Shown in pieces: positions 1-57,873 of a DNA stretch of 57,873 nucleotides. The stretch spans positions 1 to 57,873 of the forward strand of contig NZ_FNJQ01000024.1 in the NCBI RefSeq assembly GCF_900104055.1, given 5' to 3'. The stretch comes from Pseudoselenomonas ruminantium. GTDB lineage: Bacteria > Bacillota > Negativicutes > Selenomonadales > Selenomonadaceae. A program made the translations under genes and the position numbers. Each line of letters opens with the position of its first letter. The stretch's first letter is position 1. The notes under the pieces are model-generated. The model saw nothing but the letters and a program-made list of their open reading frames with translations. It was not told the DNA's origin and did no database searches.

Positions 1-77
1 TCGTCTCGTTCGACTTGCATGTGTTAAGCACGCCGCCAGCGTTCGTCCTGAGCCAGGATCAAACTCTCCATAAAATT
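1..77 (-). rRNA. 16S ribosomal RNA, 5' end only
   Basis: Read on the minus strand, the first bases give the universal 16S start, GAGAGTTTGATCCTGGCTCA followed by GGACGAACGCTGGCGGCGTG. The gene runs leftward off the window, so only about 77 nt are present. The exact mature 5' end is uncertain by a few bases. Transcription comes from the tandem promoters at 282-453. Confidence 0.97.
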
Positions 78-159
78 TATGAAGAACTTAATCAAGCTCT
101 CAATTATCTATTAAAGAAATTGCCGATTGCTATGTTGTTCATACCAATCGATGTTTGAT

Positions 160-277
160 AAGAAACTTAAAAGTTTCTTTAACATCTGGCTTTAATCATG
201 TTGCATGATTATTTGCATTGTTTAGTTTTCAAAGAACAATCTGTTTTGTCGTTATCGGCTCTCGCTTCAAGCGACTC
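160..277 (-). promoter_or_regulatory. rRNA leader with boxA-like antitermination site
   Basis: Leader between the rRNA promoters and 16S. On the minus strand 224-241 reads TTGTTCTTTGAAAACT, very like the boxA sequence of Firmicute rRNA leaders, where Nus factors bind. A perfect stem AAGAAACTT/AAGTTTCTT lies at 160-179 and may be a processing stem. The 20-nt motif around 258-277 recurs after the upstream promoter at 400-418. boxA assignment is by similarity; the stem's role is inferred. Confidence 0.6.
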
Positions 278-281
278 ATTT

Positions 282-310
282 ATCATATCGTATCGGGTTT
301 GACTTGTCAA
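282..310 (-). promoter_or_regulatory. rRNA promoter P2
   Basis: Minus strand TTGACA (305-310), a 17-nt spacer, then TATGAT (282-287). This is a near-consensus housekeeping sigma promoter about 205 nt upstream of 16S. Confidence 0.85.
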
Positions 311-424
311 GAACTTTTTTAATTTTTCTTTTTTGTCTTAATTCGAAAGCAATCTGTTACAATCCCTTGCCAGTCAAGGCTTGCTGAACTGTGTTTTTTG
401 CTCTCGCTCCCAGCGACTTGTATT

Positions 425-453
425 ATATTACACGACAAAGACTTCCCTGTCAA
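425..453 (-). promoter_or_regulatory. rRNA promoter P1
   Basis: Minus strand TTGACA (448-453), 17-nt spacer, TAATAT (425-430). It is the upstream member of a tandem pair. The transcript start region of both promoters is followed by the same AGTCGCTNNNAGCGAGAGC hairpin-forming sequence (400-418 and 258-277), so the promoter-plus-leader unit looks duplicated. Confidence 0.85.
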
Positions 454-485
454 CACCTTTTTTGGGAAAAAAAGCAAAAAATATC

Positions 486-513
486 CCGCAGGCCGTAAAA
501 CTGGCCTGCGGGG
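486..513 (-). terminator. Intrinsic terminator of the small gene at 520-756
   Basis: On the minus strand the stem CCCGCAGGCC / GGCCTGCGGG closes an 8-nt loop and is followed by an AT-rich tract ending in TTTTTT. It separates the small upstream gene from the rRNA promoters. Confidence 0.85.
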
Positions 514-519
514 ATCTCA

Positions 520-756
520 TCAGGTCACATCTACCTCGATACCAGCCCGATTATAATACTCTGCCAACACTTCTTCCGGCTTCTGTCCGGTGTGCTCACT
601 GAGCTCATCAGCCATCAATTCGCAGGCATAGCTGAGATTTGCAAACAGATTGATAATGCTCTGATACTTATTTACCTCTGCATAGCTGCTCTCCAGCATC
701 TTCATCTTCTCCAACTGCTGCAAGGCCTCCCGAACCGGGCGTTTTACATCATGCAT
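520..756 (-). CDS. Small hypothetical protein (78 aa)
   Basis: I do not recognise a family. The protein is predicted to be mostly alpha-helical and acidic, with no signal peptide, membrane segment or cysteine pair. The ATG at 756 is chosen because AAGGAGGAGGG lies 7 nt upstream; an upstream in-frame ATG at 786 has no such site. The gene ends just before a strong intrinsic terminator and stands alone between the rRNA promoters and the divergent cydA. Length, ribosome site and terminator support a real gene. Function unknown. Confidence 0.7.
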   Translation of the reverse strand: MHDVKRPVREALQQLEKMKMLESSYAEVNKYQSIINLFANLSYACELMADELSEHTGQKPEEVLAEYYNRAGIEVDVT

Positions 757-920
757 AAGCTTGCCCTCCTCCTTTGTCATCTTCACTGACTATATTCTTT
801 ATTTTCTGCCTAAAACCTGCCGTCTGCTGCAATTTTTTCTTCTAAAATAAAAGGATTCAAGTGCTTAATCACGAATATTCTCACTAAGAATTCATACCAT
901 ATCAGTTAGGAGGGATTTGT

Positions 921-2288
921 ATGGAGGCTTTGCTTTTGTCGCGATGGCAATTTGCCATTACGACGATCTACCACTTTCTCTTTGTGCCGCTGACCTTGGG
1001 ACTCACCATCTGGGTGGCCCTATTGGAAACCTGCTATGTAAAGACGCAGCGGCCACACTGGAAGGAACCCTGCCGCCAGCTCGTGAAGTTCTTCGGCACG
1101 CTGTTTCTGATCAACTTCAGCTTAGGCGTGGTCACTGGTATCGTGCAGGAGTTCCACTTCGGCATGAACTGGTCCGAGTATTCCCGCTTTATGGGCGATA
1201 TCTTCGGCGCGCCTTTGGCACTGGAAGCACTGACTGCGTTCTTCCTTGAGTCCACCTTCTTAGGCATCTGGATGTTTGGCTGGGACAAGCTCTCACCTAA
1301 GGCCCACTGTCTCTGTGCCTGGCTCATTGCCATCGGCAGCAATCTGTCGGCCTTCTGGATTCTCGTGGCCAACTCCTTCATGCAGCATCCCGTGGGCTAT
1401 GTGGTACAGAACGGGCGCGCTGAGATGAATGACTTCTTCGCACTCGTCACCAATCCTTACGTGGTCGGAGAATATTCCCATGCCCTGTTCTCGGGCATTT
1501 CCACGGCAGGCGTGCTCGTGCTGGCTGTCGCCGCCTGGAAATACGTCCACGACCAAGCCTCGCAGGATGTCTTCCGCCATGTACTCAAAGCCGGCGCCAT
1601 CTATCTGGCCATCGGCGTGCTCGGCGTCATGGGCAGCGGCCATATGCACACGCAGTATCTGGCTGAGGCCAATCCCATGAAGCTGGCTTCGATGGAAGCC
1701 CTTTGGGAAAATGAGGATCCGGCGCCCTTCGCCGTGATGGCGGTCATCGATCAGGACAATCATAAGAATGCCTGCGAGATCAAGGTGCCCGCCCTGTTCT
1801 CCCTGATGCTCTACAATAAACCGGACGGGGAAGTCAAGGGCATCAACACAGTCAATGCGGAAATGGTCGCCAAGTACGGCAATGGTGATTACCGTCCCGA
1901 TGTTTTTGGCATGTTCTGGAGCTTCCGCATCATGGTGGGCTGCGGCGGTGCCATGCTGCTGATTGCCCTGGCCGTAGCAGCGCTGGCCTGGAAAAACAAG
2001 CTGGATGTCTATCCCTGCTTGCTGAAATTCCTGCCCTTAGCTCTGCCCCTGCCCTTCCTGGCCAACACCGCCGGCTGGTTCGTTGCCGAAGGCGGCCGTC
2101 AGCCCTGGATCGTAGTCGGCCTGCAGAAAACGGCTGAAGCCGTGTCGCCGAATCTGACCGGCCTTGAAGTCTTCCTGACCATGGTCGGCTTCACGCTGCT
2201 CTACTTAGTCCTGATCATCGCCGCCCTCTATGTGGCTGTGCGCTTTATCCGGAAAACTTCCATTCCCGCAGAAGGGAGGGACGCATAA
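921..2288 (+). CDS. cydA: Cytochrome bd ubiquinol oxidase subunit I
   Basis: Membrane subunit that oxidises quinol and carries the b- and d-type haems, reducing O2 to water at low oxygen. The 455-aa product has the expected N-terminal haem-ligand histidine (H18, in IYHFLFVP), the glutamates of the APLALEALTAFFLEST helix, a second histidine near residue 187, and the GWFVAEGGRQPW motif near the C terminus. The quinol loop is short, as in Firmicute and short-loop CydA. RBS TTAGGAGGG lies 7 nt before the ATG. First gene of cydABDC; cydB overlaps its stop by 1 nt. In an anaerobe the enzyme probably scavenges oxygen. Confidence 0.97.
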   Translation: MEALLLSRWQFAITTIYHFLFVPLTLGLTIWVALLETCYVKTQRPHWKEPCRQLVKFFGTLFLINFSLGVVTGIVQEFHFGMNWSEYSRFMGDIFGAPLALEALTAFFLESTFLGIWMFGWDKLSPKAHCLCAWLIAIGSNLSAFWILVANSFMQHPVGYVVQNGRAEMNDFFALVTNPYVVGEYSHALFSGISTAGVLVLAVAAWKYVHDQASQDVFRHVLKAGAIYLAIGVLGVMGSGHMHTQYLAEANPMKLASMEALWENEDPAPFAVMAVIDQDNHKNACEIKVPALFSLMLYNKPDGEVKGINTVNAEMVAKYGNGDYRPDVFGMFWSFRIMVGCGGAMLLIALAVAALAWKNKLDVYPCLLKFLPLALPLPFLANTAGWFVAEGGRQPWIVVGLQKTAEAVSPNLTGLEVFLTMVGFTLLYLVLIIAALYVAVRFIRKTSIPAEGRDA

Positions 2289-3298
2289 TGGATTATCAAG
2301 TGATTTGGTTCATACTGATTGCCGTGCTCTTCACCGGCTTCTTCTTCCTCGAGGGCTTTGACTACGGCGTGGGGATGCTCTTTCCTTTCGTCAGCAAACG
2401 TCCCGAAGACCGCAGTCTGATCCTGCGCACCATCGGCCCCGTCTGGGATGGCAATGAGGTCTGGATGATTACCGCCGGCGGTGCTCTCTTTGCCGCCTTC
2501 CCCCATGTCTATGCCACCATGTTCAGCACCTTCTATCTGGCGCTGTTCCTGATGCTCGTGGCCCTAATCCTGCGCGGCGTGGCCTTTGAACTGCGCACGA
2601 AGGAAAAATGCCCCTGCTGGCAAAAAGCATGGGATGCCGCCATCTTTATCGGCAGTATCGTGCCAGCCTTCCTCTGGGGTGTAGCCGTGACGGATTTGGC
2701 TGCTGGTCTGCCGATTGGCCACAATATGATTTATCAAGGCAACTTCCTGAATCTATTAAGCATCTACTCTATTCTCGGCGGCCTGGTCTTCGTACTGGTC
2801 TTCGCCTATCACGGTGCCTCCTTCCTGCAGCTGCGGCTGGTGGATAAAGGCCTGCTCTACAAGATTCAGGGCCTTGGCAAATGCGCCGGCGGTTCGGCCG
2901 TGATTGCCTACGTACTCTATTTATTGCTTACCATGGAAAACACGGACCTTCTGGCCCGTCCCTGTGCATTGGTCTTGTTCCTGGCCACAGCCGTGTTCTT
3001 CCTGCTGAGCCTTTGCATTTTTGCCAAAAAGCCTGGCAAGAACAGCTTTATCCTGGGCGCACTGGCCATTGCCAGCGTAACTTTTGGCTTCTTTGCAGGT
3101 ATGTTCCCGCGGCTCATGGTCTCAAGCCTCAATCCGGACTGGAGCCTGACCATCACCAATGCTTCATCCACCGAGTACACCCTGTCCATCATGACGGTGG
3201 CCGCCTTTATCCTCGTGCCCATCGTCCTCTGCTACCAGATCTGGACCTACTATATCTTCCGCAAACGCCTGACGGCAGATGATACCGCTCATTATTGA
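2288..3298 (+). CDS. cydB: Cytochrome bd ubiquinol oxidase subunit II
   Basis: Second structural subunit of cytochrome bd, a multi-helix membrane protein (336 aa, normal length) that pairs with CydA. The N terminus has the conserved GFFFLEGFDYGVG signature followed by DGNEVW, diagnostic for CydB. The ATG overlaps the cydA stop (TAATG), so the two are probably translationally coupled. The stop lies 26 nt before the proposed cydD ATG. Confidence 0.97.
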   Translation: MDYQVIWFILIAVLFTGFFFLEGFDYGVGMLFPFVSKRPEDRSLILRTIGPVWDGNEVWMITAGGALFAAFPHVYATMFSTFYLALFLMLVALILRGVAFELRTKEKCPCWQKAWDAAIFIGSIVPAFLWGVAVTDLAAGLPIGHNMIYQGNFLNLLSIYSILGGLVFVLVFAYHGASFLQLRLVDKGLLYKIQGLGKCAGGSAVIAYVLYLLLTMENTDLLARPCALVLFLATAVFFLLSLCIFAKKPGKNSFILGALAIASVTFGFFAGMFPRLMVSSLNPDWSLTITNASSTEYTLSIMTVAAFILVPIVLCYQIWTYYIFRKRLTADDTAHY

Positions 3299-3324
3299 TT
3301 CACTCTCCATACAGAAAGGCCGCT

Positions 3325-4998
3325 ATGATTCCACCACGTTTCCAACTCTATCTGCACAACGATAAAAAAACTTTACTGATGCTGGCCCTGGGACAATTCA
3401 TGACAGCAGGCCTCTTTGCCGCTGCCATGAAAGCCCTGAGCCAGATCACGGCTGTTGTCTTTCTGCAGAAAAATACATTAAAAGAAGCAGCGCCAGTCTT
3501 GCTGGTGCTGCTTTTCTTGCTTCTGTTACGGGAAATTGTCCGCTATCGGCAAAAACAACTGCAACACAAAGCCTCCCTCTCCTTCCGGCAAGGCCTGCGG
3601 CAAAAACTGCATCGCCGCATCCTAGCCAATCCTCAGGCACCAGAGAACAGCCCCCTTCTGCTCACACTGGCCTGCGAAAGCACGGAAACCTTGGACGCCG
3701 ATTGGCAGATACTAATCCCCACCATCCTCTCCCTGCTTATCGATATTCCGTTCCTCTTGCTAATCTTTTTCTTCAGCGACTGGCTGACCGCCCTAATCTG
3801 CCTGCTCACGCTGCCCATCGCCCCATTCCTGCTCTATCTTCTCAGCAGCCTGACCAAAAAGCGCAGCGAAACCGCCTGGGAAAAATTGCAGCAGCTTACC
3901 CATGATTTCCACGAGCTCATCCAAACCATCCCCGTGCTGAAAATCTTTCAGCAGGATAAAATGCAGCGCAAAAATGCCCAAATGCTGATGCAGGATTTTT
4001 CCAGGGCCACTATGAACGTATTGGAACTGGCCTTTCTCGCCAGCTTTGTGCTGGAACTCATCACCACCTTGGCCATCGCCCTGATTGCCGTCACCATCGG
4101 CCTGCGGCTGCTGAATGGCGAGCTTGACTTTGCCACCGGCTTCTTCATCCTGCTGCTCCTGCCAGAATTCTACCGTCCCCTGCGCCAAAGCGGCACAGCC
4201 TTCCATACCGCTATGGAAAGCAATACCGCTGCCGCTAAGATCGATTCATTCCTAACGAAAGAGAACCGTCCTCCAAGAGAACACCACGAATCCCTGCGCG
4301 TGCCCCCAATGATTTCCGTCCATAATCTCACCTTCACCTATCCCCAACGCCATACGCCCACACTGACCGATCTTTCCCTGCAGATTCCCGCGGGAAAGAT
4401 CACCCTGCAGATTCCCGCGGGAAAGATCACCCTGCTCACCGGCAGCAGCGGCTGCGGCAAAAGCACCCTGCTGAGCCTGCTGGCCGGAATTCATGCCCCC
4501 ACCAGCGGCAAAATCCTGCTTGAAGACCAGCCCCTGCCCACCATGCACCCGGCGAGCAAAGCAAAACTCATCGGTTATCTGCCACAGGAACCGCATCTTT
4601 ATCAGGGAACACTACTGCTAAATCTCCTGCTCTTTCAGGAAGCCCCTGTCGAGCGCTGCATCCAAGCCTTGCGGCTGGCCCAGCTGGAAGATTTTTACCA
4701 GCAGCTCCCCCAAGGCCTCGAAACCATCATTGGCGACGGCGGGCAGAAGCTCTCCCAGGGACAATTGAAACGGCTGGGACTTGCCCGGCTGATCCTGCAG
4801 AACAATCCCATCCTGCTTATGGACGAACCCACCACGGGACTGGACGAAAACACAGAAAAACTCGTACTCAAGGCCATCTCGGTCTTGGCCAAACGCCGCA
4901 CAGTGGTCATCAGCAGCCATCACGAAGCCGTAAGAGCGCTGGCTGACCATATCATCAACCTCAATAACTACCTGCCAAAGGAGGACGAATCATGTTAA
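3325..4998 (+). CDS. cydD: Thiol ABC exporter subunit CydD
   Basis: One half of the heterodimeric ABC exporter CydDC, which exports cysteine/glutathione-type thiols and is needed to assemble cytochrome bd. It has an N-terminal six-helix exporter domain (about residues 20-300) and a C-terminal ATPase with Walker A GSSGCGKST, signature LSQGQ and Walker B ILLMDEPTTG. ATG 3325 follows AGAAAGG; a TTG at 3295 overlapping cydB is an alternative that adds 10 residues. An exact in-frame 27-bp tandem duplication sits just before the Walker A motif. The last 7 nt overlap cydC. Confidence 0.9.
   Translation: MIPPRFQLYLHNDKKTLLMLALGQFMTAGLFAAAMKALSQITAVVFLQKNTLKEAAPVLLVLLFLLLLREIVRYRQKQLQHKASLSFRQGLRQKLHRRILANPQAPENSPLLLTLACESTETLDADWQILIPTILSLLIDIPFLLLIFFFSDWLTALICLLTLPIAPFLLYLLSSLTKKRSETAWEKLQQLTHDFHELIQTIPVLKIFQQDKMQRKNAQMLMQDFSRATMNVLELAFLASFVLELITTLAIALIAVTIGLRLLNGELDFATGFFILLLLPEFYRPLRQSGTAFHTAMESNTAAAKIDSFLTKENRPPREHHESLRVPPMISVHNLTFTYPQRHTPTLTDLSLQIPAGKITLQIPAGKITLLTGSSGCGKSTLLSLLAGIHAPTSGKILLEDQPLPTMHPASKAKLIGYLPQEPHLYQGTLLLNLLLFQEAPVERCIQALRLAQLEDFYQQLPQGLETIIGDGGQKLSQGQLKRLGLARLILQNNPILLMDEPTTGLDENTEKLVLKAISVLAKRRTVVISSHHEAVRALADHIINLNNYLPKEDESC
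4378..4431 (+). repeat. Perfect 27-bp tandem duplication inside cydD
   Basis: Two identical 27-bp units (4378-4404 and 4405-4431) encode LQIPAGKIT twice, so the protein reads LQIPAGKITLQIPAGKITL just before the P-loop. ABC ATPases normally carry one such beta-strand there. The identity of the copies points to a very recent slippage event or an assembly or sequencing artefact. Confidence 0.95.
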
Positions 4999-6560
4999 GA
5001 GCAATCTTCACCATGCTGCGCCCCTTTGAACTCTGCCTGCTGCTGGTACTGAGCCTTAGCGCCATGCTTGCCAATCTCGGCCTGCTCGGTGCCGCCGCCT
5101 GGCTTATAAGCTCTGCCGCCCTGATGCCGCCCCTCTATGCCCTGACCTTAGGCATCACCGCAGTACGTGCCTTGGGTATCGGCCGGGCTGTCTTACGCTA
5201 TGGCGAACGCTATTTCACCCATGCCAAAGCCTTCCAATTAGTCGAAAATTTACGCCTGCGTCTCTACGATATCGCCAATAACCTTGCGAATCAGCCCTTG
5301 AAGCAGGCAAAGCAGGGCACCATGCTCAATGCCCTGCTGACCAATGCCGCCATCTGGCAGGACTTTTTCCTGCGCGGCCTGCTGCCCCCTGCGGCTATTT
5401 TGCTGACCACCATGCTCCTGATGCTGCTGCTCTGTCCCGTCCTGGGCTATGGCGTCCTGCTGCTACCTCTGCTCTATATCAGCCATCTTCTGCCTCTTTG
5501 GCTTTCCCCGACAGGAAAAGCCCGTTTCAGCCGGGCTTATCGCAATACGCTATTGGATTATGCCCAGGGCAGCCATGAACTGCTTACGGCGGGGACACTT
5601 GGCACTGCTTGTACCGAACTTGACTGGTCAGCAGGGATGTGGCAGCAAAAACTGCTGACCAGTCAAAAAAAGCAGGATCAGATTGACCTCTCTTTAGGTT
5701 TTCTGCGCGTCCTAACTCTGCTGGTGATTTTTGCTCTGCTGATTGATGCCGTCCAACAGGAAATCATCAGCGGCATCGAGCTTTCCCTCTGGCTGTTGGT
5801 GCTCTTGGCCCTTATGCAGGAACTTGCCCAACTGCCGCCTGCTGTCCGACATTTCCAGGAAGCAAAACTAGCGGCCAAGGCTTTGCAGGCCCCAGCTATT
5901 CCGAAAGCCTCTGCTCCCGCTACGGCCAGCGAACTGTTGACCGTGCAAGACCTTGCCTTCCATTATCCCCAAAGTCCGGCTATTTTCACAGACCTGAGTT
6001 TTTCCATCATATCCGGCTGCCATACCGCCATCATCGGTGACAGCGGCAGCGGCAAAACCACGCTGGCCTATCTGCTCGCCGGCCTCTGGCAGCCCACCAA
6101 TGGCACAATCTCTTATACTCCAACAGCCACGTCGCCTATCTGTGCCCTCCCTCAGGGAAGCTTCCTGTTCAGCCAGTCCATCCGCGAAAACTTCCTGCGC
6201 CTGCACCCTGACATCAGCGAAATTGACATCACAAACGCCCTGCAGGCCGCCCAACTGTCAAAACTCATAAAGAGCCTCCCTAAAGGCATTGACACGCCCT
6301 TAGGCGACAACGCCTGCACCCTCTCCGGCGGCGAACGCAATCGCCTGATCACCGCCCTGATTCTCGCCAGCAAATGCCCCCTCCTGCTCTTCGACGAGCC
6401 CACCGCAGGCCTTGACACACCAACTGCCGAAAAAGTTTTGGACAATATAATTGACCGGTCAAATCTGACCGGTCAAACCGTTATCGTCATCACCCACGAC
6501 CTGCCGCAACTGCACAGGTTCCAGCAGGTTATCAACTTAAATACCTACGCTAACTGCTGA
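4992..6560 (+). CDS. cydC: Thiol ABC exporter subunit CydC
   Basis: Partner of CydD. The transmembrane domain carries the CydC-typical stretch NLGLLGAAAWLISS followed by RALGIGRAVLRYGERYF. The ATPase half has Walker A GDSGSGKTT, signature LSGGE and Walker B LLLFDEPTAG. The ATG is preceded by AAGGAGG and overlaps the cydD end by 7 nt. Length is 522 aa. Two palindrome pairs of the TGACNNGTCA family lie within the coding sequence (5620-5666 and 6451-6477). The 3' end overlaps the convergent recO by 16 nt. Confidence 0.92.
   Translation: MLRAIFTMLRPFELCLLLVLSLSAMLANLGLLGAAAWLISSAALMPPLYALTLGITAVRALGIGRAVLRYGERYFTHAKAFQLVENLRLRLYDIANNLANQPLKQAKQGTMLNALLTNAAIWQDFFLRGLLPPAAILLTTMLLMLLLCPVLGYGVLLLPLLYISHLLPLWLSPTGKARFSRAYRNTLLDYAQGSHELLTAGTLGTACTELDWSAGMWQQKLLTSQKKQDQIDLSLGFLRVLTLLVIFALLIDAVQQEIISGIELSLWLLVLLALMQELAQLPPAVRHFQEAKLAAKALQAPAIPKASAPATASELLTVQDLAFHYPQSPAIFTDLSFSIISGCHTAIIGDSGSGKTTLAYLLAGLWQPTNGTISYTPTATSPICALPQGSFLFSQSIRENFLRLHPDISEIDITNALQAAQLSKLIKSLPKGIDTPLGDNACTLSGGERNRLITALILASKCPLLLFDEPTAGLDTPTAEKVLDNIIDRSNLTGQTVIVITHDLPQLHRFQQVINLNTYANC
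5620..5666. repeat. TGACNNGTCA palindrome pair within cydC
   Basis: Perfect 15-bp inverted arms, TTGACTGGTCAGCAG (5620-5634) and CTGCTGACCAGTCAA (5652-5666), separated by 17 nt. Each arm itself contains a TGACNNGTCA palindrome. The element is in frame and encodes LDWSAG...LLTSQ, similar to the peptide encoded by the element in the rRNA methyltransferase gene at 19650-19686. Confidence 0.85.
6451..6477. repeat. TGACNNGTCA palindrome pair at the 3' end of cydC
   Basis: TTGACCGGTCAA at 6451-6462 and TGACCGGTCAAA at 6466-6477 form an 11-bp hairpin with a short loop. It lies within cydC coding sequence but also about 70 nt past the convergent recO stop, where it could serve as a weak transcription stop for recO. 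Confidence 0.8.
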
Positions 6561-7276
6561 ATAAAGGCCAGTGATTTGAGCGGCCTGCCCAATAAACTTT
6601 GCAAATAGTTTAGGAACAATTGCTCGGCCTGCATCAGGAGATTTCCGGTTATCTTGAGTTCCTGTGGCTTTTCCCAATTGTAGTCCCTGAGCATCAGTAT
6701 AAAGCGGCGCAATTCGTCTGGGAAGGGCTGGGCGCCGGGTTCCTGACAATCTGTACAAAGGATGCCGCCCGCGGTCATGCTGAACAGGGCATCATCGCTG
6801 ACATCGCTCCCGCAATGGACGCAGTGCTCGAAGTGCAGCTGCATACCGGTGAATTCCAGAAGCTGGATCACTGCCATCAGTGCCGTCACTCTGGGGTTGC
6901 GCACCTCGAAGGAATCGAGGATGTAAAGAAGCCTCGCAAACATCTGCGGCTCGGCCTGTCCCGGCGGCAGGAATTCCCGCAGGAATTCGGCCACGAAGCT
7001 GCCATAGGCCATGACCTCCAAATCCTCCGTGAGTTTCTTATAGTGACGCTTCAGGGTACATTGCCGCACCGTATCCAACCGCCGGCCCTCGGAGAGCTGC
7101 ACCTCGATGCTGGAAAACATCTGCATGCCCGCAGCCAGGGGACTTCTCGGACGGCGGCAGCCAAAAGCCGCGGCCTCAACAAGGCCGCGGTCTGCTGTAA
7201 AGAGCGTCACCATCTTATCCGCTTCGCCCCAGTTTCTGGAACCTAAGACGACAGCGGCCGTTTGGTAACTTCCCAT
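6545..7276 (-). CDS. recO: DNA repair protein RecO
   Basis: Recombination mediator that helps load RecA on SSB-coated DNA in the RecFOR pathway. The 243-aa protein has an N-terminal OB-fold (GSYQTAAVVLGSRNWGEADKMV) and a zinc-finger-like pair, CVHC ... CTDC, around residues 145-175. The start overlaps the stop of the DUF502 gene (TAATG), consistent with coupled translation. It is the last gene of a phoH-ybeY-era-DUF502-recO cluster, an arrangement common in Firmicutes. Confidence 0.93.
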   Translation of the reverse strand: MGSYQTAAVVLGSRNWGEADKMVTLFTADRGLVEAAAFGCRRPRSPLAAGMQMFSSIEVQLSEGRRLDTVRQCTLKRHYKKLTEDLEVMAYGSFVAEFLREFLPPGQAEPQMFARLLYILDSFEVRNPRVTALMAVIQLLEFTGMQLHFEHCVHCGSDVSDDALFSMTAGGILCTDCQEPGAQPFPDELRRFILMLRDYNWEKPQELKITGNLLMQAEQLFLNYLQSLLGRPLKSLAFIQQLA

Positions 7277-7884
7277 TATTTATTCTCCTCTGGTTTGACA
7301 TCGCTGATGCGCTTGGGCATGACTGCACCGGCGGTCAGCATATACTGCAGGGCCGACTCGCTGCTGATGTCCAGATAGGTCACATCACTCTTTTTGACAA
7401 AGAGATTGGTGCCGGAGGTCATATTGAGACTCCAAGGCACAAAGACACAGACATAATCATCCCCGAGCTTATCCTTCAAGGTCTGGGGTACATCGGCCAT
7501 GATGAAGCCCAATGCCTGGGACTGATGAAAGGGCACCAGCACCACATGGTCAAACATATTGTTGGACTCGAATACCGCCGTAGACAGGTGCTTGACGCTG
7601 TTATAGATAAATTTGATAACAGGAATCTTGCCCAGCAGTGTCTCGCCGATATGAATCAGCCGGCGGGCCGCCCAATAGGTCGAAGCCCAGCCCGTCAGAT
7701 AGATGACCAACAGCAGCGTGACAATCCCCATGCCCGGGAAATAGAACGGGAGGTGCTTGCCCAGCACCCCTTCCGTAAAGTTCAGGGTTTCCAACACCAC
7801 AAAGATGGTGATGGCTAAGGGTACGAGAATGATCAGGCCATTGATAAAGCGGCGGGAAATCCGTTTGGAACAACTTTCCTTCAT
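7276..7884 (-). CDS. DUF502 family membrane protein
   Basis: Uncharacterised membrane protein of 202 aa. Two hydrophobic segments are visible near residues 14-32 (LIILVPLAITIFVVLETL) and 53-70, followed by the family's GKIPVIKFIYNSVKHL region and a soluble domain of about 110 residues. The family is widespread in bacteria with no agreed function. The ATG overlaps the era stop by 4 nt (ATGA), so it is translated with era and recO. Confidence 0.85.
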   Translation of the reverse strand: MKESCSKRISRRFINGLIILVPLAITIFVVLETLNFTEGVLGKHLPFYFPGMGIVTLLLVIYLTGWASTYWAARRLIHIGETLLGKIPVIKFIYNSVKHLSTAVFESNNMFDHVVLVPFHQSQALGFIMADVPQTLKDKLGDDYVCVFVPWSLNMTSGTNLFVKKSDVTYLDISSESALQYMLTAGAVMPKRISDVKPEENK

Positions 7885-8780
7885 CGCTCGTCACCAAAGC
7901 CGAAATTGCGCAGAATGCCGTCACGGTCGCGCCAGTCCTTCTTGACCTTTACCCAGAGGTCAAGGAAGACCTTGGAGCCTAAGAGGTTCTGGATATCCGT
8001 GCGAGCCAGGGCGCCGATTTCCTTGAGCATGGCCCCTTTGGCGCCAATTACGATGCCCTTCTGGGAATCGCGTTCCACATAGATGGTGGCACGGATATAG
8101 ACATCATCATTGGGGCGGGTGGTCATCTCATCCACATCCACAGCGATGGCATGAGGAATCTCATCGCGGGTGAGCTGCAGTGCCTTTTCACGAATCAGTT
8201 CGGCCACGATCAGGCGTTCGGGCTGGTCAGTAACCATATCCTCGGGATAATACTGCGGCCCTTCCGGCAAATACTTCTTGGCTTCGGTCAGCAGGCTGTC
8301 GAGGTTCATTTCCTCTTTAGCTGAAATGGGCACGACACCAGCGAACTCATACTTGGAGGTATAGTTCGAGATAATGGGCAGGGCCTGCTCCCGTTCAATC
8401 AGATCCAGCTTATTGACCACGAGAATTACCGGGCGTTTCGTTGCCTGCAGGCGCTCCAGGATATAATGCTCACCCGGGCCCATCTTTTCCGTGGCATCCA
8501 CCACGAAGAAGATGGCGTCCACTTCACGCAGAGTGCCTTCGGCTGCTTTGACCATGTATTCGCCCAGTTTATGCTTGGGCTTATGGATGCCCGGCGTGTC
8601 GAGGAAGACAATCTGCGCATCCGGTTGTGTCAAAATGCACAGGATGCGGTTGCGCGTGGTCTGGGGCTTATCGCTCATGATGGCGATTTTCTGCCCAATC
8701 AGGGTGTTGATCAAAGTGGACTTGCCCACATTCGGTCGGCCAATAACGGCGATAAAGCCGGATTTCATCTTCTGCTCCAT
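7881..8780 (-). CDS. era: GTPase Era
   Basis: Essential GTPase that binds 16S rRNA near its 3' end and assists 30S subunit maturation. The 299-aa protein has G1 GRPNVGKST, G3 DTPG, G4 NKLD and a C-terminal KH domain with the GAKGAMLKEIG loop. RBS GGAAAGAGG precedes the ATG. It lies downstream of ybeY and overlaps the DUF502 gene, the usual Firmicute order. Confidence 0.97.
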   Translation of the reverse strand: MEQKMKSGFIAVIGRPNVGKSTLINTLIGQKIAIMSDKPQTTRNRILCILTQPDAQIVFLDTPGIHKPKHKLGEYMVKAAEGTLREVDAIFFVVDATEKMGPGEHYILERLQATKRPVILVVNKLDLIEREQALPIISNYTSKYEFAGVVPISAKEEMNLDSLLTEAKKYLPEGPQYYPEDMVTDQPERLIVAELIREKALQLTRDEIPHAIAVDVDEMTTRPNDDVYIRATIYVERDSQKGIVIGAKGAMLKEIGALARTDIQNLLGSKVFLDLWVKVKKDWRDRDGILRNFGFGDER

Positions 8781-8800
8781 ATATGCCTCTTTCCTATTTC

Positions 8801-9265
8801 TCAGTCTCTGCTAATTCCCAATTTTTCCATAACGAAGCGCTGTTCCGCTTCCATCTCTTCACGTTCCTCATCTTCCATATGGTCATAACCCAAAAGATGC
8901 AGCATGCCATGTACGGTCAGGAATGCCACTTCCCGGCGCACGCTGTGGCCGTAATCGGCAGCCTGCTCCTCGGCCCGTTCCAGGGAGATGATCAGATCGC
9001 CCAGCATATTGATTTCACTGCCGCCGACCACCTCCGGCTCCTCGCTTTCGTTGAACGCAAAGGAGATGACGTCCGTGGGACGATCCACCCCGCGGTATTC
9101 CCGATTGATTACATGGATATGCTCGTTGTCCGTGAGCGTCACACTGACTTCACTGTTTTCGACGCCATAAAGTTTGCCCACCGTTTCGATGGCCGTGCGG
9201 ATATTCGCAATGTATTCTTCCGGAACCTGTAAATCTTCCGGTTCGCTAGTGATGATGATTTCCAT
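8801..9265 (-). CDS. ybeY: Endoribonuclease YbeY
   Basis: Zinc-dependent single-strand endoribonuclease involved in 16S 3' end maturation and ribosome quality control. The product is 154 aa with the diagnostic HGMLHLLGYDH metal-binding motif near residue 115. The ATG at 9265 is chosen because it gives the family N terminus (MEIIITSE) and follows AGGA. A longer upstream reading is lysine/arginine-rich and overlaps phoH. It starts 1 nt after the phoH stop. Confidence 0.95.
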   Translation of the reverse strand: MEIIITSEPEDLQVPEEYIANIRTAIETVGKLYGVENSEVSVTLTDNEHIHVINREYRGVDRPTDVISFAFNESEEPEVVGGSEINMLGDLIISLERAEEQAADYGHSVRREVAFLTVHGMLHLLGYDHMEDEEREEMEAEQRFVMEKLGISRD

Positions 9266-9266
9266 G

Positions 9267-10271
9267 TTACTGTTCCTGTTTCGCCTTTTCTTTCTCTTTT
9301 TCAGCCTTGCGCTTCTCTTCGTAAGCACCATATGCCTCGACAATGCGAGTTACGACTTCGTGGCGGATGACATCCAGCGGTGCCAGCCGCACAATGCCCA
9401 CTCCCTTGACGTTTTCGAGCACTTTGGCCGCTTCCCTGAGGCCGGACGTCACGCCCCGCGGCAAGTCCACCTGACCTAAATCGCCCGTGACCACCATGCG
9501 CGAGCCAAAGCCCAGACGCGTCAGGAACATCTTCATCTGCTTGTCCGTGGTATTCTGCGCTTCGTCCAAAATGATAAAGGCATCTTCCAAAGTGCGGCCG
9601 CGCATATAGGCCAGTGGCGCAATCTCGATAAAGCCCTTGGCCATGAATTTCGTATAGGTGTCCTGACCTAAGATATCCTGCAGGGCATCATAAAGCGGAC
9701 GCAGATAAGGATCCACCTTGTCCTGCAGATCCCCGGGCAAGAAGCCCAGACGTTCCCCGGCTTCCACCGCCGGACGCGTCAGGATGATCTTGCGCACCTC
9801 GCGGTTGCGCAGCGCCGCCACGGCCATCACCACGGCTAAGTACGTCTTGCCGGTGCCGGCCGGACCAATGCCAAAGGTGATGGAATTCCGGCGGATGGTA
9901 TCCAGATAGCGCCGCTGTCCCAGTGTCTTTGGGCGCACGTGCCTGCCCCGGGCCGTGACGAGGATCGTATCTCCAAACAGGGTATGCAGAGCCTCGCCCT
10001 TGCCGCCCTTAACGAGCCCGATACCATAACGCACCTCATGCATGGTGATAGTCGTGCCCTGCCGATAGAGATAGAGGAGCTCCTCCATCACCTTGGCCGC
10101 CATCTCCACCTGCGCACCCTCACCGAGGATTTCCACCTGCGTGCCCCGGCTGATAAACTGGCAGTCAAACTCGCTGCGGAATACCTGTAAAAACTCATCG
10201 CCCTCGCCCAGAAGAGCGAAGGCTTCATGATTGTCCTGAAAAATAATTTTCCGTTCTAATGCCTGCTGCAA
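9267..10271 (-). CDS. phoH: PhoH-like ATPase
   Basis: Cytoplasmic ATPase of the PhoH/YbeZ family, linked to YbeY and RNA metabolism. Walker A GPAGTGKT is near residue 138 and a Walker B-type ILDEAQN near 235. The C terminus is a charged lysine/glutamate tail. Initiation is at a TTG (10271) preceded by AGAGGTGA; no ATG is well placed. Length of 334 aa is normal. First of a phoH-ybeY-era-DUF502-recO string. Confidence 0.93.
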   Translation of the reverse strand: MQQALERKIIFQDNHEAFALLGEGDEFLQVFRSEFDCQFISRGTQVEILGEGAQVEMAAKVMEELLYLYRQGTTITMHEVRYGIGLVKGGKGEALHTLFGDTILVTARGRHVRPKTLGQRRYLDTIRRNSITFGIGPAGTGKTYLAVVMAVAALRNREVRKIILTRPAVEAGERLGFLPGDLQDKVDPYLRPLYDALQDILGQDTYTKFMAKGFIEIAPLAYMRGRTLEDAFIILDEAQNTTDKQMKMFLTRLGFGSRMVVTGDLGQVDLPRGVTSGLREAAKVLENVKGVGIVRLAPLDVIRHEVVTRIVEAYGAYEEKRKAEKEKEKAKQEQ

Positions 10272-10302
10272 AAAATCTGTTCACCTCTAGCATATTAGCA
10301 AA

Positions 10303-11208
10303 TCAATCTGCGATATATCTCGCATTGTACTTTTCAATCATCTTTTCCGGCTTGTAAGACTCCTTGGCCTTGCGCAAACCTTCCTGCCCCATATCTTCCT
10401 CGCGGTTGATATAGGTCATGCCGCTCCACTCATGCTCAATAAAGCCCTGATTGATGGCCGGGTAAGCTCCCCGGATATTGGGATCGGCTTTTTCCACATG
10501 CACCACCACGGAGTCACGGTTGAGCTGTTCCCCGAAGGTAAAGGCGATAATCCTGCCATGCAGGCAGATTGCACCGCCTTTGAGCTGGAAGTAATCCCAA
10601 TCCTCGAAAAGTTCCAGGATTGCATCCCGTTCCCAGGGAATGAATTTCGAATCCGGCATGGCCTCGATATGAGCCGCATACCACTTCTCGAGTTCAGCCT
10701 TGCAGGCAGGCAGGATTGCCGGCGTGATCTTCATATACTCCGCCTCGGGGTAAAGCTTCCGGAAGGCATTCAAATGATTCTTCTTGGAATGCAGCTTACG
10801 CCCGGCGAGAGTGATGAGCTTGTCGGCCAGATAGACATAGTCAAAATTATCCCGGTCAGACTGGATGTCAAAAGCCCCGGGATAGCGTTCCGCCAGAAAA
10901 TCCGCAAAATTTTTCTCGATGCCCGTGAAGTATAAAGCCGTCCCCTGCTCGGCAAAATAAGCACGCAGCGTTGCAACTGCTTCTTCCCAGCGGGACGAAG
11001 CACAGACCGGCTGCAGGGCATAGAGCACGCCTTCCCATTCACAGGTCAGATAAAGGATTTCTCCCTGTTCTGCATGTTTTACCTTATAGGGCTTGCGCCA
11101 CATAAAAAGATTAGTGAAATTAAAATGAGAATTCTCATAGTAACCACTGCGATAATATCGATCCAATAAATTTTTGTCATCTTTAGTTAATGTTTGGAAA
11201 ATAATAAT
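10303..11208 (-). CDS. DUF2156 (GNAT-like) protein with proposed ATT start
   Basis: Protein of the DUF2156 fold, which resembles the C-terminal aminoacyl-transferase domain of phosphatidylglycerol lysyltransferases. Typical features are YENSHFNFTNLFMWRK near the N terminus, KKNHLNAFRK in the middle and INREEDMGQEGLRKAKESYKP near the end. The usual family N terminus is encoded only if reading begins at ATT 11208, which has AGGAGG exactly 6 nt upstream. The downstream TTG at 11166 has no ribosome site and would cut 14 conserved-looking residues. Product 301 aa from ATT. Function is unproven; it lies just upstream of phoH. Confidence 0.75.
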   Translation of the reverse strand: MIIFQTLTKDDKNLLDRYYRSGYYENSHFNFTNLFMWRKPYKVKHAEQGEILYLTCEWEGVLYALQPVCASSRWEEAVATLRAYFAEQGTALYFTGIEKNFADFLAERYPGAFDIQSDRDNFDYVYLADKLITLAGRKLHSKKNHLNAFRKLYPEAEYMKITPAILPACKAELEKWYAAHIEAMPDSKFIPWERDAILELFEDWDYFQLKGGAICLHGRIIAFTFGEQLNRDSVVVHVEKADPNIRGAYPAINQGFIEHEWSGMTYINREEDMGQEGLRKAKESYKPEKMIEKYNARYIAD

Positions 11209-11282
11209 ATTCAGCCTCCTATTGAAAATGGCTTTCTATTATCCATTATAGATGACCTGTCAACACTTAGCCGTGACCTTGG

Positions 11283-11666
11283 TCACGCAAGCTTCTTTTG
11301 GCCGCAGGTTTCCTCAGCTGCTGCCACCACTTCTTCCAGGGAGCCGCCATTGGCTGCTACGACAGCCGCCCGCATTGTGCCTTCAAGCAGCGGACAGTCT
11401 GCCATGCGCACGGCATCGTCCTTGAGGTTTTCCAGCACCAGTTCCGTAGTCATGATGGCACTGCCCATATCCATGATGACCACAGCGCCATCACGGCCAC
11501 AAACCAGTTCCACCGCTTCACTGATTTTCTCATAACTTGTACCCATAATGCCGTCCTCGAGGCCTCCTGCCACGGCAATCTGCACATTATGGGCCATCAT
11601 CTCGGCCATTTCCTTGATGCCTTCGGCAATCTTTACATTATGGGATACCACAACAATCCCTACCAA
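11283..11666 (-). CDS. dhaM: PTS-dependent dihydroxyacetone kinase phosphotransferase subunit DhaM
   Basis: EIIA-mannose-like phosphocarrier that passes phosphate from HPr to the DhaL-ADP complex of PTS-type dihydroxyacetone kinase. The active histidine is in IVVVSHNVKIAEG near residue 9, and AAVVAANGG matches the family's later core. TTG at 11666 is preferred: GGAGGAGGT lies 7 nt upstream and the result (VGIVVVSH) matches the family N terminus. Product 127 aa. dhaK and dhaL are not in this window, so it is an orphan here; it may have another partner. Confidence 0.82.
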   Translation of the reverse strand: MVGIVVVSHNVKIAEGIKEMAEMMAHNVQIAVAGGLEDGIMGTSYEKISEAVELVCGRDGAVVIMDMGSAIMTTELVLENLKDDAVRMADCPLLEGTMRAAVVAANGGSLEEVVAAAEETCGQKKLA

Positions 11667-11744
11667 AATGAATACCTCCTCCAATAGGTAAATGCGGCCA
11701 GCTATAAATAGACCGACCGCACACCTGTTATTTTATTGTAAATC

Positions 11745-14700
11745 TTAGCTGTAGTAAGCTACGCCAGCCTCAAAGAGCTGCTGGTCTTTCTCACCCGGCA
11801 CATTGCGGGCGATGTCCTGTCCGATACGCTCGGAATGTCCCATCTTACCCAGTACCCGGCCATCGGGGCTCGTGATGCCCTCCACGGCGCTGACGGAACC
11901 ATTGGGGTTATAGGGAATGAACAAGGACGGATTTCCCTGCTCGTCCACATACTGAGTGGCAATCTGACCGCGCACCCGCATGGAGGCAAGAACTTCCTTA
12001 TCGGCAACAAAGCGTCCTTCACCATGGGAAACTGCAATGGTATGGATATCCCCCACATTCACATTGTTGAACCACGGGGAAAGATTGGATACCACCTTAG
12101 TCTTGACCATGCAGGAAACATGCCGACCTATGTTATTATACGTCAAAGTTGGCGAACTGTCTACCAAATCACGAATTTCTCCGTATGGAACAAGTCCCAG
12201 TTTGATCAAAGCCTGGAAACCATTACAGATACCGAGCATCAAACCATCGCGTTTGAACAGCAGTTTGTGGACTTCTTCCTTGATGCGGGGATTGCGGAAC
12301 ATGGCCGCAATGAACTTGCCGGAACCATCCGGTTCGTCACCGCCGCTGAAGCCGCCCGGCAGCATGATGATGTTGGCATCCTTGATGCCCTTGACGATGG
12401 CTTCGACAGACTCCTCAACAGCATGCGGCGTCAGGTTGCGCACCACCAGCGTTTCCGCTTCGGCGCCAGCCCGCTGCCAGGCTCTTGCCGAATCGTATTC
12501 ACAGTTCGTGCCCGGGAATACGGGGATAAAGACCTTCGGTTTAGCAATCTTGATCTGATTGCGGATGGCGTTGCCCTTGGTATAGGTCATATCGACAGCT
12601 CTGTCCTTGCTGTACTGCTTCACCTGCGTCGGGAAAATCTTCTCGAGCGGCTTGGTGTAAGCCGTTTCGATATCCGCCAACATGATGACCGTATCGTCGC
12701 AAACCACGCTCGGTCCATCGGTGGTTTCGCCGAGTTCCTGGCAGCCAGCCTGCTGCAGGAGTTCGGCCAGTTTTTCCGAAGCGGCCACTTCCAAAATCAG
12801 CGCACCATAATCCGGCGTAAAGAGCTTGCTCTTGCTCATGGACTTTGTGAACTTGAAGCCCACACCATTACCGAGCACCATCTTGGACACGGCAGCGGCG
12901 ATACCGCCTACGCCAATGCTCTGAGCGGCAAAGACGCGGTGTTTTTCCATGAGGTCCGTGACCATGGACCAGTTCTCGCGCATCTTCGGGAAATCGGGCA
13001 GATCCTGCGCATCCTTCGGCGCCGGTACCAAGTATACCTTGTTGCCGGGGTATTTGAATTCCGGTGATACGGCATCGTCAGCCTTGAGCACATCCACGGC
13101 AAAAGCAGCCAGCGTAGGCGGTACATGGATGTCTTCAAACGTGCCGGACATGGAGTCCTTGCCGCCGATGGCCGGAATCTCCAGTTCGTGCTGAGCCCAG
13201 AGCGCACCTAAGAGAGCAGCGAAGGGCTTACCCCATTTGACTTCATCCTTGCCCAGGCTCTCGAAATATTCCTGGAAGGTCAGACGGATCTTGTCCGCAC
13301 GGCCGCCCAGAGCGACCATCTTAGCCGCAGCTTCAACCACAGCATAGAGCGCGCCATGGAAGGGGCTCCATTCCGTCAAAGCCGGATTGAGGCCGAAGGT
13401 CATGGCCGTAGCTGTATTGGTCTCTGCACCTTCTACCGGCAGTTTAGCTACCATGCCTTCTGCCGGCGTCAGCTGGCGCTTGCCGCCGAAGGGCATCAGT
13501 ACCGTGTTGCCGCCAATCGTGGAGTCAAAGCGCTCAGCCAAGCCCTTCTGGCTGCAGACATTGAGGTCCTGCAGATTCCTGAGCCAAAGCTGTTCGAGAT
13601 CAGCCTTATCATCCTGCAGTGCCTGGGGAATCTCATGCAGATAACGCTGCTTTTCATCCGGGCAGGTGATTCTGGCCTTTACGTGCTGGCGCACGCCGTT
13701 GGTATCGAGGAACTTGCGGTTCATCTGTACGATTGCCTTGCCCCGCCATTTCATGATCAGGCGCGGTTCCTGGGTGATTTCGGCTACCTTGGTTGCTTCG
13801 AGGTTTTCGGCATCAGCCAGTTTGGCAAAACGTTCCAGATGTTCCGGACGGATGACGACCGCCATGCGCTCCTGGGATTCGGAGATAGCCAGTTCCGTGC
13901 CATCGAGGCCTTTGTACTTCTTCTTGACTGCATCGAGGTTGATAGTCAGGCCCGGCGCCAATTCACCGATGGCCACGGCCACGCCGCCCGCACCGAAGTC
14001 ATTGCAACGCTTGATCATGCGGCTGACTTCCGGATTGCGGAACAGGCGCTGGATCTTGCGTTCCGTCGGCGGATTGCCCTTCTGCACTTCAGCACCGCAG
14101 GAGGTCAGGGATTCTTCCGTATGTTCCTTGGAGGAACCCGTAGCACCGCCACAGCCATCACGCCCCGTACGGCCGCCTACGAGCACGACGATATCGCCGG
14201 CCAGCGGACGCTCACGCACGACATTTTCCTTCGGAGCGGCTGCGATGACAGCACCGATTTCCATGCGCTTGGCCATATAGCCTTCATGATAGACTTCGCG
14301 TACCTGACCGGTCGCCAGACCAATCTGATTGCCATAAGCAGAGTAACCGGCAGCTGCGCCCAACGTGATCTTCTTCTGGGGCAGCTTGCCCGGCAGCGTG
14401 TCTTTCAAGAGACGGCGCGGATCTGCTGCACCGGTCACGCGCATAGCCTGATAGACATAGGAACGGCCAGACAGCGGATCGCGGATGGCACCGCCGAGGC
14501 AGGTTGCCGCACCACCGAAGGGCTCGATTTCCGTCGGATGGTTGTGGGTTTCGTTCTTGAACATCACAAGCCATTCCTCAGGCTTGCCGTCAATGTCGGC
14601 TTCCACCACGATGCTGCAGGCATTGATCTCCTCGGACTTGTCGAGGTCTTCGAGCTTGCCTTGACGGCGCAGGGCCTTCATGCCGATAACCGCGATATCC

Positions 14701-15524
14701 ATCAATGTTACATCGCGCTCTTCTCCGATGTAGAGCATATCGCGATAGTTCATGTATTTTGCATAAGCCTTGGACAGGCTCGGGCTGTAGTAGCCTTCAT
14801 CGATCTGCACCTCATCCACCGCCGTGGTAAAGGTCGTATGGCGGCAATGGTCAGACCAGTAAGTATCAATGACGCGAAGTTCCGTGATCGTCGGCGGGCG
14901 CTTTTCCGTATCTCGGAAGTAAATCTGACAGAAAGCCATATCGGCAAGGCTCATAGCAAAACCATGCTGACGCCAAAAGTCCTGCAAACCCTCGGCATCC
15001 AGATTGTTGAAGGTTTCCAGCACTTCAACATCGGCAGGTTCTTCATATTCGCTATGCAAGGAAGCAGGCTTAGCAAGGCTGGCTTCCCGGCTCTCCACCT
15101 TATTGATGCAATATTCCTTGATTTTCCCGAAGGTCTCCAGGTCGATATCGCCCACAATGACGATGACCTTGGCCACCCGGATTTCCGGACGTTCCTTTTG
15201 GGTAATCAGCTGCACGCACTGCGCGGCCGAATCCGCTGTCTGGTCATACTGTCCCGGCAGGAATTCCACAGCAAATACGCGGGAATTGGTGAACTTGGGC
15301 AGCTTTTCCTCATAGACAACATCTACCGGCGGTTCGGAGAAAACAACATTTTTCACCGCAGCGTATTCCGCATCGCTGAGCCCTTCAATATCGTAACGCT
15401 TGATGATGCGCACGGCCTTCAGCGCATCGAGGCGGAAGGTTTCCTTGAGGTCATCGCACAGCTGCTGGGCGGGAATATCAAAATATCCCTGTCGTTTTTC
15501 TACGAAAATTCTTCTAACAGTCAT
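11745..15524 (-). CDS. purL: Phosphoribosylformylglycinamidine synthase, single-chain
   Basis: Fourth step of purine synthesis: FGAR + glutamine + ATP to FGAM. This is the long form (1,259 aa) that fuses the PurS-like, PurL and PurQ parts. The synthase part includes HNHPTEIEPFGGAATCLGG and DFGAGGVAVAIGEL. The C-terminal class I glutaminase starts near residue 980 (FIPVFPGTNCEYD), with nucleophile cysteine in GICNGFQAL and the later SHGEGRF. ATG 15524 is chosen because it gives MTVRRIFVEKRQGYFD; the longer reading is a hydrophobic non-conserved stretch. It stands alone, with yhcH and its terminator upstream. Confidence 0.95.
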   Translation of the reverse strand: MTVRRIFVEKRQGYFDIPAQQLCDDLKETFRLDALKAVRIIKRYDIEGLSDAEYAAVKNVVFSEPPVDVVYEEKLPKFTNSRVFAVEFLPGQYDQTADSAAQCVQLITQKERPEIRVAKVIVIVGDIDLETFGKIKEYCINKVESREASLAKPASLHSEYEEPADVEVLETFNNLDAEGLQDFWRQHGFAMSLADMAFCQIYFRDTEKRPPTITELRVIDTYWSDHCRHTTFTTAVDEVQIDEGYYSPSLSKAYAKYMNYRDMLYIGEERDVTLMDIAVIGMKALRRQGKLEDLDKSEEINACSIVVEADIDGKPEEWLVMFKNETHNHPTEIEPFGGAATCLGGAIRDPLSGRSYVYQAMRVTGAADPRRLLKDTLPGKLPQKKITLGAAAGYSAYGNQIGLATGQVREVYHEGYMAKRMEIGAVIAAAPKENVVRERPLAGDIVVLVGGRTGRDGCGGATGSSKEHTEESLTSCGAEVQKGNPPTERKIQRLFRNPEVSRMIKRCNDFGAGGVAVAIGELAPGLTINLDAVKKKYKGLDGTELAISESQERMAVVIRPEHLERFAKLADAENLEATKVAEITQEPRLIMKWRGKAIVQMNRKFLDTNGVRQHVKARITCPDEKQRYLHEIPQALQDDKADLEQLWLRNLQDLNVCSQKGLAERFDSTIGGNTVLMPFGGKRQLTPAEGMVAKLPVEGAETNTATAMTFGLNPALTEWSPFHGALYAVVEAAAKMVALGGRADKIRLTFQEYFESLGKDEVKWGKPFAALLGALWAQHELEIPAIGGKDSMSGTFEDIHVPPTLAAFAVDVLKADDAVSPEFKYPGNKVYLVPAPKDAQDLPDFPKMRENWSMVTDLMEKHRVFAAQSIGVGGIAAAVSKMVLGNGVGFKFTKSMSKSKLFTPDYGALILEVAASEKLAELLQQAGCQELGETTDGPSVVCDDTVIMLADIETAYTKPLEKIFPTQVKQYSKDRAVDMTYTKGNAIRNQIKIAKPKVFIPVFPGTNCEYDSARAWQRAGAEAETLVVRNLTPHAVEESVEAIVKGIKDANIIMLPGGFSGGDEPDGSGKFIAAMFRNPRIKEEVHKLLFKRDGLMLGICNGFQALIKLGLVPYGEIRDLVDSSPTLTYNNIGRHVSCMVKTKVVSNLSPWFNNVNVGDIHTIAVSHGEGRFVADKEVLASMRVRGQIATQYVDEQGNPSLFIPYNPNGSVSAVEGITSPDGRVLGKMGHSERIGQDIARNVPGEKDQQLFEAGVAYYS

Positions 15525-15583
15525 GAACTTTCTTTTCCTCCAGACAATAAATAGAATAAATACATAAAGCTTTATATAGACAA

Positions 15584-15625
15584 ACAGGCATAGAGACACC
15601 TACGCAATAGTGTCTCTATGCCTGT
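15584..15625 (-). terminator. Terminator after yhcH
   Basis: Perfect stem ACAGGCATAGAGACA / TGTCTCTATGCCTGT with a 12-nt interior, followed on the minus strand by TTTGTCT. It lies 4 nt past the yhcH stop and upstream of purL. The uridine tract is short. Confidence 0.75.
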
Positions 15626-15628
15626 ATA

Positions 15629-16102
15629 TCACAAACTGTCAATGGCCACTTTCACGACCACTTTGGTTACCCTGCAGGATTCCTCTCCCACAGAAGCCTG
15701 GGGACGATGCACATCCTCAGGATAAAGCACGGCAAAACAGCCCGGCGAGAGCACGATGCTGCTATCGGGAACCAATGCCTTATAGAATGTCACATCCCGC
15801 TCCTCATCATAGGGAGCGCTTTCCTCTAAATCAGGGCTTAACGGGCACCAGCCCATAAACTCTTCTCCATCAACCATATACTGGATGTCCACGAATTTTC
15901 TGTGAGTCTCCGGCTTGCAATCATCCTCCGGACGGGTATTGTAGCGCTGCAGATTAGCAAAGCACTTATCGCCTTCAATGGGATACTTGCCGTCTTCCAT
16001 CTTGGTGAAATCATGCTCACGCAAAAACGCCAGTGCTTTTTGAATAATCGCCGGATAATCCACATGATTTTCATCGAGTGTATCCATACTGCCGATAATC
16101 AT
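15629..16102 (-). CDS. YhcH/YjgK/YiaL family protein
   Basis: Cupin-like protein of the YhcH/YjgK/YiaL (DUF386) family, whose members sit in sialic-acid and other sugar operons and may act on sugar anomers. The 157-aa length is typical. Recognisable parts are HRKFVDIQYMVDGEE and a C-terminal half with CFAVLYPEDVHRPQ, carrying the likely metal-binding histidines. A sugar operon is not present here, so the substrate cannot be named. It has its own promoter (16154-16182) and terminator. Confidence 0.85.
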   Translation of the reverse strand: MIIGSMDTLDENHVDYPAIIQKALAFLREHDFTKMEDGKYPIEGDKCFANLQRYNTRPEDDCKPETHRKFVDIQYMVDGEEFMGWCPLSPDLEESAPYDEERDVTFYKALVPDSSIVLSPGCFAVLYPEDVHRPQASVGEESCRVTKVVVKVAIDSL

Positions 16103-16153
16103 TTTCTAACCCACTCCCTGCTCACATAGTGATTCATAAATTCTTCCATAACC

Positions 16154-16182
16154 ATTTTACCTAAAACGCCTGTATTTGACAA
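16154..16182 (-). promoter_or_regulatory. Promoter of yhcH
   Basis: Minus strand TTGTCA (16177-16182), 17-nt spacer, TAAAAT (16154-16159), about 50 nt upstream of the yhcH ATG. Confidence 0.65.
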
Positions 16183-16204
16183 GTGCACAAAAGCAGAGAA
16201 ATCG

Positions 16205-17179
16205 TTATTTTTCATTGTTAAAATAATTTTGGATATCCGCTGTCACAGCAGCCAGCAGTTCAGCACCGGTCATTTCATCGGCCATATACCAATGGATATA
16301 GGGCATCTTGCGGTACCAGGTCAGCTGGCGCTTGGCAAAATGGCGGGTGCTCTTCTGAATCAGTTCTACAGCTTCTTCCCTGGTCATTTCCCCATTCAGC
16401 CAGGCGGCGGTCTCCTTGTAACCAATGCCCTGCATGGCCTGCATCTCCCGGGTAATCCCCTTGTCCAGCAGGCTTCTTACCTCCTGCTCCAGGCCGGCAG
16501 CAAACATGAGCTCCACGCGCTGATTGATGCGTGCATAAAGCCCCTGCCGTTCGCGGTTGAGCCCCACGACATAAACATCGTAGCAGAGGGAAGCCTCATC
16601 ATCTGCCCGGCTTTCCTTTGCGCGGGAAATCTGTTCCCCGCCGAAATGAGCCACCTCCAGCGCCCGGATTACCCGACGCAGGTTGTTGGCGTGGATTTCC
16701 TCCGCGGCCTGCGGATCGAGCTTGGCGAGCAATTGATGCACATATTCCTTTCCCCGCTCCTCGGCCAAAGCCGTCATTTCCTGCCGGAATTCGCTATGGT
16801 CGGCGGTTTCATTGAACTCATAGCCTTCCAGAAGCGCCTTGATATAGAGTCCGGTGCCACCGGCAATGATGGGAATCTTTCCCTGCTGGTTGAGCTTTGT
16901 AATCAGGCTTTGCGCTTCCCGCACGAAATCCGTCACATTGAAATTCTCCCAGGGTTCCAGATTATCCACGAGGTGATGCACGATACCCGCCCGTTCCACG
17001 ATTGTAGGTTTGGCCGAACCAATATCAAATCCCTTGTAAAAGAGCATGGAATCCCCGGAAATAATCTCCGTATCCAGTTTTTGAGCCAGCGCGATGGACA
17101 AATCCGTCTTGCCCACCGCCGTTGGCCCCAATATCACGATTAGTTTTTCTTTCTTATTTGTCTTATCCGTCATCTTCAC
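16205..17179 (-). CDS. miaA: tRNA dimethylallyltransferase MiaA
   Basis: Transfers a dimethylallyl group to A37 of tRNAs that read codons starting with U. Motifs: P-loop GPTAVGKTDLS, ISGDSMLFYKGFDIGSAKP, and GGTGLYIKALLEG. About 324 aa, the normal length. The first possible start is GTG 17179, overlapping the upstream hydrolase stop (GTGA); ATG 17173 is an equally possible start. Neither has a strong ribosome site, suggesting coupling with the upstream gene. Confidence 0.94.
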   Translation of the reverse strand: MKMTDKTNKKEKLIVILGPTAVGKTDLSIALAQKLDTEIISGDSMLFYKGFDIGSAKPTIVERAGIVHHLVDNLEPWENFNVTDFVREAQSLITKLNQQGKIPIIAGGTGLYIKALLEGYEFNETADHSEFRQEMTALAEERGKEYVHQLLAKLDPQAAEEIHANNLRRVIRALEVAHFGGEQISRAKESRADDEASLCYDVYVVGLNRERQGLYARINQRVELMFAAGLEQEVRSLLDKGITREMQAMQGIGYKETAAWLNGEMTREEAVELIQKSTRHFAKRQLTWYRKMPYIHWYMADEMTGAELLAAVTADIQNYFNNEK

Positions 17180-17850
17180 ATGGAAAGCGTGGCCCCGGGT
17201 TCTACGATATGAACCTCTGCCCGGGACATCGCTTCCGTAATCTCCTTATAATGGCGCACATCCTGATTGATGATAGGCCAGGTATTGTAGTGGACAGGAA
17301 TCACATGACGCGCATTCAAAAGCTGCGCCGCCATCGCTGCGTCCTCAAGCCCCATGGTGTAATTATCACCTACAGGCAGGATGGCATAGTCCAGATCATC
17401 CTTCTTGCCGATCAGCTGCATATCCGAGAACAACGCCGTATCACCGGCAAAATAAATCTTGAGTCCGCCCATATAGATCACATAGCCGCAGGCAATGCCG
17501 CCAGGCACACCGCTGCTGTGCTGGGCCAAGGTCATGCGCACCTTGCCGAAGGGCAGATTCAGCGAGCCGCCCAGATTCATGGGATGCTGCCGCAAACCTG
17601 GCACGCGCTCCTCGCAGACGCCCAGCACCTCTGGTATCCCCACCAGCTCGGCTCCGGTGCGGTCAGCAATCTCCGGCGCATCGCCCAAGTGATCCCCATG
17701 CGCATGGGTAATCAGGATAAAATCTGCATCCACATCTTCCGCCTTCACGGTCGCCTTGGGATTCCCTGTCAGGAACGGATCGCAGAGCACCTTGTACTTG
17801 CCATCGTCCAACAGGAAGCAGGCATGACCATAATAAGTAAAACGAACCAT
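17176..17850 (-). CDS. UPF0173 metal-dependent hydrolase
   Basis: Metallo-beta-lactamase-fold hydrolase of the UPF0173/YtkL group (224 aa). The zinc motif HAHGDHLGD is near residue 49, with FAGDTALFSD and PVHYNTWP supplying the further ligands. Substrate unknown. It overlaps miaA by 4 nt. The upstream region is shared with the divergent thiamine pyrophosphokinase gene and contains a 10-bp inverted repeat. Confidence 0.88.
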   Translation of the reverse strand: MVRFTYYGHACFLLDDGKYKVLCDPFLTGNPKATVKAEDVDADFILITHAHGDHLGDAPEIADRTGAELVGIPEVLGVCEERVPGLRQHPMNLGGSLNLPFGKVRMTLAQHSSGVPGGIACGYVIYMGGLKIYFAGDTALFSDMQLIGKKDDLDYAILPVGDNYTMGLEDAAMAAQLLNARHVIPVHYNTWPIINQDVRHYKEITEAMSRAEVHIVEPGATLSM

Positions 17851-17896
17851 CGCAAAAACTCCTCTCTACACAATTTGCCTGTAAACAATCTTCATG

Positions 17897-17924
17897 TTAT
17901 GCTATAGCTATCATTATAGCATAA
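17897..17924. promoter_or_regulatory. Inverted repeat in the divergent promoter region
   Basis: Perfect dyad TTATGCTATA - 8 nt - TATAGCATAA between the divergent hydrolase (minus) and thiamine pyrophosphokinase (plus) genes. Both arms resemble -10 boxes, so the site could combine two divergent promoters or act as an operator. Function inferred from position. Confidence 0.5.
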
Positions 17925-17940
17925 AATCGAGGGATTGTTT

Positions 17941-18648
17941 ATGACCAACTCCACCCACAATAGCCTTACCCTGCCCCAGCTGACCATCAATGGCAAACGT
18001 TACGACCAACAGCCATGGCTGCTGATTACCGGCGGACGCCCGCCAGCAGCTGAATGGCTTAACCAGTTGCCAACCGTCGAGGAAATCTATGCCGCCGACC
18101 ACGGACTTGACACCTGCAGGAAGAACAAGCTCCGCCCGACTTATATCCTAGGCGATGGCGACAGTGCTGCTCCTGCCACCTGGCAATGGGGTAAATCCCT
18201 TGGCGTGCCCATGGAGGAATTTCCCATGGCCAAGGATTACACCGACACGCAGCTGGCTCTGCAGAAAATGGCAAAAGCACCGGTCATCCTCATAACCGGT
18301 GCCTTTGGCGGCCGCCTTGACCACCTCTACAGCCTGATGTATTCCTGTGCTTATCAGCCAACGCCCTGCGTATTGACAGACGAACAGGAATTCCTGTGCT
18401 TTGTGAAAGACAACGAATCCCTTACTCTGTCCTTCACGCAGCGCCCGCTTGCCATTTCCCTGCTGCCTGTCACCGCAACATGCCATGGCGTATGCCTCGA
18501 TAACGTCCGCTGGCCGCTTATGGATGCTGATCTTAACCAGTCAATGCCCAATGCCGTCAGCAATGAACTGCTGACTGACCAGTCAACTCTGACCTGTCAG
18601 GTACGCCAGGGCATTTTAGGTCTCTATTGCCATTGGCCAGCTTCTTGA
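17941..18648 (+). CDS. thiN: Thiamine pyrophosphokinase
   Basis: Converts thiamine and ATP to thiamine pyrophosphate. Family motifs are GDGDSAA near residue 75 and TGAFGGRLDH near residue 122, in a 235-aa protein. ATG 17941 has GAGGG 7 nt upstream. The C-terminal domain contains the residues encoded by a TGACNNGTCA palindrome pair (18576-18600), which may have been inserted. Divergent from the UPF0173 hydrolase. Confidence 0.85.
   Translation: MTNSTHNSLTLPQLTINGKRYDQQPWLLITGGRPPAAEWLNQLPTVEEIYAADHGLDTCRKNKLRPTYILGDGDSAAPATWQWGKSLGVPMEEFPMAKDYTDTQLALQKMAKAPVILITGAFGGRLDHLYSLMYSCAYQPTPCVLTDEQEFLCFVKDNESLTLSFTQRPLAISLLPVTATCHGVCLDNVRWPLMDADLNQSMPNAVSNELLTDQSTLTCQVRQGILGLYCHWPAS
18535..18600. 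repeat. TGACNNGTCA palindrome cluster within thiN
   Basis: TGACCAGTCA at 18576-18585 and TGACCTGTCA at 18590-18599, with a partial AACCAGTCAA at 18535-18544. It lies near the 3' end of the gene and is translated in frame. Confidence 0.75.
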
Positions 18649-18765
18649 AACGATTCAACGAAAATCATATTCATCCTGAGGAAATGACAACCGCTTTTGC
18701 AGGGATATACCTGTCCCAAGCAGAATTTATCCTTTATCGATATATTTCAGAAAGGATTTGAGCTT

Positions 18766-19005
18766 ATGGAAGAACCTGCCTTTATCCTGATGGCCATCTT
18801 TGGAGCATCACTGTTACTGTCCGCACTGATCATCGTTTCCGTGAAAGACCCGCGGGAACTGCCCTTCTTTACGCCCATACACCCCATCACATCCATGCCA
18901 CTTGCCAGGGCCAGGATTGAAGCCAAGACCATCGGCAAATATATAGCTATCATCGGCGGCATCATCCTGGCTCTGAGCCTGCTGGGCATATTGGTTTGCG
19001 AGTGA
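18766..19005 (+). CDS. Small membrane protein, two transmembrane segments
   Basis: 79-aa protein of unknown function. Two hydrophobic segments are visible, FILMAIFGASLLLSALIIV (about residues 6-26) and YIAIIGGIILALSLLGILV (about 56-75), joined by a hydrophilic loop rich in proline and arginine. ATG 18766 follows AAAGG; an upstream reading to 18697 adds non-conserved sequence. It lies 117 nt after thiN and converges on the rRNA methyltransferase gene 9 nt away. Confidence 0.6.
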   Translation: MEEPAFILMAIFGASLLLSALIIVSVKDPRELPFFTPIHPITSMPLARARIEAKTIGKYIAIIGGIILALSLLGILVCE

Positions 19006-19013
19006 GCGGTAAA

Positions 19014-19817
19014 TCAGAACCGCCGCTGGCGCAGGGCTTCGTAGAGTACGATGGCCGCCGACATGGCCACATTCAGGGATTCGGCCTGCCCATACATGGG
19101 GATATAGGTCTTCTGTGCCATTGCCAGCACTTCTGCCGACACGCCATTGCCCTCATTGCCCAGCACCACTGCCGTGCCCCGGGTAAAATCCTGCTGGAAA
19201 TGTGGTTTGGCATTTTCGTCCAATGCCGTGGCCAAAAGCTGCAAATCCTGCGCCTGGACAAAAGCCTGCAATTCTGCGGCACTGATGCCTGCATAAACCG
19301 GCACATGGAAGATGCTACCCATGGTGGAACGCACCACTTTGTCGGCGAAGGCATCCACGGAACCCTTGAGCATGATCACGCCATCAGCCCCCACGGCATC
19401 AGCGGTGCGGATGATGGTCCCCGCATTGCCCGGGTCCTGCACGCCATCCATAATGACATAGAGAGGCTTTTCCGTCCCTGCCTTCTGCATAGGCAGGGAC
19501 GGATTTTTTGACTCCATGACCAGCAGGATGCCCTGCGGCGTATCCGTGCCTGCGGCTTTGGCAAAGATGTTTTCCGGCACTTCGAAAAGGGGCACGCCCT
19601 TAGCGGAAAGCTTTTCCGTCAAATCCCTGCCCCGCGGCTGACTCGTCAATTGACCGGTCAGCAGGCCATAGGAAATTGACCAGTCAGATCCTGCCGCCAT
19701 CTCGCATAGACGGATGCCCTCAGCCACAAACAGGCCGCTCTTTTCCCGCTGTTTGCGCTGTTTCAATGCCGCCGCCAATTTGACTTTCTTGTTGGCCGGA
19801 CTGTCAATTCGTTCCAT
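19014..19817 (-). CDS. TrmH/SpoU family RNA 2'-O-methyltransferase
   Basis: SPOUT-class methyltransferase that uses SAM to methylate a ribose 2'-OH in tRNA or rRNA. Three SpoU motifs are clear: DPGNAGTIIRTADA, VVLGNEGNGVS and LNVAMSAAIVLYEAL. The 267-aa length, with an N-terminal substrate-binding domain, fits the rRNA-type branch rather than TrmL. A TGACNNGTCA palindrome pair lies in the N-terminal domain and encodes DWSISYGLLTGQLTSQ. RNA target not determinable. Confidence 0.88.
   Translation of the reverse strand: MERIDSPANKKVKLAAALKQRKQREKSGLFVAEGIRLCEMAAGSDWSISYGLLTGQLTSQPRGRDLTEKLSAKGVPLFEVPENIFAKAAGTDTPQGILLVMESKNPSLPMQKAGTEKPLYVIMDGVQDPGNAGTIIRTADAVGADGVIMLKGSVDAFADKVVRSTMGSIFHVPVYAGISAAELQAFVQAQDLQLLATALDENAKPHFQQDFTRGTAVVLGNEGNGVSAEVLAMAQKTYIPMYGQAESLNVAMSAAIVLYEALRQRRF
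19650..19686. repeat. TGACNNGTCA palindrome pair within the rRNA methyltransferase gene
   Basis: TGACCGGTCA at 19651-19660 and TGACCAGTCA at 19677-19686, 16 nt apart. Read on the minus strand they are translated in frame as DWS...LLTGQL, close to the LDWS...LLTSQ encoded by the element in cydC. Confidence 0.8.
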
Positions 19818-19834
19818 CCAAGATTCCTCCTGTC

Positions 19835-19864
19835 AAAAAAGCCGCCCCCGCAGGGACGGCTTGC
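19835..19864 (-). terminator. Terminator of infC-rpmI-rplT
   Basis: Minus strand GCAAGCCGTCCC - TGCG - GGGGCGGCTTTTTTG: a GC-rich stem followed by six T residues, 18 nt past the rplT stop. Confidence 0.9.
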
Positions 19865-19881
19865 ATAAACCAGCTATAAAA

Positions 19882-20235
19882 TTAGAGGTTTTCTTTAGCA
19901 ACAGCAACGAGCTGAGCGAAAGCCTTCTCATCGGAGATGGCCAGGTCTGCCAGCATCTTGCGGTTAACTTCAACGCCAGCCTTGGTCAGGCCGCAAACGA
20001 GACGGCTGTAGGAAATGCCGTTCACACGTGCAGCAGCGTTGATACGAGCGATCCAGAGACGACGGAAGTTGCCCTTCTTCGCACGACGGTCACGACGAGC
20101 GTAGTAGAGAGCCTTCATTACGGTCTCGTTAGCTTTCTTGAACTGTTTGCTCTTGGAACCTTTGTAACCCTTAGCGAGCTTCAGGATTTTCTTATGACGT
20201 CTATGTGCAGTCACGCCTACTTTTACTCTTGGCAT
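19882..20235 (-). CDS. rplT: 50S ribosomal protein L20
   Basis: Large-subunit assembly protein that binds 23S rRNA. The 117-aa sequence is typical, with MPRVKVG at the start, [17 protein letters not shown] and [11 protein letters not shown]. In Firmicutes L20 also represses its own operon by binding the leader. Last gene of infC-rpmI-rplT. Confidence 0.98.
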
Positions 20236-20284
20236 GGTTTCATCCTCCTAAAAAATCAAAATGAACGATAAAATTACGATTTAA

Positions 20285-20482
20285 TTATGCGTAAGGAAGC
20301 ATTCTCTTTACGCGACCGAAATCAGCGGCAGTAACCATAGCAGCTTTACGCAGGTTACGTTTACGCTTCGGAGACTTCTTCTCCAGGATGTGGCTTTTGA
20401 AAGCCTTGTTACGTTTGAATTCACCACTACCAGTTGCGGTAAAGCGTTTAGCTGCTGCTCTGCGAGTCTTAATCTTTGGCAT
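20285..20482 (-). CDS. rpmI: 50S ribosomal protein L35
   Basis: Small basic ribosomal protein of 65 aa, [14 protein letters not shown] at the N terminus and the KRKRNLRK region in the middle. Lies between infC and rplT with good ribosome sites. Confidence 0.98.
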
Positions 20483-20514
20483 TACATTTTCCTCCTTAAA
20501 TTAGCCTTGCAAAA

Positions 20515-21066
20515 TCAGGATTCCTGTGCAGGCTGTTTGGGCTTCGATGCTTTCTGCGCTTTGGGCGCAACGATCATCGTCATATTTTTTCCTTCAAGTT
20601 TGGCATTGCGTTCAATGGAAACACGGTCGCCCAATGCTTCTGCCACGCGGCCCAGGACAGTTTTGCCCAGTTCCGGATGGGAGAGCTCACGGCCACGGAA
20701 CATAATCGTAACTTTGACTTTGTTCCCTTCCTCTACGAAACGAAGTGCATTCTTCAACTTGACGTCAAAATCGTGTTGTTCGATATTCGGGCGAAGCTTC
20801 ACTTCTTTGATGTTGATGACCTTCTGCTTCTTCTTCGCTTCCTTTTCCCGCTTCTGCTGTTCGTAGCGGTACTTACCGAAATCCATGATGCGGCAAACCG
20901 GCGGCTTGGCCTTCGGCGCGATTTCCACGAGGTCAAGATGCTGTTCCTCTGCCATGCGCAGGGCATCGCGGGTAGCCATGATACCGAGCTGTTCGCCTTC
21001 GGCGCTGGTCACGCGCACTTCACGAATACGAATTTCCTCATTGATGCGTAAGGATTCTCTGCTAAT
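20515..21066 (-). CDS. infC: Translation initiation factor IF-3, ATT start
   Basis: Binds the 30S subunit and controls start-codon fidelity. Only the ATT at 21066 yields the full N terminus (SRESLRINEEIRIREV); it has AGGAGGTG 7 nt upstream. AUU initiation of infC is well known and lets IF-3 repress its own translation. Later ATG/GTG codons would remove the conserved NEEIR segment. Product 183 aa, with KVTIMFRGRE in the C-terminal domain. Preceded by an attenuator leader. Confidence 0.95.
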   Translation of the reverse strand: MSRESLRINEEIRIREVRVTSAEGEQLGIMATRDALRMAEEQHLDLVEIAPKAKPPVCRIMDFGKYRYEQQKREKEAKKKQKVINIKEVKLRPNIEQHDFDVKLKNALRFVEEGNKVKVTIMFRGRELSHPELGKTVLGRVAEALGDRVSIERNAKLEGKNMTMIVAPKAQKASKPKQPAQES

Positions 21067-21253
21067 AGTAAAACACCTCCTGCTTAAAGTCTACGTCTCT
21101 TATAAAACAAGAAAAAGGCGGCACAAAGCCACCTTCAATAAAACTCATGCTATAAACCCGACTGACTCAATCCAACCGTCAGTAGGTGAGAAGCGGTGGC
21201 TTCTTCTTGTTCACGACTTTGATAGTTTACCATAAGCCATACTTACCTGTCAA
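21067..21253 (-). promoter_or_regulatory. infC promoter and attenuator leader
   Basis: Promoter TTGACA (21248-21253), 18-nt spacer, TAAACT (21224-21229), all on the minus strand. The leader ends in an intrinsic terminator, AAGGTGGC - 5 nt - GCCGCCTTTTTC (about 21112-21136), before the infC ribosome site. An upstream AGAAGCCACC can pair with the terminator's GGTGGCTT arm, giving an alternative antiterminator. This matches the L20-controlled leader concept of Firmicutes; the exact class is inferred. Confidence 0.7.
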
Positions 21254-21291
21254 CCTTTTTTCAGGATTTTTCCTGCTAATTATGCCCACGC

Positions 21292-21338
21292 AAAAAAATT
21301 TCCCTTAAGGAAATACAAGTTCGTATTTCCTCAGGGAA
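21292..21338 (-). terminator. Terminator of the met transport operon
   Basis: Minus strand stem TTCCCT-AGGAAATAC / GTATTTCCT-AGGGAA with a 6-nt loop, followed by seven T residues. It lies 20 nt past the stop of the 4Fe-4S protein gene and closes the operon begun at 27128. Confidence 0.92.
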
Positions 21339-21357
21339 TGAGCAGGAGAGTGTATAC

Positions 21358-22155
21358 TCAGGCTATAACCTGACCGGCATCTGCAGCGCCGAAATCCCGG
21401 CAGTGCAGGATGCCCTCTTTACTGATCGCCTCCTTTCCGTATCTGCCCTTATCCTCGCCCACCGGACAGGCGGCGATGCAGCGGCCGCAGGGGTAATGGA
21501 ACTCCTGTTTGAGCTGCTGATGGCAGAGTGCACATTTATGCTTATCCATGCGGGCGATGATCTGCCCCTTGACCGGGGAGAACACCTGCATGGGACAGGC
21601 CTTGACACAGATCTTGCAGCCCAGGCAGATATCTTCTTTGAGCATCTTATCTGCGGGCAGGTCGGCGTCCGTGATCACGGACACCAGCCGGATGCGGGAG
21701 CCGTATTTCTTCGTCAGCAGGGTGTGGTTCATGCCCACCGTACCCAATCCCGCATAAAGCCCCGCCAATACCTGGGAAAAAGCCGCTTCGGGCCGCTTCA
21801 CGAGCGCCGATATATCCCCGTAGCAATCCCGGGGAAAGAAATGGGCCCGGTAACCTTCCTCATTGAGAAAGTTCGCGATGCGATAGGCGGCATGATCCAA
21901 CAGACGGTTGGTCGTATTATATAACTCCGAATAAACTACGGAAGGGGTTGTCTCAATCATCGAAGGAAAGATCTGCATGCCCATGACGATGACATTGCGG
22001 CTCCAGGGCCAGATGTTCTGGGGCCAAAAGTCCGGACTCTGATGAGGCTCCTGCTCCCAGCGTTCCACAGGAGCTATCCCCAGCATATTGATATCCATGG
22101 CCTTGGCCCGGCGTTTGATCTTTTCCTTCAGCTTAACCCGGTCTGACCTGGGCAT
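21358..22155 (-). CDS. Epoxyqueuosine-reductase-like 4Fe-4S protein
   Basis: Iron-sulfur protein of the QueG-like group (265 aa). Two ferredoxin-type cysteine runs are present near the C terminus, CLGCKICVKACP and CGRCIAACP, with a further CALC. QueG itself is over 300 aa and adds a HEAT-like tail; this one is shorter and is probably a different reductase or corrinoid-linked electron carrier. ATG 22155 is chosen for the GAGGAGG 7 nt upstream. It is the last gene of the M20 hydrolase-metQNI-lyase operon, 12 nt after the lyase stop. Confidence 0.7.
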   Translation of the reverse strand: MPRSDRVKLKEKIKRRAKAMDINMLGIAPVERWEQEPHQSPDFWPQNIWPWSRNVIVMGMQIFPSMIETTPSVVYSELYNTTNRLLDHAAYRIANFLNEEGYRAHFFPRDCYGDISALVKRPEAAFSQVLAGLYAGLGTVGMNHTLLTKKYGSRIRLVSVITDADLPADKMLKEDICLGCKICVKACPMQVFSPVKGQIIARMDKHKCALCHQQLKQEFHYPCGRCIAACPVGEDKGRYGKEAISKEGILHCRDFGAADAGQVIA

Positions 22156-22167
22156 ATCCATTCCTCC

Positions 22168-23361
22168 TCAAATCTTTGCCAATGCTGCATCGAGTTCTGC
22201 GATGATGTCTTCCACCTGTTCCAGCCCCACAGACAGGCGCAGCTGCCCTAAGGTAATGCCTGCCGCCGCCAGGTCCGCCGGCGGATAAAAGCGATGGGAG
22301 GTCTTGGCCGCATAGGAAAGCGTGGTAGCCGTCCCCGCCAGGCTGGGTACGTATTTGATTGTCAGCAGTTCCCGGATAACAGTAGCCGCCTCCTGCTCGC
22401 CACCTTTGAGATTAAAGCTCAGCATGCCGCCGTAAAGCCCCGGGGCAAACTGGGCCGTGGCCCGCTTGTAGCTGGGTGATGAGGGCAGACCGGGATAAAA
22501 GACCTTCTCGATCTTGGGATGTTTTTCCAGGAACTCTGCCACCTGCAGGGCATTGCGGGAATGCGCCGTCACCCGGAGATTCAGGGTGCGCAGGCTCCGG
22601 GCCAGCAGCCAGCTATCCTCGGCTCCCAGCACCGCCCCGTAAAGAGTCAGTGTCTTATGGATCTTATCGATAAGTTCCTGCGAGCCTGCCGCAGCGCCGC
22701 CCACGATATCACTATGGCCGCCCAGATATTTCGTAGCACTGTAGAGCACCACATCAGCCCCCAAGGCCGCGGGTTTGACCACCACCGGCGTGGCAAAGGT
22801 GTTGTCCACTAAAAAGAGCAGGTCATGCTCATGAGCTGTTTTGGCCACCGCAGTCAAGTCCGGTACTTCCATCAAAGGATTACATATGGATTCCGTATAG
22901 ATGAGTTTCGTCTCCGGCCGGATAAAGTCTGCGATATTTTCATGCAGGAAATCCACGAAGGTCACGCTGACACCGAACCGGGCCAGTTCGTTCGCTAAAA
23001 AATCATGGACGCCGCCATAGAGCACCGGCGAGGAAATGATATGGTCGCCCTGCTGCACAAAGGTCAGGATACTCAGGGCAATGGCCGACATGCCCGATGA
23101 AAACACCAGGGCGGCTTCCGTCTCATCAGCGGCGGCAATGATCTCGCTCACCGCCTCCGTGTTGGGATGCTTGATGCGGCTGTAGATATAGCCATCATCC
23201 TCCCCCTCATAGATGCGGTCTACCGAAGGCACATCATCAAAGGCAAAGACCGAAGTACGGTAGATGGGCAGCACCTCCGGCACGGAGGAAGATTTGGCTA
23301 CCTGCTTGTAGAACTGCCCATCCCCGGTATGATTCAGACTGGTATTCAGATTTTTTCCCAT
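22168..23361 (-). CDS. Cys/Met metabolism PLP-dependent lyase
   Basis: PLP enzyme of the cystathionine gamma-lyase/methionine gamma-lyase family, 397 aa. The PLP lysine is in SATKYLGGHSD near residue 210, with SSGMSAIALS binding the phosphate and VDNTFATP the ring. Its neighbours are the methionine importer genes, so methionine gamma-lyase (methanethiol, ammonia, 2-oxobutyrate) or cystathionine beta-lyase activity is likely. Sequence alone cannot choose. ATG 23361 follows GGGGGA at normal spacing. Confidence 0.85.
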   Translation of the reverse strand: MGKNLNTSLNHTGDGQFYKQVAKSSSVPEVLPIYRTSVFAFDDVPSVDRIYEGEDDGYIYSRIKHPNTEAVSEIIAAADETEAALVFSSGMSAIALSILTFVQQGDHIISSPVLYGGVHDFLANELARFGVSVTFVDFLHENIADFIRPETKLIYTESICNPLMEVPDLTAVAKTAHEHDLLFLVDNTFATPVVVKPAALGADVVLYSATKYLGGHSDIVGGAAAGSQELIDKIHKTLTLYGAVLGAEDSWLLARSLRTLNLRVTAHSRNALQVAEFLEKHPKIEKVFYPGLPSSPSYKRATAQFAPGLYGGMLSFNLKGGEQEAATVIRELLTIKYVPSLAGTATTLSYAAKTSHRFYPPADLAAAGITLGQLRLSVGLEQVEDIIAELDAALAKI

Positions 23362-23380
23362 ATTCATTCCCCCTGCGTAA

Positions 23381-24058
23381 TCAATGTGTGTTCTTCGCGG
23401 CCAGCCGGTTGCCCAGGAACTGGATCAGGCAGACGATAGCCACCAGCACGATGACCGTGCCCACAGTCACATCCTCCTGAAAGCGGTTGTGGCCATAGCG
23501 GATGGCAAAGTCACCGAGACCGCCAGCTCCTACCGCCCCAGCCATGGCCGTCAGGCCAATCAGGCTGATGGTGGTAAGTGTCGTAGCCCGCACCAAAGGC
23601 GCAATGCTTTCCCGCAGATACACCTTGAAAATCACTTCCCAAGGACTCAGCCCCATGGCCTGGGCTGCTTCGATAACCCCGGTGCCGATTTCCGTCAGCG
23701 CTGACTCCACCTGCCGGGAGAAGAAGGGCACAATGCCAAAGACCAGTGGAATGATGGCGCCCTTTACCCCAATGCCGGTGCCTACTACCATTCTAGTGAC
23801 CGGCAGGAGCAGCGTCAACAGGATGATGAAGGGAATGGAGCGGAATGTATTGATGACCTTGTCGATGAACTGATAGACCTCCCGGCGTTCCAAGATACCG
23901 CCGGACTTGGTGACAATCAAGGTCACCCCTAAGATAATGCCTAAAACAAAGGATATGCCTCCGGAAATCCCCACCATCACAAAAGTATCGATAATCGCCT
24001 GATAGAACTCAGGCAATTTCTGCATAAGGTTTGGAAACAACAGATTCAGCAGCTCCAT
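23381..24058 (-). CDS. metI: Methionine ABC transporter permease
   Basis: Inner-membrane permease of the MetNIQ importer, 225 aa with about five to six transmembrane segments. The EAA-type loop is visible as EAAQAMGLSPWEVIFKVYL, which contacts MetN. GGAGGTAATCAAAG precedes the ATG. The start lies 50 nt inside metN, so the two are translationally linked. Confidence 0.93.
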   Translation of the reverse strand: MELLNLLFPNLMQKLPEFYQAIIDTFVMVGISGGISFVLGIILGVTLIVTKSGGILERREVYQFIDKVINTFRSIPFIILLTLLLPVTRMVVGTGIGVKGAIIPLVFGIVPFFSRQVESALTEIGTGVIEAAQAMGLSPWEVIFKVYLRESIAPLVRATTLTTISLIGLTAMAGAVGAGGLGDFAIRYGHNRFQEDVTVGTVIVLVAIVCLIQFLGNRLAAKNTH

Positions 24059-25085
24059 CTTTGATTACCTCCACATCCACATTACGCTGGCTTACATATT
24101 TCAAGGCCTGCTTCAACTGGCCTCTGCCCCCCTTGATGATGGCCACGGTGCCGCCCAAAGGTTTCCCCTCGACCAGTTCCACATCACTGAACAGGATATT
24201 CACCGTCACCTCGAACTTCCTGGAAATATACGAAATCAGGGGCTCCGATACATTGGTTTCCTGATAGCGCATCTTCACCAGCTGTTCATCATGGTCAAGC
24301 GCCACAATCTCGGCCTTGTCCTCAATAAGCTGATAGATTTCTGACAGATTGGAAGTGGTATTGATGAAGTTACGCGTGATTTCCTGCACGGGATGAGCAA
24401 AGAGCGAATACACGGTGTTTTCCTCCACCACCCGTCCATGTTCCATGACCGCCACCCGATGGCAGAGTTTCTTGATGACATCCATCTCATGGGTGATGAC
24501 CACCACGGTGATGCCCAGCTCCGTATTCAGCCGGGCCAGGAGTTTCAGGATGGATTTCGTGGTCTGCGGATCCAATGCACTCGTGGCTTCATCGCAGAGC
24601 AGGATTTCCGGGTCAGTAGCCAGCGCTCTGGCAATAGCCACCCGCTGTTTCTGCCCGCCGGAAAGCTGTGAGGGATAGGCTGCCGCCCGGTCTTCCAGCT
24701 CCACAAAGGCCAACAGCTTATTGACCTTTTGGGCAATCTCTTCTTTGGACAAGCCGCTGTTTTCAATGGGCAGGGCAACATTCTGAGCCACGGTACGGGA
24801 GGGCATCAGATTGAACTGCTGGAAAATCATGCCGATTTTCTTGCGCTGTTCCCGCAATTCTTTCGGAGATAATGTCAGCATATCCACACCGCCCACAATG
24901 ACGCGGCCGGAGGTAGGACGCTCCAAAAGATTGATGCAGCGCACCAGGGTGGATTTACCAGCCCCGGAGAAACCGATAATGCCGTATATTTCCTTATCCT
25001 CAATGGTCAGGTTCACATCGCGAACCGCCGTGACCTCCTTATCCTTGAGCTTGAATGTCTTGTTGATATCTTTCAGTACAATCAT
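24009..25085 (-). CDS. metN: Methionine ABC transporter ATP-binding protein
   Basis: ATPase of the methionine importer (358 aa). Walker A GFSGAGKST, signature LSGGQ and Walker B ILLCDEATSALDP are intact. The C-terminal third is the NIL domain that binds methionine and inhibits transport when methionine is abundant. ATG 25085 follows GAGGTGG. It overlaps metI by 50 nt and follows metQ by 18 nt. Confidence 0.95.
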   Translation of the reverse strand: MIVLKDINKTFKLKDKEVTAVRDVNLTIEDKEIYGIIGFSGAGKSTLVRCINLLERPTSGRVIVGGVDMLTLSPKELREQRKKIGMIFQQFNLMPSRTVAQNVALPIENSGLSKEEIAQKVNKLLAFVELEDRAAAYPSQLSGGQKQRVAIARALATDPEILLCDEATSALDPQTTKSILKLLARLNTELGITVVVITHEMDVIKKLCHRVAVMEHGRVVEENTVYSLFAHPVQEITRNFINTTSNLSEIYQLIEDKAEIVALDHDEQLVKMRYQETNVSEPLISYISRKFEVTVNILFSDVELVEGKPLGGTVAIIKGGRGQLKQALKYVSQRNVDVEVIKDGAAESVVSKPYAEIA

Positions 25086-25103
25086 CCCTGCCACCTCATT
25101 TCA

Positions 25104-25931
25104 TCAGCGCTCCCAAGCGGGAATATACTGGCCGTGGAAATCCTTCTTGTAGATTTCCTTGGTCGTATCCGACTGGTAGGCTTTGACAATTTCCTTGTAG
25201 AGTTCCTTATCCTTATCTTCCGTTCTGGCGGCAATCACATTGAAGTAGTCATTGCCTTTGTAGTATTCCACACCGTCTTTGAAAACAGCATCCTTATCCG
25301 GGTCCAAACCAGCATCTACGGCGTAGTTGCCGTTGACGATAGCCGCCGTCACATCCGGCAGCAGGGAGGCCGTCTGAGACGCATCCACCTGCACGATTTC
25401 AATCTTGGCGATGTTTTCCTCGATATCGGAAAGCTCCGGCGTCGTGCCTGCCGTGCTCTTGAGGCGGATCAGGCCAGCAGCCTGCAGGACAGTCAGCGCA
25501 CGGCCAAAGTTTACGGTGTCGTTAGGCACGGCAATCTTGTCTCCTGGCTTGATTTCCTTGATATCATGGATATTCTTGGAATAGAGGTTCAAAGCCGACA
25601 GCATGGTGTCACCGATAGCGGTAATCTCATAGCCATGCTTCTTGATCTCATTGTTCAGGAACTTGTAATGCTGGAAGGCATTAAGCTCGATTTCTTTATT
25701 GGCCAGTGCTGCGTTGGGCTGGGTGTAATCCGTAAAGACCACCAGCTCGATGTCCACGTTCTTCTCCTTGAACTTGTCGATGATGGGCTTCCAGATGACT
25801 TCCTCGGCAGAACTGGATACGCCAATCCGCACCTTCTGTATGTCAGCGCTCTTGTTGTCCCCACAGCCAGCGGCCACCACGCCGATTACCAATACCAGAG
25901 CAAGCAATAATCCCTTTGCTAACTTCTTCAT
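25104..25931 (-). CDS. metQ: Methionine-binding lipoprotein
   Basis: Substrate-binding component of MetNIQ (275 aa). It has a lysine-rich signal peptide and a lipobox VVAAGC, so the mature protein starts at cysteine 23 and is lipid-anchored. The body has the NLPA fold, with IGVSSSAEEVIWKPI, FTDYTQPNAAL and AVPNDTVNFGRAL. D- or L-methionine and related sulfur compounds are possible ligands. Confidence 0.94.
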   Translation of the reverse strand: MKKLAKGLLLALVLVIGVVAAGCGDNKSADIQKVRIGVSSSAEEVIWKPIIDKFKEKNVDIELVVFTDYTQPNAALANKEIELNAFQHYKFLNNEIKKHGYEITAIGDTMLSALNLYSKNIHDIKEIKPGDKIAVPNDTVNFGRALTVLQAAGLIRLKSTAGTTPELSDIEENIAKIEIVQVDASQTASLLPDVTAAIVNGNYAVDAGLDPDKDAVFKDGVEYYKGNDYFNVIAARTEDKDKELYKEIVKAYQSDTTKEIYKKDFHGQYIPAWER

Positions 25932-25961
25932 AAAATCAACCCTCTTTCAAATTTTCTTCTA

Positions 25962-27128
25962 TTAATCATTCCGCCCTAAGTATTCCAGCGCGTAATTAAT
26001 ATGCAAATCTGCGGCGATGTCCACCGCTTCTTCTGCCGGTGCCAGCTTCTCGCTATGAAGCACCCTGGCAGATGCAGAACCTTCCAGATAGACACCCACA
26101 TGAGCATAAGCTCCTTGGCTTTCCTGCAGGTATTCGGAAAAATCATCCCCGGCAAAGCCAAAGATGGGTGCCTCGCTGATCTCCACCTTGTCTTTTCCCA
26201 GGAGGTTTTCGGCCACCTGAGCCACCTCCTGCCGAGCTGTCTCATCGTTAATCAGCGCCCGGGCAAAGCAATCGTATTCGCAGAGTACCTGCACGCCATA
26301 GCTGAGCCCCGCACTGTCAGCCAGCTCACTGATCTTTTTCTTGAGCTGCTGGCGGCTGTCTTCGGAAAAGGCCCGGAAACTGCCTTCGATAACGGCATGG
26401 TCCGCTATGATATTGTAGGAAGTGCCCGCCTTGAAGGTGCCGATGCCGATATTGATGGGCTCCGAGGCTGGCAACAGTCTGCCGGGGAGCTTAGCGATTT
26501 CTCCCACCAGCAAAGCCCCGGCCTGCAGGGCATCCCGTCCCAGATGAGGCTTGGATGTATGGGCCTTCCTGCCCGTAAGGGTGATGCGAAAGAAATCACA
26601 GGAAGCCGCATCGGCTTTCCGCGAGAGCACCACCTTGCCCACCGGCACATCGGGCGCGATATGCACCCCGAAGGCCCGTTCGTAACCTTTGGTCAGCCCC
26701 TGCTCCTGAAAATACTGGGCGCCATGACCAAACTCCTCCGCCTGCTGGAAAGCCAGCAGCACCGTGCCGGAAAAGCTATCCTTCAACTCTGCCAGTTTCT
26801 TGGCCGCTGCCAGCAGCGCCGCTGTATGGATATCATGGCCGCAGGCGTGCATGATGCCGGGATTCACGGATTTATAGGGAAGGTCCGTCTGTTCCTCAAT
26901 GGGCAGGGCATCGATATCCGCCCGCAGCAGGATCTTCCGGCCATTATCCTGATGGCCCTTTATCCAGCCATAAGTCCCCGTCTCCCCGACAGCCTGATAC
27001 TCAATGCCAAACTCCCGCAGCTTTTCCCGGATAAATTTGGCTGTGTCGTATTCCTGCCCGCTGAGCTCCGGGTGCTGATGGAGATACCGACGGCTCTCCT
27101 GGGCAAATTCTTTATCGCAATGCTGCAT
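25962..27128 (-). CDS. M20 family amidohydrolase
   Basis: Zinc or manganese amidohydrolase of the M20D group (388 aa), related to N-acyl-amino-acid and IAA-amino-acid hydrolases. Metal ligands are in HACGHDIH near residue 98, QQAEEFG near 132 and GVHIAPD near 158. ATG 27128 follows GAGGTGACGGAT; a longer start at 27167 is poorer. First gene of the operon with metQNI and a sulfur-amino-acid lyase, so N-acyl methionine or cysteine derivatives are the likely substrates (inference). Controlled by cassette 1. Confidence 0.82.
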   Translation of the reverse strand: MQHCDKEFAQESRRYLHQHPELSGQEYDTAKFIREKLREFGIEYQAVGETGTYGWIKGHQDNGRKILLRADIDALPIEEQTDLPYKSVNPGIMHACGHDIHTAALLAAAKKLAELKDSFSGTVLLAFQQAEEFGHGAQYFQEQGLTKGYERAFGVHIAPDVPVGKVVLSRKADAASCDFFRITLTGRKAHTSKPHLGRDALQAGALLVGEIAKLPGRLLPASEPINIGIGTFKAGTSYNIIADHAVIEGSFRAFSEDSRQQLKKKISELADSAGLSYGVQVLCEYDCFARALINDETARQEVAQVAENLLGKDKVEISEAPIFGFAGDDFSEYLQESQGAYAHVGVYLEGSASARVLHSEKLAPAEEAVDIAADLHINYALEYLGRND

Positions 27129-27253
27129 ATCCGTCACCTCATTTCTTTCAGGAAACCCAAGCTTCATGCGAAACAGTGTTTCGCACTGCGCCCTTACACG
27201 AACACTAAGCTCCCACTGCGCCTTTGGCTTGTGCTCGCTAAGTGTTCATAGTA

Positions 27254-27373
27254 AAAAGAGGTTTTGCACAGAAAATGCTTCTATGCAAAACCTCTGGTTC
27301 TTCCAGTCAGTTTCCTCGCTTGACGATGACCTTATGTTACACTATTACACCAATCATGTCAATAGGTGTAAAC
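27254..27373 (-). promoter_or_regulatory. Promoter-attenuator cassette 1 (upstream of the M20-metQNI operon)
   Basis: Minus strand -35 TTGACA (27357-27362), 17-nt spacer, -10 TAACAT (27334-27339). The -35 lies in the dyad CCTATT-N5-GATTGG. The leader contains ACTGACTGGAAGAACCAG and then a terminator stem AGAGGTTTTGC / GCAAAACCTCT (27258-27296) followed by a T tract. About 75 nt separate start and terminator. Nearly identical cassettes lie at 35207, 38006 and 51609. No known riboswitch class was recognised. Confidence 0.85.
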
Positions 27374-27396
27374 AAAATTTGCCCAAAAATTTTTCC

Positions 27397-28419
27397 TCAA
27401 CTGTATTTTACAGTGCCTGTCATGGCCGCAATATTCTGCACCGGAGTTTTGGTAGACAGGCCGCAGGCCGGGCTGATGATATCAATCTTATTGTTCACCA
27501 GCCGTTCCGTCACCTGCTGTATCACATCTGGTGTCTGCAGCTGCAGGGCAAAGGTGCTGACATTGCCCATGACCACACCGCCATCCCGCACCTCTTTGAT
27601 ATCCAGCAGATTGACCATGGCATCGGTGCTGATGGCATCCCCCCGGATAGCGGACAATGGCTTTTTCACTGCGTCCAGCCGCCCGCAGATATGCACGATG
27701 GCCTTGGTATCCATGGCATGGATGGCATCCAGCAGCTTGTTGAGATAGGGTACGGCGTAGTCACCGAACATCTTGGGGCCAAGGATTTCTCCCGTGGCCG
27801 TGGGATCTGCAATGGTGATCACCGAAAAACCACTGTCCACCAGCACCCGGGCATATTCGATCAGGAAATCCGTCACATAATCCAGCACCCGATGGGCATT
27901 CTCCTTATCCTTCCGCAGCTCCTTCAGGAACACCATGGGGTCCACGATGGAAGCCGCTGTAGATACCGGTCCCGTGAGGCTGCCAATAACGGGAATATCC
28001 GGCTGCTGACGGCTGATGGCAAAACCAGCCTCCGCAATAGCCGCAATCCGCCCCTCTTTCACCAATTCCTTCGGATCACGCTGGATGACATCGGCGCTAT
28101 GTGCATAGTATTCCTTGGCAATCTTGGGTTCGCAGTCGTGATTGCCAAAGTCGATCTCGCTGCCCAGGATTTCCGCTTCCACGGTCATGCAGTAAGGAAT
28201 ACCGAAGTTCTCAAAACCCGTACGCTGCTGCACCGCCGTGGATAGCCTGGCCATGTCCGCCGCACTCTTATGCACTTCCGGGAAAAACAGCCCGCATTCA
28301 TCCATCACATCGGTGGTAGCACTGTTCATCATGCCGCCGGGGCAGATGACCGGCGGGCGGTCAACCGTTTTTCCTGCCAGCACCCGGTCCAGTCTTTCTT
28401 TCGGCGATAGTTCATTCAT
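27397..28419 (-). CDS. UroD/MtaA-type corrinoid methyltransferase 3
   Basis: TIM-barrel methyltransferase of the uroporphyrinogen-decarboxylase/MtaA superfamily (340 aa). The zinc site that binds an acceptor thiol in MtaA/MtbA appears as HICGRLDAV near residue 237 and the later ISPACGL near 317. In methylotrophy such proteins move a methyl group between a corrinoid protein and a thiol. ATG 28419 follows TAGGAGG. Last gene of the seven-gene operon, 10 nt after the second corrinoid protein. Confidence 0.85.
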   Translation of the reverse strand: MNELSPKERLDRVLAGKTVDRPPVICPGGMMNSATTDVMDECGLFFPEVHKSAADMARLSTAVQQRTGFENFGIPYCMTVEAEILGSEIDFGNHDCEPKIAKEYYAHSADVIQRDPKELVKEGRIAAIAEAGFAISRQQPDIPVIGSLTGPVSTAASIVDPMVFLKELRKDKENAHRVLDYVTDFLIEYARVLVDSGFSVITIADPTATGEILGPKMFGDYAVPYLNKLLDAIHAMDTKAIVHICGRLDAVKKPLSAIRGDAISTDAMVNLLDIKEVRDGGVVMGNVSTFALQLQTPDVIQQVTERLVNNKIDIISPACGLSTKTPVQNIAAMTGTVKYS

Positions 28420-28429
28420 AGGCATCCTC

Positions 28430-29101
28430 CTAAGCCGTCTGTCTGACCTTTTCTTCCAGTCCCACCAGTTCCTTGGCAATGCGGGCGGCTTCAGCCGCAT
28501 TCACCGCATAGGCATCGGCTTTTATTTTCTTGGCAAAGCCTGGCGAGATGGGACCGCCGCCAATGACCACCTTGTAGTTTTTTCGTAGCTGCTTTTCTTC
28601 CAGCAGGTCAATGACCTCCTTCATGGCCGGCATGGCTGTGGTCATCAGGGTGGACAGGGCAATGATCTCGGCCTCATGCTCTTTGGCTGCCTGCAGGAAG
28701 GCCTGGGGCTTGATATCCCGCCCCAGGTCGATAACCTCAAAACCGGCGCTTTCCAGCATGATTTTCACGAGGTTCTTGCCGATATCATGGGTATCCCCTT
28801 CCACCACGCCAATGACCACCACATGTCTTTCGCTGTTTTCCTGACGGACAATATGGGGTTTCAGGATATCGATGCCCGCATACATGGCATCGGAACAGAG
28901 CAGCAGTTCCGGGATGAAATATTCCTCCTGCTCATAAAGCTCCCCCACCTTGTCCATGCCACGGGAAAGGCCATCTTCGATGGCCGCATAGGCATCATAA
29001 CCCTCTGCTACCACCTGGCGGGCCAGTTCTGCCGCCCGGTCTTCATCCATGTCCACCACAGCCTCATAGAGTCCCTGGTGCAGTTCCTGCTCAGTTGCCA
29101 T
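28430..29101 (-). CDS. Corrinoid protein 2 (MtaC/MttC type)
   Basis: Methyl carrier (223 aa). An N-terminal helical cap domain precedes a B12-binding Rossmann domain with GDTHDIGKN (the DxHxxG motif whose histidine coordinates cobalt), near residue 103. ATG 29101 follows GGAGGAAAGAAATT and overlaps the upstream gene by 11 nt. Likely docks with one or more UroD-type enzymes in the cluster. The first corrinoid protein (33475-34125) is a diverged relative. Confidence 0.92.
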   Translation of the reverse strand: MATEQELHQGLYEAVVDMDEDRAAELARQVVAEGYDAYAAIEDGLSRGMDKVGELYEQEEYFIPELLLCSDAMYAGIDILKPHIVRQENSERHVVVIGVVEGDTHDIGKNLVKIMLESAGFEVIDLGRDIKPQAFLQAAKEHEAEIIALSTLMTTAMPAMKEVIDLLEEKQLRKNYKVVIGGGPISPGFAKKIKADAYAVNAAEAARIAKELVGLEEKVRQTA

Positions 29102-30002
29102 AATTTCTTTCCTCCTCATCAGCCAGTGATTCCCTAAGCTGTAATTGATACACGCCCCCATTGCAAAGAGGACTGTAGGACCGCTGCACGCAGCCATGCC
29201 CCCAAAAACGCCCGCGGGACTTATGGATAGCTTCCAGCAAGGCTTCTCCATAAGTCAGCTGCAGCACATCAAATGCTATCTTATCCGAGGTACAAAAGCC
29301 GGCTTTTTCAAAGCCCACCGAAGTGACATTGCAAAGATGTATGGCTACCCTTTGCGTGGCCGCCTCCATTTCCTTCAGCACTTCCCAGGAGATCCTGCCG
29401 CAGATCTGTTGGTAAATCTGCGGCGAGACCAGACTGCTGGCCACCGTGGGGTCCGCATAGGAAAGCAGGCTTACCCCATGGCACTCTGCCTCCTGGGCAT
29501 AACGGGCCAGTTCCTTGCCAATCCGGGCGCATATCTGATTGAGCTTTCCGGGCTGCCGGTAAAGCCCCTTGTATATTTCCTTGGCCGAAATCAGTTGACC
29601 TAAAACGGTAAAGGGGCCTTCGATATTCAACATGATATTTTCTCCCTGGGCCTGCAAAATGGCAGCCGCCCGCAAGACCTCCGCCAGCCGCCCCTGGGAA
29701 AAATCCAAATGAGGCAATTCCTCAATATCTGCCAGCCGCTCATAACGGAAACGGGTAACCGCCGGCACGCCGTACAGAGAATTAAGGGATACCTCCGCCC
29801 CCAGGGCCTCGGCCTCGATGGTTACACAGAAGGGCAGCTTCACCCAGACATCGCGGTTCAGCCGCTTGACTTCCAAGGCCGCCCGCACCATATCCTCCGC
29901 CTTGCTGAACACCGAGGTATATCTTGCTCCGGCATTGCGGCAGAGGTCTTCAGTGATGGGGCGTTCCGGCTCTCCCAGGCAGGGAAAATCCTCCTCTCTC
30001 AT
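29091..30002 (-). CDS. UroD/MtaA-type corrinoid methyltransferase 2
   Basis: UroD-superfamily protein of 303 aa, a little shorter than MtaA. The thiol/zinc-type residues may be in IHLCN (near 224) and GHGCV (near 279). No ISPDC-type C-terminal motif is seen, so the role may differ from the other two copies. ATG 30002 has AAAGGAGG at 5 nt. It sits between the reductive activator and the second corrinoid protein. Confidence 0.75.
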   Translation of the reverse strand: MREEDFPCLGEPERPITEDLCRNAGARYTSVFSKAEDMVRAALEVKRLNRDVWVKLPFCVTIEAEALGAEVSLNSLYGVPAVTRFRYERLADIEELPHLDFSQGRLAEVLRAAAILQAQGENIMLNIEGPFTVLGQLISAKEIYKGLYRQPGKLNQICARIGKELARYAQEAECHGVSLLSYADPTVASSLVSPQIYQQICGRISWEVLKEMEAATQRVAIHLCNVTSVGFEKAGFCTSDKIAFDVLQLTYGEALLEAIHKSRGRFWGHGCVQRSYSPLCNGGVYQLQLRESLADEEERNYGN

Positions 30003-30034
30003 AGGCTCCTCCTTTCCCGTCAATCGGATTTCCC

Positions 30035-31960
30035 CTATGTCAGATGGGGGAAACTATCCTTGGCATGGGGAATGGCCAGCGCTTCCATGAAACGCGTCTG
30101 GAAGTCCGGCTCCACCGCCGTTTCCACAAATTCCACCTGCCTTGCGACACTGGCCGCCTCCCGGCGCTTGTCGATATCCAACAGGGCAATGCGGGCACCA
30201 TCCCCGGCGGCATTGCCCACGGCCTTGACGTTATCCAGATCACAGTCGGGAAACAGTCCCAAGGTCAGGGCACTCTGCTTGTTGATATAACTGCCAAAAG
30301 CCCCGGCCAGGATGACTTCTTCCACCTGCTCAATGCCGTATTTTTCCATCAGGTATTTCGCCCCCGTATAGATGGCTCCTTTGGCCAGCTGCACGGCCCG
30401 GATATCTCCCTGCTTGATGGTGATATCCTTATGGATGGCGGTTTCCTCCGCCCAGGCCAGCACATATTCCAGACGGCCATTCTCATCCTTGCGCACCCGG
30501 GGCGTTTCCAGCCTGCCGTTGATACGGCCGGCCTTGGAAATGATGCCCGCCGTATAGAGGGCCGCCACCACATCGATGATGCCGGAACCGCAGATGCCTT
30601 GGGCACCGGTGAATTTCAATTCAGGATACCAGGTCTCCTGTCCGATTACCTTATAGCGGGGTTCCTTGGTCTCCGCGTCTATCTCCACCCGCTCGATGGC
30701 GCCGGCTGCCGCCCGCATGCCAAAGGCAATCTGAGCGCCTTCCAGCGCCGGGCCGGTGGCACAGGAGGTGGATAACAACCTGTCCTTATTGCCCAAATCA
30801 ATCTCGCCATTGGTACCAATGTCGATGATGAGTTTTACCTTGTCGCTCTTATATGGTTCCTCAGCCAGCAGCACCGCCACATTGTCCGGCCCTACAAAGC
30901 CCGCTTCCACCGGCAGAGAATGGATATTGGCCGCAGGATTGATGGCAATTCCCAAATCCCTGGCCTTGATATCCAAAGGCTCACTGACCGCCGGTACAAA
31001 GGGCGAACGCCCCATGAACTTCGGCTCCAGCCCCAAAGTGAAATGGTGCATGGCCGTATTGTAAACCAGCACCATTTCATCCACCTCCAGGGGCTTGCGG
31101 CCAATCTTCGCCGTCATCTCCGCAGCCAGTTCGCTGATAGCCTTCAGCATGACCTGCTGCAACTTGTCCCGGCCATCCTCATTGCTCATGGCATAGGATA
31201 TGCGGGCCAGCACGTCTTCCCCATAGCCGATTTCCGGGTTCATGCGGGAGGCCCGCCCCAAAAGCTCCCCTGTGGTCAGATCACAGAGGAATGCCGCCAG
31301 CGTAGTGGTGCCAATGTCAATAGCGATGCCCAGACTCGGGGCGGCTTCTCTGCCCGGCACTACCCGGATGACTTCCTGCCCCTGCCAGACCGTGGCCGTA
31401 ACCTGCCAGTCCTGCTGGCGCAAAACCTGCGGTAGGTCGCGGAGTACGTTATAGTCAACGGTCAGATGCTCCAGGCCATAGCTCTGTGCCAGTGCATCCA
31501 GCAGGCGCTGCCTGTCATCCCGGGCGTCGTCCAGCGCAGCAGGCTCGATGGTCAGGCTGTACTGCTTCACCGCCGGATTGAGGCTGTAAGCACGCGTCTT
31601 CCCCTGTTCCAAGATCACCTGCTTGGCCGTGCGGCTTTCTTCGGGCACCGTCACCACCAAATCCGCATTAACCTGGGCCAGGCAGGCCAGCCGGTAGCCC
31701 TGCTCTAGCTCCTCCCGGCTGAAGAATTTTTCTTCCACCGGCGAAAGCGCTGACACATGGCCCCGGCTGGATGCAATGCCCAGTTTCTCAAAACGGCCTT
31801 CTTCCACGATAACCCGGCATTTGCCGCAGACACCTTTGCCGCCACAGACGGCTTCAATGCCCACCCCCAGCTCCTGGGCTGCCGCCAGCAGGGTTGTCCC
31901 TGCCAGCGTTCTGCCCCGCCTGCCGGAGGGTTGGAATACAATCTCTACAGTATCCGCCAC
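30035..31960 (-). CDS. Corrinoid reductive activator, RACo-like (ASKHA/DUF4445)
   Basis: 641-aa ATP-dependent activator that restores Co(I) in inactivated corrinoid proteins. An N-terminal [2Fe-2S] ferredoxin domain carries CGGKGVCGKC near residue 39. A linker follows, then the actin-like ATPase domain (IDIGTTTLAAFL near 214; DIGTNGEIDLG near 380) and a C-terminal segment. The layout matches bacterial RACo rather than methanogen RamA, which carries C-terminal 4Fe-4S clusters. GTG start follows AAGGAGAGG. Confidence 0.9.
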   Translation of the reverse strand: MADTVEIVFQPSGRRGRTLAGTTLLAAAQELGVGIEAVCGGKGVCGKCRVIVEEGRFEKLGIASSRGHVSALSPVEEKFFSREELEQGYRLACLAQVNADLVVTVPEESRTAKQVILEQGKTRAYSLNPAVKQYSLTIEPAALDDARDDRQRLLDALAQSYGLEHLTVDYNVLRDLPQVLRQQDWQVTATVWQGQEVIRVVPGREAAPSLGIAIDIGTTTLAAFLCDLTTGELLGRASRMNPEIGYGEDVLARISYAMSNEDGRDKLQQVMLKAISELAAEMTAKIGRKPLEVDEMVLVYNTAMHHFTLGLEPKFMGRSPFVPAVSEPLDIKARDLGIAINPAANIHSLPVEAGFVGPDNVAVLLAEEPYKSDKVKLIIDIGTNGEIDLGNKDRLLSTSCATGPALEGAQIAFGMRAAAGAIERVEIDAETKEPRYKVIGQETWYPELKFTGAQGICGSGIIDVVAALYTAGIISKAGRINGRLETPRVRKDENGRLEYVLAWAEETAIHKDITIKQGDIRAVQLAKGAIYTGAKYLMEKYGIEQVEEVILAGAFGSYINKQSALTLGLFPDCDLDNVKAVGNAAGDGARIALLDIDKRREAASVARQVEFVETAVEPDFQTRFMEALAIPHAKDSFPHLT

Positions 31961-31987
31961 ATCATCCTCTCCTTTCCACAGGCTTGC

Positions 31988-33400
31988 TTATTGGATGGGC
32001 AGGCCCATTTCACGCAGCTCGGCCTTTACCTTGTTGTAAATGGCCAGATATTCCGGCTTGGGCTGTACGGTCTTCAAATCGTAAGCCGTGCGGAAGTCCC
32101 CGCCCACGGTATGCAGGGTGCGGTTGTCAATCAGCGGCTGATACTTGGGCAGGATACGGTTGACCAGTTCATTGGCCTGTACACGCGTCAGCCGCGCTTT
32201 GCCCACGGCCTTGCCCACATCGGCGGCAAATCTTGCACCTAAGCCGCCAGCCTGGTCGAGGCCTGCACTCTGATGCCCCGTGCCACCAGCCACCAGGAAG
32301 CCCAATGTCGCACTGCCGATAGCTCCGGCTGCCGTCTCCCAGAAGTATTCCTCACTGTTGATGCCTGCCGTCATCTGCCAGGCGGCACCGACCAGTGCCG
32401 GGAAGTGGGTGTGCTTGCTGAAAGCCGCCCCGCCGTAGTTGGCCACATAGAGGGCGTACTTGCTGGAGTTGCTGAAGTAGAGCGCATCGGTCGGCCAGGT
32501 GCCCAAAAGCGTGGGCTCGTAGAGCATCACATAAGCCAGGAGGTCGGCCACGCCATTTACGGCTGAAGTTGCCGGGCCGCCGGCGGCACCGCCAATATAG
32601 GCCTGCAAGATGCCCCAGATGTTGGCGCCATAGGAATGCCAGAAATAAGCGCGGCTCATCTGGTCATAGTCCGTCTTGAGCTGAGGCATGATGTAGACAT
32701 GGCGCACATCGCCCTTCTTCACGCCCCAGAGGGGATTGGCTGCTGCCATTTCCGCCTGGAGATTCACTGGCGTGGAGCCGCCATCGGGAAGTCCCGGACG
32801 GCCCACCCGCCGTTTTATATCATTGACGACTGCCACATGCTGCTGTTCAGCCATCATTTCAAAGGGAGAACCCGGTTTGATGGGTATCCCGTTGATTTCC
32901 GTCTTCACGCCCTGGAAATGCACATAATCCACCAAAGGTTCCTGTGCATAGGACAGGGCAATCTTCTCATAAAGGTCATCGGAAATCGGTCCTAAGATGC
33001 GGCCCATGGTGCCCACCGGGGTTGGCCCGTTGTCGTAATCCTCAAAGCCCCGGTGCGGAATGGTTATCGCGTCCTGCCCTTCCCCTAAAGTCACGCTGCG
33101 GGGCAGGTTTTCCAAAGCCGCGTCGATTTCCTCTTCGGTAAAGAGAATGCGTCGTTCCGTGGATACATTCAGGATACCCACGTCCAAGAGCAGTTCCTTG
33201 CCGGCCTGCCAGATGGCATCCAGCTCGTCATCGTCCGTAGGAACCACTTTGCCTTCAGCGTACTCAATGCCGTATTTCTTGGTGAGTTCTTTCAGTCTCG
33301 GCCAATATACTTTCGTGTCAAATTCCTTCTGGAAGGTGATGGGGCCAGTCTCACCGCGCCCCCAATACTCGATGAATTTACCTTTTGAACCATGGCTCAT
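31988..33400 (-). CDS. MtmB-family methyltransferase lacking pyrrolysine
   Basis: 470-aa homologue of monomethylamine:corrinoid methyltransferase MtmB. The family pattern is visible: LKELTKKYGIEY, PTDDDELDAIWQAG, ILGPISDDLYE, and a C-terminal TVQPKPEYLAIYNKVKAEL. The segment GRPGLPDGGST aligns with the archaeal active-site segment GRPGMGV-Pyl-GPET, placing glycine 207 (codon at 32780-32782, GGC) where MtmB has pyrrolysine 202. No in-frame TAG exists. ATG 33400 follows CGGAGG. The methyl donor cannot be monomethylamine by the Pyl mechanism; donor unknown. Confidence 0.82.
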   Translation of the reverse strand: MSHGSKGKFIEYWGRGETGPITFQKEFDTKVYWPRLKELTKKYGIEYAEGKVVPTDDDELDAIWQAGKELLLDVGILNVSTERRILFTEEEIDAALENLPRSVTLGEGQDAITIPHRGFEDYDNGPTPVGTMGRILGPISDDLYEKIALSYAQEPLVDYVHFQGVKTEINGIPIKPGSPFEMMAEQQHVAVVNDIKRRVGRPGLPDGGSTPVNLQAEMAAANPLWGVKKGDVRHVYIMPQLKTDYDQMSRAYFWHSYGANIWGILQAYIGGAAGGPATSAVNGVADLLAYVMLYEPTLLGTWPTDALYFSNSSKYALYVANYGGAAFSKHTHFPALVGAAWQMTAGINSEEYFWETAAGAIGSATLGFLVAGGTGHQSAGLDQAGGLGARFAADVGKAVGKARLTRVQANELVNRILPKYQPLIDNRTLHTVGGDFRTAYDLKTVQPKPEYLAIYNKVKAELREMGLPIQ

Positions 33401-33474
33401 AGTCATTTCCTCCGTTCCCCAAAACACTGGTGCTTATGCACTCTTATCTAACATCACGGATCTTGCTTTTAGCT

Positions 33475-34125
33475 TCAGGCTACATGCAGCAACCGCTTAG
33501 CTAAGTTTACAGTGGCGATGGCATCCTGACCGTAACCGTCAGCGGCTATCTGGTCCGCCCATTCCTGGGTGACTACGCCGCCGCCCACCAGCACGATGAA
33601 CTGGTCACGCACGCCCTTGGCCTCCAAAAAGTCTATCAGGTCCTTCTGCACCGGACGGGTGGTTGACATCAGCGATGCCGCCGCAATTACCTTGGCCCCC
33701 AGACGCTTGGCCTCTTCGAGGAAGCGGGACGGCGCCACATCCACACCCAGATCGTAGACCTCGAAACCAGCCGTAGCCAGGAAGGTTGCCACCATGTCCT
33801 TGCCCACCTGATGGATATCCCCCTGCACCGTGCCGATGACAATAGGAATGGCCTTCTTGCCTTCGGTGTTCTTCTTCTTGATTTCCGGCTCCAGTACGCT
33901 CAGGGCATTCTTGAAGGCATCGGAGGCCAGCATGATTTCCGGCAGGAATACCTCCATGCGTTCAAACTTCACGCCCAATTCATTGAGACCGTCCGCCAGC
34001 ACTCCCACCGCTTCTACGGGATCAATGCCCTGCGCCAGCGATTCTTGGGCCAGCTCCAGCGCAGCATCTTCATCAAAGTCCAATATGGACTGCTTCAGTT
34101 CGCTTAAAATATCCTTGTCTGCCAT
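33475..34125 (-). CDS. Corrinoid protein 1 (MtmC/MttC type)
   Basis: Cobamide-binding methyl carrier (216 aa). The cap domain is at residues 1-85 and the B12 domain carries GDIHQVGKD near residue 102, with the conserved histidine. It follows the first UroD-type gene and precedes the MtmB-family gene, the order expected for a methyltransferase and its carrier. ATG 34125 is preferred over 34131 for spacing to AGAGGGA. Confidence 0.93.
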   Translation of the reverse strand: MADKDILSELKQSILDFDEDAALELAQESLAQGIDPVEAVGVLADGLNELGVKFERMEVFLPEIMLASDAFKNALSVLEPEIKKKNTEGKKAIPIVIGTVQGDIHQVGKDMVATFLATAGFEVYDLGVDVAPSRFLEEAKRLGAKVIAAASLMSTTRPVQKDLIDFLEAKGVRDQFIVLVGGGVVTQEWADQIAADGYGQDAIATVNLAKRLLHVA

Positions 34126-34155
34126 TTTCATTCCCTCTCTTTCCCAAACACGAAA

Positions 34156-35181
34156 TTACAGATCCAATTCGGCGGCTGCTTTGGTCAGCTCCAGCAGATT
34201 TTCCAGCGGCGTATCCGGGGCGATGGCGCAATCGGGCGAAATGGCATCCACACCAGCCGCCACGGACTGCTGTACCGCCTCGCGCACATCTTCCCGGCTG
34301 CCTTCCAGCAGCACATCGATGGGGTGAACCGCCCCCAGGATGGGAGTCGTTATCCCTGCCTGCCGGAACTCTTCCTTCGCCGCCGGAATATCTACCGCCG
34401 ATTCCACACTGATGGCCGCAGCACCGGTGGCCGCCACATCTTTCATCACCTGATCCAGCTTGCCGCAGATATGAATGATGACCGGCACCCTGCCGCCGAT
34501 GAAATCAATCAGCTGCTTTTCATAGGGAGCCGCCATGGCCTGATAAGTCTTCGGGCTGATCATATCCAGCGAGGCCATCATGTCTTCGATGACAATGGCA
34601 TCCGCGCCGGCATCGATTATGGCCTGGGCATACTGTTCCGCAGTCTTTTCCGCTGCCTCGAAATAAGGCACCAGCTGTTCAGGCTTGCGGAGGCTGGCCT
34701 TCAGCAAAGCGGATACGCCGATGATATTGGCGGCCACGCTGAAGGGCCCCACCAGACTGCCCATCACCAGGGTTTCTGCCCCCACCGTCTGCTTGAGCCG
34801 CCGGATCGCATCCAGCACCGCTGGTATGCGTCCTTTGGCCGTGAAGTTTTCCGGTATCCGGGGCTCCTCCCCTAGAGAAAAGGCCGGCTTTGCTATGCTG
34901 GGCAGATGGGTTCGCCCGCCGTCCTTGATGGCAGAGCCATAGATTTCGGCTTCCACCGTCTGACAGTAAGGTACCCGCACCGCATCCAAATGGAGGATCT
35001 CGGCGCCCCCGGCCGAAAGCCTGGCCATCTTCTCCCCGTCATAATGCGCCTCCGGCCAGTACGCGCCGGTCTTTTCCATCAGGCCATAGGTGACATACTG
35101 ACAGACGCTCAGGACAGGTATCCTGTCCACATCCTTTCCAGACAGCAGCGCCGTCAGCCGTTCTTTACCAGTCATTCCCAT
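34156..35181 (-). CDS. UroD/MtaA-type corrinoid methyltransferase 1
   Basis: MtaA/MtbA-like methylcobamide:thiol methyltransferase (341 aa). MTGKERLTALLSGKDVDR is the typical N terminus. The zinc/thiol motif appears as HICGKLDQV near residue 240 and ISPDCAI near 318. In methanogens the acceptor is coenzyme M; bacteria lack that acceptor as a rule, so homocysteine or methanethiol chemistry is possible (inference). ATG 35181 follows AGGGGG at 7 nt. First gene of the operon, driven by cassette 2. Confidence 0.87.
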   Translation of the reverse strand: MGMTGKERLTALLSGKDVDRIPVLSVCQYVTYGLMEKTGAYWPEAHYDGEKMARLSAGGAEILHLDAVRVPYCQTVEAEIYGSAIKDGGRTHLPSIAKPAFSLGEEPRIPENFTAKGRIPAVLDAIRRLKQTVGAETLVMGSLVGPFSVAANIIGVSALLKASLRKPEQLVPYFEAAEKTAEQYAQAIIDAGADAIVIEDMMASLDMISPKTYQAMAAPYEKQLIDFIGGRVPVIIHICGKLDQVMKDVAATGAAAISVESAVDIPAAKEEFRQAGITTPILGAVHPIDVLLEGSREDVREAVQQSVAAGVDAISPDCAIAPDTPLENLLELTKAAAELDL

Positions 35182-35206
35182 TAGCATTCCCCCTAACCTA
35201 AAACAC

Positions 35207-35328
35207 AAAAAAGAGGTTTTGCGCAGGACTATCCTGCACAAAACCTCTGGTTATCCAGTCAGTTTGCTCGCCTTTTTGGCGTTGGGTTAATGTTACACTA
35301 TTACACCCAGTCTGTCAATAGGCAGAAA
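35207..35328 (-). promoter_or_regulatory. Promoter-attenuator cassette 2 (upstream of the corrinoid operon)
   Basis: -35 TTGACA (35313-35318), 17 nt, -10 TAACAT (35290-35295). Leader includes ACTGACTGGATAACCAG, then terminator stem AGAGGTTTTG / CAAAACCTCT (35212-35248) with a T run. The left arm of the dyad is diverged compared with cassettes 1 and 3. The leader lacks a recognisable cobalamin riboswitch. Confidence 0.85.
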
Positions 35329-35343
35329 CTGATTTTTTGTAAA

Positions 35344-35964
35344 TCATATGAAATATTCAATCGTTCTCTCCGCCGTGAGTTTGGTACGGGTGTCAAACAG
35401 CAACACAGCTTCCCGCTCCTCCACCTTGCCCAGGGAATAGGGCTGCGTCCCCTCCCGGTTGAAGCAGGCAAAGGGCACAATGCGGTTGTACTTAAGCGGA
35501 TGCTGCAAATCCAGTTCAATCTCCGGACCGAAGGGATTTTCCTCCATGTAATAGGGATCAAAGAGGTAAATCCTCTCCCCTTCTCTTCCCGTCAGCAATA
35601 CATAATGCTCCCCGTCCATATGCAGCCGCATGACCACGGCGCCGCTGCGGCATAGGGCATCGGTCACGAGGCTGTTTTCCCCGAGATAGACCTGCTTGCC
35701 GGAAAGGTACTGGCATTCGATGGGCAAAAGCCCCGCCTCGCCTGCTCCGGAAAGCCAGCGGGACAAAAACATCATGGCCATGCGGGAAGTGCCGTTCTGG
35801 CCTTGGACACCACTCTTGCCGTAGCAATCCAGCGAATAAAGCATGATATTGCGCAGGATTTCCGGCTGTATCTCCTCCCGCTCAAAGAGGAAGGAAACGG
35901 CATTCAGCAGCGATGTGGGGCCGCAGTCATATTCCGATACCTGATAACGCAGGGGATTTTTCAT
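35344..35964 (-). CDS. C39-like papain-fold peptidase
   Basis: 206-aa protein with the C39-type cysteine peptidase pattern: EYDCGPTSLLNAV near the N terminus (nucleophile cysteine), GEHYVLL with the likely histidine near 121 and YLFDPYY with the aspartate near 140. No transporter domain or signal peptide. ATG 35964 follows GTGAGGA. Last of three genes, after an esterase and an ATP-grasp ligase. It could cleave or condense a small peptide-like product; C39-like domains also occur in non-peptidase roles. Confidence 0.7.
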   Translation of the reverse strand: MKNPLRYQVSEYDCGPTSLLNAVSFLFEREEIQPEILRNIMLYSLDCYGKSGVQGQNGTSRMAMMFLSRWLSGAGEAGLLPIECQYLSGKQVYLGENSLVTDALCRSGAVVMRLHMDGEHYVLLTGREGERIYLFDPYYMEENPFGPEIELDLQHPLKYNRIVPFACFNREGTQPYSLGKVEEREAVLLFDTRTKLTAERTIEYFI

Positions 35965-36012
35965 GGCTTGATTCCTCACTTTCATCTGCTGATCCGTTTG
36001 CCCGGTTTATAT

Positions 36013-37203
36013 TCAGGCTTTCGCCTGCACAAAATGAATGAATTCCTGGGTAGCTGCATTATCGGGTGTTTTGACCGTATACATCTGATTCCCCATCTGC
36101 GGCACCATCATCTCCGGCATGCGCTCGCACATCACCATGCTGTCACCATAACGCTCCAGTATCTCCTCATGACTGTGAGCGTAGTTGTGGCAGTCCCGGC
36201 GGCTCGCATAGACGCAGTAGCAATGCTCGCCGCTGTCGGGGATTTTCCGTTCATTGTCCGTTATCATATCCGCCCAAATCTGATAGACATCCGTGGAATG
36301 AGCATAGTCAATCATATCCGGCGTATAGCCGCCCGCGGGACGCATATTCACTTCGAGGCCCACGAAGTCACCCACCTCGCCCAGACCTTTCTTGGCCTTG
36401 GTCAGGCGGAAGAATTCCAGATGCACAAACCGGCTCTTGACGTCAAAGGCCTTGACCGTAGCCCGCCCCATTTTCTTCAAGGCCTCCGGCGCATGGTCTA
36501 CCGTATAATAGGACAGGTCCAGCTGCTTGATGACGATATCCATGACCGAAGGCGGCCAGACCGTCATGGACTCCAGCAAGGGATTGCCTTCATTATCCAG
36601 GATGGCATCGTAGGAGCAGATATCCCCTGTGATGAAATCCTCCATCACATAGGGCGCATCAGGCTTATTGGCAAAGAAGCGCTTCAGATCCTCATCATTT
36701 TCCAGCTTATAGGTATCCGTAGCCCCCACCCCGGTATCGGGCTTGACGATAACAGGATAGCCAACCTGACCGATAAAGGCCTGAGCCGCCTCATAGTCCG
36801 TGACTTTGGCGAGGCGGGCCGTGGGCACCCCGGCCTTGGCATAATACGCCTTCATGGCGGACTTATGCTTGATGCGGGAGATATTGGCATACTGTTCTCC
36901 CGTGGTAATGTGAAAATCCGTCCGCAGGCGGGCATCCTGTTCCAGCCAGAACTCGTTGTTGGATTCCAGCCAGTCAATCTTCCCGTACTTGAAGGAGAAG
37001 AACGCCACGGCCCGGAACACTGCATCATAGTCGGAAAGATCCGGCACGAAGTAGTATTCCGTCAAAGACGCCTTCAATTCCCCCGAAAGATTTTCATAGG
37101 GCGTGTCCCCAATGCCCAGCACGGTAACACCGTTCTTGTTGAGCCGGTCACAAAAATGCTCATAATGCTTGGGAAACTGCGGCGAGATATACACAAAATT
37201 CAT
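36013..37203 (-). CDS. ATP-grasp ligase
   Basis: 396-aa protein of the ATP-grasp fold. VIVKPDTGVGATDTY is the nucleotide-binding lid region, YVMEDFITGD contacts adenine and LEVNMRPAGGY supplies the metal-binding glutamate and asparagine. Such enzymes join a carboxylate to an amine or thiol nucleophile. No specific subfamily is recognised. ATG 37203 follows GGGAGG at about 10 nt. It lies 18 nt after the esterase and 48 nt before the peptidase gene. Confidence 0.8.
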   Translation of the reverse strand: MNFVYISPQFPKHYEHFCDRLNKNGVTVLGIGDTPYENLSGELKASLTEYYFVPDLSDYDAVFRAVAFFSFKYGKIDWLESNNEFWLEQDARLRTDFHITTGEQYANISRIKHKSAMKAYYAKAGVPTARLAKVTDYEAAQAFIGQVGYPVIVKPDTGVGATDTYKLENDEDLKRFFANKPDAPYVMEDFITGDICSYDAILDNEGNPLLESMTVWPPSVMDIVIKQLDLSYYTVDHAPEALKKMGRATVKAFDVKSRFVHLEFFRLTKAKKGLGEVGDFVGLEVNMRPAGGYTPDMIDYAHSTDVYQIWADMITDNERKIPDSGEHCYCVYASRRDCHNYAHSHEEILERYGDSMVMCERMPEMMVPQMGNQMYTVKTPDNAATQEFIHFVQAKA

Positions 37204-37221
37204 TCCAAAAAGACCTCCCAA

Positions 37222-37968
37222 TTAATTTTCATGCAACAGCTGGGGCAGGAAGTAGCGAATCTGCTGCTTCCACCAGTACCAGTCATGGTCCACATCATAG
37301 CCCCAGAAATCCACGGTGCCTTGGATGCCCTTGGCGGCAAAGATGTCCCGCATGATGGCGGTGGTGCGCCGCCCCTCATCCTCCCAGGCCCCCTGCCCCA
37401 CGCAGAGGATCAGGGGCTTTTCGTTGTACTGAGCGATATAGGGATGATTGTTATCCATATTGCTCAGGAAATCGATGGGCGAATTGTCATAGAGGACAGG
37501 ATTCAGCCAGCCATCGAAGAAGAACTTGGCATCATAGACACCGGACAGGGAAAGCATCCCGCCAAAGAGCTCCGGCCGGCGCAAAAAGACGATAGCCGCA
37601 TGCATCCCTCCCAGGCTGCAGCCGGCAGCCAGCGGCAATTCTCCCGTGCCATTCACTTCCCGGATATAAGGCAGCACCTCATCAATGATGTAGTTATAAT
37701 AAGCTTCCTGATGACCGGCCCGCCAGTCCTTATCCCCCCAGACATTGGACCAGGTCTCGATATCCACCGTATCCACGCAGAACAGCTGGATGCGTCCCCT
37801 GTCCAGATAATCCGCCAGCGTGTCAAGCATGCCAAAGTTCTCAAAGTTATCGCTCATGGCATCCTGGGTGGGAAACACCAGCACCGGTGTCCCCCCTTGC
37901 CCGTAGATGCGTATCCCCATATTGTGCTGCAAATTATTGCTGAAGCGGCTGACATACTGTTTCTCCAT
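37222..37968 (-). CDS. Alpha/beta hydrolase esterase
   Basis: 248-aa esterase of the EstD/PF00756-like type. The nucleophile elbow is GCSLGGMHA near residue 118, and the histidine appears in DVDHDWYWW near 231. No signal peptide is seen, so it is probably cytoplasmic. ATG 37968 gives the conserved MEKQYVSRFS start; the longer reading runs through cassette 3. First gene of the esterase-ATP-grasp-peptidase operon. Confidence 0.8.
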   Translation of the reverse strand: MEKQYVSRFSNNLQHNMGIRIYGQGGTPVLVFPTQDAMSDNFENFGMLDTLADYLDRGRIQLFCVDTVDIETWSNVWGDKDWRAGHQEAYYNYIIDEVLPYIREVNGTGELPLAAGCSLGGMHAAIVFLRRPELFGGMLSLSGVYDAKFFFDGWLNPVLYDNSPIDFLSNMDNNHPYIAQYNEKPLILCVGQGAWEDEGRRTTAIMRDIFAAKGIQGTVDFWGYDVDHDWYWWKQQIRYFLPQLLHEN

Positions 37969-38005
37969 ATCATCACGACCTTCCCCATAGGTTTTCTGCT
38001 GGCAT

Positions 38006-38122
38006 AGAAAAGAGGTTTTGCCCAGAAAAATTCTCAGCAAAACCTCTGGTCTTCCAGTCAGTTTCTTTTTGACGTTGGGTTAATGTTACACTATTACACC
38101 CATCATGTCAATAGGTGTAAAC
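38006..38122 (-). promoter_or_regulatory. Promoter-attenuator cassette 3 (upstream of the esterase operon)
   Basis: -35 TTGACA (38106-38111), 17 nt, -10 TAACAT (38083-38088). Leader includes AACTGACTGGAAGACCAG and the terminator stem AGAGGTTTTGC / GCAAAACCTCT (38011-38047). It lies directly after the mnmA stop and shares with cassette 1 the upstream GTTTACACC and the GGTGTAATAGTGTAACAT spacer. Confidence 0.85.
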
Positions 38123-39190
38123 TTAATTTGCCAAAAATATTTTCCCGCCACCAATGATACGGCCTTCGTCGTCATAAAACACCGCCGACTGCCCCGGTGC
38201 CGGCGCGCGGACGGGTTCGGCAAATCTTATCTGTATCCTGTCCTCGCCCACCCGCTGAAGGCGGGCCGCCGCCCCCGCATGGTGATAGCGTATCTTTACC
38301 TGAGCGGATACGACTTCTCCCGGTGCAATATCTGTCAGGGACATAAAGCAGAGATTCTCGCACAATACTTCATCTGTATAGAGCCCCTCTTCCCGGCTGA
38401 CCACCACTTCATTGGCGGCGGCTCTTATCTCCTTGACATAGGCCGGATAGCCCAGGGCCAAGCCCAAGCCTTTCCGCTGCCCCACGGTGTAATGGATAAT
38501 CCCCTTGTGGCGGCCTAAGACCTTGCCCGCTTCATCCACGAAATTTCCTGCTGCCGTCAAATCCTTATCGCTGTATTCTTCGATGTAATCGGTGTAACTG
38601 CCCTCGGTAACAAAACAGATTTCCTGGGACTCTTCCTTGTCTGCCACATTCAGCCCCGCCTTGCGGGCAATATCCCGCACTTCCTGTTTCGTCAGCCGCC
38701 CCAGGGGCAGGATGGTACGAGCCAGCTGCTCCTGGGTGAGCTTGTAGAGCATATAGGACTGGTCCTTGCGCCCATCGGCCCCCTGCTTCAAGGTGTAACG
38801 CCCATTGGGCAGCTGCTCGATCACTGCATAATGGCCCGTGGCCACATAATCCGCCTGCATGGAGGCCGCCACTGCCAGCAGCTGATCCCATTTCACATAG
38901 CGGTTGCATTCCACACAGGGGTTGGGCGTGCGCCCTGCCTCATAATCGGCCACAAAGGGCTTGGTCACATAATCGTGAAAACAAGCCACCGTATTCCAAG
39001 GATAGTATGTGATGCCCAGCATGGCCGCCGTCCGGCTGGCCTCGTCAATCTCACAGCACTTGCTGCTGCCCGCCGTCCAGGATTTCAGCGTGATGCCGAT
39101 GACCTCAAAACCGGCCGCCTTCAATAAATATGCCGTTACCGCACTGTCCACACCACCGGACATGCCTACAATTACCTTGCCTCTGCTCAT
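38123..39190 (-). CDS. mnmA: tRNA 2-thiouridine(34) synthase MnmA
   Basis: ATP-pyrophosphatase that places sulfur on U34 of Lys, Glu and Gln tRNAs. The P-loop-like GMSGGVDSAV is near residue 9, the catalytic cysteines are in NPCVECN (near 90) and EICFVTEG (near 191), and TGHYAVI and YTVGQRKGLG are family-typical. 355 aa, normal length. It has its own promoter with the same dyad as the cassettes but no terminator leader, linking tRNA thiolation to the sulfur regulon by promoter type. Confidence 0.95.
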   Translation of the reverse strand: MSRGKVIVGMSGGVDSAVTAYLLKAAGFEVIGITLKSWTAGSSKCCEIDEASRTAAMLGITYYPWNTVACFHDYVTKPFVADYEAGRTPNPCVECNRYVKWDQLLAVAASMQADYVATGHYAVIEQLPNGRYTLKQGADGRKDQSYMLYKLTQEQLARTILPLGRLTKQEVRDIARKAGLNVADKEESQEICFVTEGSYTDYIEEYSDKDLTAAGNFVDEAGKVLGRHKGIIHYTVGQRKGLGLALGYPAYVKEIRAAANEVVVSREEGLYTDEVLCENLCFMSLTDIAPGEVVSAQVKIRYHHAGAAARLQRVGEDRIQIRFAEPVRAPAPGQSAVFYDDEGRIIGGGKIFLAN

Positions 39191-39232
39191 ATAAAAATGT
39201 TCTTCCTCTCTTTCACTGTCATTAATGGCCTA

Positions 39233-39265
39233 ATGTTATATCTTTTAACCTATTATGTCAATAGG
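39233..39265 (-). promoter_or_regulatory. mnmA promoter with cassette-type dyad
   Basis: -35 TTGACA (39256-39261), 17 nt, -10 TAACAT (39233-39238). The -35 sits inside a perfect CCTATT-N5-AATAGG dyad (39249-39265), the same dyad that is partly kept in the four cassettes. No GAGGTTTTGC terminator follows. Confidence 0.8.
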
Positions 39266-39289
39266 CATTTAATTGTATAGGTTTACAAA

Positions 39290-39319
39290 TTGACATGTCA
39301 ATCGTAAAAGGTATATACT
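39290..39319 (+). promoter_or_regulatory. Promoter of the DAACS transporter
   Basis: TTGACA (39290-39295), 18 nt, TATACT (39314-39319), about 90 nt upstream of the ATG. The -35 is part of the palindrome TTGACATGTCAA. Divergent from the mnmA promoter 30 nt away. Confidence 0.7.
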
Positions 39320-39406
39320 CTTGGTATTATAAACATCCATTATTTCATTATTTTCGTACAGGTGTATCTTTTTCAAGGAGTCATTTTATTTTATCAAGGA
39401 GGCATT

Positions 39407-40672
39407 ATGAAAAAACTAAATCTAGCCACTCAGGTGCTGATTGCCTTTGTCATCGGCACAGTCCTCGGCATCATCTTCCAGAAGGACATCCTGTTCCTGC
39501 AGCCTGTGGGTGACATCTTCCTGCGGCTGATCCAGATGATCGTCGTTCCCCTGATTTTCTTTTCCATCATCGGCGGCATCGCCAATATCGGGGACATCCG
39601 CAAGCTGCGGCGCATCGGCTCCAAGGTCATGGGCTTTTACGTCATCACCACCATCCTTTCCACCATCATCGGTTTAGCCGTCGCCAATCTTATGCAGCCG
39701 GGCAAAGGCTTCAGCGCTGACCAGATTGTCGCCACAGGCGAGCCCATCAAAGAGGCAGACCCCATGACGGTGGGCGGCACCATCCTGAGCATGATTCCCT
39801 CTAACCCGCTGCACGCGCTCAGCGAGGGCAATATCATGCAGGTCATCGTCTTTGCGGCTTTCCTGGGCATCGTCATGACCATCCTGGGCAATAAGGTCTG
39901 CACCGTGAAAAAATTCGTCGAAGAAGGCACGCTGATCATGTTCAAACTCACGGATTTGGTCATGAAGGTCACGCCGCTGGGTGTGCTGGCCCTGGCTGCC
40001 TGCAGTGTAGGCGAATACGGCACGGCCATGTTCAGCGCTTTGGGCATGTTCATCCTGACGCACTATGTGGGGGCATTCTCCGTTATCGTGCTGTTGTATC
40101 TCTTCATCATCAAGGTCATTGCCAAGGTGCCGCTGACGGAATTCTTCCGCAAGATTGTCAGCATCTGGCTGGTGGCCTTCAGCACCACCAGCAGTTCCGG
40201 CACCCTGCCCGTCAGCCTCAAAGTCACGGAAGAGGATTTCCATGTCAAGAGCGAGCTGGCGTCCTTCTCCTTGCCGCTGGGTGCTACCATCAATATGAAC
40301 GGCATCGCAGTTTACTATGCCGTCACCATCATCTTTGTGTCCCAGATTTACGGCGTTGATTTGACGCTGGGCCAGCAGGCCATGTTCATCTTCCTGACCA
40401 CTTTGATTTCCATCGGCACCCCGGGCATCCCCGCCAGCGGCATCGTGCTGGCCATCATGCTGCTGAACACCATGGGCCTTCCCACCGCCATCATGGGCAT
40501 GATCGTAGGCATCTTCCGCCCCATCGACATGATCCACACCGCCCTCAACGTAACCGGCGACGTGGTCAGCACCCTGGCCGTGGCCCGCATGGAAAATATG
40601 TTCCAGGATGAAAGCGAGGACGCATCATCACAGCTTATCGCCGAACCGGCTTTCGAGCACGAGAAAATTTAA
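39407..40672 (+). CDS. DAACS-family sodium/proton amino-acid symporter
   Basis: 421-aa membrane transporter of the dicarboxylate/amino acid:cation symporter family. SSSGTLPVS (hairpin HP1), NMNGIAVYYA (TM7) and PASGIVLA (HP2) are present. The TM8 helix reads DMIHTALNVTGD; in glutamate transporters the residue at the H position is an arginine that binds the side-chain carboxylate. Here it is histidine, and the TM7 motif is NMNG instead of NMDG, so a neutral or other amino acid is more likely than glutamate. ATG 39407 follows AAGGAGG. Ends at a terminator with TGACNNGTCA arms. Confidence 0.85.
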   Translation: MKKLNLATQVLIAFVIGTVLGIIFQKDILFLQPVGDIFLRLIQMIVVPLIFFSIIGGIANIGDIRKLRRIGSKVMGFYVITTILSTIIGLAVANLMQPGKGFSADQIVATGEPIKEADPMTVGGTILSMIPSNPLHALSEGNIMQVIVFAAFLGIVMTILGNKVCTVKKFVEEGTLIMFKLTDLVMKVTPLGVLALAACSVGEYGTAMFSALGMFILTHYVGAFSVIVLLYLFIIKVIAKVPLTEFFRKIVSIWLVAFSTTSSSGTLPVSLKVTEEDFHVKSELASFSLPLGATINMNGIAVYYAVTIIFVSQIYGVDLTLGQQAMFIFLTTLISIGTPGIPASGIVLAIMLLNTMGLPTAIMGMIVGIFRPIDMIHTALNVTGDVVSTLAVARMENMFQDESEDASSQLIAEPAFEHEKI

Positions 40673-40699
40673 AGTCAACCTGAAAATCAGGTACAAAAC

Positions 40700-40738
40700 G
40701 GGCGGCCTGACCGGTCAAATTGACTGGTCAGGCCGCCC
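40700..40738 (+). terminator. Terminator built from a TGACNNGTCA palindrome pair
   Basis: Stem GGGCGGCCTGACCGGTCAA / TTGACTGGTCAGGCCGCCC, nearly perfect over 19 nt with a 1-nt loop region. The downstream T tract is weak, so it may act on both strands or be a processing site. Both arms contain the recurrent palindrome. Confidence 0.75.
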
Positions 40739-40898
40739 TGATATTGTATTATGGAGTTGATTTGTCAAAAGCAAGGGAATTTCACATCACTTTGAGTATA
40801 GAGTTTTAGAATCTTTTGAATTTTAGCAGGATTATTGAGTAGTATGGCGAATAAATAAATGTGTAGGTGTTCTAACCTTTATGAAGGAGGTATGTTCT

Positions 40899-41303
40899 AT
40901 GAAGGCTCTCACATTAAGGCTTCTGGCTTTGATTGCGCTGGCTCTGTTCTGCGCTGCCGCACTCCCTCAAGGAGCAGAGGCCAAACCGCATATCAAATTC
41001 AGCATTGAACGCGTCCATATGCGTCAAGCGGGCCAAGTGGAAATCGTCGGCTATTTCGAGAATACCGGTGACCAAGGGGCATACGTCAAATGGACAGAGC
41101 TTGATATCACGCTCATCGCCAGCAACGGGCAGCAGATGTGGGCAGATACCGGCATCCGCCACTATGTGAACGACATCTACGTTCCCGCAGGCGGCTACAA
41201 AGCGTACACTTACCGCGTCAAAAACCCGGACATTCCCGAATATCATGGAAAATTCCGTTATCGCTGTCATACCAACACGCACTGGGGAAAGGCTGCTGGT
41301 TAA
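40899..41303 (+). CDS. Secreted protein of unknown function (134 aa)
   Basis: The N terminus is a clear Sec signal peptide (LRLLALIALALFCAAAL, cleavage probably after GAEA). The mature part is about 105 residues of beta-rich sequence, with VEIVGYFENTGDQGAYVKWTELD, resembling SLAP/FxLYD-type extracellular domains. One cysteine remains in YRCHT. ATG 40899 is chosen because AAGGAGG is 8 nt upstream. No enzyme motif is seen. It ends 24 nt before a bidirectional terminator. Confidence 0.75.
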   Translation: MKALTLRLLALIALALFCAAALPQGAEAKPHIKFSIERVHMRQAGQVEIVGYFENTGDQGAYVKWTELDITLIASNGQQMWADTGIRHYVNDIYVPAGGYKAYTYRVKNPDIPEYHGKFRYRCHTNTHWGKAAG

Positions 41304-41326
41304 TGAAAAGACTGCATAATTAAGTA

Positions 41327-41366
41327 AAAATTGACAGGTCAATCACTTTTGACCTGTCAATTTTTT
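41327..41366. terminator. Bidirectional terminator with TGACNNGTCA arms
   Basis: AAAAATTGACAGGTCAA - 7 nt - TTGACCTGTCAATTTTTT. A-tract and T-tract flank the stem, so it can stop transcripts from the secreted-protein gene (plus) and from the rubrerythrin gene (minus). Confidence 0.9.
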
Positions 41367-41375
41367 ACCTATTTT

Positions 41376-41921
41376 TTACATACGAGCTTTAAATGCCGCT
41401 TTCGGCTGGCCGCAGAGTGGGCAGACGTAATCGTCCGGTTCATCATCCATGCTGCCTTCGTGTTCAAAGCCGCATACCGGGCAGATATATACTTCTTTGC
41501 CTGCCTGGGACGGTGCCTCCGGCTGGTACTTGTCCAAAAGTTCCTGCATCATTACACCGTGATGACCTTCTTGCTTAGCAAATACTTCCATTTCGTCAGC
41601 GGCTTCATCAAAGCCTGCTTCCCGCATCTTGGCAGCCATGGCCATAACCTTGACTTCACCAGCTTCTTCCGCCTTCTGCACTGTACGCACAAGGCCCCAG
41701 AAATCCTGCGGATATCTGCCGTTAAGGTTGGCATAGAAACCGGCATGTACGGCTTCCTGATTGGCAGATTCAATGAATTTCTCTGCCGCATCATCCAAGC
41801 CCTGCTCCTTGGCCAGCCGTGCCAAAGCATAATACATCATCGTGCCATTGGCTTCTGCCTGCATGATCATCTTGACCATCTGTTCCAGTTCCGTGCCCTT
41901 CGTCAAACCGTAAATGCTCAT
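41376..41921 (-). CDS. rbr: Rubrerythrin
   Basis: Peroxide-reducing diiron protein (181 aa). The ferritin-like domain carries EANGTMMYY, ESANQEAVHAGFY and KQEGHHGVMM, giving the carboxylate/histidine iron ligands. A C-terminal rubredoxin domain has CPVCGF ... CPLCG. Start ATG 41921 follows TTTGGAGGG. It has its own strong promoter and protects an anaerobe from hydrogen peroxide. Confidence 0.95.
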   Translation of the reverse strand: MSIYGLTKGTELEQMVKMIMQAEANGTMMYYALARLAKEQGLDDAAEKFIESANQEAVHAGFYANLNGRYPQDFWGLVRTVQKAEEAGEVKVMAMAAKMREAGFDEAADEMEVFAKQEGHHGVMMQELLDKYQPEAPSQAGKEVYICPVCGFEHEGSMDDEPDDYVCPLCGQPKAAFKARM

Positions 41922-41967
41922 TTCCAAACCCTCCAAAAATATATTGTCAATTTTCCTCTCTGGGTTT

Positions 41968-41996
41968 ATTATATTTACTAAATTCTATTTTGTCAA
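41968..41996 (-). promoter_or_regulatory. Promoter of rubrerythrin
   Basis: TTGACA (41991-41996), exactly 17 nt, TATAAT (41968-41973): full consensus, located between rubrerythrin and the glycerate kinase stop. Confidence 0.9.
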
Positions 41997-41999
41997 ATG

Positions 42000-43148
42000 T
42001 TATTTTCTAAAATCGTAAACTTTTATCAGCCGCATCACCTGCTCTACACTATCCACCATATTCTGCCGGGCTACGGCAGAATCCATAGCTTCTTCCAGCG
42101 TCGATACTTGCCGCAATATAGGAAAGAACGCGTCAATACCGTGCTCATTGCAAATCTTTGCCTCTGCAGTCACGCCGCCGGCCAAGGCAATGACTGGCTT
42201 ATTATGACGCTTGGCAATCCTGGCCACACCAATGGGAGCCTTTCCCATGATGGTCTGCCCATCCAGCCGCCCTTCCCCGGTAAGCACCAGGTCAGCCTTT
42301 TCTATCTGCTCCTCAAGCTTTGTTTCGGCCAGAACGATCTCAATACCAGATTCCAGCTTAGCCTTGGTATAAGTGAGAAAAGCAAAGCCCAACCCGCCAG
42401 CCGCTCCGGCGCCGGGAGATTCAGCATCGGCATGGAGGAATTTCCCGCGGGATAGTTCGGCATAACGGGCCATCCATTTATCCATATCCGCAATATCACC
42501 AGGACTTGCCCCCTTCTGCGGGGCAAAAACGGCACTGCACCCCTGCGGGCCGCAAAGGGGATTGGCCACATCACAGGCAATGCGGAAGGTGCAGTCCTTG
42601 AGTTCCGGCAGAACATTGCCCGTTTCAATGCGGGCAAGTTTCTTGAGCCCAATCGCACCGCGAGGAACATGCGCACCATTTTCATCCAGCAGCTCATAGC
42701 CCAAGGCCTGCAGCATGCCGAGACCACCATCATTGGTAGCACTGCCGCCGATGCCGATGATAAAATGACGGCAGCCATGGTCGATAGCATCCCGCAAGAC
42801 TTCCCCCACACCATAAGTAGTGGTATAGAGGGGATTGCGCCTGTCCTGGGGCACCAAAGTAAGTCCCGCAGCAGCAGCCATCTCCACAATGGCCGTTTTC
42901 CTCTCTGGCAAAATACCATACTCAGCCACGACCTTATCCCCCAGCGGACCAGTAACTTTCACTCTATGCAGCTCACCGCCCATGCCCAAAGTCAGTGCCT
43001 CCACCGTGCCCTCGCCCCCATCGGCCAGAGGCATGACCTTGACCTTAGCATCCGGAAATACCCGCTCGATACCAACGCAGGCAGCCTCCCCCGCCTCAAG
43101 AGAAGTCATGCTACCCTTAAACGAATCTATCGCAATTACAATATTCAC
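42000..43148 (-). CDS. Glycerate kinase
   Basis: Phosphorylates D-glycerate (GarK/GlxK family, 382 aa). Signature features: IAIDSFKGSMTSLEAGEA at the N terminus, PLADGGEGTVEAL, GIGGSATNDGGLGML and TGEGRLDGQT. GTG 43148 is preferred: GAGGTGGG lies 6 nt upstream and it gives the family start NIVIAIDSFKGS. The 209-nt stretch upstream holds a large inverted repeat and the terminator of the nif-like operon. Confidence 0.93.
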   Translation of the reverse strand: MNIVIAIDSFKGSMTSLEAGEAACVGIERVFPDAKVKVMPLADGGEGTVEALTLGMGGELHRVKVTGPLGDKVVAEYGILPERKTAIVEMAAAAGLTLVPQDRRNPLYTTTYGVGEVLRDAIDHGCRHFIIGIGGSATNDGGLGMLQALGYELLDENGAHVPRGAIGLKKLARIETGNVLPELKDCTFRIACDVANPLCGPQGCSAVFAPQKGASPGDIADMDKWMARYAELSRGKFLHADAESPGAGAAGGLGFAFLTYTKAKLESGIEIVLAETKLEEQIEKADLVLTGEGRLDGQTIMGKAPIGVARIAKRHNKPVIALAGGVTAEAKICNEHGIDAFFPILRQVSTLEEAMDSAVARQNMVDSVEQVMRLIKVYDFRK

Positions 43149-43235
43149 CACAACCCACCTCACAGAATCAAACTGATACAAGTATATTTTTCTTCGCTCC
43201 CAATGATAATCCTGCCAAGGAACGAAAGTGACCTT

Positions 43236-43299
43236 GGCGCAGGTGCTTGCTTTCATGCGGGCCATTTAGTGCGCAGGCCAAAAAGCAAGCACCTGCGCC
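43236..43299. repeat. Large inverted repeat between nifK-like and glycerate kinase genes
   Basis: Perfect 18-bp arms GGCGCAGGTGCTTGCTTT (43236-43253) and AAAGCAAGCACCTGCGCC (43282-43299) with a 28-nt loop. A second short inverted pair, TTTAGTGCG / CGCACTAAA, overlaps it. It lies just downstream of the nifK-like terminator. Confidence 0.85.
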
Positions 43300-43309
43300 A
43301 CTACGCACT

Positions 43310-43352
43310 AAAAAAATCCTCGCCCGCTCCCAAAGAGCCAGACAAGGATTTT
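43310..43352 (-). terminator. Terminator of the nif-like operon
   Basis: Minus strand AAAATCCT (43352-43345) pairs with AGGATTTT (43320-43313) around a GC-rich interior, followed by a T tract. It lies 6 nt past the nifK-like stop. Confidence 0.7.
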
Positions 43353-43357
43353 GTAAT

Positions 43358-44725
43358 TTATGCAGATTTGCTGATAGCCGTAGTAAATATCTTTTCCAAC
43401 AGCGTCAGCGCCCCACGATAGCCAATATAGGTTTTGTTAAGCACCACGTCATAGGAAACCGGGTAGCTGACTTCCACGATATGGCCGTTCAGCTCCTTGA
43501 CCACGTCACGTTCCCAACTGGTGCCAAAGATGACCGGCGGCTTATGGCCGTAGTCTTCTTTTTTCAGCAATTCGCCAACGATATAGCCGTCTTCCACAAA
43601 TTCCACCTCGGCGGACACGTCATCAGCCAGATGCTTGTACTCTTCCCGGATGGCTTCCCGGTATTTTTCTGGCGTATGGTCGGTGATGAACTGCTTGACC
43701 GGGATAAGGCCCAGCTGATTGACCACGAACTTGTTGACGGCCAGATTATAGGCCGCATCACTGACCACGGAATAGGTCGCCGGCAGGCCCCACCAGTATT
43801 CGGCATAGAAGTCGGTGAAGTGTTCCAGATAATAGTAGTATTCCTTTTCCTCCTGTTTGATGAACTTTTCCGTCTGTACTTCGTTCTCCTTGGCAAAGGA
43901 AGCAATGGCTCGCAGGAATTCAGCCACCTGCTTGGCACCGATGGGCAACACTGGCAGGTGTAGATAAGGCTGGCCGTACTTTCTTTCCAACAGCTTAGCC
44001 GTCTTGACACCCAGCCAGGGCCCCACCACCAGGTTGAACTCGGCATTGGGAATGGTCAGCCATTCCTTGACGCCTTTGGAACCATAGCCAAAGAGGATGT
44101 TTACCTCCCAACCGGCCCCTTCCAAGATGCGTTTGAGTTCCGTCAAATCGCCCCGCCAAAAGGTATTCTGGAAGGGCAGTTCCGACCAGACATTGATCAG
44201 GCCCTTCTTTTTCGTGTCTTTATCCTTGGCATACTTATCCACATACTGCTCGATAATGGCCTCGGTGACAATCTCGTGGCCCGTGAAGTTATTGCCCTTG
44301 AAGCCGCCGGTTTCCGCCGACACGATGGGCACACCCTGCTCCTGATAGCGGGCCACCACGGCGCCGATATCGTCACCGACGATTTCGGGGATACAGCCGT
44401 TGAGCACCACGAACAAATCCCCATCCATGATTTTGAGAGATGCAGCAATGAGTTCATCCAGATGCCGCGCTCCGCCAAAGACCACATCTTTTTCCTGCAG
44501 GTTTGAGCTGGGCGGTACGGCACCGCCGGAATAGCCGCCCCCCTGATAGCCATTGTAGAACACCAGGCTGGTATACTGCTTGTCCACGCAGCCGGGGCCA
44601 CAGTGGGTGATGGGGATGGCGCCGGGAATGGCGCTGACGGAATGGAGTGCCCCCAAGGCGCAGCCATAGCGCACCTGATTGATGGAATTAGTCTGACCGT
44701 TCTGGTCCTTCTTGATTTTAGGCAT
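43358..44725 (-). CDS. NifK-like nitrogenase-superfamily beta subunit (MarK candidate)
   Basis: 455-aa homologue of NifK. P-cluster-type cysteines are kept: RYGCALGALH (C22), CGPGCVDKQY (C46) and VLNGCIPEIVGDD (C111). It is shorter than Azotobacter NifK at the N terminus, as in nitrogenase-like enzymes. ATG 44725 follows AAAGGAGG and overlaps the nifD-like gene by 8 nt. With the D subunit it would make the catalytic component of a nitrogenase-like reductase; context points to sulfur compounds. Confidence 0.85.
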   Translation of the reverse strand: MPKIKKDQNGQTNSINQVRYGCALGALHSVSAIPGAIPITHCGPGCVDKQYTSLVFYNGYQGGGYSGGAVPPSSNLQEKDVVFGGARHLDELIAASLKIMDGDLFVVLNGCIPEIVGDDIGAVVARYQEQGVPIVSAETGGFKGNNFTGHEIVTEAIIEQYVDKYAKDKDTKKKGLINVWSELPFQNTFWRGDLTELKRILEGAGWEVNILFGYGSKGVKEWLTIPNAEFNLVVGPWLGVKTAKLLERKYGQPYLHLPVLPIGAKQVAEFLRAIASFAKENEVQTEKFIKQEEKEYYYYLEHFTDFYAEYWWGLPATYSVVSDAAYNLAVNKFVVNQLGLIPVKQFITDHTPEKYREAIREEYKHLADDVSAEVEFVEDGYIVGELLKKEDYGHKPPVIFGTSWERDVVKELNGHIVEVSYPVSYDVVLNKTYIGYRGALTLLEKIFTTAISKSA

Positions 44726-46304
44726 GGGCAGCCTCCTTTCTTTCCTGCTCGGCATGGAATTCATCGGCGTCAAATTTTGCCAGTTCCGGGTGTTTGGCCA
44801 GAATATAGGCATCCTTCTGCTCCAGCCACCACTTCTTATAGGGCAGTTTGACATGCCGCTTGATATCGTCATGGAATTTCTTGTGGGCCAGGATTTCCAA
44901 AATGGTCTCGCCCAGATTCACAATGCCGTCATAGCCCACGGCGATGTGCTCATCCCCCAAGGGCGCTGCCGGAATTCCCAGGCGGGCTGCCAATGGTGCC
45001 AGACCGTTATGGCGGATCAGCAGGAAGTCGGGCTTATTCTCCTGCAGGAAGGCGTACAGCTGATACTGCTGGCGATTGGACACATGGAAGTTCTTTACCT
45101 GGCCATAATGCTTGTTCAGATGACCTAAGGAATCTTCCCGGGAATCGCCGCTGTCGTAAACCGGATCGTGATGGAAGGTCAGCGAACCATCCACCTCCAC
45201 TTCCAGTTCCCGCAGGACCTGAATCAGGCCATGGGCATAAGCCGAACCTGTGGCCACGAAGCCCTTGACGCCTTTGAGTTTTTTCTTGAGTTCCTCAATC
45301 TTCGGTTTGACTCTTGCGTGTTCCCTGGCAATGAAGTCCTCCACCAGATGTTCCCGATGGGTGACCTTGGCGATTTCCCGCAGCCAGGCGTCCGTACCGG
45401 CAAAGCCATAGGGCATGGGAGCCTTGACTTCGGGCACGCCGAAATGCTGTTCCAATGCCGCCGCCATATAGGAGGACAGCGTGTAGCAGAAGCCCACGGT
45501 GGCTGCCGCTTCGGACATCTGGGCCAGCTCCTCCACCGACGCCAGGTCCACCACATAATTCACCCGCAGGTTCAGATTGGCCAGCATGGGCGTAAACACA
45601 TCGGAACCCCAGAGATTGATGACATTGACCAAATCCTCCTGTTTCTTCGTCGGGTTCTTGCGCACAATCTGCCGCAGGATTCCATGCTGGGTGGCGTCAA
45701 AGCCCGTGCTCCAATGCTTGGAGCGGAAGCCTTCGCAGGCCAAGGGAATCACCGGAATGCCCAGCTCTGCTTCCTTCTCGTCCGTAATGCTTTCGATATC
45801 CTCACCGATAATGCCGGTGGCGCAAGAGGAAGCCACAAAGATGGCCTGGGGCTGATAGCGTTCCCAGGCATCGTCAATGGACTGGCGCAGCTTGTCGGCG
45901 GCACCGAACACCATATCGCTTTCCACCAGGTTCGTGTTGATAATGCGGATGTTTTCTGCCTTGAAACCGCGCATGACCAGACCATTGCGGTAGATGTTGT
46001 TATAGGGAACCTGACCGCCACCGCAGCCGATGGGCGCATGCTGAATGAGCACTGCATCCCGGACATTGCCGGCCTGGCATTCTACCATCTGCTCACTGCA
46101 GACAGAGCCTTGGGTAAAGGGGCCCTGCAATTCGCAGAGACGGCAGTTGCCGCCGCAGCCCGTGCCCCGTTCCCGCTGGCCGCGCAGTTCGTAGCTGGAC
46201 TCTTTATGCAGTTCCTCCGTGGTGCCGTCCCAGGCGATGATGGTTCCCAGACGCTGTTCGCGCTGCTCCACGGAGGGAATATCCAGATTGATTTTCTTTG
46301 GCAT
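44718..46304 (-). CDS. NifD-like nitrogenase-superfamily alpha subunit (MarD candidate)
   Basis: 528-aa catalytic subunit. P-cluster-type cysteines at C69, C94 (PIGCGGG) and C161 (SSCATGIIGED) match NifD C62, C88 and C154. C273 in GFCYTLSSYM aligns with NifD C275, the cofactor ligand. At the second ligand site (NifD H442 before GFDG) this protein has V456 before GYDG, with H453 nearby. It also has an extra CGGNCRLC run at C50-C57 absent from classical NifD. RBS GGAGGGAGAG. The cofactor is therefore probably a NifB-derived cluster in a different pocket. Confidence 0.87.
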   Translation of the reverse strand: MPKKINLDIPSVEQREQRLGTIIAWDGTTEELHKESSYELRGQRERGTGCGGNCRLCELQGPFTQGSVCSEQMVECQAGNVRDAVLIQHAPIGCGGGQVPYNNIYRNGLVMRGFKAENIRIINTNLVESDMVFGAADKLRQSIDDAWERYQPQAIFVASSCATGIIGEDIESITDEKEAELGIPVIPLACEGFRSKHWSTGFDATQHGILRQIVRKNPTKKQEDLVNVINLWGSDVFTPMLANLNLRVNYVVDLASVEELAQMSEAAATVGFCYTLSSYMAAALEQHFGVPEVKAPMPYGFAGTDAWLREIAKVTHREHLVEDFIAREHARVKPKIEELKKKLKGVKGFVATGSAYAHGLIQVLRELEVEVDGSLTFHHDPVYDSGDSREDSLGHLNKHYGQVKNFHVSNRQQYQLYAFLQENKPDFLLIRHNGLAPLAARLGIPAAPLGDEHIAVGYDGIVNLGETILEILAHKKFHDDIKRHVKLPYKKWWLEQKDAYILAKHPELAKFDADEFHAEQERKEAAHA

Positions 46305-46319
46305 AAGCTCTCCCTCCTG

Positions 46320-47192
<873 letters not shown>

Positions 47193-47209
47193 CTAACACT
47201 TTTTATATA

Positions 47210-48073
47210 TCAACCGTGGGAAAAAGTTTCCTTCGCCTGCAGGAGCCCCTTGTAAACTTCCTGACTGAAGTTATTTTTCCCCGGGATACCAACCGCATCT
47301 GCCCGGCAGTGCTGGCAGTGGCGGAACACATCGATATGTTTGCCCGCCTCTTTCCGGGCCACCGCCAGATCCACGCAGCTGGGGGCCTCGCAATCCTTGA
47401 GGTCATGCTGGGGAATCAGCGGGATGATGTTGTAAATCGTTGCCCCTGCTTCCTTGACCGCTTTGGCGATGGCGCCAATATGGAAGCGGTTGATCTCATT
47501 GACCAGCACCGTATTGACCTTGACCACCACACCGGCAGCCGCCACCTTGCGGATGCCCTCCAACTGATTCTTTATGATAATCGCTCCGGCTTCCTCACCG
47601 GTATAGCGCTTGCCATGATAGATAAGTCCGTTGATCATCCTGGCCTCAATGGCCGGATCTACGGCATTCACCGTCACCGTCAGGGTGTCGATGCCCACAT
47701 CGATTACCTCCTGGGCCCGCTCATTCAGCAGCAGGCCATTGGTGCTCATGCACTTCAATAATTGCGGGAACTTATTGCCGATAAAGCGGAAGGTCTGCAG
47801 AGCTCTGTCCGAAGCCAGGGTATCTCCCGGCCCGGCAATGCCCACCACGCTGAGTTCCGGGCAGAACTTCAGCGCCCGCTCCACATAACTTACCGCCTCC
47901 TCCGGCCGGATGACCGCCGAAGTCACCCCCGGCCGATTTTCCACATCGTTGATTTTCCGGTCACAGAACCGGCACTCCAGATTACACCCGGGGCATACCG
48001 GCAAATGGATACGCCCCCTGTTCTGCTTTGCTCCAAAGCACGGGTGGAGCTCCCGGACACGCTGTTCGTCCAT
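47210..48073 (-). CDS. NifB-like radical SAM cofactor synthase (MarB candidate)
   Basis: 287-aa radical SAM enzyme. The cluster motif is CNLECRFC (C30, C34, C37), following HPCFGA, a NifB signature, and ENRPGV. NifB makes the [8Fe-9S-C] NifB-co precursor of nitrogenase cofactors using SAM. The NifX-like C-terminal domain common in NifB is absent; a separate NifX gene lies just upstream. ATG 48073 follows AAGGGG. No nifE/nifN is present, so the cofactor probably stops at the NifB-co level. Confidence 0.9.
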   Translation of the reverse strand: MDEQRVRELHPCFGAKQNRGRIHLPVCPGCNLECRFCDRKINDVENRPGVTSAVIRPEEAVSYVERALKFCPELSVVGIAGPGDTLASDRALQTFRFIGNKFPQLLKCMSTNGLLLNERAQEVIDVGIDTLTVTVNAVDPAIEARMINGLIYHGKRYTGEEAGAIIIKNQLEGIRKVAAAGVVVKVNTVLVNEINRFHIGAIAKAVKEAGATIYNIIPLIPQHDLKDCEAPSCVDLAVARKEAGKHIDVFRHCQHCRADAVGIPGKNNFSQEVYKGLLQAKETFSHG

Positions 48074-48106
48074 TGGTATGGCCCCTTTCTCTCCTAACAC
48101 AGTCCA

Positions 48107-48469
48107 TCAGTAAGCAACACTTGCCCGGCGCTTATTTACCTCATAGGTATGGATTTTCGGCAGCGCCGCTGCCACCGTTTCCCCTTCAATCTCCAAGGGC
48201 AGGATATCCTGCCGCTCCAAAGCCTTCTGTGCGCCCGGGCCAATGGCCTCGGCCACCACATAACGGCAGTCGGACAAAGCCTGCACCGCCGCCAGCATGG
48301 CACCTTCATCATGATAGCCGTGCTGGCAGGGCGATTTAGCCTGCCGCCGTTCCACTTCCGCAAAAGTGCCGTCATCAGCCACTTCCACGATCACAAAGCC
48401 ATCGGCGGCGCCGAAATGACGGTCAATATGGATGCCATCACTGGAGGCTGCCGCAATCCGATATGCCAT
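48107..48469 (-). CDS. NifX/NafY-like cofactor-binding protein
   Basis: 120-aa protein of the dinitrogenase iron-molybdenum cofactor-binding family, which carries NifB-co and related clusters. IDRHFGAADGFVIVEV and a cysteine/histidine-containing middle (SPCQHGYHDEGAML) fit the family. ATG follows TAGGAG. Positioned before NifB, it probably hands the cluster to the D2K2 core. Confidence 0.87.
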   Translation of the reverse strand: MAYRIAAASSDGIHIDRHFGAADGFVIVEVADDGTFAEVERRQAKSPCQHGYHDEGAMLAAVQALSDCRYVVAEAIGPGAQKALERQDILPLEIEGETVAAALPKIHTYEVNKRRASVAY

Positions 48470-48479
48470 AGAATCACTC

Positions 48480-49391
48480 CTAATCCAAAATATGTTTGCT
48501 GAAATACCGCTCTGCCCGGTCGATGACCGCCAGAACGATATTGCCTTTAACCCCGGAATGGGCCAGTTTCAGCGCTGCGGCAAAGGAGGCACCACTGGAA
48601 GAACCGGCAAAGATTCCCTCTTTTGCCGCCAGCTGCCTTACGCCAGCAAACGCTTCCTCATCTTTAATCTTATAGACCTGATCGATAAACGATGTATCCA
48701 TCGTCTGGGCAATAAAATCATTGCCAATGCCTTCAATCTCATAATCACCATGCTCCCCGCCGCCGATAATCGAGCCATAAGGATCGGCAAGTACCCCCTG
48801 AATGGCGGCATTCTGTTCTTTCAAGTAACGCATAATCCCCGAAAAGGTGCCGCCGCTGCCCGCACCAGAAACGAAATAATCAATCTGCCCATCCAAATCC
48901 GCATAAATCTCTGGTCCGGTGGTTTCGTAATGGGCCTGCGGATTGGCAGGATTCTCAAACTGCTTCAGCGTGATGGCCCCGGGAATCTTCTGACGCAATT
49001 CCTCCGCTTTGGCCGCCGCCTCCAGCATCCCCCCAGCCCGGGGCGTATGCACCAGTTCCGCCCCCAAAGATTTCATCAACGTCTGCTTCTCCGCCGAAAA
49101 TTTCTCCGGCACCACGAAGATGATCCGATACCCTTTATTCAGCGCAGCATAGGCTATCCCCAGTCCTGTGTTGCCTGCCGTAGCTTCGATTATGGTGCCG
49201 CCGGGCTGCAGCTGACCGCTTTGTTCTGCCGCCGCAATCATCTGACGGCCCACACGGTCCTTGGCACTGCCGCCGGGGTTCCATAACTCCAGCTTGGCAA
49301 AGAGCCGGACGCCCTCCGGCAAATCGAAATGTGTCAGCTCAACGAGCGGCGTATGCCCGATGAGCTCCTGCATGGATTTATAATAGTGCAT
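48480..49391 (-). CDS. Cysteine synthase/cystathionine beta-synthase-like PLP enzyme
   Basis: 303-aa beta-family PLP enzyme (CysK/MccA type). The PLP lysine is in PGGSAKDRV near residue 42, and EATAGNTGLGIAYA plus GGTFSGIMRYL give the phosphate-binding loops. Could be O-acetylserine sulfhydrylase or cystathionine beta-synthase (MccA); together with the gamma-lyase next to it, reverse transsulfuration is a reasonable reading. ATG 49391 follows AAGGGAG, 22 nt after the preceding gene. Confidence 0.85.
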   Translation of the reverse strand: MHYYKSMQELIGHTPLVELTHFDLPEGVRLFAKLELWNPGGSAKDRVGRQMIAAAEQSGQLQPGGTIIEATAGNTGLGIAYAALNKGYRIIFVVPEKFSAEKQTLMKSLGAELVHTPRAGGMLEAAAKAEELRQKIPGAITLKQFENPANPQAHYETTGPEIYADLDGQIDYFVSGAGSGGTFSGIMRYLKEQNAAIQGVLADPYGSIIGGGEHGDYEIEGIGNDFIAQTMDTSFIDQVYKIKDEEAFAGVRQLAAKEGIFAGSSSGASFAAALKLAHSGVKGNIVLAVIDRAERYFSKHILD

Positions 49392-49413
49392 GTTCTTCGC
49401 TCCCTTTTCGTTG

Positions 49414-50568
49414 TTAAATGCGGCTGGCCTCAATGGCCTGCTTGATATCTGCCAGCAGATCTGCCTTGTCCTCAATGCCCACCGACAGGCGGATGAGGTT
49501 ATCCGTTATGCCGATTTTCTCGCGCGTTTCCTTGGGAATGGCCGCGTGCGTCATGGTTGCCGGATGGCAGACGAGACTTTCCACGCCCCCCAGGCTTTCG
49601 GCCAGGGATATCAGCTGCAAGGACTTGAAGAACTTGCGGATATCGTGATCGGCTGTCAGCTCGAAGGATATCATGGCGCCGCCGTTCTTCGCCTGCTGCT
49701 GGTTGATTTCGTAGCCGATATGGCTCGTAAGTCCCGGATAGTAGATTTTCTCCACTTCCAGATTGCCTGCCAACCAGTCGGCCAGATACTCAGCATTTTC
49801 TACATGACGGTCCAGGCGCACCGCCAAGGTCTTGATACCTCTGATCAGCAGGAAGGCATCCTGCGGGCCGAGCACCCCGCCGGTGGAATTCTGTACAAAG
49901 GCTAACTTCTCGGCCAAATCCTTGGTCTTGACCACGGCCAGGCCAGCCACCAGGTCGCTATGGCCGCCCAGGTACTTCGTGGCACTATGGATGACCACAT
50001 CTGCACCCAGAGCCAATGGCTGCTGCAGGTACGGCGTCATAAAGGTGTTATCGACAATCACCAGCGCCCCATGGCGATGGGCGATTTCCGCCACAGTCCG
50101 GATGTCCGTGATGGTCAGCAGGGGATTGGCCGGGCTTTCAATGATGATGGCCTTGACATTGGGCGTGAACTGCTTCTCCAAATTCTCCAGATCCGTGGTA
50201 TCCTCCAGCGCATAGGTCAGATTGAAACGGCTGAACACCTTGTCGAGCACCCGGAAAGTACCGCCGTAGACATTGCTGGACAGAAGCACCTTGACATTGC
50301 TCTGGAAAAGGCTCAGCACCGCCGTGATGGCCGCCATGCCCGAGGCAAAGGCAAAGCCCGCTTCGCCGCCTTCCAGCTCAGCAATCAATTTTTCAAGTGC
50401 CGCCCGGGTGGGATTGCCCGTCCGGGCATACTCCCAGGTTCCCTCCCGCAATTCTCCCAGCCCATCCTGCTTGAAGGTCGATGTCTGGTAAATCGGCACA
50501 TTCACAGCGCCGGTTTTCGTATCCCCATCAATGCCGCCATGAATCAATTTCGTCGTAAATTTGCACAT
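49414..50568 (-). CDS. Cystathionine gamma-lyase/gamma-synthase-family enzyme
   Basis: 384-aa gamma-family PLP enzyme. SATKYLGGHSDLVAG near residue 199 holds the PLP lysine; YARTGNPT and SNVYGGT are conserved. Candidates: cystathionine gamma-lyase (MccB) or O-acetylhomoserine sulfhydrylase. In Rhodospirillum rubrum the Mar pathway passes methanethiol to O-acetylhomoserine sulfhydrylase to make methionine, so either activity suits the operon. Weak ribosome site precedes the ATG. Confidence 0.85.
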   Translation of the reverse strand: MCKFTTKLIHGGIDGDTKTGAVNVPIYQTSTFKQDGLGELREGTWEYARTGNPTRAALEKLIAELEGGEAGFAFASGMAAITAVLSLFQSNVKVLLSSNVYGGTFRVLDKVFSRFNLTYALEDTTDLENLEKQFTPNVKAIIIESPANPLLTITDIRTVAEIAHRHGALVIVDNTFMTPYLQQPLALGADVVIHSATKYLGGHSDLVAGLAVVKTKDLAEKLAFVQNSTGGVLGPQDAFLLIRGIKTLAVRLDRHVENAEYLADWLAGNLEVEKIYYPGLTSHIGYEINQQQAKNGGAMISFELTADHDIRKFFKSLQLISLAESLGGVESLVCHPATMTHAAIPKETREKIGITDNLIRLSVGIEDKADLLADIKQAIEASRI

Positions 50569-50594
50569 AGTATCATCTTCTTCCCTTGTTTATC

Positions 50595-51503
50595 TCAATA
50601 CTGCTTCTTCTCCGCCAGGATAAAATGCACGTTTTCCATAGCCTGCTGATGGTCCGTGCGCTCATCGAAGAAATGCCGCTGAATGTCTGCCGGGGACTCA
50701 TGATTGCGAATCACAAAACCTTCCCGGGAAAGGATTTCCCGCATCTCTGCCAACGAGAAACCATGCCGCATTGGCTCACCCAGCTGCTCGGTGATTTCCG
50801 CGAGCCGCCGCACCCGGGAATTGGAATCCGGTTCGAAGGTGGATTCATCCGGAAAATCCAGCACGAACTGGCTGCCCGGCGACGCCAAAGAACTCACGCT
50901 GCGCACAAATTCCTGAAAGGCCTCCGGTGTCAGATAATAGGACACACCCAGCAGCGAGAAGAACGATGGCTCATAAGTCTGAAAGCCGCTGTGCAGCAGG
51001 ACTTTCCCCAGGTCGTCGCGTTCAAAATCAATCGCCGCATAATGGGTATTTGCAGGAATCTCCCAGCGAAGTTCATGAATCCGCCGCAGTTTGTATGCCT
51101 GCGTATCCGGATGATCCAGCTCGAAGATCTGCACGGCTTCATCCGTATTGCGGAAAGCGAAGGTATCCATCCCCGCCCCGCAGATCACATACTGGCAGCT
51201 GGCACGATTCCGGGCAAAACGGTACAAGGCCCGCTCCGCAAAGGCAATCCGTGACAGGGCAATGGGCGAGAAATAATGATCCATCTCCTCAAAGACCAGC
51301 AGGCTCTCAAAACCATAACGGGGCAATTGCCCGGCCGCTTCCGCCTGTCCGCGGAGCAAGCCGCCGATTTCGTCATACGCATCCTTGCCGATGATGTCAT
51401 AGGCCAGATAGTCATCGAAAATCTTGTTCTTCCCCAGCATGGAATGATAAGCCCGGGCAAAGGAGCACAGTTTCGCAGTCATACTTTCCTGAGCGGCAAT
51501 CAT
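50595..51503 (-). CDS. LCM/PPM-family SAM-dependent methyltransferase
   Basis: 302-aa class I methyltransferase of the leucine carboxyl methyltransferase family. The SAM-binding loop is VICGAGMDTFAF near residue 106, followed by ELDHPDTQAYK. Family members methylate carboxylates or small molecules in diverse pathways. Bacillus mccAB operons also begin with a SAM methyltransferase (yrrT), but of a different type. ATG 51503 follows AGGAGGG. First gene of the nif-like operon, driven by cassette 4. Confidence 0.8.
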   Translation of the reverse strand: MIAAQESMTAKLCSFARAYHSMLGKNKIFDDYLAYDIIGKDAYDEIGGLLRGQAEAAGQLPRYGFESLLVFEEMDHYFSPIALSRIAFAERALYRFARNRASCQYVICGAGMDTFAFRNTDEAVQIFELDHPDTQAYKLRRIHELRWEIPANTHYAAIDFERDDLGKVLLHSGFQTYEPSFFSLLGVSYYLTPEAFQEFVRSVSSLASPGSQFVLDFPDESTFEPDSNSRVRRLAEITEQLGEPMRHGFSLAEMREILSREGFVIRNHESPADIQRHFFDERTDHQQAMENVHFILAEKKQY

Positions 51504-51608
51504 GAAAAATCCCTCCTGTTAAATCCACATTCGTTCGTGTTTCAAAAGAATCTTGCCAATATTACAACAATCACATTTCATAATCGCTACCGTCCTTTCA
51601 TCACAAAT

Positions 51609-51732
51609 ACAAAAAAGAGGTTCTGCGCAGGGATTTACCCTTGCACAGAACCTCTGGTTATCCAGTCAGTTCATTCGTCTTGCAACGATGACCTTATGTT
51701 ACACCATTACACCTATCATGTCAATAGGCATA
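51609..51732 (-). promoter_or_regulatory. Promoter-attenuator cassette 4 (upstream of the nif-like sulfur operon)
   Basis: -35 TTGACA (51719-51724), 17 nt, -10 TAACAT (51696-51701), with CCTATT-N5-GATAGG around the -35. The leader contains AACTGACTGGATAACCAG and ends in the stem AGAGGTTCTG / CAGAACCTCT (51616-51655) plus a T run. The stem's T-to-C change is compensated on the other arm (A to G), direct evidence that the hairpin is selected. Confidence 0.88.
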
Positions 51733-51756
51733 ATGGCTTTTTATGGAAAAATAATC

Positions 51757-53568
51757 TTACGCGTTTTCTTCCGGCTTGGCTTCTTTTTTCTTCACAGCCG
51801 TACGGATGGACAGCTCGCGGAGCTGTTTTTCCTCGACGTTGGAAGGAGCATTGGACATTACGTCGCGGGCGCTCTGGTTCTTCGGGAAGGCGATGACATC
51901 GCGGATGGAAGAACGCTTAGCCATGATCATGACCAGACGGTCCAGACCGAAAGCCAGGCCGCCATGAGGAGGCGTGCCGTACTGGAAGGCATCCATCATG
52001 AAGCCGAACTTCTCATGAGCTTCTTCATAGGTGAGGCCCAGAGATTCGAATACCTTCTCCTGCAGTTCTGCGTTGTAAATACGCAGGGAACCGCCGCCAA
52101 TTTCGACACCGTTGAGGACCATGTCGTAAGCGTTAGCCTTTACGCGGCCCGGATCAGTGCCCAGGAATTCGATATCTTCGTCACGCGGAGCCGTGAACGG
52201 ATGGTGCATGGCCTTCCAGCGTTTCTCTTCGTCGCTCCATTCGTACATCGGGAAGTCAACAACCCAGAGGAAGCGGAGCTTGTCCGGATCGATGAGGCCG
52301 CGTTCCTTGCCCATTTCGAGGCGGAGCTGGCCCAGAGCCGTGTCAACCACGAGGCGCTTGTCAGCCACAACGAGCAGCAGGTCGCCAGTCTTGGCGCCCG
52401 TAGCTTCGGCAATCTTCGCGAAGGTTTCATCCGTATAGAACTTCTTGAACGGGCTCTTGATGCCTTCTTCGCTGTACTGGATCCAAGCCAGACCTTTGGC
52501 ACCGTAAATCTGTACGAACTTGACGAGTTCATCCAGGCGGCGGCGGGGAATGTCAGCATAGCCGTCTACCTTGATGCACTTGACCATGCCGCCGTTTTCG
52601 ATAACGGCATTGAACACCTTGAAGTCCGAACCCTTGACGTATTCGGAGATGTCCATGAGCGGCATATCGAAGCGGAGGTCCGGCTTATCGGAACCGTATT
52701 TGTCCATAGCCGTATCCCAATCCATGCGTTCGAACGGCGTTTCCACCTTGGCACCGATGGATTTTTCGAAGAGTTCCTTGATCATCTCTTCCATGATCGT
52801 CAGGATTTCGTCCTGATCCTTGAAGGACATCTCGATATCCAGCTGGGTGAATTCCGGCTGACGGTCAGCACGCAGGTCTTCGTCGCGGAAGCAGCGGACA
52901 ATCTGGAAGTATTTTTCAAAGCCAGCCACCTGCAGGATCTGCTTGAAAATCTGCGGGGACTGCGGCAGAGCGTAGAACTCGCCCGGATTCACGCGGCTCG
53001 GCACGAGGAAGTCACGTGCGCCTTCCGGCGTGCTCTTGCAGAGCATCGGCGTCTCGATCTCGAGGAAGCCGTTGCGGTCAAAGTAGTCGCGCATGATCTT
53101 CGTCACGCGATGACGCAGGATGATGTTCTTCTGCATCTCCGGACGGCGCAGGTCCAGATAACGGTACTTCAGACGAATCTTCTCGTCAACATCCACTCCA
53201 TCCTGAATGTAGAAGGGAGGCGTGTTGGCCTTGTTCAGGATGCGCAGCTCTTCGCAGACCACTTCGATTTCACCGGTCTCGATGTTGTTGTTCACCGTCT
53301 CTTCGCTGCGGGCGCGCACAGTACCGCGCACAGCGATGCAGAACTCGTTGCGCAGGGATTCTGCCTTGTGGAACGTACCTTCCGCCATGGAAGCCTCGTC
53401 AAATACCACCTGCACGAAACCGGAACGGTCACGCATATCCACGAAAATCAGACCACCGTGGTCACGGCGGCGGGCCACCCAGCCGCAGAGGACAACCTGC
53501 TGTCCTTCGTCTGCCTTACGAAGCTCGCCACAATGATGGTCGCGCTTCATACCTTGTAATGTTTCCAT
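51757..53568 (-). CDS. aspS: Aspartyl-tRNA synthetase
   Basis: Class II aminoacyl-tRNA synthetase, 603 aa, with an N-terminal anticodon-binding OB domain (CGWVARRRDHGGLIFVDMRDRSG). Motif 2 includes FRDEDLRADRQPEFTQLD; motif 3 is GLAFGLDRLVMI. The GAD insert is present near residues 300-420. The start overlaps the hisS stop (TAATG). hisS-aspS is the usual Firmicute pair. Confidence 0.97.
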   Translation of the reverse strand: METLQGMKRDHHCGELRKADEGQQVVLCGWVARRRDHGGLIFVDMRDRSGFVQVVFDEASMAEGTFHKAESLRNEFCIAVRGTVRARSEETVNNNIETGEIEVVCEELRILNKANTPPFYIQDGVDVDEKIRLKYRYLDLRRPEMQKNIILRHRVTKIMRDYFDRNGFLEIETPMLCKSTPEGARDFLVPSRVNPGEFYALPQSPQIFKQILQVAGFEKYFQIVRCFRDEDLRADRQPEFTQLDIEMSFKDQDEILTIMEEMIKELFEKSIGAKVETPFERMDWDTAMDKYGSDKPDLRFDMPLMDISEYVKGSDFKVFNAVIENGGMVKCIKVDGYADIPRRRLDELVKFVQIYGAKGLAWIQYSEEGIKSPFKKFYTDETFAKIAEATGAKTGDLLLVVADKRLVVDTALGQLRLEMGKERGLIDPDKLRFLWVVDFPMYEWSDEEKRWKAMHHPFTAPRDEDIEFLGTDPGRVKANAYDMVLNGVEIGGGSLRIYNAELQEKVFESLGLTYEEAHEKFGFMMDAFQYGTPPHGGLAFGLDRLVMIMAKRSSIRDVIAFPKNQSARDVMSNAPSNVEEKQLRELSIRTAVKKKEAKPEENA

Positions 53569-54833
53569 TAACCTTTCACCTCAGCACATAGCGTATTTAC
53601 AATATTATCAAAAGAAACTTTCTGCTGCTCGCTCTTTTCCATATCCTTGAGCTGCACACATGCTTCCTTGACTTCATCTTCACCGATGATCAGCGCAAAA
53701 CGGGCATTGGCCTTGTTTGCCTGCTTCATCTGGGCCTTCATGCTCCGACCGGCATAGTCCATGCTGGCCTTGAGCCCTGCCTGACGCAGCTGCGTCAAGA
53801 GCTTGAAGGCTGCACCCTGAGCCTCTTCGCCCAAAGCGACCACGAAGGCATCGGTCTTGTTATCCATTTCCGGCAGGAGATTCTGTTTCTCCAGTGCCAG
53901 CAGGACACGTTCCAAACCGGTGGCAAAACCCACGGCCGGCGTCGGATTGCCGCCGATTTCCTCAATCAGACCATCATAGCGGCCACCGCCAGCTACGGCA
54001 CTCTGAGCCCCCAGCGGAGGATATTTGATCTCAAAGGCCGTCTTGGTGTAATAATCGAGACCGCGCACCAGGCGGGCATCGAGTTCGAATTCCACACCAG
54101 CTTCCGTCAGGAAATGCTGTACCTTGTGGAAGTGCTCCTGACATTCCTCACAGAGGCAATCCGTGATCTTCGGTGCATCGGCCATATAGGGCTTATCCGC
54201 ATCGGCCTTGCAGTCGAGGATACGCAGCGGGCTGCGCTCAAAGCGGTCCTGGCAGTCCTCACAGAGGTCATCGAGCTTATCCCGGAAATAGTCCTGCAGG
54301 ACCTTGCGGTAAACCGGACGGCATTTCGGACAGCCCACGGAGTTCAGGGACAGCTTGAGATCCTTAAGGCCCAAACCGCCCAAAAGATCCATAGCCAGCA
54401 TAATGATTTCGGCATCCACCGCCGGATTGGATTCACCCAGAGCCTCTACGCCGAACTGATGGAATTCACGCATACGACCGGCCTGAGGACGGTCATAGCG
54501 GAACATGGAGCCGATGTAGAACAGTTTCGTCAGGCTGTTGTCGCCATAGAGCTTGTTCTGCAGGTAGGCACGCACAGCCGAAGCCGTGTTTTCCGGGCGC
54601 AGCGTGATGCTGCGGTCACCGCGGTCGGTGAAGGTATACATTTCCTTGTCCACCACATCGGTACCTTCGCCGATGCCGCGATGGAACAGTTCCGTATGCT
54701 CGAACATCGGCGTACGGATTTCCTTGTAGCCATAACGGGCACACAGGTCACGGATTTTTTCTTCCACATAGGTCCATTGTCCGACGGTATCGGGCAATAT
54801 ATCCTTTGTCCCTCTTGGGGCATTGGTCAACAT
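53568..54833 (-). CDS. hisS: Histidyl-tRNA synthetase
   Basis: Class II synthetase, 421 aa. RGTKDILP is the N-terminal signature; motif 2 is FRYDRPQAGRMREFHQFG; LVRGLDYYTKTAFE is the histidine A-box. The C-terminal anticodon domain begins near residue 330. Sits 14 nt downstream of hemZ. Confidence 0.97.
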   Translation of the reverse strand: MLTNAPRGTKDILPDTVGQWTYVEEKIRDLCARYGYKEIRTPMFEHTELFHRGIGEGTDVVDKEMYTFTDRGDRSITLRPENTASAVRAYLQNKLYGDNSLTKLFYIGSMFRYDRPQAGRMREFHQFGVEALGESNPAVDAEIIMLAMDLLGGLGLKDLKLSLNSVGCPKCRPVYRKVLQDYFRDKLDDLCEDCQDRFERSPLRILDCKADADKPYMADAPKITDCLCEECQEHFHKVQHFLTEAGVEFELDARLVRGLDYYTKTAFEIKYPPLGAQSAVAGGGRYDGLIEEIGGNPTPAVGFATGLERVLLALEKQNLLPEMDNKTDAFVVALGEEAQGAAFKLLTQLRQAGLKASMDYAGRSMKAQMKQANKANARFALIIGEDEVKEACVQLKDMEKSEQQKVSFDNIVNTLCAEVKG

Positions 54834-54847
54834 TCGTTTTACTCCCC

Positions 54848-56365
54848 CTAAGCCTGGCAGGCTTCGTCAAGCAAGGCCCGCCGTTTTTCGATGTAAATAT
54901 CAATATCGCGCAGATACGTCACCAAATCCTTGGCATTGAACGATGACTTCATGCGCTTGTTCTTGAAATCAACCACCTTGCTGGTGGCGGCGCCGCCAAT
55001 GCCGATGATGGTCTGATGTTCCTCCATGATCTGGATGTTGTACATCCCCTCGGCACCTTTACGGCAGCAGCCGATATTTTCCAAATCCCCCGCCATATAC
55101 CCCTGACGGTAGAGATAGTACGGTTCATAGCCGTATTTTTTCATATAGCCCATAGCCACCTCGGCCATCTGACGGGTAACTTCTGCCCCAGGCAGGTCCA
55201 CATGGCGCTCTTCCATGATGAGCTTGAGCCTTGAACCACGCTTCAATGCCAACGCATGCAGGGTGATATCATCCGGCTGCAAAGCCGTAACCTTAGCCAG
55301 CGTATCATCCACATCCGCCGCCGTCTCGCCGGGCAGGCCGAGAATCAAATCCATATTGATTTCGGGAATGCCGGCTTCGCGCAGAGCGTGGTACATCTCG
55401 GCCACGGCCTCCGGCGTATGCTGGCGGCCAATGACCTTGAGCGTCCGCTGCTGCATGGTCTGGGGATTGACGCTGACACGCGTGACCTTGTAGTCACGCA
55501 TGGCCGCAATCTTTCCCGGCGTAATGCTATCGGGGCGTCCGGCCTCCACGGTGAACTCAGCTAAGCCATCGTGATAGAAAGCCTCGCAAACCCAGCCCAG
55601 CATCGTGCGGAACTCATCGTCCGGCAAAGCCGTCGGCGTACCGCCGCCCACATAGATATTCTGGACTTTGAGCCCATGGGCCTCCACTGCCGCTTTGGCC
55701 CCCTCGATATCCTTATGAAGCACCGTCATAAACTCCGCAAGCTTCTTCGCCCCCGGCAGGACATTGGCCGGGAACGAGCAATAGAGGCAGCGCGTCAGGC
55801 AGAACGGGATGCCCACATAGATGCTGATGGTCTTTTCATCCGAAGTCCTGAGGAATGGCAACTGGCGGAAAGCCATCGGCGTGATGATCCGCGCTTTTTC
55901 CTCGCTGCAGGCAAAGTCCCGCATCAAGCGCGCGACTATGCCCTCCTCGTCCATGCCGTATTCAATCCAGCGATGGACGATCTTGGTTGGCCGCACGCCA
56001 TGGAGAATGCCCCAGGGCGCTGGCTCATAGCCGAGTTCCTCGCAGAAGATACGGTAGAGATTGAGCTTGATCGTGCGGTTGACAGCCGCCCGCTCCAGCT
56101 CATCTTCCTTGCCGCTTTCCCTGCGGGTAAAGCTTCTAAGCCCGCCATCCTCGCCAAAGAGCATCAACGTGGTCTCCATGCAGACCTTAGCCCCTTCACG
56201 TAGCTCGCCCTCCACAGGCAAACGGTGATTGACCACGGAAAGCTGGGCAAGATCTGCCGTGCCTTCTTTCCCCACGATTTCCACCTTGAAGAGCGTCAGC
56301 ACTTCCCGGGTGATCTTGGAGATGATTTCTTTTTTTGAGTTCAGGGTAAAAGTTCTTACCTTCAA
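54848..56365 (-). CDS. hemZ: Oxygen-independent coproporphyrinogen dehydrogenase HemZ
   Basis: Radical SAM enzyme of haem synthesis, HemZ branch (505 aa). An N-terminal extension of about 160 residues typical of HemZ precedes the radical SAM motif CLTRCLYC (near 174). The TTG at 56365 is chosen because it overlaps the fur stop (TTGA) and has AGCAGGAAAA upstream. A longer reading to 56509 would read through fur. Pairs with the haem-using cytochrome bd in the window. Confidence 0.85.
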   Translation of the reverse strand: MKVRTFTLNSKKEIISKITREVLTLFKVEIVGKEGTADLAQLSVVNHRLPVEGELREGAKVCMETTLMLFGEDGGLRSFTRRESGKEDELERAAVNRTIKLNLYRIFCEELGYEPAPWGILHGVRPTKIVHRWIEYGMDEEGIVARLMRDFACSEEKARIITPMAFRQLPFLRTSDEKTISIYVGIPFCLTRCLYCSFPANVLPGAKKLAEFMTVLHKDIEGAKAAVEAHGLKVQNIYVGGGTPTALPDDEFRTMLGWVCEAFYHDGLAEFTVEAGRPDSITPGKIAAMRDYKVTRVSVNPQTMQQRTLKVIGRQHTPEAVAEMYHALREAGIPEINMDLILGLPGETAADVDDTLAKVTALQPDDITLHALALKRGSRLKLIMEERHVDLPGAEVTRQMAEVAMGYMKKYGYEPYYLYRQGYMAGDLENIGCCRKGAEGMYNIQIMEEHQTIIGIGGAATSKVVDFKNKRMKSSFNAKDLVTYLRDIDIYIEKRRALLDEACQA

Positions 56366-56814
56366 TTTTCCTGCTGGCACTCCTTGCATGTACCGAAGAA
56401 TTTCACCTGATGATTCAGCACATGGAAGCCCATCTTCTTCTGGATATCGCTTTCCAGGTCGTCCAGAAGGTCGTCTTCGAACTCCGTGACCTTGCCACAG
56501 GTGGTGCAAATCAAATGATGATGATGATGTTCCGACGGATCGGTGGTATTTACCTCATAACGGCTACAGCCGTCCCCGAACTCCATCTTCTGCAGAATTT
56601 CCAATTCCGACAGCAGCTCCAAGCTGCGATAAACCGTAGCCAGACCAATTTCCGATTTGTCCTGCCGCAGGATGCCGTGGACATCTTCTGCCGAAAGGTG
56701 TTCGCCAGGGTGGTCCAGAAACACCTGCAGCACCGTCTGCCGCTGCGGCGTCATCTTATGCTGCCGCGCCTGCAAACGCTGCTTTAAATCGTCCATTGTA
56801 AATGTCTGTGCCAT
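56362..56814 (-). CDS. fur: Fur family transcriptional repressor
   Basis: Metal- or peroxide-responsive repressor (150 aa). An N-terminal winged helix (MTPQRQTVLQVFLDHPGEHLSAEDV) is followed by GLATVYRSLELL, a HHHHH run and two zinc-type pairs, CTTC and CKEC. Whether it is Fur, Zur or PerR cannot be settled from sequence. It overlaps hemZ by 4 nt and has its own promoter. Confidence 0.93.
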   Translation of the reverse strand: MAQTFTMDDLKQRLQARQHKMTPQRQTVLQVFLDHPGEHLSAEDVHGILRQDKSEIGLATVYRSLELLSELEILQKMEFGDGCSRYEVNTTDPSEHHHHHLICTTCGKVTEFEDDLLDDLESDIQKKMGFHVLNHQVKFFGTCKECQQEN

Positions 56815-56898
56815 AAAACCAACCCTTTCATTATCTAATAACGCGTCATGTTCTCCGTCTTATAACACACAGTTTGACTTCATAAATCAAATAAAATC

Positions 56899-56927
56899 AT
56901 TATAGCAGATATTTGCCTTGCTGACAA
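56899..56927 (-). promoter_or_regulatory. Promoter of fur-hemZ
   Basis: TTGTCA (56922-56927), 17 nt, TATAAT (56899-56904). About 85 nt upstream of the fur ATG. Confidence 0.75.
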
Positions 56928-57052
56928 ATAACATCTTGCCTGCAGGCCCCTTTTTTCAAAAAAAATCCCCCCGAACAGGATTTGTTTTCTGCCATCACGA
57001 ATTAAAGAAATATTATAGGACTAAATTTATTTGTGAAAACGGAGGCTTTCTA

Positions 57053-57649
57053 TTGGAAAACGAAGCGAAAACTACCGCTGGCTCAGCGCCAGCAGAAAAT
57101 ACTGCGCCAGAGAACACATCTGCGCCAGCCCCTGATCCGTTCTTTATCCCGCCACCGGCAGAGCCTACACAGAAAGGGCCGCGAGGCATCCGCTTTGACT
57201 TCAACGACGGGGCGCGGATCAAGCTGCCAAAGGGCGACTGGCATGTGCAGATTGAAGATGAAGATTCCGGCAATATCCTCTTTGCCTGCGACGCACAGGA
57301 AGGCTGGGCCATCAGCAGCAAGAAATATTTCGTCCCCTTCCGTCTGCGTGTCTGGGACAAGAAAAATCTGGACAAGCCGGTACTCGACCATCTGCTGGAC
57401 CTGAAGAACAAGCCGGTACTGATCAAGTTCCCCGTAGGTACCCTGGGCGATATCATCGGCTGGCTCCCCTACGCGGAAAGATTCCAACAGCAGCATCAAT
57501 GCCGCTTGGAATGCTCCATGGCTGAAAATCTCAAAGAGCTTTACGAGAAGCAGTATCCGGCGATAAAATTCTCCGCCGCCCCCAAATGCAAAACAGAAAA
57601 GCCCTATGCTTCCTTGATATGCTCCCTATTAGGTAGACAGAAGAAATAA
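57053..57649 (+). pseudogene. Autotransporter strand-loop-strand O-heptosyltransferase, cut by an IS
   Basis: N-terminal part of an autotransporter O-heptosyltransferase. A proline/alanine-rich leader is followed by GIRFDFNDGARIKLPKG, the family's characteristic FACDAQEGWAISSKKYFVPFR, and GTLGDIIGWLPYAERF. Full-length members run to about 400 residues; this ends after about 190 genuine residues at KPYASLI, where an insertion sequence begins (57620). The remaining LCSLLGRQKK-like tail comes from the IS end. TTG 57053 follows GGAGG. The distal half should lie beyond the window. Confidence 0.82.
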
Positions 57650-57873
57650 TAAAACTGTCTGCTTGATAGGGAGCATTTTATGTACAAGAAGAGATTATCA
57701 CCCGAAGAGAAAATCCACTTCATTGAAAAGTATAAACGTGGAGAGGGCAGTTATGCCTCCATAGCCGCGGATGCAGGCGTTGACAGCAGATCCTTCAGGC
57801 AATGGGTTCGTAACTATGATGCTTGCGGCCCGGATGTATTCTTCAAACGACATCATCAGCGCTATTCTGTTGA
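57620..57873 (+). mobile_element. Insertion sequence left end, IS3/IS150-like
   Basis: The element begins with TGCTCCCTATTAGGTAGACA at 57620. A related inverted copy, CTGTCTGCTTGATAGGGAGC, lies at 57655-57675, so the end folds into a 17-of-21 hairpin. A transposase gene starts at 57680. The right end is outside the window, so length and target duplication are not visible. Confidence 0.75.
57680..57873 (+). CDS. IS3-family transposase OrfA-type protein, partial
   Basis: The first 64 residues are visible. They form a helix-turn-helix (LSPEEKIHFIEKYKRG, then YASIAADAGVDSRSFRQWV) typical of the DNA-binding N terminus of IS3/IS150 transposase OrfA. AGGGAG precedes the ATG by 6 nt. The reading frame is open at the window edge, so the C terminus and any frameshift to OrfB are outside. 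Confidence 0.82.
   Translation, partial: MYKKRLSPEEKIHFIEKYKRGEGSYASIAADAGVDSRSFRQWVRNYDACGPDVFFKRHHQRYSV

Follow-up and report, generated by a model that had tools for sequence, protein, structure and literature searches.

An inverted repeat over the −35 box is a probable operator of an Rrf2-family regulator at sulfur-scavenging promoters of Pseudoselenomonas ruminantium

Rrf2-family regulators that work from an operator laid over a promoter are a known kind of system, and the arrangement described here is a variation within that kind. CymR is the Rrf2 repressor of cysteine metabolism in B. subtilis and S. aureus; according to PMC9338935, the B. subtilis protein binds no iron-sulfur cluster. 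IscR, a second described member, carries three cysteines. An Rrf2 gene of C. perfringens, cpe1786, is grouped with iscS, trmU and a scaffold gene, and is reported to be up-regulated under cysteine limitation (PMC2940859). The Rrf2 proteins SifR/HypR are associated with short inverted half-sites upstream of the regulated genes (PMC9218516), of the form TGTAA-N9-TTACA. A 2026 preprint (PMC13404960) connects an Rrf2 protein in Lachnospiraceae with oxygen detoxification genes. No description of the operator reported below was found among the open-access papers listed, and among the matches listed for the motif strings the papers were unrelated by title.

Our candidate regulator, C1, is an Rrf2 protein of 131 residues (MISTRGRYALR...) encoded at C44:119821-120213 of the Pseudoselenomonas ruminantium genome. 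It resembles CymR in its Rrf2 sequence, and the gene set of the C1 dyad includes mccB-like, metQ, cysK and metY genes; unlike CymR, it has three cysteines, and it falls outside the CymR group in our tree. Three cysteines are shared with IscR, and clostridial C1 proteins often have nifS as divergent neighbour (35/71 loci among the best 80 of 229 relatives, with sufC at one), a linkage that the P. ruminantium genome itself lacks. In contrast to the clostridial Rrf2-iscS-iscU-trmU operon, C1 is divergent from its neighbour and not co-operonic with it. The half-sites are short, inverted and upstream of genes as in SifR/HypR, but they read CCYA...TRGG, with four-base arms 9 or 17 nt apart.

The window, by which we mean the whole stretch of 57,873 nt analysed (contig NZ_FNJQ01000024.1), contains five promoters of interest (Table 1). 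The preliminary description had reported a perfect dyad overlapping the −35 box of an mnmA promoter, and this was confirmed. The dyad, CCTATT-N5-AATAGG (CCTATTATGTCAATAGG, or CCTATTGACATAATAGG when read on the mnmA strand from 39265 to 39249), encloses the −35 box with TTGACA inside it. It is the sole perfect copy within the window, and the GTGTAAT part, or GGTGTAAT extension, is absent from this promoter. The gene behind it does belong to the MnmA family, as first described, but it is a second MnmA paralog, 44% identical to the one on contig C26; cysteines 92 and 192 are identical across four aligned MnmA rows.

Table 1. Positions of the putative operator, promoters, leaders and associated genes in the window
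Feature	Position	Strand	Details
Perfect dyad CCTATT-N5-AATAGG, putative operator, mnmA-paralog promoter	39249..39265	.	Sequence; CCTA and TAGG in 8/8 orthologous promoters
mnmA-paralog promoter	39233..39261	-	−35 TTGACA 39261-39256, 17 nt, −10 TAACAT 39238-39233
MnmA paralog (tRNA 2-thiouridylase family)	38123..39190	-	Genome's other MnmA at C26:6754-7806
Cassette 1	27334..27366	-	Dyad 27350-27366, promoter 27362-27334 with GGTGTAAT element; then M20 amidohydrolase and MetQ
Leader of cassette 1, CTGAC hairpin and terminator-like stem	27257..27333	-	
Cassette 2	35290..35322	-	Dyad 35306-35322, promoter 35318-35290; then corrinoid methyltransferase genes (MtaA-like, MtgC-like, MtmB-like, RACo)
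Leader of cassette 2, CTGAC hairpin and terminator-like stem	35212..35289	-	
Cassette 3	38083..38115	-	Dyad 38099-38115, promoter 38111-38083; then esterase and ATP-grasp gene
Leader of cassette 3, CTGAC hairpin and terminator-like stem	38011..38082	-	Stem by eye
Cassette 4	51696..51728	-	Dyad 51712-51728, promoter 51724-51696; then SAM-dependent methyltransferase, MccB-like and PALP (MccA-like) genes
Leader of cassette 4, CTGAC hairpin and terminator-like stem	51616..51695	-	Stem by eye

The other four promoters head cassettes. All four have CCTATT, TTGACA, a 17-nt spacer and TAACAT in common, start with CCTATTGACATGATTGG, CCTATTGACAGACTGGG, CCTATTGACATGATGGG and CCTATTGACATGATAGG at identical spacing to TAACAT, and carry dyads that extend into GGTGTAAT. 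The dyad had been described as partly kept in these cassettes, and each indeed keeps CCTATT, with one mismatch in the dyad at 51712-51728 and two in each of those at 27350, 35306 and 38099; the right arm at 35306, however, reads ACTGGG in register and not GACTGG. The targets had also been described as sulfur genes; not all are plainly so, as with the esterase/ATP-grasp pair at 38083 and the corrinoid methyltransferases at 35290. Within the run of corrinoid methyltransferase genes behind its cassette promoter lies an MtmB-family (monomethylamine methyltransferase) gene of 479 open codons, at 31988-33427 on the minus strand.

Within the window, the loose form of the dyad (≤3 mismatches) was not found above chance: 23 matches against 17.8 expected, with 23 or more in 13 of 100 shuffles. 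The case therefore rests wholly on comparison. In the 3.2-Mb genome, the dyad core CCYATTGACANNNTRGG has six exact matches, four in the window and two on contig C24, and all six are promoters of the gene set; no exact match lay at a random position, the outcome that would have spoken against an operator. The promoter block TTGACATNNTNGGTGTAATANTGTAACAT (≤3 mismatches) gave seven matches in the same genome, four in the window and three on C24, and its reversed pattern gave none. On C24 the copies stand upstream of metY, of a DUF2292 (yezD-like) gene and of a series of genes for sulfate transport and sulfate reduction, these last identified by eye.

Allowing one mismatch in CCYATTGACANNNTRGG raised the count in this genome to 11, of which eight are set promoters, against four for the reversed control. 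The three matches outside the set lie at C29:58447, a plain promoter ahead of an ammonium-transporter-like gene (by eye), at C67:11298, within an open frame, and at C44:84992. This last one (G000:C44:84992-85008, L015) has a −10 at 17-nt spacing and stands ahead of a gene for a CO dehydrogenase catalytic subunit (339.6 bits, a fragment under the model cut-off of 478); it may be a further target. Taking every match at three mismatches as a site was rejected as too noisy, with 125 matches against 64 for the reversed control.

Across the order, the 29-mer promoter was detected in 21 of 189 genomes and the reversed pattern in none; one match, in G015, was judged spurious by eye (three mismatches, CC arm missing), which leaves 20. 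All loci gathered at ≤4 mismatches yielded 74 distinct promoter copies, one of them the spurious G015 site. Conservation in the left arm, which lies outside the search pattern, is 79, 97, 90 and 100% for C, C, T and A. For the right arm it is 97, 67 (A), 100 and 100% for T, A or G, G and G, with the TGTAA that follows at 95 to 100%, figures that are favoured because most of these columns lie within the search pattern.

The dyad might be a mere embellished −35 region, copied with its promoter as the cassettes were duplicated and serving no operator function; TTGACA does lie within the dyad, and the cassette promoters are near-identical over 29 nt. The mnmA-paralog promoters argue against this. 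The window-type mnmA was found in 8 of 25 genomes searched. All eight carry the motif and belong to the 16 genus members covered; G004, although motif-positive, has no window-type mnmA. CCTATTGACATNNTAGG is kept in 8/8 of these promoters and the remaining spacer varies. Retention of both arms while the spacer drifts is the clearest sign that both matter outside the cassette context, and on sequence grounds it supports the earlier reading of the dyad as an operator. Furthermore, arms without TTGACA occur far above shuffles upstream of clostridial Rrf2 genes. An embellished −35 region is the least probable of the explanations that we considered. In Clostridia the dyad of the nifS, metY and cysK promoters is not accompanied by the GTGTAAT part.

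Rrf2 genes were present in 41/41 genomes searched, and one kind, C1, tracks the motif. C1 matches the Rrf2 superfamily model PF02082 with 110 bits (cut-off 30), and its solved relatives include 4cic, CymR 2y75 (E 1.2e-15), 3t8r (7.5e-15) and IscR 4hf0. In a 78-row tree made by a quick method, 51 C rows (C1, C2 and one C3 row) form a branch with an SH-aLRT support of 97, apart from the CymR references and from groups A and D, the support being limited by few columns, 33 open forks and long-branch warnings. Nor do the C rows appear to group with the IscR references, of which E. coli IscR is on a branch 3.7 changes long and of unsure placement. A three-cysteine pattern is found in 93/93 C1, 37/39 C2 and 13/13 A proteins and in 0/13 D proteins. 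At the recognition helix, at least 91 of 93 C1 proteins have SKKYLE and at least 31 of 39 C2 proteins have SKKY(L/M)E, compared with SE(N/H)YLE in 13/13 A and SKIYLE in 13/13 D proteins.

Of the 189 genomes of the order, 21 encode a protein that shares 68% identity or more with C1. Seventeen genomes have both this protein and the 29-mer, four have C1 only, three have the motif only (four with the spurious G015) and the rest have neither. The best proteins of the motif-only genomes are 62% (G186), 60% (G201) and 47% (G023) identical to C1. The C1-only genomes are G048, G051, G161 and G162. In three of them the bare dyad stands ahead of a metN-like gene (G051), of nifS and an amidohydrolase gene (G161) and of metY (G048, where it adjoins the C2-type gene and not C1); G162 has a single match, with two mismatches. 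The MetN-like and NifS proteins scored best with the models of those names, just under the cut-offs. Within the genus, C1 was found in 12/12 genomes with the motif and 0/10 of the others, a split that includes some incomplete genomes and may reflect few evolutionary events only. In 7/12 motif-positive genus members (G003, G004, G005, G006, G008, G016 and G020), about 2.5 kb separate the C1 gene from the motif at metY; in P. ruminantium the C1 gene adjoins none of the sites.

In other genera, the dyad separates a C-type Rrf2 gene from its divergent neighbour. Upstream of C2 genes with 300 nt available (38 genes, a count that excludes three Rrf2 open frames for which the script found no start), CCYA-N9-TRGG was present in 29/38 (shuffled mean 0.49, maximum 2 in 200) and the strict form in 25/38 (shuffled 0); nine of the 38 upstreams are without the dyad. 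The genes behind these dyads include cysK, metY, nifS and an M20 amidohydrolase gene; in several g29 genomes cysK and the Rrf2 gene lie on opposite sides of the dyad.

Relatives of C1 in named genomes, taken as the best 80 of 229, comprise nine from Selenomonas and 71 others, which make up the clostridial set. Those outside Selenomonas among these best 80 of 229 are 70 to 80% identical to C1 and come mainly from Lachnospiraceae, other Clostridia, Mogibacterium and Oscillospiraceae; rumen metagenome-assembled genomes supply many of these relatives. Among the 70 clostridial upstreams with 300 nt (best 80 of 229), 52 have the arms (shuffled mean 1.22, maximum 5), 41 have the strict dyad (shuffled 0) and 18 have no dyad. 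Neighbours were read away from the Rrf2 gene over at most 1.5 kb and sorted by a short sequence signature; one metY-, nifS-, cysK-, patB- and sufC-type protein each, some from other genera, was checked against profiles. The far-side gene at the 71 loci (best 80 of 229; with dyad in brackets) was nifS at 35 (33), metY at 11 (11), cysK at 3 (3), patB/malY at 2 (2) and sufC at 1 (1), with 19 (2) unassigned. Thus nifS, metY, cysK, patB or sufC lies beyond the dyad in 50/52 dyad-bearing clostridial loci (best 80 of 229), which indicates that the dyad belongs with the promoter of the sulfur gene that faces the Rrf2 gene.

This layout bears on the identity of the ligand. The general LysR box has the form T-N11-A, and the CTAT-N7-ATAG of the dyad fits it, so that the dyad could be bound by a LysR-type regulator of sulfur genes (CysL, CmbR or MtaR-like); its symmetry also fits. 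Sulfur genes of other Firmicutes are under the control of LysR-type proteins (PMC2940859). However, the gene adjoining the dyad elsewhere is an Rrf2 gene (29/38 C2 upstreams and 52/70 clostridial upstreams among the best 80 of 229), and we consider a LysR-type ligand very improbable.

The ligand might instead be another Rrf2 protein, of group A or of the cysteine-free group D. Both are Rrf2 proteins, several genomes of the class have a group A gene, and not a group C gene, close to mnmA, and matches of group A strength occur in motif-positive and motif-negative genomes alike. Yet the dyad arms are upstream of only 1/13 A and 0/13 D genes; for comparison, C3 has them at 1/7 and C1 of the order, in the N5-type form, at 1/20. 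Moreover, D is present in 10/10 motif-negative genus members, whose metY has another palindrome (by eye), and in P. ruminantium no D was found among four of the six Rrf2 matches examined, the other two being contig-end fragments. Group A or D as the ligand is therefore very improbable. The preliminary description had suggested a CymR/IscR-like Rrf2 ligand: co-occurrence (both in 17/189 genomes) and the Rrf2-dyad-sulfur gene layouts elsewhere point to an Rrf2 protein, C1, but one that appears to group with neither CymR nor E. coli IscR.

The spacing of half-sites provided a further view of C1. At the 71 clostridial loci (best 80 of 229), convergent CCYA-to-TRGG pairs with start-to-start spacings of 12, 13, 20 and 21 nt occur at 27, 52, 21 and 44 (shuffled means 1.0 to 1.3). 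Half-sites that point the same way, 8 nt apart by the same measure, occur at 32/71 (shuffled 2.0; best 80 of 229). A wide form, CCTATT-N13-AATAGG (≤1 mismatch), is found at the own promoters of 18/22 C1 genes in the order, compared with 10/39 for C2, 1/13 for A and none for D. Its location at the promoter of C1 itself would fit autoregulation. With N13 arms there and N5 arms at the targets, one protein would need to read both spacings.

The motif-negative branch of the genus appears to be wired differently. The D-type gene present in all ten of its members faces cysK in most. The dyad was absent at the metY upstreams of the seven readable motif-negative genomes (G001, G002, G007, G009, G012, G014 and G015; L176-L181 and L188). 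Just after the −10 region of metY, five motif-negative genomes have the palindrome AAACATAT...ATATGTTT, and two have an imperfect version (by eye); it recurs in most cysK-D intergenic regions. From this placement, D may be the protein that reads it. Motif and leader are both present at the nine metY genes found in motif-positive genomes, so that sister groups appear to connect metY to different regulators. The idea that motif-negative genomes have an orthologous CymR was not supported, since D did not group with CymR in the tree; the best solved match of D is 4cic, with IscR and CymR about equal.

Downstream of most of these promoters lies a leader with a CTGAC hairpin. It accompanies 62/74 promoter copies, with a terminator-like stem in those viewed, and is missing from 12, among them eight yezD-like (DUF2292, by eye) and one mnmA-paralog copy; dyad and leader are thus separable modules, as had been proposed. 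In 24 distinct leader cores, 94/96 cells pair in stem 1 (shuffled mean 88.2, maximum 92) and 93/96 in stem 2 (shuffled mean 79.2, maximum 85), figures that lean toward pairing because the parser took CTGAC as its anchor, gave credit for AG and picked the best-pairing loop. Covariation is seen as CTGG/CCAG, CTAG/CTAG and CCAA/TTGG, and as AAC/GTT, GAC/GTC and AGC/GCT, and the internal loop places AG opposite TGA in 23/24 cores. The hairpin may be antiterminator-like, the 3′ side of stem 1 being common with the terminator stem as it would be in an antiterminator. At gathering scores, Rfam returned for the window a 16S fragment at 1-74 only, and so the leader fits no listed family at that threshold. 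The fragment is the 5′ end of a 16S rRNA gene, on the minus strand at the contig edge. DUF2292 (yezD-like) genes, at L067:11297-11614 (+) and in its orthologs, have the same promoter and are leaderless; one may speculate that the small DUF2292 protein could act on the leader.

Taken together, these comparisons make it likely that the dyad serves an Rrf2-family regulator, here C1, as its operator, and that C1 would block and release sulfur-scavenging promoters. A C1 dimer would contact the inverted half-sites CCYA...TRGG on either side of the −35 box, which they enclose. When sulfur is plentiful, bound C1 would block RNA polymerase; when it is short, genes that scavenge methionine and cysteine would have their promoters released. 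Repression rather than activation is suggested by the position of the dyad over the −35 box. The signal would be sulfur or iron-sulfur status; with its three conserved cysteines, C1 may sense it through an iron-sulfur cluster or as a thiol sensor. In most cassettes the transcribed hairpin-terminator leader would add a second layer, acting after initiation.

We lean, with some reserve, towards a broader view. An undescribed Rrf2 clade with the SKKYLE helix and three cysteines may be a master regulator of sulfur and iron-sulfur metabolism across rumen Clostridia and Selenomonas, using CCYA half-sites phased at 8 nt, so that the arms are separated by 9 or 17 nt. In some Selenomonas this clade may occupy, at metY, the place that a cysteine-free, cysK-linked Rrf2 protein and its own palindrome have in sister genomes, and there it may form a two-layer switch with the leader hairpin-terminator. 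For the control of sulfur genes in anaerobes of the rumen and gut, these results supply a candidate regulator, a candidate operator and a list of genes, with the dyad as a short handle for predicting more targets. Since metY apparently has two different switches within Selenomonas, the replacement of one regulator by another may be open to study between close relatives.
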